From positions 744,001-808,000 of the forward strand of contig NZ_CP034753.1 of assembly GCF_004006235.1 (NCBI RefSeq): DNA of 64,000 bases. The letters are read 5' to 3'. The translations under genes and the position numbers were made by a program. The notes beneath the pieces were generated by a model. That model saw nothing but the letters and a program-made list of their open reading frames with translations, ran no database searches and had not been told where the DNA came from. The stretch is from Agromyces sp. LHK192. Lineage in GTDB: Bacteria; Actinomycetota; Actinomycetes; Actinomycetales; Microbacteriaceae. This document shows positions 1 through 64,000 of this stretch, piece by piece (the first letter of the stretch is position 1; each line of letters starts with the position of its first letter).

Positions 1-920
1 CGCAGGCCGCGAGGGCGCTCGTCACCCGGCGCTCCCGCACGATCGGGCTGATCACCACCGGGGCCCCCGACTTCGGTCCGTCGTCGACGGCGCTGCACTT
101 CAACGAGGCCGCCCGCGAGGCCAGGTACGCCGTCATCATGTCGTCGATGCTCGAGACCGACCCGGCCTCGCTGCGGGCCGCGGCCGAGATGCTCGTGCGG
201 CAGAACGTCGAGGCCGTGGTGCTCGTCGCCGCGCACCGTTCGGCGCTCGAGGCGGTGCAGGGCGTCGAGCTGGGAGTCCCCCTCGTCGCGGTGGCGTCGC
301 AGGGCGCGGCGATCGCGCACCGCGTGACGATCGACCAGTTCGAGGGCGCCCGCCGCGCGGTGTCGCACCTCGTGGAACTCGGACACCGGGACATCCGGCA
401 CCTCGCGGGGCCGACCGACTCGCTGGACGCCTCCGAACGCGACCGGGGCTGGCGCGACGTGCTCGCCGCGAACGGGCTCGACGCGGTCGAGCCGCTCATC
501 GGCGACTGGACTCCGGCGAGCGGCTACCGGCTGGGTGCGCGACTGGCGACGGATGCCTCGAGCACGGCGGTGTTCGTCGCGAACGACCAGATGGCGCTCG
601 GGGTGATCCATGCGCTCGCCGACGCGGGCCGGCGCGTCCCCGAGGACGTGAGCATCGTCGCGTTCGACGACATCCCCGAGGCCGAGCACTTCTCGCCGCC
701 CCTGACGACCGTGCGGCAGGACTTCGACCAGCTCGGGCGCGACGCGATGTCGACCGTGCTCACCCTGCTCGGCGACGAGCAGGCCGAGAACCCGCCGATG
801 CGCGTGCCGACCTTGATGGTGCGAGCGTCGACCGCGGAGGTCAGTCGTATGCCGGAGGTCAGTCGTACGACGGCAGCTGTTGCAGGGTCCAGCGGTTCCC
901 GTCGGGGTCGACGAAGCTGA
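1..920 (+). CDS. LacI family transcriptional regulator, 5' end outside the window
   Basis: The frame is already open at base 3, so the gene begins before the window and the N-terminal helix-turn-helix is missing. The visible part starts with the hinge and the entry to the sugar-binding core (AARALVTRRSRTIGLITTG). It continues through a complete periplasmic-binding-protein-like domain, including HLVELGHRDIRHLAGP, VFVANDQMALGVIHAL and VPEDVSIVAFDDIPEAEHF, all hallmarks of LacI/GalR effector domains. LacI proteins bind operator DNA near sugar genes and respond to a sugar ligand. The regulated genes are not visible here. The family core ends near LMVRAST; about 20 further residues are an arginine/serine-rich tail created partly by an 18-bp duplication, and they overlap the 3' end of the convergent VOC gene. 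Family assignment is secure; the ligand is unknown. Confidence 0.93.
   Translation, partial: QAARALVTRRSRTIGLITTGAPDFGPSSTALHFNEAAREARYAVIMSSMLETDPASLRAAAEMLVRQNVEAVVLVAAHRSALEAVQGVELGVPLVAVASQGAAIAHRVTIDQFEGARRAVSHLVELGHRDIRHLAGPTDSLDASERDRGWRDVLAANGLDAVEPLIGDWTPASGYRLGARLATDASSTAVFVANDQMALGVIHALADAGRRVPEDVSIVAFDDIPEAEHFSPPLTTVRQDFDQLGRDAMSTVLTLLGDEQAENPPMRVPTLMVRASTAEVSRMPEVSRTTAAVAGSSGSRRGRRS
835..867. repeat. 18-bp tandem duplication at a convergent gene junction
   Basis: CGGAGGTCAGTCGTA occurs at 835-849 and again at 853-867, a period of 18 bp. It lies where the LacI and VOC genes run into each other. In the LacI frame it gives the repeated residues EVSR-MP-EVSR. In the VOC frame it contains the TGA stop, and the second copy supplies another in-frame TGA 18 bp further on. 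Confidence 0.8.
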
Positions 921-1230
921 CGAAGCGTCCCCATGCCTGCTCGTCGACGCCCTGCGCGTCGACGCCGAGCGCTCGAAGGTCTTCGAGCGCCTGGTCCGCA
1001 TCCGCGACGACCACCTGGATGTTGTCGAGGGTGCCGGGGGCGATCTCGCTGCCGAGGCCCGTGCCGATGGCGATCGAGCAGGCCGACCCCGGCGGCGTGA
1101 GCTGGACGAACCGGAGGTCGTCGGTCACCTTCTGGTCGTAGTCGGCGTTGAACCCGATCGAGATGTAGAACTCCTTCGCCCGATCGACATCGGTCACGGG
1201 AACGAAGATGAGCTCGATCTTCCAGTCCAT
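859..1230 (-). CDS. VOC (glyoxalase/dioxygenase superfamily) protein
   Basis: A 123-residue protein of the vicinal oxygen chelate fold. It starts MDWKIELIFVPVTDVDRAKE, the usual first beta-alpha of the family, and ends with FVSFVDPDGNRWTLQQLP, the standard closing strand. One protein this size holds two beta-alpha-beta-beta-beta modules. Members range from glyoxalases to antibiotic-binding proteins, and the sequence does not say which. The start was placed at 1230 because GGAGGGT lies ideally upstream on the minus strand; a longer reading to 1524 runs through low-complexity GC repeats and is not credible. Its 3' end overlaps the LacI gene by 62 bp. Confidence 0.9.
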   Translation of the reverse strand: MDWKIELIFVPVTDVDRAKEFYISIGFNADYDQKVTDDLRFVQLTPPGSACSIAIGTGLGSEIAPGTLDNIQVVVADADQALEDLRALGVDAQGVDEQAWGRFVSFVDPDGNRWTLQQLPSYD

Positions 1231-1335
1231 GGTCTGACCCTCCGTTTCGGCGGCCGCCGCCCTGCGACCGTCCCCGGTCAGTCTGTGCCGATCGATCGAT
1301 GCTCGCCACTGCCGATGCGTACACATCATTCGCGC

Positions 1336-1415
1336 GCTCGCGCGTGCATCCGATGTCCCTGCGCGTGCGACTTCGCTCTGCGCGTGCGACTTCGTCCCAT
1401 GCGTGCGTCTTGTAT
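1336..1415. repeat. Degenerate tandem repeat, period about 19 bp, in a 287-bp intergenic gap
   Basis: CTGCGCGTGCGACTTCG is present exactly at 1359-1375 and 1378-1394. More degenerate relatives lie just before (around 1337) and just after (around 1398). The repeat sits between the divergent VOC and HhH-GPD genes, whose 287-bp gap (1231-1517) otherwise shows only their ribosome binding sites. GCGTGCG/CGCACGC heptamers dominate the stretch. Confidence 0.7.
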
Positions 1416-1517
1416 CTCGCACGCGTGGGAGAAACCCGCACGCGACGCGGGTCCGTGGTTCCGAATGGGGCGGGGGGCGGGTGGAGCGCTTCGGCGAGCG
1501 GTGGGAGGATGGTCGGC

Positions 1518-2093
1518 ATGGCACTGCACATCACGGGGGACGTCGGCGCCGACGAGCTCCTGAGCACCGACGCGTTCGCCCTGCTCACGGGCATGCTGCT
1601 CGATCAGCAGGTCGCGATGGAGACCGCGTTCGCCGGGCCGGAGAAGATCCGCGAACGCCTCGGCTCGATCGACCCGGCGACGATCGCCGCCGCCGATCCC
1701 GAGGAGTTCGTCGAACTGTTCCGCCGCACGCCCGCGGTGCACCGCTACCCGGGCTCGATGGCCGGGCGCGTGCAGGCGCTCGCCGCCGCGGTGCGCGACG
1801 ACTGGGGCGGGGACGCATCCGCCATCTGGACGCAGGGCGACCCAACCGGCCCGGAGGTGCTGCGGCGACTGCTCGCCCTGCCCGGCTTCGGCGAGCAGAA
1901 GGCGAAGATCTTCCTCGCCCTGCTCGGCAAGCAGTGCGGCCTCGAGGCCGCCGGGTGGCGCGAGGCGGCCGGGGCGTACGGCGAGGACGGGTCGTTCCGT
2001 TCGGTCGCCGACATCACGAGCCCGGAGTCGCTCGCCAGGGTGCGAGCCACGAAGCAGGCCGCGAAGGCGGCGGCGAAGGCCGCCAAGGGCTGA
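1518..2093 (+). CDS. HhH-GPD family base-excision repair-like protein
   Basis: A 191-residue protein with the helix-hairpin-helix/GPD architecture of endonuclease III-type DNA glycosylases. The N-terminal half holds the helical entry (LLTGMLLDQQVAMETAF), and residues around LLALPGFGEQKAKIFLALLG form the hairpin. It is shorter than true Nth (about 210 residues) and has no C-terminal four-cysteine iron-sulfur cluster. The family is usually annotated as HhH-GPD type base excision repair protein, and its lesion specificity is unproven. The ATG at 1518 follows GGGAGG by about 10 bases; an ATG three codons earlier leaves too little room for that site. The lysine/alanine tail (KQAAKAAAKAAKG) is typical of actinobacterial DNA-binding proteins. 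Confidence 0.85.
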   Translation: MALHITGDVGADELLSTDAFALLTGMLLDQQVAMETAFAGPEKIRERLGSIDPATIAAADPEEFVELFRRTPAVHRYPGSMAGRVQALAAAVRDDWGGDASAIWTQGDPTGPEVLRRLLALPGFGEQKAKIFLALLGKQCGLEAAGWREAAGAYGEDGSFRSVADITSPESLARVRATKQAAKAAAKAAKG

Positions 2094-2132
2094 CGCGACG
2101 CCGACCCCGACCGCGACCCCGAGACGGGCCCG

Positions 2133-2167
2133 TACCGGGGTAGGGGGCGTGAACCGCTCCACCGGGG
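2133..2167. promoter_or_regulatory. Operator-like element upstream of the histidine kinase gene (copy A)
   Basis: TACCGGGGTAGGGG (2133-2146), followed at fixed distance by GAAC (2151-2154) and CTC (2157-2159). It aligns without gaps to the sequence upstream of the acyltransferase gene (copy B, 4429-4463). The first ten bases are an imperfect version of the palindrome TACCCGGGTA. It is probably the binding site of the response regulator encoded next to it, which would make the pair autoregulated. Confidence 0.5.
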
Positions 2168-2204
2168 GATGCGTCGGCCACGAGCGATCGGAAGGGTGGA
2201 GGCC

Positions 2205-3650
2205 ATGATCGCCAGCACCACGCCCGAACCGCCGGAGCCGCCGCTGCCGCCGGAGCCGCCGCTGCCGCCAGAACCGCCGCTGCCGCCCGAACCCGGAGCC
2301 GTCACGGCGGCGGGTCGAGCTCGCTCCACGGGGTCCGGTTCGCGTGGGTGGGCCTCGCGCCCGCCGGGTCGCCGGCCCCGCCTCATGGAGACGGATGCCT
2401 GGCCCGAGCAGGTGCTGACCTGGTTCGGCGTCTCGTTCGCCGCGGTCGTGCTCTTCGCCGTGTCCGTGCCCATCGACACCGCGATCTACGGCGTGCACGT
2501 CGCGATCGCGTTCGGCATCGGCCTGTTGCAGGTCGGCAGCCTGCCGATCGCGCTGCGCTGGCCGTGGGCGGGCGTCGCGATGCTGCTCGCCGGCCAGGTG
2601 CTGTTCGGCCTCTTCGGAGCCGCACCGCCCGGGGCGCCGTGGCCGCTGTCGGTGCCGCAGATGCTGATCTACGCGCTCGCCGGCGGCGTGCTCGCGGCTC
2701 GCGGGCACGCCGCGGCGGCGGTGACGTCGGCGCTCGGCGGACTGCTGATCGCCCTGGCGTCGTCGCTGCTCCCGGACCGGGGGGCGACGCCCGACGGCGT
2801 CGTCGCGAACCTCGTCACGAGCGCGTCGATCACGGCGTTCTTCATCGGGCTGGGCCTCGCCGCCGACGTGGCGCGGCGCCGGTTCTCGGCGGCGATCGAC
2901 GTGGAGCGCCGGCACGGCGCCGAGGAACGCGAACACCGGCTCATCGCCGAGGAGCGCACGCGCATCGCGCGTGACCTGCACGACGTCGTCGCGCACCGGA
3001 TGTCGGTGATCCAGGTGCAGGCGACGAGCGCGCCGTACCGGCTCGCGGGGCTCGACGAGCCCGTCGCGGCCGAGTTCCGTGAGATCGCCCAGTCGGCTCG
3101 CGATGCGATGGCCGAGATGCGCGAACTGCTCGCGGTGCTGCGCGACCCCGACGGCGAGCCCGAGACCGCGCCCCAGCCGGGCTTCGACGACCTCGATGCG
3201 CTCGTCGCGACGGTTCGCCAGACGGGATTGCCGATCACGGCCCGCATCGACGAGGCGCTGCCGGGCGGAACGGTGGTCGGGCAGGCCGCGTACCGCATCC
3301 TGCAGGAGGCGCTCAGCAACGTGCTGCGGCACGCGCCGGGCGCACCGACGACGGTGACGGTCGGCGATGCCGGTTCGGCGGTGGTCGTCACGGTCGTGAA
3401 CGGCGAGGCGGATGCCGCCGCCGAGCGACAGGCAGCGGGCACGCAGCCCGTGACGGATTCCGCCGCCCCGGGCCCGCAGGGCCCGGCCGGGCCGGTCGGC
3501 GTGCCCGGGCACGGCATCATCGGGATGCGCGAGCGCGCCCGCCTCGTCGGTGGCACCATCGAGACGGGGCCTCGCCCCGAGGGCGGATTCCGGGTGCACG
3601 CCGTGCTGCCGGTGACCGCTGGGGCCGGGGCATCCGGACCGGGAGCGTGA
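2205..3650 (+). CDS. NarL-type sensor histidine kinase (HisKA_3) with a proline-repeat N terminus
   Basis: A 481-residue membrane kinase. Residues 8-30 are tandem PPEPPL repeats encoded by 18-bp units. About six membrane helices follow (residues 70-220), then the HisKA_3 dimerisation helix with ARDLHDVVAHR, where His259 is the expected phosphorylation site. An HATPase_c domain contains ILQEALSNVLRHA and ends with GHGIIGMRERARLVGG. The ATG at 2205 follows GGTGGAGG; the frame is open a little further upstream without a better start. The LuxR-type response regulator begins 58 bp downstream and is its obvious partner. DesK/LiaS-like members sense membrane state, but the stimulus here is unknown. 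Confidence 0.93.
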   Translation: MIASTTPEPPEPPLPPEPPLPPEPPLPPEPGAVTAAGRARSTGSGSRGWASRPPGRRPRLMETDAWPEQVLTWFGVSFAAVVLFAVSVPIDTAIYGVHVAIAFGIGLLQVGSLPIALRWPWAGVAMLLAGQVLFGLFGAAPPGAPWPLSVPQMLIYALAGGVLAARGHAAAAVTSALGGLLIALASSLLPDRGATPDGVVANLVTSASITAFFIGLGLAADVARRRFSAAIDVERRHGAEEREHRLIAEERTRIARDLHDVVAHRMSVIQVQATSAPYRLAGLDEPVAAEFREIAQSARDAMAEMRELLAVLRDPDGEPETAPQPGFDDLDALVATVRQTGLPITARIDEALPGGTVVGQAAYRILQEALSNVLRHAPGAPTTVTVGDAGSAVVVTVVNGEADAAAERQAAGTQPVTDSAAPGPQGPAGPVGVPGHGIIGMRERARLVGGTIETGPRPEGGFRVHAVLPVTAGAGASGPGA

Positions 3651-3708
3651 GCGACCGCGTGGAGGGGCATCCGATGATGGATCGGCGACCGCCGATGAAG
3701 GGACATCC

Positions 3709-4380
3709 GTGACGATCACCGTGCTCATCGCCGACGACCAGGCCATGGTCCGTGCCGGATTCGCGGCCGTGCTCGACGCGCAGGACGGCATCAGCGTCGT
3801 CGGCCAGGCGGCCGACGGCGCCGAGGCCGTCGCGCTCGCGCACCAGCTGCGGCCCGACGTCGTCGTGATGGACGTGCGCATGCCGGGCATGAACGGCATC
3901 GACGCGACCGCGGCGCTGCAGGTGCCGCCGCGGTCGAGCGACTACGTGCCGAGGGTGCTCATGCTCACGACGTTCGACATCGACGAGTACGTGCATGCCG
4001 CGCTCCGCGCGGGCGCGAGCGGCTTCCTGCTGAAGGACGCCCTGCCCGACGAGGTGGCCCGCGCGGTTCGCGTGATCGCCGACGGCGAAGCGCTGCTCGC
4101 GCCGAGCGTGACGCGTCGCCTCATCGAGGAGGTCGCCCGGCAGCAGCCGGCACCGGTCGTGGACACGCACCTGCTGTCGTCGCTGACCGACCGCGAACGC
4201 GAGGTGCTGCTGCTCGTCGCGCGCGGGCGGTCGAACCAGGAGATCGCGTCCGACCTGTTCATCGCCGAGCAGACCGTGAAGACGCACGTGAGCAAGATCC
4301 TGCAGAAGCTCGCGCTGCGCGACCGCGTCCACGCGGTGGTGTTCGCGTACGACGCGGGACTGGTGCGTCCAGGGGCGTGA
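3709..4380 (+). CDS. LuxR/NarL-family response regulator
   Basis: A 223-residue response regulator. The receiver domain has the acidic pair D9-D10, phospho-acceptor Asp55 in VVMDVRMPG, and the conserved Lys in GFLLKDALP. A LuxR-type helix-turn-helix occupies about residues 155-215 (LTDREREVLLLVARG, then EQTVKTHVSKILQKL). The GTG start is supported by an AAGGGA site just upstream. Gene order and family pairing show that it receives phosphate from the kinase 58 bp before it. The two similar operator-like sequences, before the kinase and before the acyltransferase, suggest it controls both. Confidence 0.95.
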   Translation: MTITVLIADDQAMVRAGFAAVLDAQDGISVVGQAADGAEAVALAHQLRPDVVVMDVRMPGMNGIDATAALQVPPRSSDYVPRVLMLTTFDIDEYVHAALRAGASGFLLKDALPDEVARAVRVIADGEALLAPSVTRRLIEEVARQQPAPVVDTHLLSSLTDREREVLLLVARGRSNQEIASDLFIAEQTVKTHVSKILQKLALRDRVHAVVFAYDAGLVRPGA

Positions 4381-4428
4381 AGTGGCGCCGCCCGCCCGGG
4401 GCGCGGCGTCGCGCGACGCACCCGCCCA

Positions 4429-4463
4429 TACCCGGGTAGGGGTGCGGAACGGCTCGGCGGAGT
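4429..4463. promoter_or_regulatory. Operator-like element upstream of the acyltransferase gene (copy B)
   Basis: TACCCGGGTAGGGG (4429-4442) contains the perfect 10-bp palindrome TACCCGGGTA. GAAC (4447-4450) and CTC (4453-4455) follow at exactly the same spacing as in copy A at 2133. The two regions are otherwise unrelated intergenic DNA, so the conserved blocks probably mark a binding site. The response regulator ending at 4380 is the natural candidate. Confidence 0.5.
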
Positions 4464-4537
4464 GATGCCCAGGCCGGAACCGGCTTCCTAGCCTGCTCGG
4501 GCAGGGCGGAGACGCCGCCCGCAGCAGGGAGCCGATC

Positions 4538-5983
4538 GTGACGATCCTCAGCGTTCGACCTGCCGCGGCGGCGGCGCCGGACCCGATGCCCGGCGCCGCG
4601 CAGGCGGGGCCTCGCCGCTCGTCGCGCGACGCCGGCATCGATGCCGCCCGGGCGGCGTGCCTCGTCGTCGTCTTCGTGCTGCACGCCATGATGGTCGGCG
4701 TCAGCGTCGGGCCCTCGGGGCCCGTGCTCGAGAACGCGATGGACGGCTGGGGCGGCTTCGCCGCGGCCACCTGGGTCATGCAGGTGATGCCGCTCTTCTT
4801 CGTGATCGGCGGGTACGCGGGCTGGTCGGCGTGGACGTCGCAGCGCGCGAGGGGCGCGACCGCCGCATCGTTCGTGCGGGGCAGGCTCGAACGCCTCGTG
4901 CGCCCCGCGATCGCGCTCGTCGCCGTCGTCGCGGCGGCCCTCGCGGCGCTCGCCGCGGCGGGCGTCGCGCCCGAGATCGTCGCGACCGCCGGGTTCCGCA
5001 TCGGCCAGCCGCTCTGGTTCCTCGCGGTGTACCTCGCGTGCGCGGCGCTCGTTCCGCTGATGGTCGCGCTGCACGAGCGGATGCCGCTCGCCACGGTCGC
5101 GGGACTCGTCGCGGTGGTCGTCGGCGTCGACCTCGTGCGCCTGCAGACCGGCATCGAGGGCATCGGGTTCGCCAACCTGCTCTTCGTCTGGCTGCTGGTG
5201 CAGCAGTTCGGGTTCCTCCTCGCCGACGGCAGCGTCGACCGGCTCGCGCGGCGCACCCGTTTCGGCCTGGGCGTGGGTGCGCTGGTCGGCCTCGCGGCGC
5301 TCACGCTGGTCGGACCGTACTCGCCCGACCTCCTCGAGAACCTCAACCCGCCGACCCTCGCCCTGGTGGTGCTCGGCGTCGCGCAGCTCATGCTGTTCTC
5401 GCTCGTGCGTGCGCCGCTTCGCCGGTGGGCCGAGCGGCCTCGCCCCTCGCGCCTCGTCGCGCGGTTCGGCGAGTGGGGGATGACCCTCTACCTCTGGCAC
5501 CTCCCGGCGTTCGTCGCGCTCGCCGGGATGCTGCTCGTGCTGCACGGCGCGGTCGGGCTCGACCTGCCCGAGCCGCTGAGCGAGGCCTGGTGGGCGACGC
5601 GGCCGGCCTGGCTGGTCGTCGCAGCGCTCGCGACGGCGGTGCTCGTGCGGGTGTTCGCGCGGTTCGAGCGGGGTCGGGGCGGCGGCCGCGGCCGGGTCCG
5701 GGCAGGGGGCGGGCCGGCCCGCGCGGAGGGCGGCATCCGTCGGCCGGCCGGGATGCGGATGCCGCAGGTGCCGCGGATGCCGCGGGTTCCGGTCGCCGTC
5801 GCGGTGCCGGCCGGGATCATCGGCGTCGGGGTCGCGCTCGTGATCGGCTTCGCGCCGCTGCCGGCGATGATCTCGGCGGCGCTGCTCCTCGTCGCCCTGC
5901 GCGGGTCGTCTCGGAGGTCGGTCGCCCCAGCCGCGGCATCCGCGATCGCCGCCTCGCCGGGACGGGTCGCCGTCACCCGATGA
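4538..5983 (+). CDS. Acyltransferase-3 family membrane protein
   Basis: A 481-residue polytopic membrane protein of the AT-3 (OafA/YrhL) family, which moves acyl groups onto sugars, lipids or other envelope molecules. The family entry is clear: GIDAARAACLVVVFVLHAMM contains the conserved Asp and Arg and the putative catalytic His. About ten membrane helices follow. MTLYLWHLPAFVALAGM is the conserved late helix with WH. The last ~110 residues add an arginine/glycine-rich linker and two more hydrophobic segments. The GTG start has an AGGGAG site. It follows the two-component pair with its own operator-like element, so it is a likely target of that system. Its 3' end overlaps the convergent hydrolase by 11 bp. 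Confidence 0.88.
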   Translation: MTILSVRPAAAAAPDPMPGAAQAGPRRSSRDAGIDAARAACLVVVFVLHAMMVGVSVGPSGPVLENAMDGWGGFAAATWVMQVMPLFFVIGGYAGWSAWTSQRARGATAASFVRGRLERLVRPAIALVAVVAAALAALAAAGVAPEIVATAGFRIGQPLWFLAVYLACAALVPLMVALHERMPLATVAGLVAVVVGVDLVRLQTGIEGIGFANLLFVWLLVQQFGFLLADGSVDRLARRTRFGLGVGALVGLAALTLVGPYSPDLLENLNPPTLALVVLGVAQLMLFSLVRAPLRRWAERPRPSRLVARFGEWGMTLYLWHLPAFVALAGMLLVLHGAVGLDLPEPLSEAWWATRPAWLVVAALATAVLVRVFARFERGRGGGRGRVRAGGGPARAEGGIRRPAGMRMPQVPRMPRVPVAVAVPAGIIGVGVALVIGFAPLPAMISAALLLVALRGSSRRSVAPAAASAIAASPGRVAVTR

Positions 5984-6770
5984 GGAACTCGGCGATCTCG
6001 AGCGCGAGCGCGCGGGGGTCCCATCGGTGGTCGATCGCCGGCACCTCGGCGAGCTCGGCGTGGTGCAGCGTCGCCACCATCGACTCGGCCGCCGGGCCCA
6101 TCACCTCGAGCGTCTCCGCGCCCACGAGCACGAGCACGGGCACCGTGACGGCCGCCCAGAGCGCCGATCGGGGAGCGGACTGCGTCCAGGCGAGCGACTC
6201 CGCGTCGGGTTCGAGGCTCGGTGCGATCGCGGCCATCGTGGGCCAAGCCCCTCCGGACTTCGCGCCCTCGACCCACTCGGGCGGCATGTCGCGCATGAAG
6301 AACGCGACGACCTCCTCGCCGCCGCCGGTCGCGATGCGGGTACGCAGGCCGTCGAGGAACTCGGCACCCTCGGTACCGAGCTCGTCGTCGAGCGGCACCT
6401 CGAAGAGCACGAGTTTCGACACCGGCAGGCCGGCCGCGGCGGCGGCCAGGGCGATCGAGCCGCCCGACGAGTTGCCGAACAGGGCGACCGCGTCGTCGGC
6501 ACCCTCGGTGAGGACCTCGATGAGCGCGCGCAGGTCCGCGATCGTCTGCTCCAGCGTCATCGGCTGGTCGGCCGGGCTCTCGCCGCGGCCGCGGCGGTCG
6601 TAGCGCACGACCTCGAATCCGCGCTCGGCGAGCAGGTGCTGGAGTTCGGTCGTGCCCGGGTCGAACGCCCGGAACTGGAAGGCGCCGTCGACGAGGATCA
6701 CCGGCGGCCCGGAACCCACCCGGTCGAAGGCGATGCGCGTGCCGTCGGCGCTGGTGGCGTACTCGCTCAT
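5973..6770 (-). CDS. Alpha/beta fold hydrolase
   Basis: A 265-residue single-domain alpha/beta hydrolase. It shows the oxyanion-side segment PPVILVDGAFQFR, the RYDRRGRGES motif after strand 4, and the nucleophile elbow GNSSGGS, a GxSxG with Ser as nucleophile. The catalytic His is in VPAIDHRWDP near the end. The substrate cannot be told from sequence. The usual HG preceding the oxyanion hole is DG here, seen in a subgroup of actinobacterial hydrolases. The start at 6770 follows GGGGGA on the minus strand. A longer reading adds a cysteine-containing stretch without homology. Confidence 0.88.
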   Translation of the reverse strand: MSEYATSADGTRIAFDRVGSGPPVILVDGAFQFRAFDPGTTELQHLLAERGFEVVRYDRRGRGESPADQPMTLEQTIADLRALIEVLTEGADDAVALFGNSSGGSIALAAAAAGLPVSKLVLFEVPLDDELGTEGAEFLDGLRTRIATGGGEEVVAFFMRDMPPEWVEGAKSGGAWPTMAAIAPSLEPDAESLAWTQSAPRSALWAAVTVPVLVLVGAETLEVMGPAAESMVATLHHAELAEVPAIDHRWDPRALALEIAEFLIG

Positions 6771-6884
6771 GACGTCCCCCGTTGATCCGATCCCTGCCTG
6801 CTCGCCACCTTGCCTAGCGCAGCTCGGCGACACGCGCAACGGCGCCCGGCGATGTCGGTGGGTGGTGGCAGCATGGCTGGCACA

Positions 6885-6900
6885 ACACCATATGTAGGGG
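6885..6900. promoter_or_regulatory. NrdR-box-like sequence, distal
   Basis: ACACCATATGTAGGGG matches 12 of 16 positions of the known NrdR box ACACWATATWTWGTGT. NrdR is the ATP/dATP-responsive repressor of ribonucleotide reductase genes. This copy lies about 310 bp before nrdH. Confidence 0.5.
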
Positions 6901-6950
6901 TCCGAAGCCGTTCACGCCCCAAGGGGTCGTGTGCGCGACACGCCCGGAAT

Positions 6951-7074
6951 CCATCCACATCCGAGATCGCGGAAGTTGTTCGAGGGTGTGGAGAACTCGG
7001 CCCCCGGTGGCGGGAATCCGCCGATCACCGGGGCATCCGGCTGGGGATGGACTGTGGATGACCCGGTGGAAAAC
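6951..7074. promoter_or_regulatory. Cluster of DnaA-box-like 9-mers
   Basis: Four near matches to TTATCCACA lie within 124 bp: CCATCCACA (6951-6959, plus), TTCTCCACA (6987-6995, minus), TCATCCACA (7053-7061, minus) and TTTTCCACC (7066-7074, minus). Two differ from the consensus at one position and two at two positions. DnaA is known to act on the nrdAB promoter of E. coli. Whether it acts here is inference. Confidence 0.35.
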
Positions 7075-7087
7075 TACACGAATGTAA

Positions 7088-7135
7088 CTACATCATCTTG
7101 GGGTCGTTCTCTTCGGCGAACACAAGATGTAGTAT
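7088..7135. promoter_or_regulatory. NrdR box pair at the nrdHIEF promoter
   Basis: ACACAAGATGTAGTAT (7120-7135) fits the NrdR box well and overlaps the -10-like TAGTAT. A weaker partner, CTACATCATCTTGGGG (7088-7103), begins 32 bp upstream, the usual three-helical-turn spacing of NrdR box pairs. Repressor bound here would block the promoter of nrdHIEF. Confidence 0.55.
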
Positions 7136-7210
7136 TGAAGAAGCGAAATGCAACACCAGCAACACCGGGGGATCGGCTCCTCCAGGAGCCAAAACGACGA
7201 GGGGAATCAC

Positions 7211-7444
7211 ATGACGGTCACGGTCTACACGAAGCCTTCCTGCGTGCAGTGCAACGCCACCTATCGCGCCCTCGACAGCAAGGGCATCGAGTACGAGGTG
7301 CTCGACCTGTCGCTCGACGAGAACGCGCTCGCGCACGTCAAGGAACTCGGGTACCAGCAGGCGCCGGTGGTCATCACCGACGAAGACCACTGGTCCGGCT
7401 TCCGGCCCGACAAGATCGCCGAGCTGGCCGACCGCCTCGCCTGA
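7211..7444 (+). CDS. nrdH: Glutaredoxin-like protein NrdH, electron donor for class Ib RNR
   Basis: A 77-residue thioredoxin-fold protein, the normal size for NrdH. The redox motif CVQC is at residues 11-14 in TVYTKPSCVQC, and WSGFRPDKI near the C terminus is the NrdH signature that distinguishes it from glutaredoxins. It reduces the C-terminal cysteine pair of NrdE after each catalytic cycle and is itself reduced by thioredoxin reductase. The ATG at 7211 is preceded by GAGGGG; the frame is open upstream, but those codons have no homology. It heads the nrdHIEF operon. Confidence 0.97.
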   Translation: MTVTVYTKPSCVQCNATYRALDSKGIEYEVLDLSLDENALAHVKELGYQQAPVVITDEDHWSGFRPDKIAELADRLA

Positions 7445-7450
7445 GCGCCA

Positions 7451-7498
7451 GGTCTCGATACGGCTGGTCTCGATACGGCGCTTCGCGCCGACTCGACC
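7451..7498. repeat. Palindromic intergenic repeat between nrdH and nrdI
   Basis: GGTCTCGATACGGC occurs twice (7451-7464 and 7466-7479). The second copy runs into an imperfect inverted repeat ending CGACTCGACC at 7498, whose centre folds as GGCGC-TTC-GCGCC. Sequences of this GGTCTCGATACG...CGACTCGACC type are recognisable as a dispersed intergenic repeat in Microbacteriaceae. Here it lies inside an operon, so the transcript carries the hairpin. Confidence 0.65.
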
Positions 7499-7902
7499 AC
7501 TCGGAGGACGAGAGCCATGACGAACCTGGTCTACTTCTCGAGCATCTCGGGCAACACCGCACGATTCATGGAGAAGCTCGGCCGCCCTGCCGCCCGGATT
7601 CCGCTCCACGCGCGCGAGGAACCGCTGCATGCCGACGAGCCCTACGTGCTCGTCCTCCCCACCTACGGCGGGGGTGACGGCAAGGGCGCCGTCCCCAAGC
7701 AGGTCATCCGGTTCCTGAACGACCCCGAGAACCGCCAGCTCATCCGCGGCGTGATCAGCGCCGGCAACACGAATTTCGGCTCCGCCTACTGCCTCGCCGG
7801 CGACATCGTCGCCGCGAAGACGGGCGTGCCGCACCTGTATCGCTTCGAAGTATTCGGAACACCCGACGACGTCCGCGCCGTCGACGAGGGATTGGACGCA
7901 TT

Positions 7903-11131
<3,229 letters not shown>

Positions 11132-11150
11132 TCCCTTGTCCCGTCCATAC

Positions 11151-11188
11151 GACGAGAGCGGATGCCACGCGCGGCATCCGCTCTCGTC
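11151..11188. terminator. Terminator hairpin after nrdF
   Basis: GACGAGAGCGGATGCC (11151-11166) and its perfect reverse complement (11173-11188) form a 16-bp stem with loop ACGCGC. No T-run follows, as is common in actinobacteria. The small protein gene on the minus strand ends at 11191, so the hairpin can serve both directions. Confidence 0.85.
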
Positions 11189-11190
11189 GT

Positions 11191-11349
11191 CTACGGCTTC
11201 GGTCGACCCTCGTGGCGGCGTTCGTCCTGTGAGCCGAAGTCCGCGGCGCCGCCGTCGGACTCGTCGAAGACCTCGTCGCGCAGCGCCTGACGGTGCTCGT
11301 CCTGGCTCTCGTGCTCCTCGCGAAGCTCGTCGTTCCTGCCGTTGCTCAT
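11191..11349 (-). CDS. Small highly charged protein of unknown function
   Basis: A 52-residue protein, MSNGRNDELREEHESQDEHR onwards, almost entirely charged or polar residues with no hydrophobic core and ending HEGRPKP. GGGAGGG lies at ideal distance before the ATG, which is the main reason to believe it is translated. It is probably disordered. No function can be assigned. The longer upstream reading of this frame overlaps the tautomerase gene and is rejected. It lies between the nrdF terminator and the tautomerase gene on the same strand. Confidence 0.6.
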   Translation of the reverse strand: MSNGRNDELREEHESQDEHRQALRDEVFDESDGGAADFGSQDERRHEGRPKP

Positions 11350-11434
11350 CGCGCCCTCCCCGGTGATGTGGTTGCCGAGCCTACCCCGGTGCCCCTCGAA
11401 CCGTCGCGATCCTGAGGAGCTGCGGTGGTGAAGC

Positions 11435-11830
11435 TCACACCTCGACCGCGAATCCGAGGTCGACGTCGCTGGCCGCATGGCCGCCGCCGACTCCCCAGTT
11501 GTCGCGGTCGATCTCGTGCACGATGGTCGACACGTGATCGCCGGGGATCCCGAGCGCACCCAGTCGTTCGACGATCGCCGCGTAGAGCCGGCGCTTCGCG
11601 TCCGATGATCGGCCGGCGAAGCAGTCGATGGTGACGATCGTCCGATACTCCGGGTGGCTGAGGTCCGGTGCGCAGGCGAAGCGGTGCGGCTCGTGGACGA
11701 TCAGTCGGATGTTGCGGTCTTCCGGCGGAATCCGGAAGGCGTCGACCAGGGCACTGTGGACCGCGTCGATGATGGCGATCTCCTGGTCGGCGTCATACGG
11801 GCGGCGGACTTCGATGAGGGCGGCAGGCAC
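11435..11830 (-). CDS. Tautomerase family protein
   Basis: A 131-residue protein of the tautomerase/MIF superfamily, in the longer actinobacterial form with two short beta-alpha-beta units. The GTG start at 11830 is chosen because it puts proline directly after the initiator (MPAALIEVRRPYD); an N-terminal Pro is the catalytic base of the family. The frame is open 12 codons further upstream, but that would bury the Pro. RRLYAAIVERLGALGI and HVSTIVHEIDRDNWG are conserved family blocks, the last with the NWG signature. The substrate is unknown. The next minus-strand gene upstream is an alpha/beta hydrolase, which may work with it. Confidence 0.88.
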   Translation of the reverse strand: MPAALIEVRRPYDADQEIAIIDAVHSALVDAFRIPPEDRNIRLIVHEPHRFACAPDLSHPEYRTIVTIDCFAGRSSDAKRRLYAAIVERLGALGIPGDHVSTIVHEIDRDNWGVGGGHAASDVDLGFAVEV

Positions 11831-11890
11831 AGCGTCATTATCCAGACCCGACGCCACGCCGGCCAAGGACCGCGGCGCCGATCCAGGCGA

Positions 11891-13105
11891 TCAGCGGCCG
11901 AGCTGGTCGTCCAGCCAGTCGTACATGCGCTCCGCAGTGAGGGCGCGGGCGAGCGGTTGGCAGTGTTCGTCGGCACCCTCGGCGGCGGTGAAGGCGATGG
12001 TCGTCGAGACATCCGGTGTCAGTTCTGCGAGCTTCTGCGCCTGACCGGGCCAGAACTGCTCGTTCTCGGGGGAGAGGATGAGCAGCTTCGTCGTGATCTG
12101 TCCTGCGACGTCGGTGGCGTTGTACGCGCGCACGGCGTTGATCGTCTCGCCGTAGCCGGTCGTGCCGTACGGGCGCGCGCGGAACGTCCAGGTGCGTGCG
12201 GTGTCGGGGGAGAACTTCATGCCCAGGGTCATCTCCTTGTCGAACGTCTCGAGGTCGCCCTCCGCAAGATGCTTGAGCAGGCCGGCGGGGATGTGGCCGG
12301 TCCAGGACGTCGACACGTCGACCAGACCCGGGTCGGTGATGGCCGCGGCGAAACGGTGCTCGAAGGCGATCCCGCGCACCACCCAGTAGCTGCCCTGGCT
12401 GATCCCGTAGACGCTGATCCGGTCCGCGTCGACGCGGTCCTGTGCGGCGACGAAGTCGTAGACCGGGGTGAGCACCTGCTCCCAGTCCGGCCGGAAGTGG
12501 GTGCCCTTCTCGAACAGCTGCGTCTGCTGGCCGGGCCCGTCGAACACCAGCACGTCGTACCCGCGCTCGAGGCCTGCTGAGACACATGACGCCCAGAGCG
12601 CGGCGAGGGAACCGTCACTGCCGTTGACCGCGACGACGACGGGGTTGCCCGCGGCCGCTCGCGTCGCGGAGCGGAACAGGTACCCGGGGAGCGGGTCGTC
12701 TTCATATGGGATCTGCACGGCGGTCACCTCGACGGAGGTGTGCTCGATGAACCCCTGCCAGGCGTCGTGTTGCCGTTGGAACGTCGTGGCGAGCCGCGCG
12801 GTATCGCCGAGGGAGCTGGCCGCGTTGACCGCGTTGGCGAAGTACGCGGAGGCGCGCAGGTATGCGGATGCCGCGCTGACCCGGTGTCCCGCCTCGGCCG
12901 ACGCATCGGCGGCAGTGGAGGTGCGTTCGGCGAGGGCGAGCCACGCGGCGAACCAGCCCTCGTGGTCGTTCTTCTTCACGTGCCCGGTGGCGGCGAGGAT
13001 CTCCCCGGGGTCGCCCGCGCCCGCGACGCTGGCGCCCAGGGCGCCACGGATGTCGTAGTCGAAGTCGGGGTTGCTCGAGAACGGTGCGATCGATGGCTTG
13101 GACAT
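11891..13105 (-). CDS. Alpha/beta hydrolase, FrsA/dihydropseudooxynicotine hydrolase-like
   Basis: A 404-residue protein with an N-terminal helical domain (about residues 1-135) before the hydrolase core, as in the DUF1100/FrsA and 2,6-dihydropseudooxynicotine hydrolase group. The core shows VLVFDGPGQQTQLFEKGTHF, conserved in the group, and the nucleophile elbow GISQGSYW (GxSxG). The acid and His lie near the C terminus (FTAAEGADEHCQPL). These enzymes cleave C-C bonds or act as esterases; the substrate is not predictable. The ATG at 13105 follows GGAGG. It is divergent from the transketolase operon across a 191-bp gap, so it may share regulation. Confidence 0.87.
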   Translation of the reverse strand: MSKPSIAPFSSNPDFDYDIRGALGASVAGAGDPGEILAATGHVKKNDHEGWFAAWLALAERTSTAADASAEAGHRVSAASAYLRASAYFANAVNAASSLGDTARLATTFQRQHDAWQGFIEHTSVEVTAVQIPYEDDPLPGYLFRSATRAAAGNPVVVAVNGSDGSLAALWASCVSAGLERGYDVLVFDGPGQQTQLFEKGTHFRPDWEQVLTPVYDFVAAQDRVDADRISVYGISQGSYWVVRGIAFEHRFAAAITDPGLVDVSTSWTGHIPAGLLKHLAEGDLETFDKEMTLGMKFSPDTARTWTFRARPYGTTGYGETINAVRAYNATDVAGQITTKLLILSPENEQFWPGQAQKLAELTPDVSTTIAFTAAEGADEHCQPLARALTAERMYDWLDDQLGR

Positions 13106-13208
13106 GGCGACGGCCTCCAGGCGAGTGGCGAGCGGATCCGCCACGAGGCTATTGGACCGGAGCGCTGGACGACAGGGGGCCCGCGCGGTCCTCGAAGCGG
13201 CCATCAGA

Positions 13209-13292
13209 AATTGCATAAAAATGCGTGCTTGACAGTTCATTCACTGGTCGACCAAACTGTGGTGACAGGCTTCAATCACTACTGAATAGGTA
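13209..13292. promoter_or_regulatory. AT-rich control region of the split-transketolase sugar operon
   Basis: The 191-bp divergent gap 13106-13296 holds a distinctly AT-rich stretch. It contains TTGACA (13229-13234), a good -35; the perfect palindrome TGGTCGACCA (13245-13254); and ATTGCAT near 13210, inverted as ATGCAAT at 13293. No canonical -10 at 17-18 bp was found. The palindrome sits where a repressor would block the promoter, and the SorC proteins encoded at 22177 and 24139 are the likely binders. Confidence 0.4.
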
Positions 13293-13296
13293 TGCA

Positions 13297-14172
13297 ATGC
13301 TAGACACCGACGTCTCCCAGGTCCAGGCCTGGCGCGACATCCGGGCGCGCATCGAGTCGAACCCCGACGCCGCACCGGATCTCCTCGCCGAGCAGGCCCG
13401 TGCCATCCGCCGCTCGGTCGTTCGCACCATCGACGCCGCACGTCAGGGCCACATCGGCGGCGACCTGTCGGTGAGCGACATCCTGACGGTGCTCTACTTC
13501 CACACCCTCCGCATCGACCCGTCGGACCCGACCGCCCTCGATCGCGACCGATTCATCATGAGCAAGGGCCACTGCGCCGCCGCCCTGTACTCGGCGCTCG
13601 CGCTGTCGGGATACTTCCCGGCCGCCGAGCTCAGCACCTTCATGGCGCCGCTGTCGGCGCTGAACGGCCACCCGAACCGCAACAAGGTGCCGGGCGTCGA
13701 GACGAACACCGGGCCGCTGGGGCACGGCCTGCCCGTCGCCGTCGGCCAGGCGCTCGCCGCGAAGCTCCGCGGTTCCGACGCGCGCATCTTCGCGGTCATG
13801 GGCGACGGCGAGATGCAGGAGGGTAGCAACTGGGAGGCGCTCATGTCGGCCGCCCACTACAAGCTCGACAACCTCACCGCCATCGTCGACCGCAATCGCC
13901 TCCAGCAGGGTGCTCGCACCGAGGAGACGAACGGGCTCGACCCGCTCGACGAGAAGCTCCTCGCCTTCGGATACGAACTGCGTATCATCGACGGCCACGA
14001 CTACGCCCAGCTCATCGAGGCGCTCGCGCCCTCGACCAGCGGCCGACCGGTCGCGATCATCGCGAACACCATCAAGGGCAAGGGCGTCTCGTTCATCGAG
14101 GACCGCGTCGAGTGGCACCACAAGGTGCCGACCAAGGAACAGGTCGAACTGGCGCTGGAGGAACTGGCATGA
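13297..14172 (+). CDS. Transketolase, N-terminal (thiamine diphosphate-binding) subunit
   Basis: A 291-residue half-transketolase. The entry motif GHIGGDLS is at residues 51-58. FIMSKGHCAAALYSAL and NTGPLGHGLPVAVGQA form the substrate and phosphate side. The thiamine diphosphate motif GDGEMQEGSNWEA runs from 169 and closes at DRNRLQ. The other half is encoded by the next gene, and the stop and start overlap as ATGA. Split transketolases like this are common in catabolic operons for unusual sugars, including the apulose-4-phosphate transketolase of the D-apiose pathway. The gene opens the operon that runs to the SorC gene. Confidence 0.93.
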   Translation: MLDTDVSQVQAWRDIRARIESNPDAAPDLLAEQARAIRRSVVRTIDAARQGHIGGDLSVSDILTVLYFHTLRIDPSDPTALDRDRFIMSKGHCAAALYSALALSGYFPAAELSTFMAPLSALNGHPNRNKVPGVETNTGPLGHGLPVAVGQALAAKLRGSDARIFAVMGDGEMQEGSNWEALMSAAHYKLDNLTAIVDRNRLQQGARTEETNGLDPLDEKLLAFGYELRIIDGHDYAQLIEALAPSTSGRPVAIIANTIKGKGVSFIEDRVEWHHKVPTKEQVELALEELA

Positions 14173-15134
14173 GCACCGTCATCACCACCGACGCCGCGGT
14201 GTACGACAATCGCGTCGCGTTCGCCGAGGAGCTCATCTCCCTCGCCGAGCAGGACGAGCGCATCGTCGCGGTCTGCAACGACTCCGTCGGTTCGAGCAAC
14301 CTCGTCGGGTTCCGCGAGCGGTTCCCCGACCGGCTGATCAACGTCGGCATCGCCGAGCAGAACCTCGTCGGCGTCGGCGCCGGACTCGCGAGCGCCGGCA
14401 TGATCCCGTTCGTCTGCGCCGCCAGCCCGTTCCTCACCGGGCGCTCGCTCGAACAGGTCAAGGCCGACGTGGCGTACAGCCAGCACCCGGTGATCCTGTG
14501 CGGCATGAGCCCGGGCATGGCCTACGGCGAACTCGGCCCGACGCACCACTCGATCGAGGACCTCAGCTGGCTGCGCGCCCTGCCGGGACTCGACATCATC
14601 GTCCCGGCCGACCGCGCGCAGACCCGCGCGGCCGTGCGTCAGGCCGCCGAGCACCCGCGCCCGACGTTCATCCGGGTGGGCCGCCACAAGGTGCCCGACG
14701 TGTCGGCCGAGGGCGCGACGCTCGAGCGCGGCCGATTCGACCGGCTCGCCGACGGGTCGGATGTCACGCTCATCGCCACCGGCACCCTCGTGTCGCGCGC
14801 CGTGGACGCCGCCCGTGCGCTCTCCTCCGACGGCGTGTCGGCCCGCGTGCTCAACGCCGCATACATCGCCCCGCTCGACGTCGACGCCGTCATCGCGGCG
14901 GCGCGCGAGACGCGCGCGATCGTCGTCGCCGAGGAGGCGAACCGGTCGGGCGGACTCGGAGCCGCGGTGGCATCCGTCGTCGGTCAGTTGCGCGCACCCG
15001 ACCGGGTGCCGCTGCGACTGCTCGGCATCGACGAGTTCGCGCCGACCGGCAGCAACGACTTCCTGCTCGAGTATTTCGGGCTCACCTCGCTCGACCTCGT
15101 CAGCGCCGCACGGGACGCCCTCGCCGATGCCTGA
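14169..15134 (+). CDS. Transketolase, C-terminal (pyrimidine-binding) subunit
   Basis: A 321-residue partner of the preceding subunit. The catalytic glutamate that activates the cofactor is Glu63 in NVGIAEQNLVGVGAGLASAG. Next come SQHPVILCGMSPGMAYGELGPTHHS, the family block ahead of the active-site His pair, and a C-terminal transketolase domain ending GSNDFLLEYFGL. It overlaps the upstream stop by four bases and its own stop overlaps the kinase start by eight, so the three are translationally coupled. Together the two subunits should transfer a two-carbon ketol from a phosphorylated ketose made by the downstream kinase. Confidence 0.93.
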   Translation: MSTVITTDAAVYDNRVAFAEELISLAEQDERIVAVCNDSVGSSNLVGFRERFPDRLINVGIAEQNLVGVGAGLASAGMIPFVCAASPFLTGRSLEQVKADVAYSQHPVILCGMSPGMAYGELGPTHHSIEDLSWLRALPGLDIIVPADRAQTRAAVRQAAEHPRPTFIRVGRHKVPDVSAEGATLERGRFDRLADGSDVTLIATGTLVSRAVDAARALSSDGVSARVLNAAYIAPLDVDAVIAAARETRAIVVAEEANRSGGLGAAVASVVGQLRAPDRVPLRLLGIDEFAPTGSNDFLLEYFGLTSLDLVSAARDALADA

Positions 15135-16641
15135 ACCGACCACCCGATCCGACACCGCGACGGTCGTGGCCGTCGACCAGGGCACGAGCTCGACCAAGGC
15201 CGTCGCGCTCGACGGCCGAGGTCGCGTCGTCGCGACCGCCGCGGTGTCGATCGGCCAGTCCCACCCTCGGCCCGGCTGGGTCGAGCAGGACGCGACCCGG
15301 ATCGCCGACAGCGTCGACACCGCGCTCGCTCGGATCACCCGTGCGCTCGGCGACAGTGCGGGTGCCGTCCAGGCGCTCGGACTCTCGACCCAGCGCGAGT
15401 CGGCCGTGATCTGGGACCGAACCACCGGGGAGCCGCTCGGGCCGATCCTCGGGTGGCAGGACCGGCGCACCCGCGAGCGGGCCCAGGAACTCATCGACGA
15501 GGGGCACGACGACGTCGTCCGCCGCATCACCGGGCTCCCGATCGACCCCATGTTCTCGGCGCTCAAGTTCGAGTGGCTGCTCGACGAGGTCGACCCCGAT
15601 CGTGCGCGAAGCGGTCGCGGCGAGATCGCGCTCGGCACGGTCGACTCGTGGCTGGTGTTCCGAGCCACCGGCGAGCACCGCATCGAGGCCGGCAACGCCA
15701 GCCGGACCCAGCTGATGTCGCTCGACGATGTCGACTGGAGCGACGAGCTCTGCGACCTCTTCCGGGTGCCGCGTCGCGCGCTGCCGCGGATCGCCCCCTC
15801 GAACGAGCCGACCGGGCCGATCCGTGCGGCAGGCCCCGGCGACCGCCGGTTCAACGCCGTGCTCGCCGACTCGCACGCCGCGCTCTTCGCGCACGGCATC
15901 GGCGACGGCGGCGTCGCCGCGGGAGACGTCAAGGTCACCTACGGCACCGGTTCCTCGATCATGGGCCTCTCGGATGCCGCCACGCCGGCCGGCCTCGTCC
16001 GCACCCTCGCCTGGCACGACGGCACCGTGCGGTACGCGTTCGAGGGCAACATCCTCTCGACCGGCGCGACCCTGGTCTGGCTGTCGAACCTCTTCGCGAT
16101 CTCGCCCGGCGAACTGACCGCGCTCGCCGAGGAGGCGAATCCCGACCACGGCCTCGAACTCGTCCCGGCGTTCGCCGGCCTCGCCGCACCGTGGTGGGAC
16201 GAGCACGCCCAGGCGATCATCAGCGGCCTGAGCCTCGGCACCGACCGGGCCTCGCTCGCTCGCGCCGCCGTCGACTCGATCGCCCTCCAGATCGAAGACG
16301 TGCTCTCCGCCGTCGACGCCGACCTTCCCGGAGGCATCCGACGGGTGTTCGTCGACGGCGGCCCGACGGCGAACGCCTGGCTGATGCAGCTCCAGGCCGA
16401 CTTCAGCCAGCGCCGACTCGTGCGCAGCGACGCCCCCGAACTGTCGGCGATCGGTGCCGGCATGCTCGCGGGGATGGGCGCCGGAACGTGGACGGCAGCC
16501 GACCTCGGCGACCTCGGCGGGACCCGCACGGGCTTCGAACCTCGAATGGCCGCCGATGCGGCGACCGCACGCCGGCGCAGCTGGCTCGACGCGATCGCCA
16601 GATCTCGCGGCATCCGCGCCTCGATACCGCAGCACACCTGA
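15127..16641 (+). CDS. FGGY family carbohydrate kinase (glycerol kinase-like)
   Basis: A 504-residue kinase with two ribonuclease-H-like domains. The N-terminal phosphate motif is VVAVDQGTSSTKAVAL; LSTQRESAVIWDRTTG and LGWQDRRTRERA form the substrate pocket and resemble glycerol kinase. VTYGTGSSIM is the second phosphate loop, and VFVDGGPTANAWLMQLQADF is the adenosine motif, again close to GlpK. Despite that likeness, its place between a split transketolase and an ABC sugar importer indicates a ketose kinase. Apulose kinase of the D-apiose route belongs to FGGY and fits the context. Which sugar it really takes needs assay; the family call is firm. Confidence 0.92.
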   Translation: MPEPTTRSDTATVVAVDQGTSSTKAVALDGRGRVVATAAVSIGQSHPRPGWVEQDATRIADSVDTALARITRALGDSAGAVQALGLSTQRESAVIWDRTTGEPLGPILGWQDRRTRERAQELIDEGHDDVVRRITGLPIDPMFSALKFEWLLDEVDPDRARSGRGEIALGTVDSWLVFRATGEHRIEAGNASRTQLMSLDDVDWSDELCDLFRVPRRALPRIAPSNEPTGPIRAAGPGDRRFNAVLADSHAALFAHGIGDGGVAAGDVKVTYGTGSSIMGLSDAATPAGLVRTLAWHDGTVRYAFEGNILSTGATLVWLSNLFAISPGELTALAEEANPDHGLELVPAFAGLAAPWWDEHAQAIISGLSLGTDRASLARAAVDSIALQIEDVLSAVDADLPGGIRRVFVDGGPTANAWLMQLQADFSQRRLVRSDAPELSAIGAGMLAGMGAGTWTAADLGDLGGTRTGFEPRMAADAATARRRSWLDAIARSRGIRASIPQHT

Positions 16642-16681
16642 CCTCAGACCCACCCCCGACCTCTGCAAGGGAGCAGCACAC

Positions 16682-17332
16682 ATGACCCGACCGTCGACGA
16701 AACGTTCGCCGATCCGCCCGTGGATGATCTGGACGGTCGGGCTCGTCGTCGTCGCCGTCGCAGCGGTGATGAGCACCAAGTTCATCAGCATCGAAGACGC
16801 CGAGGCCGCCGCGAGCGGGCAGACCTTCGACCCGGCGGCCTACGCCGACGAGCGGTTCGAATCCGAGATCGCGCCCCAGATCGAGGAGGAGTCGGTGGAC
16901 CTCGCCACGCTCCTCACCGACCTGCAGGGCGGCGCCGACGAGGCCGAATTCGGCAACACCCCCGGCGCGGGCAGCTCGTACAGCTTCCCGGTCGAGTTCA
17001 CCGGCGTCGCCGGGGCACCCAACGGGTCGATCCTCCCGGTCACCGTCGAGGGAGTGCCGAGCGACGTGGTCGTGCAGGTGCAGATCGGGCCGGCCATCAA
17101 CGGCACCGCCGTCCGCGACGTCACCGGCACGGTCTCGTTCAACGAATTCACCAACCAGCTCGAGTTCCAGGAGGTGGCGACCGAGCTCAACAATCTCGTC
17201 CGCGACGGGGTGCTCGCCGACGTCGACCCCGCATCGCTCGAAGGCAAGACGGTGCACGTCGTCGGGGCCTTCACCCGGGTGAACCCGGCGCTCGTCTCCG
17301 TCGTGCCGGTCGTGTTCGAGGTGCAGCCATGA
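16682..17332 (+). CDS. DUF2291 family membrane-anchored periplasmic protein of a sugar operon
   Basis: A 216-residue protein with a basic start, one N-terminal membrane helix (about residues 15-30, WMIWTVGLVVVAVAAVM) and an exported beta-rich body. DUF2291 proteins are found almost only beside ribose/rhamnose-type ABC importers and their kinases. Their role is unproven; accessory binding or assembly of the importer is a reasonable guess. The C-terminal part with GKTVHVVGAFTRVNPA is typical of the family. A GGGAG site precedes the ATG, and the stop overlaps the start of the ABC ATPase gene (ATGA). Confidence 0.85.
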   Translation: MTRPSTKRSPIRPWMIWTVGLVVVAVAAVMSTKFISIEDAEAAASGQTFDPAAYADERFESEIAPQIEEESVDLATLLTDLQGGADEAEFGNTPGAGSSYSFPVEFTGVAGAPNGSILPVTVEGVPSDVVVQVQIGPAINGTAVRDVTGTVSFNEFTNQLEFQEVATELNNLVRDGVLADVDPASLEGKTVHVVGAFTRVNPALVSVVPVVFEVQP

Positions 17333-18894
17333 GCATCCCCGTCGACGCCCCGCGAGATCGTGTCGTGATGCGCGCCCGCGACATCACCAAGGTCTACGGT
17401 GCGACCCGAGCCCTGAAGGGCGTCGACTTCGAGATCCGCAGCGGCACGGTCACCGTGCTGTTCGGCGAGAACGGCGCGGGCAAGTCGACGCTCATGAAGA
17501 TCCTCTCCGGCGTCGAGACGCCCACGAGCGGCACCCTCGAGCTCGACGGCGAGGAGGTCCGCCTCCAGGACACCGTCGACGCCGCCCGCCGCGGCATCGC
17601 GATCATCCACCAGGAGCTCAGCCTCTGCCCGAACCTGAACATCCGCGACAACATCTACATGGGCCGCGAGCTCGTGCGCGGCGGGTTCGTGGTCGACGAC
17701 CGCTCCGAGAACGCGAAGACCCGCGAGCTCATGGCCCGGCTCGAGGAGGAGCTCGACCCGCGCACGCCGGTCGGCGACCTGCGGCTCGGCCAGCAGCAGG
17801 TCGTCGAGATCGCCCGGGCGCTCGCCGGCGAGGCGCGCGTGCTCATCATGGACGAGCCGACGTCGGCACTGTCGGGCAGCGAGGTCGAGGTGCTGTTCTC
17901 GCTGATCCGCGAACTCACCGCCGACGGCGTCGCGATCGTGTACATCTCGCACCACCTCGAGGAGGCGCTCGAGATCGCCGACCACGCCGTGGTCTTCCGC
18001 GACGGCGAGCTCGTCGCGAAGGGCGAGCGTGCCGAGATCGATATCAACTGGGTGATCTCCAACATGGTCGGCCGGTCTGCCGACGACCTGGCGCCCGACC
18101 TGCTCGACGAGTTCGGCGAGGTCGCGCTGTCGCTGCGATCGGTGACCGTGGCCGACCCGACGAACCCCGCGCGCCTCGCCGTCGACGGCATCGACCTCGA
18201 CGTGCGCAAGGGCGAGATCGTCTGCCTGTACGGCCTGATGGGCGCCGGCCGCACCGAGCTGCTCGAGGCGCTCGCCGGCCGCACGCCGATCCAGCGCGGA
18301 ACGGTGTCGGTCGAGGGCCGCGAGCTGCGTCGGGAGTCCATCGGCGAGCGGATCCGCATGGGGCTCGCCCTCGTACCCGAGGACCGGCAGCGCGACGGCC
18401 TCGTGCAGACCATGTCGGTCGGCGAGAACAGCTCGCTGGCGAGCCTGCTCGACTACGTGCGCGGCTTCTGGATCCGCGGCCGGCGCGAGCGCGACGCGAT
18501 CGAGAAGGAGATCGTCGACGTGCGTGTGAAGACCGCGGGGCAGAAGGCATCCATCACGTCGCTCTCCGGCGGCAACCAGCAGAAGGTCGTGATCGGGAAG
18601 GTCCTCATGACCGAACCCGACGTGATCCTGCTCGACGAGCCGTCGCGGGGCATCGACGTCGGCGCCAAGGCCGAGATCTTCTCGCTCATGGCCCGCGAAG
18701 CCCGACGCGGACTGGCGGTGCTCTTCGCGACCTCGGAGGTCAGCGAGGCGCTCCAGGTCTCCAACCGCGTCGTCGTGATGTCGAAGGGCCGCATCGTGCG
18801 GGAGTTCGACCCGAAGCAGACCACCCGCGAAGACCTCATGATCGCCTCCGGCGAAGCGACCGAAGAAGAACTCACTGGGAGTGCACACGCATGA
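17329..18894 (+). CDS. Sugar ABC importer ATP-binding protein (tandem ATPase, RbsA/MglA type)
   Basis: A 521-residue protein with two ABC domains. Domain 1 has Walker A GENGAGKST at 46-54, a signature degenerated to LRLGQQQVVEIARAL, and Walker B VLIMDEPTSAL. Domain 2 has a degenerate Walker A (GLMGAGRTEL) but a good signature LSGGNQQK and VILLDEPSRGIDVGAKAEIF. This asymmetry is normal for carbohydrate-uptake-2 (CUT2) importers, where only one composite site is fully active. It powers uptake with the permease and binding protein encoded next, and overlaps both neighbours by four bases. Confidence 0.96.
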   Translation: MSIPVDAPRDRVVMRARDITKVYGATRALKGVDFEIRSGTVTVLFGENGAGKSTLMKILSGVETPTSGTLELDGEEVRLQDTVDAARRGIAIIHQELSLCPNLNIRDNIYMGRELVRGGFVVDDRSENAKTRELMARLEEELDPRTPVGDLRLGQQQVVEIARALAGEARVLIMDEPTSALSGSEVEVLFSLIRELTADGVAIVYISHHLEEALEIADHAVVFRDGELVAKGERAEIDINWVISNMVGRSADDLAPDLLDEFGEVALSLRSVTVADPTNPARLAVDGIDLDVRKGEIVCLYGLMGAGRTELLEALAGRTPIQRGTVSVEGRELRRESIGERIRMGLALVPEDRQRDGLVQTMSVGENSSLASLLDYVRGFWIRGRRERDAIEKEIVDVRVKTAGQKASITSLSGGNQQKVVIGKVLMTEPDVILLDEPSRGIDVGAKAEIFSLMAREARRGLAVLFATSEVSEALQVSNRVVVMSKGRIVREFDPKQTTREDLMIASGEATEEELTGSAHA

Positions 18895-20021
18895 ACGCCA
18901 TCACCACCGAACCGGCCGCACCGGCGGCGACGCAGCCGCCCAAGGAGCCGAAGCGCCGGTTCAAGGACGTCGACGTCTGGGGACTGCTGCTCGAGGGGCG
19001 CGCATTCATCGCGCTCATCGTGCTCGTCATCATCTTCGCGCTGCTGTCCGACTCGTTCCTCACCTGGAACAACCTCGTCACGATGACCAAGCACGTCGCC
19101 TACAACGCGATCCTCGCGCTCGGCATGCTGTTCGTGATCCTTAAGGGCGGCATCGACCTCTCGGTCGGCTCGATCGTGGGGCTGTCCGGCGTCGTCGCCG
19201 GTACCCTGCTGCAGGGTTGGCAGCTCGACCTCTTCGACATCGTCGTCTACCCGCAGGTGTGGGTCGTCGTGCTCGCAGCGCTCGCGGTCGGCACCCTCGT
19301 CGGCCTCATCAACGGCGTCCTCGTCACGAAGTTCAACGTCGCACCCTTCATCGCGACACTGGGCATGTTGTACGTCGCCAGAGGTGCGGCGCTGCTGATC
19401 TCGAACGGCACGACCTATCCGAGGCTCGCCGGCACCGAGGAGCTCGGCAACCAGGGGTTCCTGCAGCTCGGCGGCGGACGCATCCTCGGCATCCCGACGG
19501 CGATCTGGATCATGGTGGTCTTCGCGCTCGTCGCGGCCTTCGTGCTGCGCAAGACGCCCTTCGGCCGCTGGGTCTACGCGACCGGCGGCAACGAGCGGGC
19601 GGCCGAGCTGTCGGGCGTGCCCGTCAAGAAAGTGAAGATGCGGGTCTACATGATCAGCGGCTTCTGCGCCGCGATGGTCGGCCTGATCATCTCGTCCGAG
19701 CTCACGAGCGCGGCCCCACAGCTCGGCGAGACGTTCGAGCTCAACGCGATCGCCGCGGTCGTGATCGGCGGCGCGGCGCTCACCGGCGGCCGGGGCAACG
19801 TGCGCGGCGTGCTGATCGGTGCGTTCGTCATCGGCTTCCTCAGCGACGGCCTCGTGCTGCTCGGCGTCTCGACGTTCTGGCAGATCGCCATCAAGGGCGC
19901 GGTCATCATCCTCGCGGTGATGCTCGACCAGGCACAGCAGCGCATCAAGCGCTCGAAGAACGCGGCGCTGGCCGCCGCGAACAAACAGGCTTCGCGACAG
20001 GATGCCCCGGCGGGCACCTGA
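18891..20021 (+). CDS. Sugar ABC importer permease (RbsC type)
   Basis: A 376-residue integral membrane protein of the CUT2 permease family. After a proline/lysine-rich cytosolic start come about ten helices. The family blocks LFVILKGGIDLSVGSIVGLS, GLINGVLVTKFNVAPFIATL, YATGGNERAAELSGV (the loop contacting the ATPase) and AIAAVVIGGAALTGGRGNVR are all present. It presumably works as a homodimer with the tandem ATPase. The start overlaps the ATPase stop (ATGA). The binding protein gene follows after 72 bp. Confidence 0.95.
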   Translation: MNAITTEPAAPAATQPPKEPKRRFKDVDVWGLLLEGRAFIALIVLVIIFALLSDSFLTWNNLVTMTKHVAYNAILALGMLFVILKGGIDLSVGSIVGLSGVVAGTLLQGWQLDLFDIVVYPQVWVVVLAALAVGTLVGLINGVLVTKFNVAPFIATLGMLYVARGAALLISNGTTYPRLAGTEELGNQGFLQLGGGRILGIPTAIWIMVVFALVAAFVLRKTPFGRWVYATGGNERAAELSGVPVKKVKMRVYMISGFCAAMVGLIISSELTSAAPQLGETFELNAIAAVVIGGAALTGGRGNVRGVLIGAFVIGFLSDGLVLLGVSTFWQIAIKGAVIILAVMLDQAQQRIKRSKNAALAAANKQASRQDAPAGT

Positions 20022-21071
<1,050 letters not shown>

Positions 21072-21100
21072 TCCACCCTCCCGCCCGGCGCGGGAGATCG

Positions 21101-21129
21101 CGGTGGGCGGCCGGACCGGCCGCCCACCG
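21101..21129. terminator. Strong hairpin between the binding protein and isomerase genes
   Basis: CGGTGGGCGGCCGG (21101-21114) pairs perfectly with 21116-21129. Lying after a binding protein gene but inside an operon, it is more likely a partial terminator or mRNA-stabilising element that raises binding protein output over the downstream genes. Confidence 0.7.
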
Positions 21130-21161
21130 TCGCACGAACCATCCCCTCGAAAGGACATCCC

Positions 21162-22148
21162 ATGACCGACCGGCAGCAGCGCTACGGCGCCGGCATCTGG
21201 CACTTCGCGACCTACGTCGATCGCTACGCCACCGACGGCTACGGCGACCCGCTCACGATCCTCGACGGCATCGACCTCGCCGGTCAGGTGCGCGACCTGT
21301 CGGTCGTCGACCTGAATTGGCCGTTCTGGGGCGGCGACTTCACGAACGAGCAGGTGAAGGAGGCGCTCGACCGCAACGGCCTCGGCGTCATCGGCATCAC
21401 GCCCGAGATCTACACCCGCGTCTTCGCCAAGGGCTCGTTCACCAACCCGGACCCCGGTGTGCGCCGGCTCGCGCACGAGCTGATCACCGACGCGGCCGAC
21501 GTCGTGCGCTACTTCGGCGCGGACTACGTCAAGCTCTGGCCGGGCCAGGACGGCTGGGACTACCCGTTCCAGGTCGACCACGGCGCCCTGTGGAAGGCGT
21601 CGCTCGACGGCGTCGGCCAGCTCGCCGCGGAGAACCCCGACCTCAAGTTCGTCATCGAGTACAAGCCGCGCGAGCCGCGCGTGCACATGAGTTTCGACTC
21701 GGTGTCGCGGACGCTCCTCGGCATCGAGAAGATCGGCCTGCCGAACGTCGGGATCCTGCTGGACTTCGGCCATGCCCTCTTCGGCGGCGAGTCGCCGGCC
21801 GACTCGGCGCAGCTCGCGATCGACTACGGTCGCCTGTTCGGCATGGACGTCAACGACAACCTGCGCTCGTGGGACGACGACATGGTCGCCGGCACCGTGC
21901 ACCCGATCGAGCTGTTCGAGTTCTTCTACACGCTCGAGAAGAACGACTGGCACGGCGTGTGGCAGCTCGACCAGTTCCCGTTCCGCGAGGACAGCGTCGA
22001 GGCGGCGAACACCGCGATCGACTTCCTCAAGGCGATCGAGCGGGCCCTGGGCAAGCTCGACGTCGAGGGCGTGCGCGAGGCGCAGGCGAACCACGACGCG
22101 ATGGGCGCGATGAAGCTCGTGCAGAAGGCCCTCTTCAGCTCGTACTGA
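21162..22148 (+). CDS. TIM-barrel sugar isomerase/epimerase (AP endonuclease 2-like family)
   Basis: A 328-residue TIM-barrel protein of the xylose-isomerase-like superfamily. Candidate divalent-metal ligands in the expected strands are Glu166 ([11 protein letters not shown]), Asp201 and His204 ([11 protein letters not shown]), Asp229 or Asn231 ([14 protein letters not shown]) and Asp270 ([11 protein letters not shown]). It opens with [20 protein letters not shown], characteristic of isomerases in ABC-kinase-transketolase operons. In the D-apiose route an enzyme of this kind converts apiose to apulose, which matches the kinase and transketolase here. Function as a sugar isomerase is well supported; the sugar itself is inferred. 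Confidence 0.88.
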
Positions 22149-22176
22149 GCCGGATGCCCACGGATCGGATCGGAAC

Positions 22177-23196
22177 ATGGCGGTCGGCACGGGGCCGGCT
22201 CGGGGGAGCGGCCACGACCGCCGACTGCTGATCCTGAAGGTCGCCCGGCTCTACCACGAGGGGGGACTGCGACAGGCCGAGATCGCCTCGCGACTCGGCC
22301 TGTCGCAGTCGCAGGTCTCGCGCATGCTGACGGCAGCGACCGAGCAGGGCTTCGTCAGGACGATCGTCGTGCAGCCCCGGGGCGTGCACACCGACCTCGA
22401 GGAGGCGGTGCGTGCCAAGTTCGGGCTCGCCGATGTGATCGTCGCGGATGCCTCGGGCGATCAGCGTGCGGTCTCCGCCGCGATCGCCCGAGCTGGGGCC
22501 GCGTACCTCGAGACGACCATCGGCGCGCGTGAGCGCATCGGGATCTCGTCGTGGTCGTCGACCCTGCTGGCGGTGGTCGGGGAGATCACGCGGCCGTCGC
22601 CGAGGCCTGCGGCCACGGTCGTGCAGATCCTCGGCGGCATGGGCGTGCCGTCCGTGCAGGTCTATGCGACGCAGCTCACGGACCGGCTCGCCCGCCTCGT
22701 CGGCGCTCGGCCGGTGTTCCTCACCGCGCCGGGACTGACCGCGTCGCCACGCGTTCGGCGCGCGTTGCTGCACGACGACCAGGTCGCCGCGGCGGCTCGC
22801 GAGTGGGATCGGCTCGACACAGTGCTGCTCGGCGTGGGCTCGCTGACGCCGTCGGCCCTGATCCGCGCGTCTGGCAACGCGGTGCCCGCCGATGACCGTG
22901 CGGCGCTGCTCGGCGCCGGTGCGGTCGGCGATATCTCGCTGCGCTACTTCGACGAGGACGGCGCCGAGGTCGTCACCGGCCTGTCCGAGCGCGTGCTCGG
23001 CATCGGGGGCGACGTGCTGCGGGCCGTGCCGCGGCGGGTCGGCATCGCCGGCGGCGACGAGAAGCGGCTCGCGATCGCGGCGTCGCTCCGGGGCGGATGG
23101 ATCTCCGTGCTGGTCACCGACGCGGGCGTCGCGCGGTGGCTGGCGTCGACGGAGGTCAGTCCTCGAGGAGGGCCCGAGCCGTACGCTCGTCGGTGA
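22177..23196 (+). CDS. SorC/DeoR-family sugar-responsive regulator, operon-linked
   Basis: A 339-residue SorC-type regulator. The helix-turn-helix is at the N terminus (EGGLRQAEIASRLGLSQSQVSRML), and the rest is the phosphosugar-binding domain with GISSWSSTLLAVVGE, VVQILGGMGVPSVQV, VLLGVGSL and RVGIAGGDEKRLAIAASLRG. Proteins of this family sense phosphorylated sugar intermediates and control the operon they sit in. It begins 28 bp after the isomerase gene and probably closes the operon started at 13297. Its last 41 bp overlap the end of a second, convergent SorC gene. The last codons (SPRGGPEPYARR) are an artefact-like tail from that overlap. Confidence 0.93.
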   Translation: MAVGTGPARGSGHDRRLLILKVARLYHEGGLRQAEIASRLGLSQSQVSRMLTAATEQGFVRTIVVQPRGVHTDLEEAVRAKFGLADVIVADASGDQRAVSAAIARAGAAYLETTIGARERIGISSWSSTLLAVVGEITRPSPRPAATVVQILGGMGVPSVQVYATQLTDRLARLVGARPVFLTAPGLTASPRVRRALLHDDQVAAAAREWDRLDTVLLGVGSLTPSALIRASGNAVPADDRAALLGAGAVGDISLRYFDEDGAEVVTGLSERVLGIGGDVLRAVPRRVGIAGGDEKRLAIAASLRGGWISVLVTDAGVARWLASTEVSPRGGPEPYARR

Positions 23197-24139
23197 TGAG
23201 CGTGTTGATCCAGCCGCCGCGGCATGCGGCGCGGATCGCCTCGTGCTTGCGTGCGCCTCCCGCGATGCCGACCCGCCGCGGCACGGCCAGCAGCACGTCG
23301 CGCGGGATGCCGACGACGCGCTCGTCGAGTTCGCTGTCGATGGCGACGCCGTCGGCGTCGAAGAATCGCAGGCAGACGTCGCCGACCGCCGATCGCGCCC
23401 GAAGGTCGTCGAGGTCGGCGTCGGGCAGCGCGTTGCCGGAGTCGCGCAGCAGGGGCGACGGCTGCAGGCTGCCGATGCCCGCGAGCACGATCGTCAGCTG
23501 TTCCCACGAATCCTGGAGTCCGCGGATGTTCATGTCGGACATGAGCGCGTCACGCGCGGTCCTGGTGCTGACGACCCCGGGCGCCGGCAGGTAGTGCGGG
23601 GCGCCGCCCGTGACCCGGGCCAGCCGGTCGGCGAGGTGGGTGGCCTTGACCTGAGCGCTCGGGTTGCCGACGCCGCCGATGACCTGCACGATCTCGGTGG
23701 CCAGGCGGGTCGTGCGCGGCACCATCGAGTCGACGGTCGCGAGCAGCGTGGCCGACCACGAGGAGATGCCGACCCGGTCGGCTCCCGTGAGCGAGGTCTC
23801 GAGGTACCCGGCGCCCGCGCTCCCGAGGGCGTTGAGCAGGCTGAGCTCGTCGTCGGAGTCGACGGAGGCGACGATCACGTCGCTGAGTCCGTACCGGTCG
23901 CGCACGCCGTCTTCGAGTTCGGCGTAGACGCCGGGTGGGGCGATGACCACGGTGCGGACCACGCCGAGGGTCTGCGCCTCCTTGAGCAACCGCGACACCC
24001 GGGACTGCGACACGTGGAGTCGTTCGGCGATCTCGGGCTGGCGCATGCCCTGCTCGTGGTACATGCGGGCGACCTTCGCCAGCAGCGACATCCGCTCCAG
24101 GGGGATACGGCTCACGGGAGTGGGGTCGTCAGCGATCAC
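23156..24139 (-). CDS. SorC/DeoR-family regulator, second paralogue, convergent
   Basis: A 327-residue paralogue of the preceding regulator with the same layout: HTH in EQGMRQPEIAERLHVSQSRVSRLL and effector domain with GISSWSATLLATVDSM, IVQVIGGVGNPSAQV, IVLAGIGSLQPSPLL and RVGIAGGARKHEAIRAACRG. GTG at 24139 is preferred because AAAGGAG lies 10 bp before it; the frame is open 33 codons further upstream through the divergent promoter and is not credible there. It is divergent from the secreted DUF1593 protein, so it may control that gene, the sugar operon, or both. The likeness to its neighbour suggests an old duplication with division of labour. Confidence 0.92.
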   Translation of the reverse strand: MIADDPTPVSRIPLERMSLLAKVARMYHEQGMRQPEIAERLHVSQSRVSRLLKEAQTLGVVRTVVIAPPGVYAELEDGVRDRYGLSDVIVASVDSDDELSLLNALGSAGAGYLETSLTGADRVGISSWSATLLATVDSMVPRTTRLATEIVQVIGGVGNPSAQVKATHLADRLARVTGGAPHYLPAPGVVSTRTARDALMSDMNIRGLQDSWEQLTIVLAGIGSLQPSPLLRDSGNALPDADLDDLRARSAVGDVCLRFFDADGVAIDSELDERVVGIPRDVLLAVPRRVGIAGGARKHEAIRAACRGGWINTLITDERTARALLED

Positions 24140-24231
24140 GGTGGACGGCTCCTTTCGTCGGCACGGGACCCGGTGTGCCGACGGGTCTTCGTCATCCGGT
24201 GTCGTGAGCACAGTACACCCGCCGACGGCGG

Positions 24232-24291
24232 CGTGCATGTTTAGTCACCAATGCATGGATCTTGACGATCTCGCGAGCGGATGCCTAGCCT
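24232..24291 (+). promoter_or_regulatory. Promoter of the DUF1593 protein gene with flanking dyad
   Basis: TTGACG (24262-24267), an 18-bp spacer and TAGCCT (24286-24291) make a good actinobacterial promoter. Just upstream, TGCATG is repeated around TTTAGTCACCAA (about 24233-24256), a plausible operator for the divergent SorC regulator. The 241-bp gap 24140-24380 also carries the SorC ribosome binding site AAAGGAG. Confidence 0.55.
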
Positions 24292-24380
24292 CGAATATGT
24301 CGAGTCGCAAGCGACTGGACATGCAGGGACAGGGTCGTCTCGTTCGGGGCGGCCGTCGGAATCAGTTCTGAAGGAGCAAC

Positions 24381-26531
24381 GTGGCCCTCGAAAACACCCC
24401 GGAACGCCGTATGCGGCGTCGATGGATCCGCACCGGTCTGGTCGCCGTCGGCGTCGCGTGCCTGGCCGCGCCGCTCGTCGCCGCGCCCGCGCAGGCGGCG
24501 CCCGCGTCGGCCTTCGGTGCCGCGACCGTCGCCGACGATCAGGATCGCGTCGCGACGCCGCGCACGGTCATCACCACCGACCCCGAACTCGACGACCTCA
24601 ACTCGATGCTGAGGATGCTGCTGTACAGCAACGACCTCGACATCGCCGGTCTCGTCTACTCGGCCAGCCAGCACCACTACGAGGGCGACCCGGAGGCAGG
24701 CATCGCACCGTTCCGCTGGCCCGACCCGAGCAGCGTCTTCCACATCGACGAGGCCGTCAATGCGTACGAGCAGGTGTACCCGAACCTCGTCGCGCACGAC
24801 TCGACCTATCCGACGCCCGACCACCTCCGCTCGCTGATCAAGTGGGGCAACGTGAAGAACGTCGGCGAGATGGCCGAGGACACCGAGGGCTCGGACTTCA
24901 TCAAGCAGATCCTCCTGGACGACGAGCCCGGGCAGGTGTTCCTGCAGGCCTGGGGCGGTCCGAACACCATCGCCCGGGCGCTCAAGTCCATCCAGGATGA
25001 ATACCAGGGCACCCCTGAGTGGGACGCGATCCACGACAAGATCACGCAGAAGGTCGTGCTGACGAGCTTCGGCCAGCAGGACACGACGTTCCGCGACTAC
25101 ATCCGACCGAACTGGCCCGACCTCGAACACCGCGAGGTCGCGACGAGCATCTGGGGGTACGGCGCGCGCGGCTCGGCGCTGCCGGAGTGGCAGAAGTACC
25201 TCTCGCCCGAGTGGACTCGGGCGAACGTGTCGGATGTCGGCCCGATCGGCGAGTCGTACCGAGTGTGGGGCGACGGCAAGCAGATGGCCGCCGGCTTCGA
25301 CGACGAGGACTACTTCGGCCTCAGCGGCTACACGGCCGATGAGCTCCGCGCCATGGGCTACGGCGTGTGGACTCCGCCGCAGCCCAAGGACGCGTGGATC
25401 TCGGAGGGCGACTCCTCGAACTTCGCGTTGCTCATCGACAACGGACTCCGCAACTGGGAGGACCCGACGTACGGCGGATGGGGTGGACGTCAGGCCCTGA
25501 ACCCGGCGGACCCCTACCAGTGGCGCAACCGCGGGGTCACGGACCTCTACAACGGTGCCCCGCGCAACGACTACTCGGCGGGCCGTTGGTTCGAGGACTT
25601 CCAGCTCGACTTCGCCGCACGCATGCAGTGGTCGGTCACGCCGACCTTCGACGGCGCGAACCACGCGCCCGAGGTCTCGCTCGCTGATGGGGTCGACCTC
25701 GAGGCGCAGGTGGGCGCCCCGGTGACGCTGAACGCCGAAGCCGTCGACCCCGACGGCGACGCCGTCTCCTACCGGTGGTACCAGTACGCCGAAGCCGACA
25801 CGTACGCCGGAGCGATCGCGATCGACGGCGCCGACTCGGCGCAGGCGACGTTCACCGTGCCGGCCGACGCACCGGTCGGCTCGACGATCCACGTCATCCT
25901 CGAGGTGCAGGACGACGGAACCCCTGCGCTGAAGCACTACCAGCGCGCCGTGGTGACCGTGACGGCGGATAAGACGCGTCCTGAGGTGTCGTTGGCAGCG
26001 CCGACGTCGGCTGGTCCGTCGCAGGCGATCGGGCTGAAGGTGGATGCCTCGGATGGTGGTGGTCTGGCGCGGATCGTGGCGAACATCTATCAGGGGTCGA
26101 CGTTGGTCAAGAGCACGCAGACCGCGCAGAACGGTGCCCTGTCGGGTTCGCACGAGGCGACGGTGAACCTGCCGTCGGGTGAGTACACGATCAAGTACAA
26201 CGCGCAGGACCTGGCCGGGAACATCTCGAAGACCTCGACGTTCGCGGTCACGGTGGACGCGACGGCGCCGACGGTGACGGTGAAGGACGGTTCGTCGTTC
26301 ACGGTGGGTTCGGCTTCCGCGGGGTACGACCTGGTCAGCTTCAAGCTGTACGACGCGAAGAAGATCGACAAGGTCACGATCAACGGGGTCGTGAAGGACC
26401 TGTCCGACAATGCGTGGTCGGATGTGAACTTCGTCAAGCCGGGCGTGTTCGGTGCGGTCAAGGGTGCGAACACGCTGGTCGTATTCGATGTGGCCGGGAA
26501 CCAGACGACGGTGCCGTTCACGCTGAAGTAG
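24381..26531 (+). CDS. Secreted nucleoside hydrolase-like protein (DUF1593, Sde182 type) with C-terminal Ig-like modules
   Basis: A 716-residue exported protein. A long signal peptide ends near residue 39 (APAQA-A). A nucleoside-hydrolase-like domain begins with VITTDPELDDLNSMLRMLL (the Asp cluster equivalent to the calcium site of nucleoside hydrolases), continues with FLQAWGGPNTIARAL, and extends to about residue 435. A cellulose-binding Sde182-type beta domain follows (about 440-530, DPDGDAVSYRWYQY). The last ~185 residues are Ig-like modules (DLAGNISKTSTFAVTV, VFDVAGNQTTVPFTL). DUF1593 proteins occur in plant-polysaccharide degraders. The role is inferred as extracellular carbohydrate or glycoside processing. 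GTG start with AAGGAG. From about 25970 onward codon use shifts to GGT, TTG and GAT, unlike the rest. Confidence 0.88.
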   Translation: MALENTPERRMRRRWIRTGLVAVGVACLAAPLVAAPAQAAPASAFGAATVADDQDRVATPRTVITTDPELDDLNSMLRMLLYSNDLDIAGLVYSASQHHYEGDPEAGIAPFRWPDPSSVFHIDEAVNAYEQVYPNLVAHDSTYPTPDHLRSLIKWGNVKNVGEMAEDTEGSDFIKQILLDDEPGQVFLQAWGGPNTIARALKSIQDEYQGTPEWDAIHDKITQKVVLTSFGQQDTTFRDYIRPNWPDLEHREVATSIWGYGARGSALPEWQKYLSPEWTRANVSDVGPIGESYRVWGDGKQMAAGFDDEDYFGLSGYTADELRAMGYGVWTPPQPKDAWISEGDSSNFALLIDNGLRNWEDPTYGGWGGRQALNPADPYQWRNRGVTDLYNGAPRNDYSAGRWFEDFQLDFAARMQWSVTPTFDGANHAPEVSLADGVDLEAQVGAPVTLNAEAVDPDGDAVSYRWYQYAEADTYAGAIAIDGADSAQATFTVPADAPVGSTIHVILEVQDDGTPALKHYQRAVVTVTADKTRPEVSLAAPTSAGPSQAIGLKVDASDGGGLARIVANIYQGSTLVKSTQTAQNGALSGSHEATVNLPSGEYTIKYNAQDLAGNISKTSTFAVTVDATAPTVTVKDGSSFTVGSASAGYDLVSFKLYDAKKIDKVTINGVVKDLSDNAWSDVNFVKPGVFGAVKGANTLVVFDVAGNQTTVPFTLK

Positions 26532-26548
26532 GCATCCGTCCCACGATC

Positions 26549-26585
26549 GAGGCGGCGTCCACCGGTGGAGGGTGGACGCCGCCTC
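26549..26585. terminator. Terminator hairpin after the DUF1593 protein gene
   Basis: GAGGCGGCGTCCACC (26549-26563) pairs perfectly with 26571-26585 across the loop GGTGGAG. It is a 15-bp GC-rich stem 17 bp after the stop codon. Confidence 0.85.
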
Positions 26586-26663
26586 ACCACGCGCGCCGGG
26601 AACCGTGGGCGCGACACGATTCGGGTCTGGCCCCGCCCGGCTCGCCGGTGGTACGAATGCCCC

Positions 26664-28175
26664 ATGGGGGAAACGACGACGACGGCGACCGCCCGCTACG
26701 CGCGCGGTGCGCTCATCGCGACATCCGTCTCGGCGCTGGTGGTGAACGCCAACACGTCGGCGGTGTCGATCCTGATCCCGGCGATCTCGGAGGACACCGG
26801 CACCTCGACCGACACGCTGCAGTGGGCGGTCACCGGGTACTCCCTCGTCGGCGCCGCGGTGATCGTGACGTCGGGCTCGCTGGGCGACGTGTTCGGCCGC
26901 CGCCGCATCTTCCTCGGCGGCCTGCTGCTGTTCATCGCGTCGTGCGTGCTCATCGCGCTCTCGCAGGAGGGCCTCGGGGTGATCGCCGGGCGCTGCATCC
27001 AGGGCGCCGCCGGAGCGACGATCCTCGCGTGCGGCATGAGCCTGCTCTCCGCGTCGAGCACCGGCAAGGCGCAGATGCGGGCCGTCACCCTGTGGGGAGC
27101 GGCATCCGCCGTCGGGGCCGCAGCCGGGCCGCTGCTCGGCGGACTGCTCGCGTCGACGCTCGGCTGGCAGGGGCTGTTCTGGATCGACGCGGCGATCGCG
27201 GTCGCCTGCGTGCCGGTGACGCTCGCGGCCGTCCAGGAGTCGAATGATCCCACCCGGCCCCGGTCGATCGACATCGCCGGCACGCTGCTCATCGCCGCGA
27301 TCCTCGCTCCGCTGATCTTCGCGCTGACCAACGGCAGCGCGTGGGGGTGGACGTCGCTGCCGACGATCGGATGCCTCGCCGTGACGGTGCTCGCGACCAT
27401 CGGATTCGTGCTCGTGGAACGCCGCGTGAAGGCTCCGCTGCTCGACCTCGGGCTGCTGCGCAACTCGATCCTGGTCGGCGCCACGCTGTCGATCCTGCTC
27501 GGCTCCGGCACGGTGAACGCGATCATGTACGTCGTCAGCCTGTACTTCCAGGATCCGTCGACGCTCGGCATGGACGCCTTCCAGGCCGGACTCGCGACCC
27601 TGCCGGTCGCAGCGATCGCGGTCGTGCTCTCGCCGCTGATCACGCCGATCGTCGGGAAGATCGGCGCGCGCACCACGATCGCCGTCGGGTTCGTGATCAT
27701 GTCGGTCGCGTTCGCCGCACTCGCGTTCGTGCAGGAGTCGTGGACGTACGCGATGTTCGTGCTACCGCTCATCGGCGTCGCCGCCGGGATGAGCCTGCAG
27801 AACGGGCCCTGCTCGTCGATCTCGACCGCGTGCGTCGAACCGCGCGAGGTCGGCGCGGCATCCGGTATCTCGAACATGGCACGGTACGTCGGCGCCGCCG
27901 TGATGACGGCCATCGTCGCGTCGGTCTACGGGTCCGTGAGCGCGAACGCCGTCGCCGGCGGCGCGGAGCAGGGCGCCGCCCTCGCGGACGCCTTCTCGTG
28001 GTCGTCGATCGCGATGGGCATCTGGTGCGTCGTCGGCATCGCGCTGGCACTCCTCGTCGCGCGCCGCGTGGTGCGCAAGCCCACCGAGTTCGAGTACGCC
28101 GCGGCGGCCGCGTCGACGTCGCACACGCTCACCCCGCCCGACCTGGTCACGGCGCAGGGCGCGAAGGCCGGGTGA
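26664..28175 (+). CDS. MFS transporter, DHA2 (14-helix drug:H+ antiporter) family
   Basis: A 503-residue membrane protein. It shows MFS motif A between helices 2 and 3 (GSLGDVFGRRRIFLGG), DHA2 motif C-like glycines (LWGAASAVGAAAGPLLGGLLAS) and the D1-type start with NTSAVSILIPAISEDTGTS, where the second residue block is usually LDxTIVNVALP. The fourteen predicted helices agree with its length. Typical substrates are drugs, dyes or secondary metabolites; nothing identifies the one here. The ATG at 26664 has only a weak GGTGG site. It runs into the convergent LuxR/ATPase gene, overlapping by 29 bp. An AfsR/LAL type regulator next to an exporter may form a self-controlled pair. Confidence 0.92.
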   Translation: MGETTTTATARYARGALIATSVSALVVNANTSAVSILIPAISEDTGTSTDTLQWAVTGYSLVGAAVIVTSGSLGDVFGRRRIFLGGLLLFIASCVLIALSQEGLGVIAGRCIQGAAGATILACGMSLLSASSTGKAQMRAVTLWGAASAVGAAAGPLLGGLLASTLGWQGLFWIDAAIAVACVPVTLAAVQESNDPTRPRSIDIAGTLLIAAILAPLIFALTNGSAWGWTSLPTIGCLAVTVLATIGFVLVERRVKAPLLDLGLLRNSILVGATLSILLGSGTVNAIMYVVSLYFQDPSTLGMDAFQAGLATLPVAAIAVVLSPLITPIVGKIGARTTIAVGFVIMSVAFAALAFVQESWTYAMFVLPLIGVAAGMSLQNGPCSSISTACVEPREVGAASGISNMARYVGAAVMTAIVASVYGSVSANAVAGGAEQGAALADAFSWSSIAMGIWCVVGIALALLVARRVVRKPTEFEYAAAAASTSHTLTPPDLVTAQGAKAG

Positions 28176-30873
28176 CGGCGAACCGGTCGGCCAGCTGGCG
28201 GCGCGAGTTGATCCGGAGCTTCCGGAACACCTTGCGGAGGTGGTAGTCGACGGTGTTCGTGCTGATGAACATCGACGCGGCGATCTCGCTGTTGGTCGCG
28301 CCCCGTGCGGCGAGCAGAGCGACCTCGCGCTCCTGACTGGTCAGGACGTCTGGTACTGCGCCGTCGCCGACGACATCGGCGCCCGCCGCGTGGAGCTCAC
28401 GCGCGGCGCGTGCGGCGAACAGGACCGCGCCGAAGTCGGTGAACACGTCGAGGGCGAGTTGCAACTGCACCCGCGCGTCGGCTCGTCGCCTCACCCGGCG
28501 CAGCCACTCGCCGTAGAGCAGGCGCGTGCGTGCGCCGTCCCCGAGGTGGGCTCCGGTGAGCGCCGCGACCGAGGCGAGGAAGTGGTGCTCGGCGTGGTCG
28601 TCGTCGGCGAGGAGCGCACGGGATCGGTCGCGGAGCCCGCGCGCGATCGTCGATCCGTTCGCGTCCGCGTAGAACTCCAGTCGGTCGAGCGCCCAGTGCG
28701 CCGGCGCCGGATTCCCGCTGCGCACGGCGGCCTCGACGTACTCGGGGAGGTGATGGAAGCTCGCCTGCAGGAAGGGGTGTCGGACGAGGGGCGAGAGCCG
28801 CTCGAACGCGGCTCCGTACGCCCCGGCCGCGATCTCGTTGATCGCGATGGCCCCCGTGGCCATCCGCGAGATGCCGCCCCATCCGCCTTCGTGGATCGCA
28901 TGGGTGATCTGCTCCACCGTCTCAGCGGAGGCGCCCTGCCAGGCGAGCAGGCCGGCGTTCACGGCCTGCTCGTCGACGACGCCGAGCGCGCGACGGAGCT
29001 CCGCGGATTGCTCGAGGTATGCGGCGGCCGCGTTCGGATTGATCCTGCTCATCTCGATCGCACTGAGGATCCACAGGCACGCGTCGACGTCGCGAAGCGC
29101 GCCCGCGGCGCGGCTGTTCCGGGCAGCGCGTCGAAGCAGTTCCGCCGCCGCCTCCCAATCCCACAGTGCGACGCACGGGATGGTGACGAAGAACGCCAGT
29201 CCGGCTGGCTCGTCGCCGGTCGTCTCCAGGAGCGCGTCGACCGCTTCGCGGAGCAACGGGGCGGCGACCCGGTAGTCGTCGAGGACGAACGCGCTGACGG
29301 CGCGCAGGATCGTCGCCGTGAGGTCCGGCCCGTCGGACACGGCGCGCATCCGCACCGCGAGCTCCCGCACGTCCGCGCCGATCGACTGGTCCTCGGTGAC
29401 CGTGGCCGAGTTGAGCGCGAGGAGCAGGGTCTGGCGCGCGAGGTCCGGAGCCAGCTCGCCGACCAGGTCCGCTGCGGCGATGAGCTTGGCCAACCCGCCG
29501 CGAAGGCCGGTCGGGTCCGACAGGAACAGGCCGGACATCGCCTCGACGATGAGCTTCCGACCGCGACCGAGGTCGTTCAGGGTCGACTCGTCCGCCCGGG
29601 CGAGCAGGTGCAGTGCGAGTCGTGCGGCGCCCGCGCTGAGGGCGGCCTCGGCGGCTCCGACGGAGCGTTCGCTGCGGTCGCCGACCGTCGTGGCGAGCGC
29701 GGCGGCCCGAGCGAGCAGGTGCGCGCGCGAGAGCATGCCGCCGCGGGCGCCCGCGATGTCGGCCGCGGTGGCGAGCTCCGCGGCCACGTCATCGTCGGGG
29801 TGGTCGACGGCGGCAGCCGCGTGATAGGCGGCGATCTCGGGCCGATCGTGCGATCTCGCGTGGTCGCCGAGGGCGCGGTGCACCCGCCGTCGATCCGGGT
29901 CGGTCGCGGCGGCGTACACCGCCGAGCGGATCAGCGGATGCCGGAAGCGGATCGTGTCGCGGACGGTGACGAAGTCGATTCGCTCGGCGTCGCCGGAGGC
30001 ATCCGATGGGATGCCCAGCACGTCGGCGGCCGCGTTGACGGCTGCGAGGTCGCCGCCGGATTCGGCGGCCGCGACCGTGAGCCACCTTCGGCTGGGTTCG
30101 GGCAGCTCGCGCAGGCGACGAGCGTAGATCTGCTCGAGACGGCGGCCGATGGGGACGGGCGAGTGCGCGATCGCGGTGGACGTCAGCTCCTCGGCGGACC
30201 ACTCGACGGCCAGCTCGCGCAGGGCGAGCGGGTTCCCGGCCGTGTAGGCGACGTAGTCTGCCGCGACGGTGTGGTCCAGGACTCCCCGGACCGCCCCGCG
30301 CAGCAGCGCCGAACCGGACTCCGGGTCCAGCCCGCCCAGTTCGAGTCGGGGAACACCGGCCAGCGCGCTCTCGACGGCTTCGTCGGTTCGAGCGGCGAGC
30401 ACCACGCCGGCTCGCTCGGCGGAGAGGCGGCGGGCGACGAACCCGAGCGCGAGCAGGGACTCCGAGTCCGCGTGGTGCGCGTCGTCGACGACGCACACGG
30501 TGGGTTCGGCCGTGCCGGCACGAGCGAGCAGCGAGAGGAAGCCGAGGCCGACGAGCGCCGGCTGCGGTGGGGGACCGTCGGCCACGCCCGCCGCGATGCG
30601 CAGCGCCGTCCGCTGCGCCTCGGGCAGCTCGTCGACGTACGCGATCAGCGGACGTCCGAGGCGTTGGAGGACGCCGTACGCGACGGTCGATTCGACCTCG
30701 ACGCCCTGGATGCGGAGCACCCGGAGCCCGGTCTGCTCGCCCAGGACCCGATCCACGAGGGTCGTCTTGCCGATCCCGGGGTCGCCCGAGACCAGCACGG
30801 CTCCGCCGACCCGATTCCGCACGCCGGCGAAGAGCGCACGGAGGCGGTCGGTCTCCATGCGCCGTCCCAGCAA
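28147..30873 (-). CDS. Large ATP-binding LuxR regulator (LAL/MalT-like)
   Basis: About 908 residues. An N-terminal AAA ATPase has Walker [12 protein letters not shown] and Walker [20 protein letters not shown] long helical-repeat middle (TPR-like) follows, then a C-terminal LuxR helix-turn-helix ([20 protein letters not shown], then [14 protein letters not shown]). Such LAL proteins are inducer-dependent activators. The start is uncertain: the family normally begins at LLGR, which suggests the TTG at 30873 or the ATG at 30858. The frame is open to 31041 but has no ribosome binding site there and would overlap the divergent hydrolase start. Regulatory targets may be the MFS gene at 26664 or the divergent hydrolases. 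Confidence 0.88.
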
Positions 30874-31039
30874 CCCCTGCGGCTCGTCGATGGATGCAGC
30901 GTATCGAGGGCGCGGCAGCGGACGGAAGAGCGCTCTCAGCCCGAATTCGCGGGTGAGCCGCGACGGACTACGTGGTTCACGTGGTGCGCGTCGCGGCCAG
31001 GTTCCGAGACGATGGCGCAAACCGACGAGGGAGGGCGCC

Positions 31040-31864
31040 ATGCCGTACGTGACCGCGGACGACGGAGCGGAGATCTTCTACAAGGACTGGGGCGGCGACG
31101 GCTCCCCGGTGCTGCTCAGCCACGGCTGGCCGTTGAACTCCGACGCGTGGGAGGCAGCCGCGCTGTTCCTCGCCGAACACGGGCATCGGGCGATCGCGCA
31201 CGACCGGCGCGGCCACGGCAAGTCCACGCAGACGTGGACCGGCAACGAGATGGACACGTACGCCGACGACCTCGCGTGCCTCATCGACCATCTCGACCTC
31301 CGGGACCTGACCCTGGTGGGCCACTCGACCGGTGGCGGCGAGGTCCTCCACTACGTCGCCCGGCACGGTTCGGAGCGCGTCGCGAAGCTGGTCCTCGTCT
31401 CGGCGGTCCCGCCGCTGATGCTGAAGACCGACGACAACCCGCACGGGCTCCCGATCGACGTGTTCGACGGCATCCGGGCCGGCGAGGCGGCCAACCGGTC
31501 GCAGTTGTACCGGGACCTCGCCGACGGACCGTTCTTCGGCAACAACCGAGCCGGTGACGTGCCGCAGGGCACGCGCGACGCGTTCTGGCTGCAGGGCCTC
31601 GCCTCGGGCACGCGCAACGCCTACGAGTGCATCGCCGCCTTCTCGGCGACCGACTTCCGGCCCGACCTCGCGAAGGTGGACGTGCCGACCCTCGTGATCC
31701 ACGGCGACGACGACCAGATCGTCCCGTTCGAGATCAGCGGCAGGCTCTCCGCCGCCGGCATCGCGGGCGCCGAGCTCCTGGTCTACGAGGGGCGCCCGCA
31801 CGGCATCCCCGACACCGACCGCGAACGACTCCACGCCGACCTCCTCGCCTTCATCGAACGCTGA
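31040..31864 (+). CDS. Alpha/beta hydrolase, non-heme chloroperoxidase-like
   Basis: A 274-residue hydrolase with the full arylesterase/perhydrolase pattern: [14 protein letters not shown] for the oxyanion hole, [14 protein letters not shown] after strand 4, nucleophile elbow GHSTGGGEV, acid in [13 protein letters not shown], and catalytic His in [10 protein letters not shown]. Proteins of this group hydrolyse aryl esters and can make peracids; the old name chloroperoxidase reflects that side reaction. GGGAGGG gives a clear start. It is the first of three closely spaced hydrolase genes and is divergent from the LuxR/ATPase regulator, which may switch it on. Confidence 0.92.
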
Positions 31865-31901
31865 CCCCACGACACCGACCACACGATTCGGAGACCAGAT
31901 C

Positions 31902-32747
31902 ATGACCGATGCACCCGACGACATCCACCGCCCCCCGATCGTGCTCGTCCACGGCCTGTGGATGACCCCCTCGAGCTGGGACACCTGGGCCGAGCGGTTC
32001 CGAGCCCGCGGCCACGAGGTCATCGTGCCCGGCTGGCCCGGGATCGACGACCGTACGCCGCAGGACGTCCGCCGCGACCCGAGCGCTCTCGAGAATCGTT
32101 CGATCATCGAGATCGTCGACTCCTACGACCGGATCATCCGGGCGCTGCCCGAGCCGCCGATCATCATGGGCCACTCGTTCGGCGGGATCTTCATCCAGAT
32201 GCTGCTCGATCGCGGCCTGGGGGTCGCGGGGGTGGGCGTCGAGCCGGGGCAGCCGGCGGGGATCCTGACGCTCCCGTTCTCGACCCTGCGGACCGGCCTG
32301 CCGATCCTGTCGAACCCGTTCCGGAAGGGCAAGGCGAACGCGTTCAGCAAGCGCCACTTCCACTACACGTTCGGCAACGACCTCACGCGCGAGGCATCCG
32401 ACGTCGAATGGGAGCGGAGCGCCGTGAACTCCGTGAACCGGGTGTTCTTCGAGGGCGTGCTGTCGCTGCCGCGGCCGAAGAGCGGGATCACGCGGGTCGA
32501 CTTCCACAAGCCCGACCGGGCACCGCTGCTCCTGATCTCCGGCGAGATCGACCACGTCGCGCCGCCGGCCATCCAGAAGGCCACGCTCGAGCGGTACGCG
32601 ACCGGTCCCTCCCACGTCGAACGGATCGAATTCCCCGGCCGCACCCACCGCATCGTGAGCCAGGACGGCTGGGAGGAGGTCGCCGACTACGCCCTCGACT
32701 GGGCGCTGTCGCACGCGACGAGCACCCGGCCGGCCGTCACCGGCTGA
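31902..32747 (+). CDS. Alpha/beta hydrolase
   Basis: A 281-residue hydrolase. The features are IVLVHGLWMTPSSWDTW, nucleophile elbow GHSFGG, acid region LLLISGEIDHVAPP and catalytic His in FPGRTHRIVSQDGWE. The lid region contains NPFRKGKANAFSKRHFHYTF, typical of a poorly characterised actinobacterial group. It starts 37 bp after the chloroperoxidase-like gene and ends 12 bp before the metallo-hydrolase gene, so the three are probably one transcript. Substrate unknown. Confidence 0.9.
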   Translation: MTDAPDDIHRPPIVLVHGLWMTPSSWDTWAERFRARGHEVIVPGWPGIDDRTPQDVRRDPSALENRSIIEIVDSYDRIIRALPEPPIIMGHSFGGIFIQMLLDRGLGVAGVGVEPGQPAGILTLPFSTLRTGLPILSNPFRKGKANAFSKRHFHYTFGNDLTREASDVEWERSAVNSVNRVFFEGVLSLPRPKSGITRVDFHKPDRAPLLLISGEIDHVAPPAIQKATLERYATGPSHVERIEFPGRTHRIVSQDGWEEVADYALDWALSHATSTRPAVTG

Positions 32748-32759
32748 CGACCTCCGGCC

Positions 32760-33575
32760 ATGCGCATCACCCGCGTCGGCGGACCGACCGTGCTGGTCGA
32801 ACTCGGCGGTTGGCGGATCCTCGTCGACCCGACGTTCGACCAGCCCGGTCGCCGCTACGCGTTCGCGCTCGGCACCTCGAGCGTGAAGACCCGCGCACCG
32901 GCGATCGAGCCCGACCGGCTCGGTCCGATCGACGTCGTGCTGGTCAGCCATGACCACCACGCCGACAACCTCGACGACGCCGGCAGGGCCCTGCTACCGG
33001 AGGCGGGGTTCGTCGTCACGACGGCGAGCGGCGAGCGGCGCCTCGGCCTGCCGAACGTCCGCGGCCTCCGTCCCGGCGAGTCGACCGTGCTGGACGCGCC
33101 CGGGAAGCCGTCGCTGGAGGTGACCGCGACGCCGGCGCGGCACGGGCCCCCGCTGAGCCGGCCGATCGTCGGCGACGTCATCGGGTTCCTGGTGCGTCAG
33201 GGCGCGGCCGAGTCGGTGGAGCGTGCGTCGTCGCCTGACGACCTGTGGGTGACCGGCGACACCGTGCTCACACGGGAACTGCGGACCTTCGCCGGCGGGC
33301 TGGACGTCGACGTCGCCGTCGTCAACGCCGGCGGCGTGCGATTCGGCGCCACCGGGCCGATCCGCTACACGATGACCGGTGCCGAGGCGGTGGAACTCAT
33401 CGGCCTGCTGGAGCCCAGGGTCGCGGTCCCCGCCCACTACGACGGCTGGTCACACTTCCGCGACGGAGAGGACGGCATGCGCGCCGCCGCCCGGGCCGCA
33501 CCGGCGGAGGTGCGCGACCGGATCCGCTGGCTGCCCGACGGCGAGGCCGTCGACCTCGCGGCTCCGGTGAGCTGA
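32760..33575 (+). CDS. Metallo-beta-lactamase fold hydrolase (UlaG-like)
   Basis: A 271-residue protein of the metallo-beta-lactamase superfamily, UlaG-like branch. The metal motif is SHDHHADN (His64, Asp65, His66, His67, Asp69). Further ligands fall in TPARHGPP, WVTGDTV and VPAHYDGWSHF. The opening MRITRVGGPTVLVELGGWRI, in which a short strand leads to LVDPTF, is the standard N-terminal beta sheet. UlaG hydrolyses L-ascorbate-6-phosphate lactone, but many relatives have other substrates. It lies 12 bp after the hydrolase gene and the ATG has only a weak site, suggesting coupled translation. Confidence 0.9.
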   Translation: MRITRVGGPTVLVELGGWRILVDPTFDQPGRRYAFALGTSSVKTRAPAIEPDRLGPIDVVLVSHDHHADNLDDAGRALLPEAGFVVTTASGERRLGLPNVRGLRPGESTVLDAPGKPSLEVTATPARHGPPLSRPIVGDVIGFLVRQGAAESVERASSPDDLWVTGDTVLTRELRTFAGGLDVDVAVVNAGGVRFGATGPIRYTMTGAEAVELIGLLEPRVAVPAHYDGWSHFRDGEDGMRAAARAAPAEVRDRIRWLPDGEAVDLAAPVS

Positions 33576-33631
33576 TCCGGCTGAACCGGCTCGCGTGCGC
33601 CGGCGGTGCGCGGTGCTGCGAGACTCGACGC

Positions 33632-34363
33632 ATGAGCGCAGACCAGACCCGGCCGACCGAGGCGACGCCGTCGGAAGGGGCACCGATCGAAGCACCGCCG
33701 ACCGACTCGACGGCGACCGCGCCGGACGACATCGCGCCGGACACCACCGTGCCCGACGCCACCGTGCCCGAGGCATCCGGCCGACGCCGTCCCGGCATGG
33801 TCGCGTCGATCGTGATCACGCTGGCGGCGCTCGCCGTCGGCTTCCTGGTCTTCGGCCTGAGCCCGGCGATCTTCGCGACCCTGTACCTCGGCATCGCGGC
33901 GGCCTGGGTCGCGATCCCGTACACGTTCGTCGCGATCGTGGCGCGGGAGGTCACGGCGAGGCGCGCCGCGAGCACCCGGGTGGGGGAGTCGGACCGCTGC
34001 GATCGCGCCTCGGGATTCGCGCTGTTCCGTCAGCGTGCATCCCTCGTCACCGCGATCGCGATGCTCGTGACCCTCGCGGTCACGGCGATCGTCGCGGCGA
34101 CGACGATCGCGGGTGAACCGGAGTTCGCGTTGCCGGGCTCGACGTACCTGTACTCCGGCGTGGTCGGCGTGGTGGGCGGTGGCTTCGCGATCGTGGTCAA
34201 CGCGCCGTCGATCTATTCGACGACCGTCGTGCAGGCCGAGCGCCGCGCGATCCGTGAGCGGGCCGGCGCGTGGCGGTTGATCCTCGCGAGCACGATCCTC
34301 ACGACCGCGTCCTGGATCGCCTATTGCGTGTTCGGCCTCTACCTGCTGGCCGAACTGACGTGA
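33632..34363 (+). CDS. Membrane protein of unknown function
   Basis: A 243-residue protein. Residues 1-50 are a disordered Thr/Pro/Ala/Asp-rich tail. Four hydrophobic helices follow (about 57-77, 82-104, 137-160 and 172-192), with a fifth near the C terminus (216-240). The loops are short, and a basic stretch (REVTARRAAST) lies between helices 2 and 3. I recognise no named family. The gene is the fourth after the hydrolase set, with a 56-bp gap, and overlaps the AlkD-like gene by GTGA, so those two are coupled. Confidence 0.75.
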   Translation: MSADQTRPTEATPSEGAPIEAPPTDSTATAPDDIAPDTTVPDATVPEASGRRRPGMVASIVITLAALAVGFLVFGLSPAIFATLYLGIAAAWVAIPYTFVAIVAREVTARRAASTRVGESDRCDRASGFALFRQRASLVTAIAMLVTLAVTAIVAATTIAGEPEFALPGSTYLYSGVVGVVGGGFAIVVNAPSIYSTTVVQAERRAIRERAGAWRLILASTILTTASWIAYCVFGLYLLAELT

Positions 34364-34842
34364 CCTCGCCGGCGGCCGAGTTCATCGACCGCACCCTCCG
34401 GATGGAGGGCACGGAGACCCGCGCCTGGGCCGACGAAGAGCGCATCGGCGGCGGGCTGCGCTTCTACGGGGCATCCGTCGGCGCAGTGCGAGGCACGGTG
34501 CGCGACGCCGGGCGGCGCCACCGCGACCTCACCCACGACGAGGTCACGGCGCTGGCGTCCGAACTGTGGGCGCGACCCGTCTACGAGCGTCGGCTGGCCG
34601 CGATCGTCCTGCTGCAGCGATGGGTGCCTTCGCTCGTCGGCAACGACCTCACCCGGATCGAGGGGTTCATCCGCTCGGCGCGGGTCGACGAGCTGGTCGA
34701 TCCGCTCGCTGTCGACGTCGTGCGGCCGCTCCTCGAACGGCTCACGGATGCCGACGCCGAGCGCGCGCGGCACATCGTCGAGCGGTGGGCGCGCGACGAG
34801 GAGCCGGGCCTGCGCCGCGCGGCGGAGCTGGTGCAGGAGTGA
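34360..34842 (+). CDS. Short AlkD-like DNA alkylation repair (HEAT-repeat) protein
   Basis: A 160-residue protein resembling the first part of AlkD-type DNA alkylation repair proteins. It has a helical entry (FIDRTLRMEGTETRAWADEE), a segment like that leading to the lesion-recognition helices (TALASELWARPVYERRLAAI), and a last helix with WARDEEPGLRRAAELVQE. True AlkD is about 230 residues and goes on for several more HEAT repeats after the WLRR segment, so this one is short. It may be a truncated or reduced family member rather than a working glycosylase. GTG start overlaps the previous stop (GTGA). Confidence 0.6.
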   Translation: MTSPAAEFIDRTLRMEGTETRAWADEERIGGGLRFYGASVGAVRGTVRDAGRRHRDLTHDEVTALASELWARPVYERRLAAIVLLQRWVPSLVGNDLTRIEGFIRSARVDELVDPLAVDVVRPLLERLTDADAERARHIVERWARDEEPGLRRAAELVQE

Positions 34843-34872
34843 CGGCAGGGTCGGCGACTCCGCCGTCCGTGC

Positions 34873-34910
34873 GCACGGCCCGCAGCGCGGGCACGGCCCG
34901 CAGCGCGGGC
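34873..34910. terminator. Duplicated hairpin between convergent genes
   Basis: GCACGGCCCGCAGCGCGG occurs twice head to tail (34873-34890 and 34891-34908). Each copy folds as GCCCGC-AGC-GCGGGC (34878-34892 and 34896-34910). The AlkD-like gene ends at 34842 and the ABC operon ends at 34916 on the other strand. The pair therefore probably terminates both. Confidence 0.65.
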
Positions 34911-34915
34911 GACCG

Positions 34916-35593
34916 TCACGCCGAGGCGCGGACCCTCCCGTCGTGCAGTTCGACGACCCGGTCGGCCCGTGCGGCGAACGCGGGATCGTGCGTCGTCACC
35001 ACCGCTGCGACCTGACGAGCGTGCACGAGCTCGACGATGAGGTCCATCACGGTCGCCGCGGTCGCGCTGTCGAGCTGGCCGGTCGGCTCGTCGGCGAGCA
35101 GCAGCTCGGGGCGCACCGCGAGCGCGCGGGCGATGCCGACGCGCTGCTGCTGACCGCCCGAGAGCTCGTAGGGGCGCTGCTCCGCGTGGTCGGCGAGCCC
35201 GACGAGCGCCAGCGCCTCGGCGACGCGGGCATCGCGTTCGCCCGGTGCCACTCGCTGGAGCCGCAACGGCACCTCGACGTTCTCGGCGGCGGAGAGGATC
35301 GGCACGAGCCCGAAGGACTGGAACACAATGCCGAGGCGGTCGCGCCGGACCGCGGCGAGTTCGTCCTCGGAGAGCCTCGAGAGTTCGAGGTCGCCGAGGC
35401 GGACGGTCCCGCTCGTCGGGCGATCGAGGCCCGCGAGCACGTTCAGGAGGGTCGTCTTGCCGGCCCCCGACGGACCGGTGACGACCACGAGTTCACCGGG
35501 AGCGGCTTCGAGCGACACGCCCTCGAGCGCGTGCACCTCGCCCGCGCGGCCGGAGAAGACGCGCCGCAGGTCGTCGGCCCGGAGGGTGCTCAT
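34916..35593 (-). CDS. ABC transporter ATP-binding protein (MacB/LolD type)
   Basis: A 225-residue ATPase. Walker A is GPSGAGKTTLL, Q-loop VFQSFGLVPILSA, signature LSGGQQQR, Walker B LLLADEPTGQLD, and the switch His is in THDPAF. This LolD/MacB branch works with FtsX-like permeases that export lipoproteins, peptides or drugs by a mechanotransmission mechanism. It is the last gene of a four-gene operon and overlaps the second ATPase gene by four bases. Two ATPases in one operon with two large permeases suggest two transporters, or a heterodimer in which each ATPase drives one permease. Confidence 0.94.
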   Translation of the reverse strand: MSTLRADDLRRVFSGRAGEVHALEGVSLEAAPGELVVVTGPSGAGKTTLLNVLAGLDRPTSGTVRLGDLELSRLSEDELAAVRRDRLGIVFQSFGLVPILSAAENVEVPLRLQRVAPGERDARVAEALALVGLADHAEQRPYELSGGQQQRVGIARALAVRPELLLADEPTGQLDSATAATVMDLIVELVHARQVAAVVTTHDPAFAARADRVVELHDGRVRASA

Positions 35594-36579
35594 CGGGCCT
35601 GCTCCTGATCCTGCGCGTCGCCATTCTGCGCGTCAGTGGTGCCGGATGCACCAGTCGCGCCGTCGGCGGCCCGGCGTCCGCGGTTCGTCGGTCGTTGCTC
35701 GTGGCCGGGGAAGACCTCGACGTGGTCGGCCTCCAGGGCGAGTCGCACCCGGTCGCGCAGCGCGAGCTGCTCGACGAAGTCGTGGGGCAGCTGCATCCGC
35801 CCGACCCGGTCGAGCACGGCGAACTCCTCCGCGACGGCGTGGGTCTCGCCGTGCTCGTCGACGTGCGTCGACCGGAGCACCTCGGTGGAGGTCCGTCCGT
35901 CGCGGATCTGCACCGTCCGTCGGACGTGGCCGGAGACGGTGGGGTCGTGCGTGACGATGAGCGTCGTCACCCCCAGGGCCTCGTTCACCGATCGCATGGC
36001 GTCGAGCACCTCGGCGCTCGTGGTCTCGTCGAGCTCACCGGTGGGTTCGTCGGCGAGCAGCACGAGCGGCCGGTTGGCGAGCGCGACGGCGATGGCCACC
36101 CGCTGCTGCTGGCCGCCCGACAGCTCGGCCGGACGCCGGTCGGCGAGCTCGGCGACGCCCAGGAGGTCGAGCACCTCGGCGACGCGTCCGCCCCGCGCGT
36201 CGCCGCGGGCGGTGCGGGCGACGTCGATCGCGAGCGCCACGTTCTCGGCGGCGGTGAGGTAGGGGAGCAGGTTGCGCGACGTCTGCTGCCAGACGAAGCC
36301 GACCGTCCGCCGCCGGTACGCCACGCGTTCGCGTGCTCCCATCGCGAGCAGGTCGTGGCCGGCGACGGTCGCGGCTCCGGCGGTCGGGGTGTCGAGTCCG
36401 GAGAGGATGCTGAGCAGCGTCGACTTGCCGGAGCCCGAGGCGCCGACGACCGCGACCATCTCGCCGGGTTCGACGCGCAGGTTCAGCCCCTGCAGGGCCT
36501 GCACCTCGACGCCGTCGGCGCTGAAGATCCGGACGAGGTCGACGCACCTGATGTGCGGCTCGACGGTGGATGGGGCCAT
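35590..36579 (-). CDS. ABC transporter ATP-binding protein with a C-terminal AbrB-like tail
   Basis: A 329-residue ATPase of the MacB/LolD branch. Residues 10-230 hold Walker A GASGSGKST (46-54), signature LSGGQQQR (153-160), Walker B VLLADEPTGELD and the switch His (HDPTVSG). About 100 residues are added at the end; 252-289 read EFAVLDRVGRMQLPHDFVEQ and continue to an acidic VEVFPG segment, a pattern like a SpoVT/AbrB swapped-hairpin domain. The rest is a disordered Gln/Asp-rich tail. The ATPase body is typical; the tail may be for dimerisation or DNA or protein contact. It is transcribed with the two permeases upstream. Confidence 0.93.
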   Translation of the reverse strand: MAPSTVEPHIRCVDLVRIFSADGVEVQALQGLNLRVEPGEMVAVVGASGSGKSTLLSILSGLDTPTAGAATVAGHDLLAMGARERVAYRRRTVGFVWQQTSRNLLPYLTAAENVALAIDVARTARGDARGGRVAEVLDLLGVAELADRRPAELSGGQQQRVAIAVALANRPLVLLADEPTGELDETTSAEVLDAMRSVNEALGVTTLIVTHDPTVSGHVRRTVQIRDGRTSTEVLRSTHVDEHGETHAVAEEFAVLDRVGRMQLPHDFVEQLALRDRVRLALEADHVEVFPGHEQRPTNRGRRAADGATGASGTTDAQNGDAQDQEQAR

Positions 36580-36584
36580 GTCGG

Positions 36585-39440
36585 TCAATCCTCCTCCTTG
36601 CGCAGGGCCTGTGCGGCGTCGAGCCGCCGCCCCGTTCCGGCTGCCACGACCGCCGCCGCGGCGGCGACGACGGCGAAGCCCACCACCACGCCGGCGACGA
36701 GGACCGGGTCGACGGTGATCGTCGGCGGGTCGTCTCCGGTCGTGAACCTCGTCAGGTCGATGCCCGGCAGCACCGCGTACGGGATCAGGATGCCCAGCGC
36801 GGCGCCGACGACGACCGCGACGGCGGTCACGGGCGCGATCTCCCACACCACGAGCCACCGGGCGTCGCGGCGGCCGAGGCCGAGCGATCCGAGCAGCGGG
36901 AGCAACCGTTCGCGACCCGGCCGGCCGACGACGAGCGTCAGCGCGAGCGCGAGTGCCGTGAGCGCTGCGGTCAGTGCCAGCGCGGCGACGAGCGTCGCGG
37001 TGAGTCCGCGCATCGCGGGCCGGTCGGCGTAGCCGTCGGCGAGGTCCGCCGGCTCGTCGAGCACACCGGATCCGGCGATGCCGAGGATGTCGGCCGCGAC
37101 CGCCTCCCGGTCGGCACCGGGTGCGTACCTGATGAGGACCTGGCGAGGAACGAAGGTGTCGGCGAACGGTTCGGCAACGGAGCGGTCGATGAGGATCCAG
37201 GCGGTCCGCGACGAGAACGGCGTCCGTGCGTCCACGACGCCCGCGACGGTGATCTCCCGGCCGCCCATGCTCACGTCGGCGGCCTCCTCCAGTTCGTCCG
37301 CGACGAGGCTCGACACCACGACGGGCACCGGCGACTCGTCGTCCCCGGTGTCGGCGGTCGACACGAGGCCGTCGGGCAACGCCAGCGCCTCCGGCTCGCC
37401 GGCCTGCACGACTCCGAGGTCGTCGACGTCGACCACGATCAGGACGGGCGTCTCGCGGCGGCCGTCGACCTCGAGCTCGACCGATCGGACCGAGTACGCC
37501 GCAGCGGTCGCCTCCACGCCCGGAAGGTCGGCGATGGCCGCCTGCTGCTCCTTCGTGAGCGGGACCTCGTGGAGGATCGCGTCGGCACCGACGCGTTCGG
37601 CCGCGACCCGGGAGACCCCGGCATCGACCGTGGACAGCACGACGGTGGAGCAGACCGCGACGGCGACGCCGACGACCACGGCCAGCACCGGAACGAGACC
37701 CGCGGCCGGGTCCCGCAGCGCCCGTGCCGCGCCGAGGAACGGCACGAGCGATCGACCGGCCTTGGCGCGGCGCACCAGGGCGGCGAGCGGCAGCGGGTAG
37801 AGCCGCAGCACGACGACGCATCCGGCGAGGGCGATGAGCAGGGGGACCGCGGCGAGCAGCGGGTCGATGCCGGAGGCGGCCTCGTCGGGCGTCCCGCCGA
37901 CCGCTCCGGTGCGGCCCAGCAGGAGGAGCCCGACCGCGACCGCGGCGAGCACCACGACCAGCGCCTCCCAGACCCAGCGCAGTCGCGACGGTGCGGCGCC
38001 GAGGTCGGCTCGCGCGCGGCGGAGCGGGCTCAGCGTGTGCGCCCGTGCGACGAGCAGCAGGGCGGGCGTCGCCGCGAACACCGCGGCGACGACCCATCCG
38101 CCCCAGGCCGTGGTCGCGGGCGACACCGCGACCGCGAGGATGCCCCCCGCGACCGCGGCCGGGATGCCGATCGCGAGTCCTTCGGCGCCGAGGATGCCTC
38201 GCAGCCGCGCGTCGTCGGCACCGCGCGCGGCCGCGAGCTCGAGGCCCGACCGGCGGCGTTCGAAGACCACGCTCGCGCCGAGCACGATGACCGCGACGAG
38301 GACGCCGGCGGGTCCGGAGACGATCGTGGCGAGCACGGCGTCGACGGCGGCCTGCTCGGCGGCCTGCTCGGCGAGCAGGTCACGCAGCCCGCCGGCGAAG
38401 CCGACGTCGCCGACGATGCCGTAGGTGCCGTTCCACGAGCCGTCGCCCAGGCTGAAGACCGAGCTCTGGAACTCGCCGAGCTGCCCGCGCAGCACCGCCA
38501 GCTCGGCCGAGTCGATCGCGTCCGCGTCGACCGGGAACCACGCGGAGGTCTTCGACGGCAGCGGCTGGTGCTGCAGGTGGGTCCAGCTCGCGGGATCGAC
38601 GAAGGCGACGCCGGTGATCTCGGGCGGCGCGTCGCCCCTCGTGATGACCGTGGGCTCGAGCGCTGCGTGGGCGTGCGTCCAGAAGCCGTCGTCGGGATCG
38701 ATCGCGTCGGCGATGCCGACCAGCACCACCGGCATGCTGCCGAGGCCGCCGAGGTCGGCGGTGCGAGGTTCGCCGACCGGCCAGGCCATGCGGTCGGCGA
38801 CCGCGGTCGTCAGCAGGAGTTCCACGGGTGCCGTGATCGCCGGGGCCTGCGGTGGCCACTCGTCCATCGCGGTCGGGTCGCCCGCGACGGGCGGCGGGCC
38901 CGGGATCGGGGCGGGCCAGGCGCCCTCGACCAGGCGCAGGTGCTCGCGCATGCGCGGATCGACACCGGGCATGATGCGGTCGACGCGGCCCTGCGGCGAC
39001 GCATCGGCGGCGAGGGCACGCGAAGGACCCGAGGAGAGGAACACGAGCGGGTCGCCGAGCTTCGAACGCAGGGGCTCGGGGAGTTGGTCGAGCCGCTCGT
39101 GCAGGCGCTCCTCCTGGGCGCCCCAGTTCGCGTCCACGTCGGGCTCGAGCGTCGTACCCGCTGTCGAGGGCCCGAGCGCGGGTCGCTCGCCGAACTCGAC
39201 GGCGGGATCCAGTTCGAACGCGGTCATGGCGCCCAACCGCTCGTGCAGCGACGACGTGTGCAGGGCTTCGACCGCCCGCGGCACGAGGACGGCTGCGAAC
39301 GCGGCCACGGCGACCAGGAGGGCGAGCAGTGCCGACGGGCCGGGGCTGGCGGCGATCGAGCGGGCGAAGAGCCCGACGGTGCCGAGGCGGGAGCGGTGCC
39401 GGCGGGCGCGGTGGATGCGGGCGCGGTGGAGGCGGGTCAT
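36585..39440 (-). CDS. Large FtsX-family ABC permease
   Basis: A 951-residue integral membrane permease. A first transmembrane helix (SIAASPGPSALLALLVAVAA) is followed by a ~300-residue extracellular region, then helices with the FtsX pattern (GASVVFERRRSGLELAAARGA, where the ERRRS segment contacts the ATPase). A second extracellular region comes after AIADLPGVEATAAAYS, and a final helix bundle ends at VVAAGTGRRLDAAQALRKEE. The duplicated FtsX layout and very large periplasmic parts resemble lipoprotein-release or antimicrobial-peptide exporters. It overlaps the upstream permease by four bases, and its ATG at 39440 is coupled to that gene's stop. Five bases separate its stop from the ATPase start. 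Confidence 0.88.
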   Translation of the reverse strand: MTRLHRARIHRARRHRSRLGTVGLFARSIAASPGPSALLALLVAVAAFAAVLVPRAVEALHTSSLHERLGAMTAFELDPAVEFGERPALGPSTAGTTLEPDVDANWGAQEERLHERLDQLPEPLRSKLGDPLVFLSSGPSRALAADASPQGRVDRIMPGVDPRMREHLRLVEGAWPAPIPGPPPVAGDPTAMDEWPPQAPAITAPVELLLTTAVADRMAWPVGEPRTADLGGLGSMPVVLVGIADAIDPDDGFWTHAHAALEPTVITRGDAPPEITGVAFVDPASWTHLQHQPLPSKTSAWFPVDADAIDSAELAVLRGQLGEFQSSVFSLGDGSWNGTYGIVGDVGFAGGLRDLLAEQAAEQAAVDAVLATIVSGPAGVLVAVIVLGASVVFERRRSGLELAAARGADDARLRGILGAEGLAIGIPAAVAGGILAVAVSPATTAWGGWVVAAVFAATPALLLVARAHTLSPLRRARADLGAAPSRLRWVWEALVVVLAAVAVGLLLLGRTGAVGGTPDEAASGIDPLLAAVPLLIALAGCVVVLRLYPLPLAALVRRAKAGRSLVPFLGAARALRDPAAGLVPVLAVVVGVAVAVCSTVVLSTVDAGVSRVAAERVGADAILHEVPLTKEQQAAIADLPGVEATAAAYSVRSVELEVDGRRETPVLIVVDVDDLGVVQAGEPEALALPDGLVSTADTGDDESPVPVVVSSLVADELEEAADVSMGGREITVAGVVDARTPFSSRTAWILIDRSVAEPFADTFVPRQVLIRYAPGADREAVAADILGIAGSGVLDEPADLADGYADRPAMRGLTATLVAALALTAALTALALALTLVVGRPGRERLLPLLGSLGLGRRDARWLVVWEIAPVTAVAVVVGAALGILIPYAVLPGIDLTRFTTGDDPPTITVDPVLVAGVVVGFAVVAAAAAVVAAGTGRRLDAAQALRKEED

Positions 39441-42400
39441 CCCTCGTCTCCGATCGTTGTCGCCGTGCGGCCGCGTGCGGCCGTGCGGGCTCCCGCCACG
39501 GCGGCGATGGCCAGCGCGAGCCCGGCGAGGATCGCCAGCGCGACGGCCCATGGGAGCCACTGGGCGGCGAGCTCGACCGGGAGCGCCGCCGGTGCGCCGG
39601 GCACCGCCGCCCGGACGAGCCCCGGCACGGTGGTGACGCCGGCGAGGACGCCGACGCCGATGCCGACGGGGACGGCTGCGGCGAGCAGCCAGGCCAACTC
39701 GGCGAACCGCGCCCTTCCCTGGGTGCCGGCGCCGACGCCGAGCGCGCGCAGCACGGCCGTCTCGCCGGTTCGGCCGGCCGCGAGCGCGGACGCCAGCGCT
39801 CCGAGCGCGATGAGGGCGAACACCGCGGCTCCGGCGGCGCCGATCCAGAGGGCGTCGATGACGGACCCGACCACGGCCGCCGCCGAGGCGGTCGCGGCAG
39901 TGTGCACGGCGAGGGCGACGGGTTGGGCCCTGACCAGGTCGGCGGCGACCCGTTCGGGATCGTCCGCAGCGAGCCACCGCTCGTCGTAGGCGGGAACGCC
40001 GGCGCCGTCGGCGAAGGCCGCCGCCTGCAGGCCGCCGAGGTCGGCGAGCAGGTCGCCGCCGCCCGGCAGGGTGGGCGCGAACCCGGCCACCGTCGCGTCG
40101 ACCGCGGCACCGCCCACGAGGATGCGGAAGGCGAGCGGGTCGCCGCGGGCCGCGTCGATCTCGCTCGCGAGACGCCCCGTCACGATGACGGGGAGCGCGA
40201 CGGCGGCGCTCTCGGCGACCACCCGACCGGTCGGCTGCGTCGAGGACAGCACGGTCTCACCCGACAGCTCGACGGGCCGGTCCCCGACGCGGATGCCGCC
40301 CAGCACCGCGCGCGGGTCGCCGAGCCCGCGTGCGCCGTCGAGCTCGAACTCGACGCCCAGCAGTGCGAGGCCGTCGATCGGCGGAAGGTCGGCGGTGAGG
40401 TCCGCCGCGGCGCCCACGGGGACGGAGCCCAGTGGGATCGCGACGGCCGCACCCGCGGGACCGGTCACCCACGCCCGCGCCGCCACCGTCCCGGGTGTCC
40501 CGGCGGGCGCATCGGCGCGGACCTCGGCGCTCAGGGTCGCACCACCCTCGACCGGTATGCCGGCCGGTGCGACCGGCGGCGCGCCGTCGGGAGCGGTGAG
40601 CCCGGCCACGTCGTCGAGGCCCCGAGCGCCGGGCGCGAGTCGATCGACCTGCGCCGCCGGCAGGGCGACGAGCTGCGCCGGGTCCGAGCCGAGGCGGACC
40701 TCGCCGGTGAAGACCGGTCCGCTCGCCGAGACGCCGTCGATCGAGAACGGGTCGTCGAGGGCGAGCGCGTCGGCGCCCGCGACCACGCCCCTGCCGGACA
40801 GGATCACCCGGACGTCGGCGCCCTCGCGCGCGACCGCCGCGCGTTGCTCGAAGCCCGCCCAGGTGCCCGACAGCGCCGACGCGAGCGTCAGGCCGCCGAC
40901 CGCGACCACCGTGACGAGGGCGGACGATGCGTACAGGGGCGAGCGCCTCGCGAGCTGGCGCATCGGGAGCGCGGGCACCAGCCCGCGCCGCAGCGCTGCG
41001 GCGCGCTCGAGCAGTCGCCCGACCGGTGCGGCGAGCAGGAGGGCGGCCAGCGCGGGCGCGACGAGCACCAGCACCGGCGCGAGCACCGAGAGGCCGTCGG
41101 GCTCGCCCGCGACCAGCGGTCCGCCGTCGAGCAGGAACCGGCCGACCGCCACCGACGCGACGAGCGCCACGAGGGCGACCGCCCCCGTCGCCGCGAGCAG
41201 CGAACTGCGGCCGCTGTCGTCGCCCGCGCCGCGCACGAGGGGTCGCCGTGCCTCCGCCCAGGCGACGACGGCGACGATCACGACGGCGGCGACGGCGCAC
41301 ACCGCGGCCGCCGACCCTGCGAGCAGCCACGATCGCGGTTCGGCGGGCCGGGCGAGGGCGAGGACGCCTTCGGCGGCCAGCAGGCCGACCGCGGCGGCGG
41401 GAACCGCGATCACCGCTGCCTCGGCCGCGGCCGAGCCGACGATCCACCGCACGGATGCCCCGCGCGAGCGCAGCAGGGCGGTCTCCCGCCGTCGCGCCTC
41501 GGCCAGGAGGGTCGCGAGCCGCCAGAGCGCGATCGCGGCGGACACGCCGACCACCGCGAGGGGCACGGGTGCCAGCGCCCCCGCTGCACGATCCGCCGCG
41601 ACCACTCGACCGACCGTCTCGGCGAGCGCGCCGTGGGTCGACACGCCGGTGTCGCCGATCGCCGGGTCGGCGCGCAGCGCGGGCTCGACGTTCGGGAGCA
41701 CGGCGGCGACCGCGGCCAGCTGGCGGGCGGTCGCGGTCGCTGCGGGGACGGTCGCCGTCCACCGGACCCGTACGGCCGTCGGGAGCCCGGCGACGACGGG
41801 TTCGTCGACGAGCAGGGGGCCGGAGGCGGCGTCGAGCCGGCCCGCCGCGGCGAGCGCGTCGCCGAACCAGCGCGGGTCGCCCGGGTCGTCGGGACGCCAG
41901 GTGCCGGTCACGACGACCCGCGCCCCTCCGTCCGGGATGACGAGGACGTCGCCCGGCTCGACCCCGAGCGCGTCCGCCGCATCCGCCTGCAGTGCGGCCG
42001 GGGAGGCGTCGTTCGCGCCGGCGAGATCGGCGGCGCCGGGATCGTCCGGCCACGTACCGGCGACGAGGGTCGAGGCGTGCGCGGCATCCGGATCGGCGAG
42101 CAGCACGACCGCGGGCGCCTCGCCGTCTGCCATCGGGGCGAGCGGCCGGTCCGGCCGATCGACCACGACCGGGTCGCTCGCGACCGAGCGCTGCCACTCG
42201 GCGCCGCGCGACGCGAGCATCCGGTCGAGCACCGGCGCCGCGGCCGCGCGCTGCGCCTCCGCGTCGGCCTCGAGTCGGGTCGTCCATCGCATCGCGCCCG
42301 CTTCGCCCCGCGCACGGTCGAGCGCATCGGAGACACCGGCTGCGGGCGCGGTCGTCATGAGGTCGGACAGTCCGCCGGCGAGCGCGGCGGCGACGAGCAC

Positions 42401-42472
42401 CGTCGCGGCCATGCCCGCGAGCACCCCGATGCGCGCGCGTGCGCGGGCGGCGCGCATCCGGCCGGTGCCCAT
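39437..42472 (-). CDS. Large FtsX-family ABC permease, operon head
   Basis: A 1011-residue permease. The N-terminal helix (MAATVLVAAALAGGLSDLM) precedes a ~270-residue extracellular domain. The FtsX helix set then begins near VVGVSAAIALWRLATLLAEA, with the ATPase-contact loop ARRRETALLRSRGAS. A long extracellular insertion (about residues 520-870) follows PMRQLARRSPLYASSALVTV. The last bundle has AAGRTGETAVLRALGVGAGT and VAGARTAARGRTAT. GAGGAG gives a firm start at 42472. A TAGACT -10 box lies about 90 bp upstream. It heads the four-gene operon; the partner permease differs clearly in sequence, so the pore may be a heterodimer. Confidence 0.88.
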   Translation of the reverse strand: MGTGRMRAARARARIGVLAGMAATVLVAAALAGGLSDLMTTAPAAGVSDALDRARGEAGAMRWTTRLEADAEAQRAAAAPVLDRMLASRGAEWQRSVASDPVVVDRPDRPLAPMADGEAPAVVLLADPDAAHASTLVAGTWPDDPGAADLAGANDASPAALQADAADALGVEPGDVLVIPDGGARVVVTGTWRPDDPGDPRWFGDALAAAGRLDAASGPLLVDEPVVAGLPTAVRVRWTATVPAATATARQLAAVAAVLPNVEPALRADPAIGDTGVSTHGALAETVGRVVAADRAAGALAPVPLAVVGVSAAIALWRLATLLAEARRRETALLRSRGASVRWIVGSAAAEAAVIAVPAAAVGLLAAEGVLALARPAEPRSWLLAGSAAAVCAVAAVVIVAVVAWAEARRPLVRGAGDDSGRSSLLAATGAVALVALVASVAVGRFLLDGGPLVAGEPDGLSVLAPVLVLVAPALAALLLAAPVGRLLERAAALRRGLVPALPMRQLARRSPLYASSALVTVVAVGGLTLASALSGTWAGFEQRAAVAREGADVRVILSGRGVVAGADALALDDPFSIDGVSASGPVFTGEVRLGSDPAQLVALPAAQVDRLAPGARGLDDVAGLTAPDGAPPVAPAGIPVEGGATLSAEVRADAPAGTPGTVAARAWVTGPAGAAVAIPLGSVPVGAAADLTADLPPIDGLALLGVEFELDGARGLGDPRAVLGGIRVGDRPVELSGETVLSSTQPTGRVVAESAAVALPVIVTGRLASEIDAARGDPLAFRILVGGAAVDATVAGFAPTLPGGGDLLADLGGLQAAAFADGAGVPAYDERWLAADDPERVAADLVRAQPVALAVHTAATASAAAVVGSVIDALWIGAAGAAVFALIALGALASALAAGRTGETAVLRALGVGAGTQGRARFAELAWLLAAAVPVGIGVGVLAGVTTVPGLVRAAVPGAPAALPVELAAQWLPWAVALAILAGLALAIAAVAGARTAARGRTATTIGDEG

Positions 42473-42560
42473 CGACGGACTCCTCGTGGTTCAGGTGTCG
42501 GGCGCAGGGGGGTCGGCCCGATATCACCCGTGTCCGATCGAGGGCGACGGGGACGAGGCG

Positions 42561-42566
42561 AGTCTA
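42561..42566 (-). promoter_or_regulatory. -10 box of the ABC export operon
   Basis: On the minus strand TAGACT (complement of 42561-42566) fits the actinobacterial -10 consensus and is followed by a ~90-base leader to the operon head at 42472. No clear -35 was seen. The 159-bp gap to the flavoprotein gene otherwise holds nothing recognisable. Confidence 0.4.
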
Positions 42567-42631
42567 GGCGACGATCCGAGTGGCCCGACCGCGTCCGCAT
42601 CGTGCACGGTCGGCACCGGGTCGGCGGCGCC

Positions 42632-44407
42632 CTATTCGACGAGCTTGCCCACGGTCGACACGTCGCGCATGAGCGCCGCGATCTCGTCGGGGATCGGCGG
42701 GATCTCCTCGCGCGTGACCCCGGCCTGCGGCGACCAGACGAGGTTCACTTGCAGGGAGGCATCCGTCTCGGGGAAGTCGCTGCGGTTGTGGCATCCGCGG
42801 GTCTCGCGCCGTTCGAGCGCCGCTTCGAGGGTGGCGCGCGCGGCGAGCGCGGCCGACCTCAGGTCGAACGCGTGCGCGAGGTCCTGGTACCCGGCGATGT
42901 CGGGGTGCACGCCGATGTCGGCCATGCGCGCCTCGATCGCGTCGAGCTCGGCGAGTCCCTGCCGCAGGCCCTGCTCGTCGCGGACGACGCCGGCGTGCTC
43001 GGTCATCGTGTTGCGGATCGCGCGCTGGAGGGCGCGCACGTTCTCGCTGCCGTCGGCTGCCAGGAGTCCGGTGATCTCGTCGCGCGCGGCCTGCACCGCG
43101 GCCGGCGACCGCCGCTGCGCGGCGAGCCCGCGCGAGTACTCGATCGCGGCCTGCCCGACGATCCGGCCGAAGACGAGCAGTTCGATGAGCGAATTGCCGC
43201 CCAGTCGGTTCGCGCCGTGCAGGCCGCTGGACGCCTCGCCGATCGCGTAGAGGCCGGGCACGTCGGTGCCGTGGTCGTCGGGGCGCACCCACACCCCGCC
43301 CATCGAGTAGTGCGCGGTGGGCGCGATCTCGATCGGGTCCGTCGTGATGTCGAGCATCTGGAGCTCGAGCATCGTCTGGTAGACGCGGGGGAGGCGCCGC
43401 ATGATCGTCTCGCGGGGCAGGTGCGAGACATCCAGCCAGACGCCGCCGTTCGGGGTGCCGCGCCCCTCCTTGATCTCGGTGTAGCAGGCCAGCGCGACCC
43501 GGTCGCGCGTCGAGAGCTCCATGCGCTCGGGGTCGTACTTCGCCATGAAGCGCTCGCCGAGGGCGTTGCGCAGGATGCCGCCCTCGCCGCGGGCCGCCTC
43601 GGAGATGAGGGTGCCGGCCGCGTTCTCGGGCTCGATGATGCCCGACGGGTGGAACTGCACGAGTTCGGGGTCGCGCACCCGGCCGCCGGCCTCGACCGCG
43701 AGGCGCCACGAGTCGCCGGTGTTCTCGTCGCGGCGCGACGATGTGCGCCGCCAGATGCGGTTGTGGCCGCCGGCGGCGAGGATCACCGCGTCGGCGTGGA
43801 TGAGGTACCGGGTGCCGTCGGTCAGGTCGAAGCCGTAGGCGCCGAAGACCGCGCCGTCGTCGTTCACGAGGATCCGCGTGACGTAGACGGAGTCGAGGAT
43901 CGGCACATCGAGCTGCGCGGCCCGGTTGACGAGCGTGCGCTGGATCTCGAGGCCCGTGTAGTCGCCCGCGAAGGCCGTGCGCCGGTAGGTGTGCGCGCCG
44001 AAGAAGCGCTGCGAGATGCGGCCGTCCTCCTCCCGGGCGAACGGCATGCCGTAGCGCTCCAGGTCCTCGATGCCGCGGGCCGCGCCCTCGGTGACGGTCT
44101 GCACGACGCGCGGGTCGGCGAGCAGGTAGCTCTCCTTCAGCGTGTCGGCGGCGTGCTGCTGCCAGCTGTCGTCGGCGTCCATCGTGGAGAGCGCCGCGTT
44201 GATGCCGCCCGCCGCGAGCGCCGTGTGCGCGTCGGACTTCGGGCGCTTGCCCAGTGCCAGCACGTCGACGCCCGCCTCCGCGAGTTCGATGGCGGCGCGC
44301 AGCCCCGAGCCGCCGGTGCCGATGACGAGCACCGTGGTGGAGATCTGGCGTTCCGGGGTGGTCGGGGGCGCGGTCGACGGAGTGGACGGAGATGGGGTGG
44401 CGGTCAT
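42632..44407 (-). CDS. Orphan succinate dehydrogenase/fumarate reductase-type flavoprotein
   Basis: A 591-residue flavoprotein of the SdhA/FrdA superfamily. The FAD loop is VLVIGTGGSGLRAAIELAEA (residues 26-45). His61 in SDAHTALAAGGINAAL stands where SdhA binds FAD covalently, which argues against L-aspartate oxidase. Substrate-side blocks FHPSGI, RGEGGILRNALGERF and SSGLHGANRLGGNSLIELLV follow, and a helical C-terminal domain contains LQVNLVWSPQAGV. No iron-sulfur or membrane-anchor subunit is encoded nearby. The start at 44407 has no ribosome binding site, but TAACCT lies seven bases before it, so the mRNA is probably leaderless. It is divergent from a LysR regulator. Activity on a dicarboxylate is likely. 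Confidence 0.88.
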   Translation of the reverse strand: MTATPSPSTPSTAPPTTPERQISTTVLVIGTGGSGLRAAIELAEAGVDVLALGKRPKSDAHTALAAGGINAALSTMDADDSWQQHAADTLKESYLLADPRVVQTVTEGAARGIEDLERYGMPFAREEDGRISQRFFGAHTYRRTAFAGDYTGLEIQRTLVNRAAQLDVPILDSVYVTRILVNDDGAVFGAYGFDLTDGTRYLIHADAVILAAGGHNRIWRRTSSRRDENTGDSWRLAVEAGGRVRDPELVQFHPSGIIEPENAAGTLISEAARGEGGILRNALGERFMAKYDPERMELSTRDRVALACYTEIKEGRGTPNGGVWLDVSHLPRETIMRRLPRVYQTMLELQMLDITTDPIEIAPTAHYSMGGVWVRPDDHGTDVPGLYAIGEASSGLHGANRLGGNSLIELLVFGRIVGQAAIEYSRGLAAQRRSPAAVQAARDEITGLLAADGSENVRALQRAIRNTMTEHAGVVRDEQGLRQGLAELDAIEARMADIGVHPDIAGYQDLAHAFDLRSAALAARATLEAALERRETRGCHNRSDFPETDASLQVNLVWSPQAGVTREEIPPIPDEIAALMRDVSTVGKLVE

Positions 44408-44484
44408 GCGAGTCAGGTTAGGTCGCGCTGCTTCATTACTCCAATGCATATTCAGCGTGAAGATGATGCGCGTAAGGTATGGGT
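44408..44484. promoter_or_regulatory. Divergent leaderless promoters with a LysR box
   Basis: On the minus strand TAACCT (complement of 44415-44420) sits seven bases before the flavoprotein ATG, with TTGGAG (complement of 44439-44444) 18 bp further up. On the plus strand TAAGGT (44473-44478) sits six bases before the LysR GTG. Neither gene has a Shine-Dalgarno sequence. ATTACTCCAATGCAT (44435-44449), with the T-N11-A form typical of LysR boxes, covers the -35 region of the flavoprotein promoter. Confidence 0.6.
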
Positions 44485-45447
44485 GTGAACCTCGAGCAAC
44501 TGCAGTCCTTCGTCTCGGTCGCCGAGACCGGCAACTTCACCAAGGCGGCCGACCAGCTCTACCTCGCGCAACCGACCCTGAGCCGCCAGATCACCGCGCT
44601 CGAGCAGAGCCTCGGCGCACCGCTCTTCCACCGGGCGTACGGCGGCAGCACCCTGACCGCCGCGGGTCAGGCGCTGCTGCCGCTCGCGCGGCGCATGCTC
44701 GCCGACGCCGAGTCGGTGCACCGCGAGCTCGCCGAGCTCGCCGGGCTCCGCCGCGGCCGGGTGCGACTCGGCGCCACGCCGACCCTGTGCATCAGCCTCG
44801 TCGCCGAGGTGCTGAACGCCTTCCACGCCGCGCACCCCGCGATCGAGCTGCACCTCTCGGAGCACGGATCGCGCCGGCTGCTCGACGAGGTCGCCGGCGG
44901 GGAGCTCGACCTCGCCCTGGTCACCACGTCGGATGCCACGCCGCCCGGCGCCCGCTACGCGCTCAGCCCGCTGCTCGTCGAGGAGCTGGTCGTCATCTCG
45001 TCGGCGCAGGCGCCGCCGATCACGACCGGGGACGCCGTCGGGCTCGAGCAGGTCGCGCGCCTCCCGCAGATCGAGTTCAGTTCGAGCTACGACCTGCGGG
45101 CCGCGACGGATGCCGCCTTCCGCGAGGCCGGCCTCGCCCCCGAGGTCGTGCTCGAGGGCGCCGAGATGGACGCCGTGCTGCGCTTCGTCGAGCGCGGGCT
45201 CGGGGTGGCGATCGTGCCGGCGATGGTGCTCGTCGACCGGCCGGGACTGCGAGCGGCACGGCTGGTCGGTGCCTCGCGCGCACCGGCCGGTGCCGCGACG
45301 GCCGCGCTCGAGCGCACGATCAGCCTCGCGCTCCCCGCCGACGTCGCGCCGACCGCGGCGGTCGAGGTGATGCGGCGCACGATCGCGGCGACCGCGACGG
45401 CCTTCGCCGCCAGGTCGGGTGACACGATGCGGATCGCGCAGCGGTAG
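44485..45447 (+). CDS. LysR-family transcriptional regulator
   Basis: A 320-residue LysR protein with the helix-turn-helix at residues 5-60 (LEQLQSFVSVAETGNFTKAA, then QPTLSRQITALEQSLG) and an effector domain with RLGATPTLCISLVAEVLNAFH and GLGVAIVPAMVL. The GTG start giving MNLEQLQSF matches the usual family start and lies just downstream of a TAAGGT -10 box, which supports a leaderless mRNA; an ATG two codons earlier is the alternative. It most likely controls the divergent flavoprotein gene in response to a small acid or metabolite. Its end faces a convergent MFS gene. Confidence 0.95.
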   Translation: MNLEQLQSFVSVAETGNFTKAADQLYLAQPTLSRQITALEQSLGAPLFHRAYGGSTLTAAGQALLPLARRMLADAESVHRELAELAGLRRGRVRLGATPTLCISLVAEVLNAFHAAHPAIELHLSEHGSRRLLDEVAGGELDLALVTTSDATPPGARYALSPLLVEELVVISSAQAPPITTGDAVGLEQVARLPQIEFSSSYDLRAATDAAFREAGLAPEVVLEGAEMDAVLRFVERGLGVAIVPAMVLVDRPGLRAARLVGASRAPAGAATAALERTISLALPADVAPTAAVEVMRRTIAATATAFAARSGDTMRIAQR

Positions 45448-45476
45448 GCGGATTCCGCGGCCGCGTCGTCGTCCTC

Positions 45477-45504
45477 GCCGACCTGCCCACGGCGAGCGGT
45501 CGGC
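45477..45504. terminator. Hairpin between convergent LysR and MFS genes
   Basis: GCCGACC (45477-45483) pairs with GGTCGGC (45498-45504) across a 14-base loop. It lies in the 64-bp gap between convergent genes and could end both transcripts. The stem is short. Confidence 0.4.
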
Positions 45505-45511
45505 AGACAGG

Positions 45512-46753
45512 TCACGGCCCCGACGTGCGACCGGTCCGCAGCGCGCGAGGGATGGTCGCCGCGAAGACGAGGAGCCCGCAAGCGACCAGGACCAATCCGG
45601 CCCATGAGGTGGCGAGCACGCCGAAGCCGGCGCTGATCGTCACCGCACCGCCGATCGCGCCGAGGGCGTTGGCGGCGTTCAACGCCGCGAGGTTGAGTGA
45701 ACCGACCAACGTCGGGGCATCCGGCGCGAACCTCGTGAGCAGCACCTGGATGGTGGGGATGGCCATCATCGCACTGGCTCCGACACCGAACAGCCCGACG
45801 AACAGCGTCGGCAGCCATCCGCCACCGAATCCGACGATGACGAGGAATCCGCTCACGAGCACATAGCCGAGCACGAGGCCGCGCGTCGGATACCGGTCCG
45901 CGAGCCGTCCGCCGACCTCGTTGCCCACCGCCATGCCGATGCCGAAGACGGCGAGTGCGATGGGGATCACGCTGGGGGACGCATCGGCGGCATCCGTCAC
46001 GATCGGGGCGATGAACGTGTAGACCGCGAAGATGCTGGAGATGCCCAGCGCGGCGATCGCGACCATCGCCCACACCAGCGGCTTGGCGAGCGCCCGGAGT
46101 TCGTCGGTCACGGACCCGCCGTCCAGGTCGCGCGTCGAGGGCACCCAGGCGAGCAGCGCCAATCCGGCTGCCAGTCCGATGGCGGCGACCACGAGGTAGA
46201 GCCATTCCCATCCGAACACCTGCCCGATGAAGGTGCCCGCAGGCGCTCCGAAGATGGTTGCGACCGTCAGGCCCGTCATGACGGTGGCGAAGGCTTGGCC
46301 GCCCCGCCCCGGCCCGTAGATGTAGGCCGCGACGACCGCGCCGGCTCCGAAGTACGCGCCCTGCACGGTGCCGGTGAGGAACCGGGCGGCGATGAGCATC
46401 TCCATCGAGCCGGCCGCGGCCGAGAGCACGTTCCCGATGAGGAACAGGACGATCAGCCCGAGCAGAAGACGCTTCCGATTGACTCGCGCACCGACGATCG
46501 TGATGATCGGCGAGCCGATCATCACACCGAGCGCATAGGCGGTGACGGCCCAGGTCGCGTAGGGGAGTGTCGCCCCCAACTCCTCGGCATAGAGCTCGAT
46601 GATTCCGTTGGTGCCGAACTCGCCGGTGCCGATGGCGAACGTGCCGAGCGCCAGCGCGAGCAGCGCGCGGCCCTTGCCGGGTCGGGCTGCGGCGACGGGG
46701 TTGTGCCGCTTCTCCTCGGCCGTGCACTGGGCCGCGTATGCCGCCTCCTGCAT
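45512..46753 (-). CDS. MFS transporter, DHA1 efflux family (AraJ-like)
   Basis: A 413-residue transporter with twelve predicted helices. GTFAIGTGEFGTNGIIELYA is the characteristic first helix of the AraJ/CmlR-like group. Motif A-like residues occur in GSPIITIVGARVNRKRLLLG, and motif C-like glycines in GLTVATIFGAPAGTFIGQVF. Substrates in this group include arabinose-related compounds, chloramphenicol and other drugs. AGGAG lies before the ATG. It is downstream, on the same strand, of a hydrolase gene but separated from it by a perfect 13-bp hairpin, so it probably has its own or reduced transcription. Confidence 0.92.
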   Translation of the reverse strand: MQEAAYAAQCTAEEKRHNPVAAARPGKGRALLALALGTFAIGTGEFGTNGIIELYAEELGATLPYATWAVTAYALGVMIGSPIITIVGARVNRKRLLLGLIVLFLIGNVLSAAAGSMEMLIAARFLTGTVQGAYFGAGAVVAAYIYGPGRGGQAFATVMTGLTVATIFGAPAGTFIGQVFGWEWLYLVVAAIGLAAGLALLAWVPSTRDLDGGSVTDELRALAKPLVWAMVAIAALGISSIFAVYTFIAPIVTDAADASPSVIPIALAVFGIGMAVGNEVGGRLADRYPTRGLVLGYVLVSGFLVIVGFGGGWLPTLFVGLFGVGASAMMAIPTIQVLLTRFAPDAPTLVGSLNLAALNAANALGAIGGAVTISAGFGVLATSWAGLVLVACGLLVFAATIPRALRTGRTSGP

Positions 46754-46781
46754 ATCCGTTCTCCTTCGATCGAGCGTCGTG

Positions 46782-46813
46782 CGTCTCGCGCTGGGGAAGT
46801 CCAGCGCGAGACG
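46782..46813. terminator. Terminator hairpin after the alpha/beta hydrolase gene
   Basis: CGTCTCGCGCTGG (46782-46794) pairs perfectly with 46801-46813 across the loop GGAAGT. On the minus strand it follows the hydrolase stop at 46836 and precedes the MFS start at 46753. Confidence 0.8.
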
Positions 46814-46835
46814 GTCGGCGGCGGCCCTCGGCGAC

Positions 46836-47555
46836 TCAGAGCGTGGCCAGCGCGCGCAGGATGAATCCGGTGACGTCGACCGGACGCGAGATGAAGGCCA
46901 CGTGGCTGGCGTCGATCTGGTCGACCACCGCGGCCATCCGCTCCGCCATGAATCGCTGAGCGTCGGGGGAGATCGCCCGGTCGCTGCCGGAGACCAGGTA
47001 CCACGACGGGTGCTCGGTCCAACCGGCAGCGGTCAGCGGCTCACCGATCGCGGCTGCGGCGAGCGGCCGCTGGATGACCGCCATGGATGCTGCGAGGGCG
47101 ATCGGCACGTCGGCGCAGAAGGTCTCGCGGAACCGGTCGCGGTCGATCAGCAGCTCAGGTCCGCCGACCGCGCCGAGGGCGTCGTACGGCGTGGGCCTGA
47201 TCGTCTCGGCGAGCAGCGGCGCATCGAACGGTTCCTGCACTCCCGCGCAGCTCTCGCCGACGGCGGGCGCGAAGGCGGCGAGGAAGACGAGCCCGACGAC
47301 GTTCGCCGAACCGGCAGAGGCCTGCGTCACGACGGCGCCGCCGTAGGAATGGCCGACGAGCAGGACGGGGCCGTCGACGGCTTCGACGACGGCGCGGAGC
47401 GACGCCGCGTCGGATGCCACGCCGCGCAGGGGCGTCGGGGGGGCGAAGGCCACGACGCCCGCCGAAGCGAGCTCGCCGATCACTCCCGAGAAGCCCGAGG
47501 CGTCGGCGAACGCACCGTGCACCAAGATCACCGTGGGGCGGGCGGACGCGACCAC
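46836..47555 (-). CDS. Alpha/beta hydrolase (EstC-like)
   Basis: A 239-residue compact hydrolase. TVILVHGAFADASGFSGVI gives the oxyanion hole, GHSYGGAVVTQAS the nucleophile elbow, WYLVSGSDRAISPD the acid region and DASHVAFISRP the catalytic His. Relatives include EstC-type esterases and hydroxynitrile-lyase-like proteins; the substrate is unknown. The GTG at 47555 is preferred because it sits one base past the stop of the DUF4190 gene, implying coupled translation; an ATG at 47579 would overlap that gene by 23 bp. It ends in a strong hairpin. Confidence 0.88.
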   Translation of the reverse strand: MVASARPTVILVHGAFADASGFSGVIGELASAGVVAFAPPTPLRGVASDAASLRAVVEAVDGPVLLVGHSYGGAVVTQASAGSANVVGLVFLAAFAPAVGESCAGVQEPFDAPLLAETIRPTPYDALGAVGGPELLIDRDRFRETFCADVPIALAASMAVIQRPLAAAAIGEPLTAAGWTEHPSWYLVSGSDRAISPDAQRFMAERMAAVVDQIDASHVAFISRPVDVTGFILRALATL

Positions 47556-47556
47556 G

Positions 47557-47814
47557 TCAGAACCCGCCCGCCGCCGCAACGGCGATCGTCGCGATCACCG
47601 CACCGACCATGAACACCGCGCTGATGACGATTCCGGCCACCGCGAGCCGGTTCGAGACGCCGGCTCGACGACTCGTCGCATACGCGACGATGCCGAGCAC
47701 GAGCCCGAGCAGCGGGATGAGGAACGCGAGCACGAATGCCCAGATACCCATCGCGCGGCCGGGGATGTCGTGCACGGATTTCCGGGTGTCGGGGTACGTT
47801 GCTGAAGAAGGCAT
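47557..47814 (-). CDS. DUF4190 domain membrane protein
   Basis: An 85-residue protein with a short polar N terminus and two hydrophobic helices (GIWAFVLAFLIPLLGLVLGI and AVAGIVISAVFMVGAVIATI) joined by a basic turn, SRRAGVSNR. That is the DUF4190 layout, common as small membrane proteins in actinobacteria; the function is unknown. GAGGAG lies just before the ATG. The following hydrolase gene begins at its stop, so both are one unit. Confidence 0.85.
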   Translation of the reverse strand: MPSSATYPDTRKSVHDIPGRAMGIWAFVLAFLIPLLGLVLGIVAYATSRRAGVSNRLAVAGIVISAVFMVGAVIATIAVAAAGGF

Positions 47815-47940
47815 GACGAAGCTCCTCTCGGGGAGATCGCGCGGCGACCGTGGCGAGGCGGACGACGCAGTGGATGAGCGCCACGGTAACCGTCACCCGT
47901 GGACGACGAGTGGACAGCGGGTGGAGGCGCCACATCGGCG

Positions 47941-50900
47941 TCAGCGGTGCTCCGAGAACTCCCCGAGGAAACGGCTCGCCCGCGCGGCGAACAGGCCTGC
48001 ACCTCGCTCTGCCGAGAGCCGCCGCGAGCGTTCGGCCATCTCGACGACCGCCGCCGGATCGGCGCCCTGCGCATGGAGCACCCGGGCCCGGAGCAGGAGC
48101 ACCAGTCCCTCCGCATAGCGCTGGCCGTACGCGTCGAGCGCACGATCGGCACGGTCGAGGGCTGCGGCCGCGTCATCCGGCCGGCCTGCGGCGAGGAGCA
48201 TCTCGGCGTGCAGGCCCCACCAGGTGGAGAGGCCCGATCGAGCCGGGTCCGCGAGCACCGCGAGGATGATGCGCTCGGCCTCCGCCGCCGCGTCCCCCGG
48301 CCGTTCGCCGGAGAGCGCTCGTGCCCAGCACGACGCGAGTCGCTGATACCCGCCCAGGAAGACGAACGAGGAGGCCGGGTCGACCGCCATCCCCCGCGCC
48401 GCCGCTCGGCGCGCCCATTCGACCTCTCCGGCGACGGCCGCGATCACGACCGAGAACGCCGCCCACACGGTGATCGCGTAGGCATCGTCGCCGGCTTCGA
48501 CTTCGATCGCATCGAGCACCGAACGGGCTTCATCGAGTTCGCCGCTGAGCGCGGTCATCAGGGCGAGCATGACCGGCCAGAGCAGCTGCAGGTCTCGCCG
48601 CAGTCCGATTCCGTCGGCGATGCAGCCTTGTGCGCGCAGGGTGGAGTTCGCTCGGCGGAGGTGGTGCAGCGCTTGGGACACGTCGCCGATGTCCCACTGA
48701 TGGATGCCCCAGGCGCTCCACCCGTACGCCTGCACGAGGCCGTCGGAGGACTGTTGGCCGTCGAGCAGCAGGCGGCGTGCGAGCCCGGCCGCGACGTCGA
48801 GCTGGATCCCTTGCGAGTGGGCCGCCCAACGGGAGAAGAGCAGGTCCGTGGCTTCCCGTTCGCGACCGAGCCTCCTCGCGATGCGCTCGGCTCGCTCGAG
48901 CGGTTCGAGCGCAGTACCGACGTACCCGGTACGCATGCCGGTGACGGCGATCAGTTCCGTCAGCGCGGCGAGTTCGAGCTCTTCCAGTCCCGCTCCGGAT
49001 GCCAATGCGGCGGCGGCGCGGAGGTGGGCGTCGGCGGCATCGAACGTCGACTTCGATGCCGCCAGTCTGCCGGCGTCGATCAGCGCCCGTGCCGTTCGAT
49101 CCGGGGCTGCCGCGGGGCCTGCCGCCCAGAGGTGGAATGCGGCGCGTTCGACGGCGATCGGATCGGGTGACGGGTCGTCCTCCAGAGCATTCGCGATGCG
49201 CAGATGGATGGTCGCCATCTCCGACCGCGGCGTGGACTCGATGACCGCCTCGCGCATCAGGTCGTGCGCGAAGCGCAACGACTGCGGGCCCGCACCGGCG
49301 AGCTCGACCAGTCCCTCGCTCTCCGCAGGGGCGAGCAGTCCCAGCAGGTTCTGCCTCGCGGTCCCCGTTGCGGTGGCCAGGACCGCGAGGTCGATCTCCG
49401 CACCGATGACGGCGGCCGTCTGGAGCAGGGCGGCGGTCGTCGGATCGAGGTTCGACACGCGGTCTCGGACGAGATCGATGATCGAGTCCGGGGTGCCGGC
49501 GCGATCGATCATCTCCTCATCGAGCGTCGCGGACCCGTTGAGCGAACGCGAGAGTTCGCGGACGAAGAACGGGTTCCCCGCGGTGCGCCGCAGCAGGTGC
49601 CGCGCCGCGGAGGGCGTGATCTCGACGCCGTCCTGGCGCCGCACGAGCTCCGCCACTTCGGTCGGGCCGAGCCCTCGCAGCTGGATGCGGCGGGAGTCGG
49701 ACGCTCGGCTGATCGCTGCGAGCAGGTGCACGATCTCGTGGCTCGGGGCCGGTGCACGGTCCCTGAGCGCTCCGATGAGCGCGACCCCGCGTGGCAGTCT
49801 CGCGGCCAGATGCTCGAGCAGGTGAACGGTCGCGGGGTCCGCCCACTGGATGTCGTCGACCAGGAGGACGACCGGCGCGCGCGTCGCAGCGTCGCGAACG
49901 AGATCGACGACCTGTTCGAACAAGCGGAATCGTGCTCCGCTGTCCGGGAGGACCGGCGATGTCAGGTCGCCCTCGAAGGGATCCAGCAAGCGGCGAAGCC
50001 CATCGCTCGGATGATCCGTTCGCCGATACTCAGGCATCCCCTCGACGAGGGTCCGGGCGATCTCGACCCATGGCCAGAGCGTGGGAGTACCGTCGTCCTG
50101 CCTGCAGCGTCCCCACGCGACGCGTGCGCCGGCGCGTACGGCAACCGCGGCGATCTCCTCGAGCAGGCGGGTCTTGCCGATCCCGGGCTGGCCGACGACC
50201 ATGCTCACGCTGGCGTCGCCGGCCGCGGCTGCGGCGAAGCCGTCTCGCAGGATCGCGACCTCGTGCGCTCTACCCACCATGTCGTGGACGGTCGCGGCAG
50301 GGGCGTCGCCGAGCCCACGCCGCTCGCCGCTCGGACCGGACCGGACCGGGTCGAGCACCCGTCGATGGGCTGTCTCGAGCGCTGCGCTCGGCTCGATGCC
50401 GAGCTCGACGCTCAGGCGTGAGCGGATCGAACGGAAGACGGCGAGGGCTGCGGCCTGATGACCCGCGGCGGCCAGCACGGTCATGAGACCGGCTGCGGCC
50501 GGCTCGTGCAGAGGATCGATCGAGACGCCGAGTCGGAGCGCGCCGATCACGCGTTCCGGCTGGTCGAGCTGTACGGCGAGGGCACCCGCTGCCGTGCACG
50601 CATCGAGGAATTCGGCGTTCAGGGCCGCGAAGACCGGGTCCTGCAGGAGCCGGTCGACCAGGCCCGCTCCGGCCGGGCCCCGCCACACGTCGAGCGCGTC
50701 GGCGTAGGCGTCGAGAGCCTCTGGGTACCGCTGGCGCGCGAGCGCGAGGCGCGCGACGTTCAGATGGGACCGGAACGTGACCAGGTCGTGTCCGTCCGCC
50801 GGCGCGGTACAGAGGTATCCACCGCTCCGTCGAACGATGTACCTGCCTTCGACCCGGGTGCCGATGTCGGGTTCGAGGAGACGGCGAAGCGCGCCGACGT

Positions 50901-51144
50901 ACCTGTGCAGGGAGTTGGCCGCGCTCGGCGGGGATCCCGGACCCCAGAGCGCATCGATGAGCACCGAACTGCTCACCGGCGCGCCGGCGTGCGCGAGCAG
51001 CAACGCGAGCAGATCGGCCTGCTGCGGAGGGCCGGGATCGAGTTCGGTGTCCTCCCGCCAGATTCGCATCGGGCCGAGGATCTGGAACCGGACGCCTGCT
51101 CCGGATGCTCCGTCGGGGTGCGGAGGACCGTCGGGCACCGCCAT
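47941..51144 (-). CDS. SARP/AfsR-like regulator with BTAD and AAA ATPase domains
   Basis: A 1067-residue regulator. The winged helix of OmpR type is at residues 17-100 (FQILGPMRIWREDTELDPGP, then SSVLIDALWG). The bacterial transcriptional activation domain follows (about 105-250). An AAA ATPase has Walker A GQPGIGKTRLLEE and Walker B VVLLVDDIQWADPATVHLLE, and a long TPR-like C-terminal part extends to the end. SARP proteins activate secondary metabolite or stress genes, and the ATPase makes activation inducer-dependent. GAGAGGGG gives the ATG at 51144. No biosynthetic gene cluster lies beside it, so its targets are elsewhere or are the MFS/hydrolase/DUF4190 genes nearby. Its size and design parallel the LuxR/ATPase at 28147. 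Confidence 0.92.
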   Translation of the reverse strand: MAVPDGPPHPDGASGAGVRFQILGPMRIWREDTELDPGPPQQADLLALLLAHAGAPVSSSVLIDALWGPGSPPSAANSLHRYVGALRRLLEPDIGTRVEGRYIVRRSGGYLCTAPADGHDLVTFRSHLNVARLALARQRYPEALDAYADALDVWRGPAGAGLVDRLLQDPVFAALNAEFLDACTAAGALAVQLDQPERVIGALRLGVSIDPLHEPAAAGLMTVLAAAGHQAAALAVFRSIRSRLSVELGIEPSAALETAHRRVLDPVRSGPSGERRGLGDAPAATVHDMVGRAHEVAILRDGFAAAAAGDASVSMVVGQPGIGKTRLLEEIAAVAVRAGARVAWGRCRQDDGTPTLWPWVEIARTLVEGMPEYRRTDHPSDGLRRLLDPFEGDLTSPVLPDSGARFRLFEQVVDLVRDAATRAPVVLLVDDIQWADPATVHLLEHLAARLPRGVALIGALRDRAPAPSHEIVHLLAAISRASDSRRIQLRGLGPTEVAELVRRQDGVEITPSAARHLLRRTAGNPFFVRELSRSLNGSATLDEEMIDRAGTPDSIIDLVRDRVSNLDPTTAALLQTAAVIGAEIDLAVLATATGTARQNLLGLLAPAESEGLVELAGAGPQSLRFAHDLMREAVIESTPRSEMATIHLRIANALEDDPSPDPIAVERAAFHLWAAGPAAAPDRTARALIDAGRLAASKSTFDAADAHLRAAAALASGAGLEELELAALTELIAVTGMRTGYVGTALEPLERAERIARRLGREREATDLLFSRWAAHSQGIQLDVAAGLARRLLLDGQQSSDGLVQAYGWSAWGIHQWDIGDVSQALHHLRRANSTLRAQGCIADGIGLRRDLQLLWPVMLALMTALSGELDEARSVLDAIEVEAGDDAYAITVWAAFSVVIAAVAGEVEWARRAAARGMAVDPASSFVFLGGYQRLASCWARALSGERPGDAAAEAERIILAVLADPARSGLSTWWGLHAEMLLAAGRPDDAAAALDRADRALDAYGQRYAEGLVLLLRARVLHAQGADPAAVVEMAERSRRLSAERGAGLFAARASRFLGEFSEHR

Positions 51145-51376
51145 CGCACAGCCCCTCTCGTAGGTGTGCCGGGCGGCCGGAACTCCAACTGATCGCCAGC
51201 ACCGCCGCGCGTGGAGGCGCCGTCCGCGGTTGGGTCGACCGACGGCAGCTTTCGGTGAATATACCAAGTCTCCGCGCCGCGGGGCGGGCGATCTCGCGCG
51301 CACGGCGAACGGTCAGATCCGGGGCGTTGGATGAACGTGCGCCGTCTGCGGACGGGCGGCGCGGAGGGAGCACACG

Positions 51377-52369
51377 ATGACCCAGCCGCTGATGCGAGCA
51401 CTCGTCCACGACCGCTTCGGAGACCCCGCGGAGGTCCTGTCGGTGCAGGAGATGCCGGTTCCGGAGCCCGGGCCCGGGCAGGTGCGCGTGCGGCTGGTGC
51501 GCTCGCCCATCCACAACCACGACCTCTGGACGGTGCGCGGCACCTACGGCTACAAGCCCGAACTGCCCGCGGTCGGCGGCTCGGAGGCGCTCGGCGTGGT
51601 CGACGCGCTCGGCGACGGCGTCGAGCACCTCGAAGTCGGTCAGCGGGTCGCGACGGGAGGCGCCCGCGGCGCATGGTCCGAGTACTTCGTCGCGCCGGCC
51701 GCCGCGCTGGTGCCGGTGCCCGACGGCGTGCCCGACGAGGCGGCCGCCCAGCTCGTCGCGATGCCGTTCAGCGCGATCAGCCTGCTCGACTCGCTCGGCC
51801 TCGGGTCGGGCGAGTGGCTGGTGCAGAACGCCGCGAACGGCGCGGTCGGCCGGCTGCTCGCGCAGCTCGCACCGGCGCGGGGCATCCGGGTGCTCGGTCT
51901 GGTGCGCCGCGCGGCCGGCGTCCACGAACTCGCCGCTCAGGGCCTCGGCGACGTCGTCGCGACCGACGACGACGGATGGCGCGAGCGCGTCGCCGAGATC
52001 ACGGGCGGGGCGCCGATCCGAGCGGGAGTCGACTCCGTAGGCGGCGCCGCGAGCGGCCAGGTCATGTCCGTGCTCGCCGAGGGCGGCACGATGGTCGTGT
52101 TCGGCGCGATGGCGTCGCCCACCATGGAGATCCCGTCGGGCGACGTCATCTTCAAGCAGGCGACGGTGAAGGGGTTCTGGGGCAGCCGGGTCAGCGCTGC
52201 GATGGCGGCCGACGAGCGGGCGCGCCTCATGGGCGAGGTGTTCACGCGTCTGGGGGAGGGCGTCGTCACGCTGCCGGTCGAGGCGACCTACGCCTTCGAC
52301 GACATCGCAGCGGCGAGCCGCGCGAACTTCGACGCGGGTCGCCGCGGCAAGATCCTGCTGCGGCCGTAG
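51377..52369 (+). CDS. MDR-superfamily oxidoreductase (quinone oxidoreductase-like)
   Basis: A 330-residue medium-chain dehydrogenase/reductase. The catalytic domain begins MRALVHDRFGDPAEVLSVQE and has NHDLWTVRGTYGYKPELPAV, but none of the cysteines that bind zinc in alcohol dehydrogenases. The Rossmann part contains WLVQNAANGAVGRLLAQLA (the AxGxxG motif of quinone-oxidoreductase and 2-enoyl-thioester reductases) and ends GRRGKILLRP. It therefore reduces a C=C bond or quinone with NADPH; the real substrate is unknown. It is divergent from the SARP gene and convergent with the Dabb protein gene. Confidence 0.92.
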   Translation: MTQPLMRALVHDRFGDPAEVLSVQEMPVPEPGPGQVRVRLVRSPIHNHDLWTVRGTYGYKPELPAVGGSEALGVVDALGDGVEHLEVGQRVATGGARGAWSEYFVAPAAALVPVPDGVPDEAAAQLVAMPFSAISLLDSLGLGSGEWLVQNAANGAVGRLLAQLAPARGIRVLGLVRRAAGVHELAAQGLGDVVATDDDGWRERVAEITGGAPIRAGVDSVGGAASGQVMSVLAEGGTMVVFGAMASPTMEIPSGDVIFKQATVKGFWGSRVSAAMAADERARLMGEVFTRLGEGVVTLPVEATYAFDDIAAASRANFDAGRRGKILLRP

Positions 52370-52404
52370 CGGCGCTCGGCCGGCGGAGCGACATCGCCGC
52401 CGAC

Positions 52405-52479
52405 TCATCCGCTCAGCGCCGGATCATCCGCTCGGCGCCGAGTCATCCGTTCAGCGCCGGGTCATCCGCTCAGAGCGCG
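52405..52479. repeat. 19-bp tandem repeat between convergent genes
   Basis: TCATCCG recurs at 52405, 52424, 52443 and 52462, an exact 19-bp period. The units read TCATCCGCTCAGCGCCGGA with one to a few changes in each copy. The fourth copy overlaps the stop codon of the minus-strand Dabb gene (TCA complement at 52470). Confidence 0.85.
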
Positions 52480-52787
52480 TCGGGCGCCGCGGGGGCGAGC
52501 GCGACGAAGTCGAGTTCGTCGAACTCGGCGACCTCCGGCATCCACCGGGTCGTCACGAACGCGACGTGCTCAGGATGCCCGTTGTACGCGTCGTAGGCGG
52601 CCTGGTCGGCGAAGCTCATCGCGAACTGGAAGCGGTGGGTGCTCTTCGGGCTCACCTGGCGTGACACCACGAAGTCTTCGACGCCCGGGATGCCGGTCAG
52701 GATTCGGCGGCCGTCGGCGAGGAACGCGGTCTCCTCTGCCGAACCGTCGGGATGGACGAGGCGGAATGCGACGGTGTGGCGGATCAT
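52470..52787 (-). CDS. Dabb (stress-responsive alpha/beta barrel) family protein
   Basis: A 105-residue protein of the dimeric alpha/beta-barrel (Dabb) family. It begins MIRHTVAFRLVHPDGSAEET and carries the conserved middle block RQVSPKSTHRFQFAMSFADQ before YDAYNGHPEHVAFV, the Dabb signature. Bacterial members bind small aromatics or function in catabolic operons; no specific role is known. Its promoter region faces the Gfo/Idh operon, 67 bp away, so the two may be regulated together. Confidence 0.88.
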   Translation of the reverse strand: MIRHTVAFRLVHPDGSAEETAFLADGRRILTGIPGVEDFVVSRQVSPKSTHRFQFAMSFADQAAYDAYNGHPEHVAFVTTRWMPEVAEFDELDFVALAPAAPDAL

Positions 52788-52816
52788 CCGCCAACGGTAG
52801 CGGGCGTCGGCTGGGG

Positions 52817-52838
52817 TAGGCTGAGGAAAGCGTATTCC
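52817..52838 (+). promoter_or_regulatory. -10 box and LacI-type operator before the Gfo/Idh operon
   Basis: TAGGCT (52817-52822) is a good -10. Three bases after it lies GGAAAGCGTATTCC (52825-52838), a 14-bp dyad with ten self-complementary positions and the central CG of LacI-family operators. A repressor there would cover the transcription start of the three-gene sugar operon that begins at 52855. Confidence 0.55.
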
Positions 52839-52854
52839 TGACGGAGGGGCGAGC

Positions 52855-54036
52855 ATGACCACAGCCACGGCGAACCCACGGAGGGTCGCGATCATCGGAA
52901 CCGGAGCGATCGCCCACGCGCACGCGCAGGCGGTGAACGCCCTCGCACCACGGGTCGAGCTCGTCGCGGTGGTCGACGTCGACCTCGGGCGCGCCCGCAC
53001 GTTCGCGCGACAGCATGCACCGTCGGCCGCGGTGTACGGCGATGTCGACGATCTCCTCGCCGCCGAACCGCTCGACCTGGCGCACGTGTGCACGCCGCCG
53101 AAGACGCACGTGCCGATCGCGACGGCCGCGCTCCGCGCCGGGGTGCCTGCGCTGATCGAGAAGCCGACCGCGCTCAGCCTGGCCGAGATGGACGCGCTCG
53201 TCGCCGTCTCGGAGGCGACTGGCGTGCCCGCGCTGACCGTGTTCCAGCACCGGTTCGGCGCGGCGGCGGTGCGGCTGCGCCGGCTCATCGCGTCCGGCGC
53301 GCTCGGACGTCCCCTGGTCGCGACGTGCGAGACGCTCTGGCATCGCGGACCCGAGTACTTCGACCTGCCGTGGCGTGGCCGGTGGGAGGTCGAGGGCGGC
53401 GGGCCCACCATGGGGCACGGCATCCACCAGTTCGACCTGCTGCTGTCGGTGCTCGGGCCGTGGCGGCGGCTCTCGGCGTTCGCCGCACGGCAGTCGCTCC
53501 CGACCGACACGGAGGACGTCTCCATGGCCGTCGTCGAGTTCGACAGCGGTGCGCTGGCGACCGTGGTCAACTCGATCGTGTCGGCGCGGCAGACGTCCCG
53601 GCTGCGGTTCGACTTCGAGCACGCGACGGTCGAGGTCGAGCACCTGTACGGGTACACCGACGCCGACTGGACGTTCACGCCCGCGCCGGGCCACGAGCAC
53701 CTCGCCGCGTCTTGGGCGCCCGACGCGGACCATGCGGCCACGGCCGACGGAGCGGCCGCGGCGACGACGGCGGAAGCCGGGCCGGGCGAGCCGAGCGGCC
53801 ACCGCGACCAGCTCGCCGCCATCCTCGACGCGCTCGACGCCGGCGAGACGCCCGCGGTCGACGCGCACGCCGCGCGCCGCACGCTCGAGTTCGCAGCGGC
53901 GACGTACGCGTCGGCGTTCCGGGGCAGGCCCGTCGCGGCCGGCGAGATCATCGGTGACGACCCGTTCCTGCGTTCGATGGACGGCGGCGCCGTGCCGTGG
54001 CATCCGATCAAGCCGAGCCTGGAGGTCGCCCGATGA
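52855..54036 (+). CDS. Gfo/Idh/MocA family oxidoreductase
   Basis: A 393-residue dehydrogenase. The Rossmann loop is RVAIIGTGAIAHAHAQAV. The catalytic-region lysine lies in ALIEKPTALSLAEMDALVAV, where EKP is the family signature. The C-terminal beta-sheet domain has FQHRFGAAAVRLRRLI and GGGPTMGHGIHQFDLLLSVL, with the His believed to act in proton transfer. Family members oxidise or epimerise sugars and cyclitols with NAD(P). GGAGGGG supports the ATG. The gene overlaps the PmoA-like gene by four bases and sits behind a LacI-type operator, so it works in a regulated sugar pathway; the substrate is not identifiable. Confidence 0.94.
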   Translation: MTTATANPRRVAIIGTGAIAHAHAQAVNALAPRVELVAVVDVDLGRARTFARQHAPSAAVYGDVDDLLAAEPLDLAHVCTPPKTHVPIATAALRAGVPALIEKPTALSLAEMDALVAVSEATGVPALTVFQHRFGAAAVRLRRLIASGALGRPLVATCETLWHRGPEYFDLPWRGRWEVEGGGPTMGHGIHQFDLLLSVLGPWRRLSAFAARQSLPTDTEDVSMAVVEFDSGALATVVNSIVSARQTSRLRFDFEHATVEVEHLYGYTDADWTFTPAPGHEHLAASWAPDADHAATADGAAAATTAEAGPGEPSGHRDQLAAILDALDAGETPAVDAHAARRTLEFAAATYASAFRGRPVAAGEIIGDDPFLRSMDGGAVPWHPIKPSLEVAR

Positions 54037-54950
54037 GCATCGACGTGCTGCACGCCCTCGGGTCGGGGTTCGCCGTCCGCGACGGCGCGACCGAGTGGTT
54101 CACGTACACCTACCTCCCCGACACCCCGCAGCTCGAGTCGCCGAAGCCGTTCCTGCATCCGTTGCGCACCCGCGCCGGTCGGGTCGTCAGCGGGTTCCGG
54201 CCGTGGGACCACGTCTGGCACAAGGGCCTCGCCTGGTCGCTGCCCGTCGTCGGCGCCGAGAACTTCTGGGGCGGACCGACGTACGTCCACGGCAGGCACT
54301 ACGTGCAACTGCCGAACAACGGCGCGCAGCGGCACACCGGCACCGGAGACCTGTCGTTCGACGGCGCGGTCGCGCGATTCGCGCACGACCTCGACTGGAT
54401 CGCCGAGGCGGGCACCGCCGTGTTCCGCGAGCGGCGCGCCCTGTCGGCCCGCGCGCTCGCCGACGATGCGTGGGCGCTCACCTTCGAGACCGCGCTGCGC
54501 AACGTGACGGATGCCCCGATCGCGATCGGCTCGCCGACGACCAAGGGACGCGACAACGCCGGGTACGGCGGCCTGTTCTGGCGCGGCCCCAGGTCGTTCA
54601 CCGACGGCACCCTCGTCACCGCGGACGGCACCGGATCGGGCGCCGAGGTGCGAGGACAGCACCACGAGTGGATGGGCTTCGAGGGTCGGCACGACGAGGT
54701 CGACGCGACGTCGCTCGTGGTCATGCTCGATGCCGCCGACAACCCGCACCACCCGCCGCAGTGGTTCGCACGCTCCGAGGAGTTCGCCGCCCTCAACCCG
54801 GCGCCGTTCTTCAGCGAGGAACTCGAGATCCCGGCCGGGGAGACGGCGCGATTCCGGTACGCGATCGCGATCGCCGATGCCGACCGGAGCCGCGCGGCAT
54901 CCCTCGTCGACGACCTGCGAACCCTGCTCGCCGAGGCAGAGGCATCCTGA
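54033..54950 (+). CDS. PmoA/DUF6807 family protein
   Basis: A 305-residue beta-rich protein of the PmoA (methane oxygenase regulator-like) / DUF6807 family. Conserved blocks are FTYTYLPDTPQLESPKPFLHP, RPWDHVWHKGLAWSLP, RHTGTGDLSF and GRDNAGYGGLFWRGPRSF, and HPPQWFARSEEFAALNPAPF ends in the family C terminus. These proteins sit almost always in sugar-catabolic operons with Gfo/Idh dehydrogenases; the biochemical role is unknown. The start overlaps the dehydrogenase stop by four bases, and the cupin gene starts on its stop codon. Confidence 0.9.
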   Translation: MSIDVLHALGSGFAVRDGATEWFTYTYLPDTPQLESPKPFLHPLRTRAGRVVSGFRPWDHVWHKGLAWSLPVVGAENFWGGPTYVHGRHYVQLPNNGAQRHTGTGDLSFDGAVARFAHDLDWIAEAGTAVFRERRALSARALADDAWALTFETALRNVTDAPIAIGSPTTKGRDNAGYGGLFWRGPRSFTDGTLVTADGTGSGAEVRGQHHEWMGFEGRHDEVDATSLVVMLDAADNPHHPPQWFARSEEFAALNPAPFFSEELEIPAGETARFRYAIAIADADRSRAASLVDDLRTLLAEAEAS

Positions 54951-55762
54951 TGGGCGCCCCGCTCTTTCCCGGCGGCGTCGCGATCAGCGACCTGCAGGTC
55001 TACGACTGGGAGGCCGTCGACGGATGCCGTGGCGGCAGCCCGCACCTGCACACCGCGTCGAGCGAGGGGTACGTCGTGACCGGCGGCTCGGGCGCGGTGC
55101 ACACGCTCTCATCGGCCGGTGCCGAGCAGCATCCGCTCGCGCCCGGCGACGTCGTCTGGTTCTCGCCGGGAACCGTGCACCGACTCGTCAACGACGGCGA
55201 CCTGCACCTGCTGGTCGTCATGTCGAACGCGGGGCTGCCCGAGGCCGGCGACGCCGTGCTCACGTTCCCCGCGCGAATCCTCGACGATCCCGAGGCGTAT
55301 CGGGCTGCCGCGATCCTGCCGTCCGGCGACGGGAGCGCGGATGCCGGGCGAGTCGATGCCGGCCGTGCCGACGCCGCCCGCGCGCGCCGCGACCTCGCGA
55401 TGCAGGGATACCTCGAGCTCGCGGCCGCGATCGACCGCGACGGCCAGGACGCCCTCCGCGCCTTCCACGAACGGGCCGCGCGCATCGTGCAGCCCAGGGT
55501 CGCCGGCTGGCAGGACCGCTGGGAACGCAGCGTCGCCACGGAGACGGAGCGCACCCGCGACCGCCTGGCCGGGTTGGCCGTCGGCGACGCGAGACTGCTC
55601 GCGGAGGCATCCGTGTCGCGCGCCGAGCCGACCGGCGCCGACCGCGCCTACGGCATGTGCGGACGCCTCCGCACCTGGGACTGGCCGTTCGCCGACGGAG
55701 CCGACGGCAGCAGGCGGATGATCAGGCCATCGGCCGCGCGACGGACCGCGGACTGCCGATAG
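54950..55762 (+). CDS. Cupin domain protein of the Gfo/Idh-PmoA operon
   Basis: A 270-residue protein. The cupin barrel occupies about residues 25-90 with the metal-binding pattern PHLHTASSEGYVVTGGSGAVH and GDVVWFSPGTVHRLVNDGDL, where the histidines and Glu are expected ligands. The second half is helical, Arg/Ala-rich, with WQDRWERSVATETERTRDR and YGMCGRLRTWDWPF near the end. Enzymes or sensors with this fold include sugar isomerases and dioxygenases. ATG overlaps the PmoA stop by one base. The tail after RTWDW may extend past the domain. The trio probably forms one route for an uncommon carbohydrate. Confidence 0.88.
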   Translation: MGAPLFPGGVAISDLQVYDWEAVDGCRGGSPHLHTASSEGYVVTGGSGAVHTLSSAGAEQHPLAPGDVVWFSPGTVHRLVNDGDLHLLVVMSNAGLPEAGDAVLTFPARILDDPEAYRAAAILPSGDGSADAGRVDAGRADAARARRDLAMQGYLELAAAIDRDGQDALRAFHERAARIVQPRVAGWQDRWERSVATETERTRDRLAGLAVGDARLLAEASVSRAEPTGADRAYGMCGRLRTWDWPFADGADGSRRMIRPSAARRTADCR

Positions 55763-55818
55763 CATCGGAGCGCCCGCCCCCCTCGTGCGATCCTCGCCTC
55801 CCTCCCGACGGAGCACAG

Positions 55819-57192
55819 ATGTCAGACGCGCAGCCCGCGCCCGAACAGTTGCGCCCACGCAACCGCAAGCGCGGTCGCCGCGGCCCCAGCGCATTCGTGA
55901 AGCCTCGATCGGTGGCGAAGCCGCGAACGACGGCGACTGCGGCGCCGACCGCTCGCGACCGGGAGGTCGAGGGCGAATCCGCGACCGACGCGCTGCTCGT
56001 GTTGATGGGCGGCGGCGAGTCGACCCCGACGTCCGCGTCCGAGGCGCCCGCGCCCAAGACGCCCGCGCCCGATACGGAATCGGCCGACGCCCCGGCCGTC
56101 GAGGTGATTGCGGGCCCGGCGACGGCCTCCGACGTGGGTAGCCGGACGGGCGCCACGGAGGCGCCCGAGCCGGAAGCCAGCACGCTGCCGCTGCCGATCG
56201 TGACGGCCGGCGCGACCGCGGTCGTCGACGCTGCGGCCCCTGCGCCGACCGGTCGGGGCGACGGGGACGCGGTCGATTCCACCGGCGACCCGATTGACGG
56301 CACCGCATCCGTGACCGTGGCGGCGGACGCGCGGTCGGCGCGCCTCCGACGCATCCTCAAGCGGGATGCCCCGCCCGTGCTGGCCGTCGGGCTCGTGACC
56401 GTCGTGCTCTGGATCCCGTCGGTGGTCGCGACGCCGACCGGCGCGCCGGCCGCCGCTCCGGTCGCGGCGGCGCCCTCCGCCGCGGCGACGGCGGCTGAAC
56501 GTCAGCCCGCCGGTATCGCCGCGCTCGCCGGAGCTCGCCGGCACGGGCTCCTGGCCGCAGCGCCCTTGCGCGCGCAGGCCGAGCACCTCGGCGGATTCTC
56601 CGACGCCGCGGTGCTCGCGGACGTCGCGACCGTCCTCGCGACCCTCGACACCGGCCTCGACGGGGTGGATCCGATCGCGCTCGCGGCAGCGACGTCCGCC
56701 GTCCACGATGCGACGCCCGGGCTCATCGAGCGCGCCATCGCCGACGCCGACGCTCGCCTCGCGGAGGCATCCGACGCCGACGCGCAGACGGTGGCCGCCG
56801 CCGCTTCGGCCATCGACCGGCTGCGTGCCGCGGCGGCCGATGACGTGCAGACGACGGTCGACCTGTTCGCCCCGATGCGGGTCGCGGTCGAGGCCGCCGT
56901 CGCGAGCGATGCGGCTGCCGATGCTCGTGCCGCAGCCGAGGCCGAGGCGAAGGCGGCCGAAGCGGCCGCCGCAGCGGCGAGAGCCGCCGAAGAGGCCGCG
57001 AAGGCGGCGGAGGACGCTGACCGGCGCGACCGGTGGACTGACGGGTCCGAGGCATCCGCCTGGAACGCGTCGAGCATCTACATGGCGGGCGATCTGGTGA
57101 CCTACCGGGGAAAGGCGTACGAGGCGCAGTGGTGGATCCGCGGTACCGCTCCGAGCCCGAGCGAGTACGGCCCCTGGATCCTCGTCGACTGA
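55819..57192 (+). CDS. Membrane-anchored coiled-coil protein ending in a carbohydrate-binding (CBM5/12-like) module
   Basis: A 457-residue protein with an unusual plan. Residues 1-180 are cytosolic and disordered, starting very basic (RPRNRKRGRRGPSAF) and then Ala/Pro/Thr-rich. One transmembrane helix spans about 185-205. The outside part is helical (230-350), then a near-perfect Ala/Glu/Lys coiled coil (360-402). Residues 414-457 are a chitin-binding type-3 (CBM5/12) module: SAWNASSIYMAGDLVTYRGK followed by YEAQWW and PWILV, with the aromatic residues used in binding. No catalytic domain is present. The likely role is to tether the cell to, or sense, chitin or a related wall polymer; this is inference. 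GGAG site before the ATG. Confidence 0.8.
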   Translation: MSDAQPAPEQLRPRNRKRGRRGPSAFVKPRSVAKPRTTATAAPTARDREVEGESATDALLVLMGGGESTPTSASEAPAPKTPAPDTESADAPAVEVIAGPATASDVGSRTGATEAPEPEASTLPLPIVTAGATAVVDAAAPAPTGRGDGDAVDSTGDPIDGTASVTVAADARSARLRRILKRDAPPVLAVGLVTVVLWIPSVVATPTGAPAAAPVAAAPSAAATAAERQPAGIAALAGARRHGLLAAAPLRAQAEHLGGFSDAAVLADVATVLATLDTGLDGVDPIALAAATSAVHDATPGLIERAIADADARLAEASDADAQTVAAAASAIDRLRAAAADDVQTTVDLFAPMRVAVEAAVASDAAADARAAAEAEAKAAEAAAAAARAAEEAAKAAEDADRRDRWTDGSEASAWNASSIYMAGDLVTYRGKAYEAQWWIRGTAPSPSEYGPWILVD

Positions 57193-57307
57193 GGCCGGGC
57201 GCGGGAATAGGGAGAGCGCACACCGTTTCCGACGGCGTGGTGATCCGGCTCGGGGTCACCCGAACTGGGGCCGCGACGACCGCGACAGCGGGGGTACAGT
57301 CCCGGAC

Positions 57308-57850
57308 ATGGGTCCCCACCCTGACGAGCCCACCCAGGCGCTTTACCCTCGTCGAACCCGAAGCAGCTTCGATGAGCGCTTCGGCGCGCGCACCGGACTG
57401 ACGATCGGAGCGGTGCGCGAGTTCGCCGCCTTCCTCCGGTTCCATGGGTTCGCGCCGCTGCCCATCTGGCTGCGCAGCGAATCGATGGTCTTCCCGCTCG
57501 GGCGACCTCGTGTGCTGTACCGACGGGTCGGCGAGGGTTGGCACCTCGACTTCCTCTCGCGCGGCGAGCAGGTGAGCCTCGTCCTGAACGTGGCCGGCGG
57601 GTACGCGCTCGAGCAGGGGCTTGCCCGCTCGTGTCCCGATGACCGCGCGCGATCGGCGGATCGCGCCCTGAAGCACTCGATTCCCCGGCGCGAACTCTGC
57701 CTGGTGACCGGAGGCCGCTCTCACCTCGCCGGCGCGACGGTCGACGGGGCCGACGCGAGGGATGCCGTCGATGAGGCGTCCGCACGCATCCTCGACGGAT
57801 GGCGGCAGCGGGACGCCGGTGACGCCTGGCCGGCACCGCTCGTTCGCTGA
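57308..57850 (+). CDS. Protein of unknown function
   Basis: A 180-residue protein that I do not recognise. It is mixed alpha/beta without membrane segments or signal peptide. Notable stretches are GAVREFAAFLRFHGFAPLPI, LGRPRVLYRRVGEGWHLDF and REQ-type LSRGEQVSLVLNVAGGYAL. It contains two cysteines (in LARSCPDD and RRELCLVTGG). The start at 57308 is the first ATG; a ribosome binding site is not obvious, so the N terminus is uncertain. It lies between the carbohydrate-binding module protein (115 bp before) and the epimerase promoter (about 170 bp after). Confidence 0.55.
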   Translation: MGPHPDEPTQALYPRRTRSSFDERFGARTGLTIGAVREFAAFLRFHGFAPLPIWLRSESMVFPLGRPRVLYRRVGEGWHLDFLSRGEQVSLVLNVAGGYALEQGLARSCPDDRARSADRALKHSIPRRELCLVTGGRSHLAGATVDGADARDAVDEASARILDGWRQRDAGDAWPAPLVR

Positions 57851-57944
57851 CGCTCGAATCGGCCGGAGCGTGCCGACGCGGTCGCGACGACGGCCGTCCC
57901 CACCCCGCGAACTGGGGTCAATCTTCGGTTGTCGAACACCATTT

Positions 57945-57975
57945 CTGCACTTGAACTTCAAGCAAAATGCAGGAA
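57945..57975. promoter_or_regulatory. Palindrome in the epimerase promoter region
   Basis: CTTGAACTTCAAG (57950-57962) is a perfect 13-bp palindrome within a locally AT-rich segment, flanked by TGCA on each side (57946 and 57969). It looks like a repressor or activator site 60 bp before the epimerase. No confident -10 and -35 pair was seen. Confidence 0.4.
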
Positions 57976-58019
57976 ACTGTGGAGACGGACTGAGGCTGGA
58001 CGAGCCGAAGGAGAGCCAC

Positions 58020-59213
58020 ATGCGCGAGCGCGTCCTCATCACCGGAGGCGCCGGATTCATCGGCACGGCCCTCTCGCGCCGGCTCCTCGCCGCCGGACAC
58101 GAGGTCCGCGTGCTCGACTCGTTGGACCCGCACGTGCACGGCAGCGCCGGCGCCGATGCCCTGTGGTCGGGATCCCTGCCCCTGGACGTCGACTTCATGC
58201 ACGGCAGCGTGCTGGTCGCCCGCGACCTGCAGCGGGCGCTCGACGGCACCACGATCGTCATCCACCTCGCTGGAGAGCGCGGCACCGGCCGGTCGGGCTC
58301 CGAGATCGACCGCTGCGTCGAGACGAACGCCCGCGGCACCGCGGTGCTCCTGGACCAGCTCGCGACGTCGCGCCGGACGGTGCACCGCCTGGTCGTCGCA
58401 TCCTCCCGCGCGGTCTACGGCGAAGGCGCCTACGCGACCGAGGACGGACGAACGCTGTTCCCTGCCGGCCGCAGTGCCGTCGACCTGGCGGCCGGCGACT
58501 TCGACGTGCACGTCGAGGGGGAGGGGCGGCTGCGATCCATCCCGACGCCCGAGACCGCTCCGGTGCTGCCGACCGGTGTCTACGGCATCACCAAGCACGT
58601 TCAGGAATCGCTCGTGATGACCGTCGCGCCGACCCTGGGGATCGTCCCGGTCGTGCTGCGGTTCCAGAACGTCTACGGGCCCGGACAATCGCTCACGAAC
58701 CCGCATGCCGGCCTCGCGTCGCGTTTCGCGAACCTCATCCGTCGCGGGAAGCGGGTGGAGGTCTTCGAGGACGGCGACGGATCGCGGGACTTCCTCTACA
58801 TCGACGACGCGGTCGAGGCCGCCTTCGTCAGCGCCGTCAGCCCGATGGCCTCGGGCGTCTACAACGTCGGCTCGGGTTCTGCCACGACGGTGTCGGAGGC
58901 GGTCCGGGTCCTCTCGGCCGCGCTCGGACGCCCGAATGAGGTCAGGGCCTCCGGCGACTACCGCATGGGTGACAGCCGGCACAGCGTCGCGGACATCCGA
59001 CGCATCGGGGCACTGGGGTGGGCGCCCCGCATCCGGTTCGAGGAGGGCATGCGGACGTTCGCGAGGTGGGTGCTCGATCAGCCTCGGGGCGACGCCGCCG
59101 GAGTCGAACCGCTCCGCGATCTCGGCCTGCGCGGTCTGCTCGCCCCGGAACGATCGGTCCGCGAGATCGTGGATCCGGGAACGATCGCCGCCGAATACCT
59201 CGCGGCGGGCTGA
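58020..59213 (+). CDS. NAD-dependent sugar epimerase/dehydratase (extended SDR)
   Basis: A 397-residue extended short-chain dehydrogenase. The NAD loop GGAGFIGTALSRRLL is at residues 9-23. VIHLAGERGTG follows, then the catalytic Ser region ASSRAVYGEG, the catalytic Tyr and Lys in VYGITKHVQE, and the nucleotide-sugar end LRFQNVYGPGQSLTNP. FEDGDGSRDFLYIDDAV is the typical active-site loop of nucleotide-sugar epimerases. It makes or converts a nucleotide sugar for a cell-surface glycan. About 55 residues beyond the usual length close the protein (LRDLGLRGLLAPERSVREIV). GAAGGAG site. The response regulator begins 130 bp downstream. Confidence 0.92.
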   Translation: MRERVLITGGAGFIGTALSRRLLAAGHEVRVLDSLDPHVHGSAGADALWSGSLPLDVDFMHGSVLVARDLQRALDGTTIVIHLAGERGTGRSGSEIDRCVETNARGTAVLLDQLATSRRTVHRLVVASSRAVYGEGAYATEDGRTLFPAGRSAVDLAAGDFDVHVEGEGRLRSIPTPETAPVLPTGVYGITKHVQESLVMTVAPTLGIVPVVLRFQNVYGPGQSLTNPHAGLASRFANLIRRGKRVEVFEDGDGSRDFLYIDDAVEAAFVSAVSPMASGVYNVGSGSATTVSEAVRVLSAALGRPNEVRASGDYRMGDSRHSVADIRRIGALGWAPRIRFEEGMRTFARWVLDQPRGDAAGVEPLRDLGLRGLLAPERSVREIVDPGTIAAEYLAAG

Positions 59214-59343
59214 CCTCCTTCCGGTCGCCGTCCTCGGCCACCGGCTCGATCGGGGCAGCGGGCGACTCGCCCGTTCATCCGCTCCGGGCTGCGTCCCGGG
59301 GATGTGGAACAATGCCGAGAAGGTCGAGAATGCGAGGGATCCC

Positions 59344-60138
59344 ATGGATGACGGCGTGACGGCCGTGGTGATCGAGGATGACGACGTCGTCCGTGATCTC
59401 CTGATCGACCTCTTCGAATCGGCCGGGGTCGTCGCCTACGGCGCGGCCAGCGGCGCGGAGGGCATCGAGGCCGTGCGGGCGCACGACCCGCTGATCACGA
59501 CCGTCGACATCAACATGCCCGGCATCGACGGGCTCGAGACAACGCGCCGCGTCCGTGACCGGAGCAGCACGCACATCATCGTCGTCTCGGCGCTGACCGA
59601 GGAGGCCGACGCCGTGCTGGCCCTGTCGGCCGGTGCCGACGACTTCGTGGCCAAGCCGTTCCGTGCTCGCGAGTTCCGTGCCCGGATCGAGGCCGTGCTG
59701 CGGCGGGTGAAGGCGGAGGCAGGCTCGACGGAGGGCGTCTCGGCGCCCGCGGCGGGTACGGTCCCGCCTTCGTCGATCGGGAGCGCGACCGCATCGGCGG
59801 ACGCATCCATCTTGGTCATCGGCGATCTCGTGGTCGACCGGTCGACGCGGATCGCTGCTCGCGACGGCGTCGATGCAGGGCTCACGCGGACCGAGTTCGA
59901 CCTGCTCGCGGCGCTCATGGAGACCGGCCGACGCGTGCGGACCAAGGAGGAGCTCGCGCTCGTCGTCCGGAGTCGGCGGGGCAACGCCGACACCCGGGTC
60001 TCGGAGCTCGAGACCCGGACGATCGAGACGCACGTCGCGAAGCTCCGGAGGAAGCTCGACGACGATCCGACCGCTCCCCGGTACATCGAGACGGTGCGCG
60101 GCGTCGGATACCGGCTCACCGCAGGCGCGGAAACGTGA
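59344..60138 (+). CDS. OmpR-family response regulator
   Basis: A 264-residue response regulator. The receiver has acidic residues E11, D12 and D13, phospho-acceptor Asp55 in TTVDINMPG, and the conserved Lys in DFVAKPFRA. A winged-helix DNA-binding domain (about residues 165-260) reads TRTEFDLLAALMETGRRVRT, then LETRTIETHVAKLRRKLDDD, and closes with YIETVRGVGYRL. The 45-residue linker is Ser/Ala-rich. The ATG at 59344 follows GAGGGAT. It pairs with the histidine kinase that starts 20 bp downstream, and the kinase overlaps the degenerate GGDEF gene. Confidence 0.95.
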   Translation: MDDGVTAVVIEDDDVVRDLLIDLFESAGVVAYGAASGAEGIEAVRAHDPLITTVDINMPGIDGLETTRRVRDRSSTHIIVVSALTEEADAVLALSAGADDFVAKPFRAREFRARIEAVLRRVKAEAGSTEGVSAPAAGTVPPSSIGSATASADASILVIGDLVVDRSTRIAARDGVDAGLTRTEFDLLAALMETGRRVRTKEELALVVRSRRGNADTRVSELETRTIETHVAKLRRKLDDDPTAPRYIETVRGVGYRLTAGAET

Positions 60139-60158
60139 CGCCGGACCGGGTCTGAGCG

Positions 60159-61808
60159 ATGTCGACGGAAGCTGCGACCGCCACGCCGGATCGCGGCTTC
60201 GACGTGATCGGGAGCGTCTCGCGGGTCCGCACCGTGTGGATCTGGCAGCTGCTGTTCGCCGCCGTCGTCACGATCATCGTCCTGGCGGGATACCTGCTCG
60301 ACCCGGCCTTCCTCACGATCGAGCCCCTCATCGCCGGCGTGATCGGCGTCTTGACGACGACGATCGCCGCGCTCGTCACGCCCTGGGCCAGGTTCCCCGA
60401 ATCCGCGGCCACGATCGTGCCGTACCTCGACATCGTCTGGGTGGGGCTGCTGACGTTCAGCATCGACCTGCGTCTCTCGCACCTCTGGGTCTTCCCGATC
60501 ACCTGGCTCGCGTCGCAGTTCTCACTGGCGCGGCTCGTGGCGGGCGTGGGCTTGGTCGGCGTCATCGCCATGATCGAGGTGCACGCGAACGAGAGCGCGG
60601 CCGCCAGCGCGCTCCGGGTGCTGATCACCGTCCTCGCGCTCACCTTCGTCGGCATCGCCGTGCACGTCACGGCACGGCAGGGTCGCGCCTACCGGACGCT
60701 CGTCGGCCGGCAGGCCGGACGGGTCAGGCATTCGCTCGACACCGTCATGGTCGAGCAGCGCCGGGTGCGCGACATGCTCGACGCCGTCCACATCGGGATC
60801 GCCCAGGTGAGTGCGGCCGGTGAGCTGCTCTCGTCGAACGCGGCGTATCGCGCGCTGTACGCGATCGACGAGTCGGATCCGAACCGCCCGGCGCGCTCGG
60901 TGGAATACGACGCCCTCCGCGGGGCCGCCCTGCGCGGCGCGCAGCGGACGTTCGCCCGCGCCACTCGGGGCGAGGAGTTCGAGAACGAGGCGGTCTGGCT
61001 CTTCGATCCGGACGGGCGATGGCATGCGCTGTCGGTCGCGACGCGTCGGCGGCATCCCGGCGCCGGAGAGCAACCCAGCACCATGATCATCGCCGAGGAC
61101 ATCACCGAAGTGATCGCCGCGGGGAAGCGCCGCGATGCCCTCGCGGCGGTCGTCTCGCACGAACTGCGCAACCCCTTGACCGCCATCCTCGGCCACACGG
61201 ATCGGCTGCTCGAGGACACCGGCCTCGACGAGTCCGCGCGCAAGCGGCTGGTCGTCATCGAGGAGGCGAGCGACCGGATGATGCGCCTCATCGACTCCAT
61301 CCTGGAGACCCGTCCCGACCAGGCCACGCGCGCCGATCGGGATGCACGCGCCGTCACGGACCTGCGCGAGATCCTCGAGGCGTCGCTGGAGTCCTTCACC
61401 GCGCCGTCCGCCGAGCGAGGTGTGCGGGTCGTCGCGGACTACGCCGACGACCTGCACCTCTTCGGTGACGCGTTCCGGCTGCGACAACTCGTCGACAACC
61501 TCGTCGGCAATGCGATCAAGTACACGCCCCGCGGCGGCACCGTCGACGTGACGGGCCGGGCCGAGGGCGACGTCGTCGTCGTGACGGTCCGCGACACCGG
61601 GATCGGCATGGAGCCGACGGACGTCGATCGCGTCTTCGAGCCGTACTTCCGCGGATCGGCGGCCGTCGACAGCGGGATCCCCGGCACCGGCCTCGGGCTC
61701 GGCATCGTCCGGCACATCGTGGACGCACACGCGGGCACGATCGAGATCGCGAGCGAACTCGGTTCGGGAACGCTCGTGACCGTACGAATTCCTGCGGAGG
61801 CCACATGA
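60159..61808 (+). CDS. Membrane sensor histidine kinase with PAS-like domain
   Basis: A 549-residue kinase. Six membrane helices occupy about residues 27-170. A coiled linker leads to a PAS-like domain (about 205-320, ending TMIIAEDITEVI). The HisKA dimerisation domain has VVSHELRNPLTAILGHTDRL with the phospho-acceptor His334. The HATPase_c domain has N-box DNLVGNAIKY, G1 DTGIGM and G2 GTGLGLGI. The sensed signal is not evident. It is transcribed with the OmpR regulator before it and overlaps the following gene by four bases (ATGA), so signal output may involve that gene's product. Confidence 0.94.
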   Translation: MSTEAATATPDRGFDVIGSVSRVRTVWIWQLLFAAVVTIIVLAGYLLDPAFLTIEPLIAGVIGVLTTTIAALVTPWARFPESAATIVPYLDIVWVGLLTFSIDLRLSHLWVFPITWLASQFSLARLVAGVGLVGVIAMIEVHANESAAASALRVLITVLALTFVGIAVHVTARQGRAYRTLVGRQAGRVRHSLDTVMVEQRRVRDMLDAVHIGIAQVSAAGELLSSNAAYRALYAIDESDPNRPARSVEYDALRGAALRGAQRTFARATRGEEFENEAVWLFDPDGRWHALSVATRRRHPGAGEQPSTMIIAEDITEVIAAGKRRDALAAVVSHELRNPLTAILGHTDRLLEDTGLDESARKRLVVIEEASDRMMRLIDSILETRPDQATRADRDARAVTDLREILEASLESFTAPSAERGVRVVADYADDLHLFGDAFRLRQLVDNLVGNAIKYTPRGGTVDVTGRAEGDVVVVTVRDTGIGMEPTDVDRVFEPYFRGSAAVDSGIPGTGLGLGIVRHIVDAHAGTIEIASELGSGTLVTVRIPAEAT

Positions 61809-62923
61809 CCCCGGTATCCGTCGATGCCTCGCTGGTGCTTCCGGTGCTGGCAGCGCTCTCCTGCATGCTGATGATCGGCCTCGGCTTCCTGTATCGGCCG
61901 TCGCTGCCGAACCTGCTGTGGTCCGTCATGTTCCTGGTCGTCCTGCTCTCGAGCATCGGCCAGCTCATCGGCCAGGCGACCGGGGTGACCTGGCTCGAAC
62001 ACGCGTCGGAGGGATTCACCCTCGGGGCGGCCGCGTTCGCCTGGTCGGGCCTTCGAGCGGCGCGCGGCGTGCGGCCGTTCGCGTGGACCGGGCCGATCGT
62101 GTGCCTCGTGTCAGCGGTCGCGCTGGGCATCATCGCCGAGCAGACCTCGGTGGAGGACCCGATCCACGCGCTCGCGGACGGGCTCGTCTACCTGTTCGGC
62201 GCGATCTGGGGAGCAGCGACGGTCTACGAACTCCGGCGTCGGCCCGAACGCGGCGGGGGACTGCTGATCCCGTTGGTCGTCATCTCCGGCATCCTTCCGG
62301 TCCTCGCCGTCGCGGGCCTCGTCGTCGCATCGCTCGAGACCGTACTCGGGCCGATCGAGGACCTCATCCCCGACCTGACCGCGATCGGGGAGATCGTGTA
62401 CGTCGTCTGCGCAATGGTGACGCTCCTCCCGTTGGCGAGGGATCCTTCCGCCCGCCCGGCGGGCGGAAGCAGTCACTTCCGGAACTCGGCCGAAGACCGG
62501 CTCGCACGGGCGGAAGCAGCCGGCGAGCGGTCGTGGTCGGTGCTCGCGATCTCGCTCGATGACGCGGACGTGCTCAGGGAGGCGATCGGCGAGGACCCGT
62601 TCCGCCATGTCGTCGAACGACTCGCGGCCGACATCACGGCGGCGTTCCCCGCCGATGCGGACATCGGCACCGACGGGTCGTCCGGCTTCCTCGTCCTCCT
62701 CTCCCGATCCGACGCCGCCGTGCGCGAGCACGTGCGGGACCTCCTCGCGCGGGCCACGACGATCTCGCTGGAGTCCACGCTGACCGTGGAGTTCGCGGTG
62801 AGCGTCGGGTGGGCCGATGTCCGGACCACGGGCTACGCGCTCGACGACCTCACTGCGGTCGCGCGGCGCGCGAGGGCGGAGGCGAGGGCTTCCGGCGGCA
62901 ATCGCTGGCACCACGCGGACTGA
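61805..62923 (+). CDS. Membrane protein with a catalytically degenerate GGDEF-like domain
   Basis: A 372-residue protein. Six or seven membrane helices occupy residues 10-212 (for example LLWSVMFLVVLLSSIGQLIG). The last ~140 residues have the GGDEF fold order: FRHVVERLAADITAAFPADA, then the position of the GGDEF signature with GSSGF (291-295) in GTDGSSGFLVLLS, and VEFAVSVGWADVRTTGYALD where active cyclases have the IGVA and D-LY-AK pieces. The Gly-Gly-Asp-Glu residues needed for GTP and metal binding are gone, so it should not make cyclic di-GMP. It may bind a nucleotide or partner instead. The start overlaps the kinase stop (ATGA). It completes a three-gene signalling unit. Confidence 0.78.
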   Translation: MTPVSVDASLVLPVLAALSCMLMIGLGFLYRPSLPNLLWSVMFLVVLLSSIGQLIGQATGVTWLEHASEGFTLGAAAFAWSGLRAARGVRPFAWTGPIVCLVSAVALGIIAEQTSVEDPIHALADGLVYLFGAIWGAATVYELRRRPERGGGLLIPLVVISGILPVLAVAGLVVASLETVLGPIEDLIPDLTAIGEIVYVVCAMVTLLPLARDPSARPAGGSSHFRNSAEDRLARAEAAGERSWSVLAISLDDADVLREAIGEDPFRHVVERLAADITAAFPADADIGTDGSSGFLVLLSRSDAAVREHVRDLLARATTISLESTLTVEFAVSVGWADVRTTGYALDDLTAVARRARAEARASGGNRWHHAD

Positions 62924-62960
62924 CCCGATGCGGAAACCGCGCTGAAAAGTCGGGCAAAAG

Positions 62961-62990
62961 TTTGCAATTCGCAAGGCCGCTCCTTACATT
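62961..62990 (+). promoter_or_regulatory. Promoter and palindrome before the MMPL transporter gene
   Basis: TTTGCA (62961-62966), an 18-bp spacer and TACATT (62985-62990) form a plausible promoter. TTGCAATTCGCAA (62962-62974), nearly palindromic, overlaps the -35 and may bind a repressor such as TetR, often found with MMPL genes. Confidence 0.45.
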
Positions 62991-63018
62991 GGCCTGACGA
63001 AGACTCTGGGGGTCAGCA

Positions 63019-64000
63019 TGGACGGTGCGACGACGGACCGGAGCACGGTGCACCGTGGCAGGCGCGTCGGTATCACGATCGGGATCATCCTCGTCTGGGT
63101 CGTGCTCTTCCTCGCCGGCGGGCGGATGTTCAGCCAGCTCAACGACCTCGGCACGAACGACCGCGTCCAGTTCCTCCCCGACACCGCGGAGTCGACGCAG
63201 GTCGATCAGCTCGACAACGTGTTCCGTGCCCAGGGGTACTCGTACGCGGTCGCCGTCTTCACCTTCGATGAACCGCTCGACGACCACGCGGCCCCGTTGA
63301 TCGAGCGTCGCATCCAGCAGATGCCGCCGATCGAGGGTGCATCGATCTTCCGCTCCACGCCGCTCATCGTGGCGGACGATCGGCTCGCCGCGGAGTTCGT
63401 CGTCCCGGTCGACTCGCAGGGCGCCATCGACGAGACCGTGTCGGCGTTGCGTTCCGGCCTGACGACCGCGGTGCCGGATGCGACGGCGGTCTACATCACC
63501 GGTGGCGCGGGCTTCGCCGCCGACATCATCTCCGCGTTCTCGGGAATCGACGGCCTGCTGCTGCTCGTGGCCCTGGGGGCGGTCCTGCTGATCCTGATCA
63601 TCGTCTACCGATCACCGCTGCTGCCGCTGATCGTGCTCTTCACGAGCCTGTCGGCCCTGTGCGGCGCCGTGCTCGTCGTCGCCGGACTGGCCCGGACCGG
63701 TGCAGTGCTGCTCGCCGGGCAGACCCAGGGCATCCTGCTGATCCTCGTCGTGGGCGCGAGCACGAACTACGCGCTGCTGTACGTCAGCAGGTACACCGAG
63801 GCGCTGGCATCCGGTCTCGGCCGCTGGGACGCGACCACCGCGGCGCTCCGAGGGACCTGGAAGCCCATCCTCGCGTCCGGGGCGACGGTGATCGCGGCGC
63901 TCATGGTGCTGCTCCTGAGCGAGCTCGGATCCAACCGCACGCTCGGCCCGATCGCGTCGATCGGGATCGTGTTCGCCATGCTGGCCTCGTTCACGCTGCT
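63019..64000 (+). CDS. MMPL/RND family transporter, 3' end beyond the window
   Basis: The first 327 residues of an MMPL (mycobacterial membrane protein large) transporter. A first helix (GITIGIILVWVVLFLAGGRMF) is followed by an extracellular porter domain (about residues 40-165, with VQFLPDTAESTQVDQL). A helix bundle then has LLLLVALGAVLLILIIVYRS, GQTQGILLILVVGASTNYAL and FGMDY-like positions replaced by GASTNYALLYVSRYTEAL. In MMPL proteins the Asp-Tyr pair in this helix (usually GxxxDY) couples proton flow; here Asn-Tyr is seen, an odd point to check. Substrates are lipids or siderophores. GGGGG precedes the ATG; the frame is open to the end of the window. Confidence 0.9.

Follow-up and report, generated by a model that had tools for sequence, protein, structure and literature searches.

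Which sugar does the rare-sugar operon of Agromyces sp. LHK192 serve, and does the gene that lies just beyond it take part in the same pathway? The window analyzed here is a 64,000-nt stretch of this genome, itself a single 4.09-Mb contig, and all positions are those of the whole stretch. Ten genes lie within 13297-24238 in the order in which they were first read, and their coordinates and strands were checked (Table 1). The earlier note had listed the transketolase N and C subunits, an FGGY kinase, DUF2291, a CUT2 importer, an isomerase and SorC in that order; all are present, every family is supported by Pfam, and the two SorC regulators that had been claimed both carry PF04198. Overlaps of 4 or 8 bases link four of the gene pairs, and the remaining gaps span 28-90 bases, so that the tight packing of the plus-strand genes indicates an operon-like arrangement. 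The gene caller places the second SorC gene at 23156-24091. Although the first reading ended at 24139, the functional unit probably extends past this point to the PF07632 gene, the last feature in the table.

Table 1. Genes of the operon and its neighbor, with positions in the 64,000-nt window
Feature	Position	Strand	Family or match
Transketolase N subunit (tktN; AptA-like)	13297..14172	+	PF00456
Transketolase C subunit (tktC; AptB-like)	14169..15134	+	PF02779, PF02780
FGGY kinase, predicted apulose kinase (AplK-like)	15127..16641	+	PF00370, PF02782
DUF2291, membrane-anchored outer protein with OB-fold domain, predicted importer accessory	16682..17332	+	PF10054, 159.5 bits
CUT2 importer ATPase	17329..18894	+	PF00005, two stretches
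CUT2 importer permease	18891..20021	+	PF02653
Importer sugar-binding protein	20094..21071	+	PF13407
TIM-barrel isomerase, predicted D-apiose isomerase (ApsI-like)	21162..22148	+	PF01261; 3ktc, E 1.4e-136
SorC-family regulator 1	22177..23196	+	PF04198
SorC-family regulator 2	23156..24238 (longest frame; true start may be nearer 24091)	-	PF04198
Secreted Sde182_NH-like protein, candidate apiosidase	24381..26531	+	PF07632, PF21027 (Sde0182_C)

Apiose is a branched sugar of the plant cell wall, where it forms the borate bridges that cross-link RG-II, a pectin domain. In the published pathway, for which Carter et al. is reportedly the characterization paper, an isomerase converts apiose to apulose, a kinase converts apulose to apulose 4-phosphate, and a transketolase splits the latter, passing a two-carbon unit to glyceraldehyde 3-phosphate and leaving dihydroxyacetone phosphate. 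The products of the operon would follow the same steps once free apiose had been imported by the CUT2 system (binding protein, permease and ATPase, with DUF2291 as outer accessory): the isomerase would form apulose, the FGGY kinase would phosphorylate it, and the two-subunit transketolase would perform the cleavage. Judged by sequence comparison, it is very likely that the operon is devoted to D-apiose catabolism by this isomerase-kinase-transketolase route and represents the known D-apiose cluster in an actinobacterium.

Apiose had already been inferred in the earlier note, and the comparison with Pectobacterium supports it. The same eight genes are found in Pectobacterium loci, and the accessible part of a 2026 paper (PMC13001218) describes the cluster of P. 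carotovorum WPP14 as a D-apiose cluster in which apsI is the isomerase. That part of the paper also reports that P. carotovorum grows on apiose, as do Escherichia strains with a related cluster (E. fergusonii and three of E. coli), and names aplK, aptA and aptB in E. coli SE15. Alignment and neighborhood comparison with the apiose enzymes, suggested earlier as a check, matched the four-enzyme set to the Pectobacterium cluster, with isomerases that are 63% identical. When 84,980 species genomes were searched with an alignment of isomerases, 371 relatives were obtained, the best 80 of which were kept as loci. Both transketolase subunits, the kinase and the isomerase occur together in 55 of these 80 loci, and because the loci were retrieved by the isomerase alone, the gene set is not a chance assembly; the importer is also present in 40 of the 55. 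Outside the Enterobacterales, 46 of 48 loci (46 from named Actinomycetota, one from Gilliamella and one other) hold all four enzymes, as do nine of the 32 Enterobacterales loci (seven from Pectobacterium, one from Brenneria and one from a MAG); in these nine, the eight genes of the window recur in a different order. The other 23 Enterobacterales loci, of which Pantoea is an example, carry the isomerase without the full set in the fetched flanks, 5 of the 32 loci being shorter than 20.9 kb; 22 have none of the other three enzymes, and one (L038) has the transketolase halves without the kinase. Therefore, membership in the isomerase family is by itself no proof of apiose. Further afield, the eight genes occur in Rhizobium sp. 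SL42, where DeoR replaces SorC and the isomerase is 80% identical to that of the window. On a Streptomyces plasmid, the series isomerase, two transketolase genes, kinase and SorC adjoins genes for pectinesterase, GH28, beta-L-arabinofuranosidase and GH95, neighbors that fit with pectin as the source of apiose; tktC of the window is 64% identical to a Streptomyces protein.

The kinase had been said to resemble glycerol kinase, which left room for another substrate. The resemblance holds, with 411 bits against the GlpK equivalog model TIGR01311, but this is below the cut-off of 590, and a separate true GlpK scoring 743 bits is encoded elsewhere in the genome. The same pair is found in the P. carotovorum genome, where GlpK scores 763 bits and the other kinase 470 bits. 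In addition, a tree of 40 kinases separates 29 cluster kinases from 11 GlpKs by one branch with support of 100/100. Score, second gene and tree together rule out that the window kinase is GlpK, and the likeness looks like shared ancestry with a different function.

The PF07632 gene is divergent from the second SorC gene, starts 2.2 kb after the isomerase gene and is the only copy in the genome. Using its product as a phmmer query, we obtained matches in 17 of the 80 loci, and in 11 Micromonosporaceae loci the matching gene follows the isomerase. The family is large, 4,887 relatives reaching E 1e-40 or better. We mapped its members in 50 whole genomes, those of 50 of the 80 loci (L038-L086 and L012), counting as strong any hit with E under 1e-40. 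Forty strong hits were seen in 25 genomes. Of these, 26, spread over 17 genomes, are no more than about 11 kb from the isomerase, whereas even placement would put 0.12 there; a formal P value for this linkage means little, because related genomes are not independent. As a control, the same genomes have 442 GH3 genes, for which 1.68 would be expected near the isomerase, and phmmer with two GH3 probe proteins (which may miss some) gave weak matches in 3 loci. In a 31-row tree the PF07632 copies from the vicinity of apiose clusters are not gathered in a single group; all non-apiose rows of this tree are from Microbacteriaceae, and its label statistics are therefore biased.

One challenge to a shared role is that the PF07632 gene is there by chance and belongs with the second SorC regulator or with general scavenging of plant glycans, a serious contender that we nevertheless think on balance doubtful. 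It draws on the Microbacteriaceae, where 9 of 299 genomes have the isomerase, 13 have a strong PF07632 gene and only that of the window has both (1 against 0.39 expected, Fisher p 0.33), so that 8 of the 9 and 12 of the 13 have one gene without the other; two weak hits (G101 and G268) that fall inside variant nucleoside-hydrolase genes were excluded from this count. Six PF07632 loci of isomerase-less Microbacteriaceae have mixed neighbors, including GH78, GH3, PF00144, sulfatase and ABC importer genes as well as unrelated ones. GH140 is the known apiosidase family, and a GH140 gene is also carried by six genomes that have PF07632. This family (PF13204) had no match in the genome of the window, and the gene was absent from 38 of the 50 genomes searched. 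Against a chance neighbor stand the position of the sole copy so near the isomerase, the concentration of strong copies around the isomerase across the 50 genomes, and the GH3 control.

Apiose operons without PF07632 often have a second kind of partner in their flanks, a cytosolic variant of the IU_nuc_hydro family (38.7-54.3 bits in the four that were scanned). Its fingerprint, D-N-D-[YF]-x-G-D-P-D, was read in 19 of 22 hit frames; three frames lack it or are incomplete. Among the 48 loci L039-L086, PF07632 occurs in 16, the variant in 12 and both in none. When the count is limited to the 32 full-length actinobacterial loci among these, 14 have PF07632, 9 have the variant and 9 have neither in the fetched flanks, one of the last group (L042) having a PF07632 gene about 14 kb away. 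The 50 genomes contain 26 strong hits to the variant, and 12 isomerase loci hold one, against 0.17 expected. The variant is found in 5 of the 9 Microbacteriaceae genomes with the isomerase compared with 32 of 299 overall (p 0.001), and in those five it always lies within 9 kb of the isomerase on the same contig; it is also present in 11 of the 13 Microbacteriaceae genomes with strong PF07632 hits (p 2e-10). Nine of the 11 weak PF07632 hits in the 50 genomes fall on variant genes, indicating that the two families are kin by sequence. Finally, 5 of 12 GH140-bearing genomes (G306, G308, G310, G312 and G314) have a distant copy of the variant, 34-38% identical, 4.3-4.4 kb from GH140, a pairing that is probably one inherited arrangement. 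A monosaccharide importer is present in 17 of 18 PF07632 loci, the window included, versus 7 of 17 variant loci (p 0.0009, with kinship ignored). This split is a pattern that fits, without proving, a secreted form that frees sugar for the importer and a cytosolic form that acts on imported glycosides.

The window protein, also called a Sde182/DUF1593 protein, is classed as Sde182_NH-like on a PF07632 score above 26.8 bits and a nucleoside-hydrolase fold, and has a signal-like N terminus. A signal-like hydrophobic stretch, called by a hydropathy rule and not by a signal-peptide predictor, was found in all 20 PF07632 proteins examined beside apiose clusters, that of the window among them (12-residue mean hydropathy at least 2.1), and in none of 12 from isomerase-less Microbacteriaceae genomes (at most 1.1). 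According to the accessible part of a review (PMC8910321), active N-ribohydrolases have DxDxxxDD together with a His, Trp or Cys before the last calcium Asp. The window protein departs from both features, since its fingerprint is TxDxxxDD (T65, D67, D71 and D72), with Thr65 at the start, and Gly343 precedes Asp344, presumably the last calcium Asp. PF07632 could be a non-catalytic carbohydrate-binding module, as proposed for Sde_0182, whose domain, in the accessible part of the same review, retains its calcium, does not act on nucleosides and is regarded as a module that interacts with furanoses; there, too, activity is tied to oligomers, and Sde_0182 is called monomeric. We consider this unlikely, given that the tests of Sde_0182 described there used nucleosides, and that, across 43 rows, an E-G-D motif and three of the four Asp residues in the fingerprint vary little or not at all. 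Such conservation fits catalysis by PF07632, without proving it.

Apiose and ribose are both furanoses with a cis-diol. We tentatively propose, with a confidence that falls a little short of even, that PF07632 and the cytosolic variant (DND[YF]xGDPD) form a new class of calcium-dependent apiofuranosidases. Calcium would grip the cis-2,3-diol of apiose in the way that it grips the ribose diol in nucleoside hydrolases, and the lack of a base-activating residue would reflect an O-linked rather than an N-linked leaving group. Secreted forms would pair with operons that import the free sugar, the protein of the window probably supplying apiose from plant glycosides or pectin, and cytosolic forms would be commoner where the importer is lacking. 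The apiose catabolic route is already known, and it is the recurring partners with a nucleoside-hydrolase fold that are new. If the proposal is true, a nucleoside-splitting fold gains a glycosidase role, PF07632, a large family of unknown function, is given one, and the breakdown of RG-II and apiosides becomes predictable in actinobacteria. A literature search that covered few subscription journals found no paper linking nucleoside hydrolases or PF07632 to apiose or apiosidase, none on DUF1593 or DUF2291, and none combining apiose, apulose and transketolase.

The importer bears on the choice of sugar as well. The best NCBIfam matches of its ATPase are XylG-, AraG- and RbsA-type, each below cut-off, and the best PDB matches of its binding protein are 5ibq (E 4e-108) and 4ry0 (E 7e-108), both from R. 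etli and titled 'Probable ribose ABC transporter'; 5ibq is presumably a structure holding apiose. DUF2291 is present in all 42 importer loci among the best 80 of 371 isomerase loci. Importers with DUF2291 are also found in polyol-like operons with glycerol-3-phosphate-dehydrogenase-like genes, one of which also has triose-phosphate-isomerase and RpiB genes, and such importers also adjoin zinc dehydrogenases with an FGGY kinase. This distribution indicates that DUF2291 belongs to the importer, of which it is predicted to be an outer accessory, and its structural model is an OB fold like that of TM0957. The domain, for which the earlier note gave no known role, is thereby tied to transport and would be placed as an importer part. 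That the operon is instead devoted to a different small sugar or polyol (erythritol, threitol, ribose or a pentitol) with the same enzyme classes would agree with these polyol-like and dehydrogenase-associated importers and with the ribose names of the PDB matches, but is very improbable, because neither of the two annotated polyol-like loci has a split transketolase (a one-chain enzyme lies about 9 kb from one of them), their TIM-barrel proteins align weakly with the window isomerase (21-23% over 101 residues), and the four-enzyme set is that of the Pectobacterium apiose cluster.

Control of the operon probably falls to the SorC regulators, which would sense a sugar phosphate. The two are 51% identical, and the 3' end of the second gene overlaps the first. 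A perfect TGGTCGACCA palindrome lies at 13245, upstream of tktN. As a candidate operator it was dropped, as it did not look conserved there among the matches listed for 11 related loci; words like TGGTCGACCA are over-represented, with 12 found against 3.1 expected. Scans for consensus promoters and terminators found nothing, and a repeat search near the regulator genes found short inverted pairs only.

Several named systems resemble parts of the locus. The OB fold in the model of the window DUF2291 is like that of TM0957 of Thermotoga maritima (2f4i), which is numbered beside TM0958, a ribose-binding protein, adjacency being inferred from the locus numbers. Sde_0182 (2yhg) is the nucleoside-hydrolase-like calcium-binding domain of an S. 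degradans protein that has three carbohydrate-binding domains in front, and the accessible part of PMC8910321 mentions no link between it and apiose. The oiaX locus on plasmid p42f of R. etli CFN 42, an apionate-type route by annotation, is similar in its transport genes, the window proteins being 61.5% (binding protein), 57% (permease), 47% (ATPase) and 34% (DUF2291) identical, but it has oxidoreductase and oiaX genes and is without the isomerase, FGGY kinase and split transketolase. The E. coli ST131/SE15 cluster (ECSF_RS02670-02715) shares the kinase, the two transketolase halves, DUF2291, the CUT2 importer and SorC, with tktN 51% identical to aptA, tktC 36% and SorC 1 37%; it differs in having two SDR oxidoreductases and no isomerase. 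The Pectobacterium D-apiose cluster (MetaCyc PWY-8089) shares all eight genes and has SorC in addition. Relative to P. carotovorum DSM 30168, the window proteins show identities of 63% over 321 residues for the isomerase, 58% for the binding protein, 53% for the permease, 50% for tktN, 45% for the ATPase, 39% for the kinase, 36% for tktC and 33% over 84 residues for DUF2291; the low value for tktC speaks against the apiose reading. No PF07632 gene was found in the Pectobacterium loci by phmmer, and the P. carotovorum genome carries PF07632 elsewhere. The window differs from the Pectobacterium cluster in its gene order, its two SorC genes and the adjoining PF07632 gene.

A cytosolic variant nucleoside hydrolase with the fingerprint DND[YF]xGDPD accompanies the apiose operon at four loci fetched from other genomes, and SBP_bac_5-type importer genes lie close to it in L117 and L118, the two loci scanned. 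Upstream of the window's own predicted D-apiose operon, the alpha/beta hydrolase lacked any phmmer match across 86 other loci, and the tautomerase had one weak match among them.

Location of the genes discussed (L-numbers, loci of other genomes)
Feature	Position	Strand	Remark
Variant nucleoside hydrolase	L117:4590-5561	opposite to adjoining apiose operon
Variant nucleoside hydrolase	L118:13795-14763	opposite to adjoining apiose operon
Variant nucleoside hydrolase	L120:13734-14651	opposite to adjoining apiose operon
Variant nucleoside hydrolase	L123:13704-14645	opposite to adjoining apiose operon
Tautomerase and alpha/beta hydrolase genes	window 11435-13240	-	divergent from operon
Glutaredoxin-, NrdI-, NrdE-, NrdF-like (ribonucleotide reductase) genes	window 7148-11131		directly upstream; assigned by eye
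ApsI-like isomerase	L002:11980-12972		no transketolase and kinase nearby

Within the fetched stretches, 22 of the 32 Enterobacterales loci, L002 among them, carry an ApsI-like isomerase with no transketolase or kinase nearby; in one such Pantoea, the isomerase is two genes away from an hxlB gene. An importer and DUF2291 closely resembling those of the window are found in L128 (genome G106), a stretch that holds no apiose enzymes. Next to them is a LacI regulator, along with two genes for GH78 rhamnosidases.

In Microbacteriaceae, the PF07632 (Sde182_NH-like) proteins of L104-L114 lack a signal-like N terminus. In the six of these loci that were scanned, this group's genes have GH78, GH3, sulfatase or PF00144 genes among their neighbours. 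Imported plant glycosides may be the substrates of these signal-less proteins.
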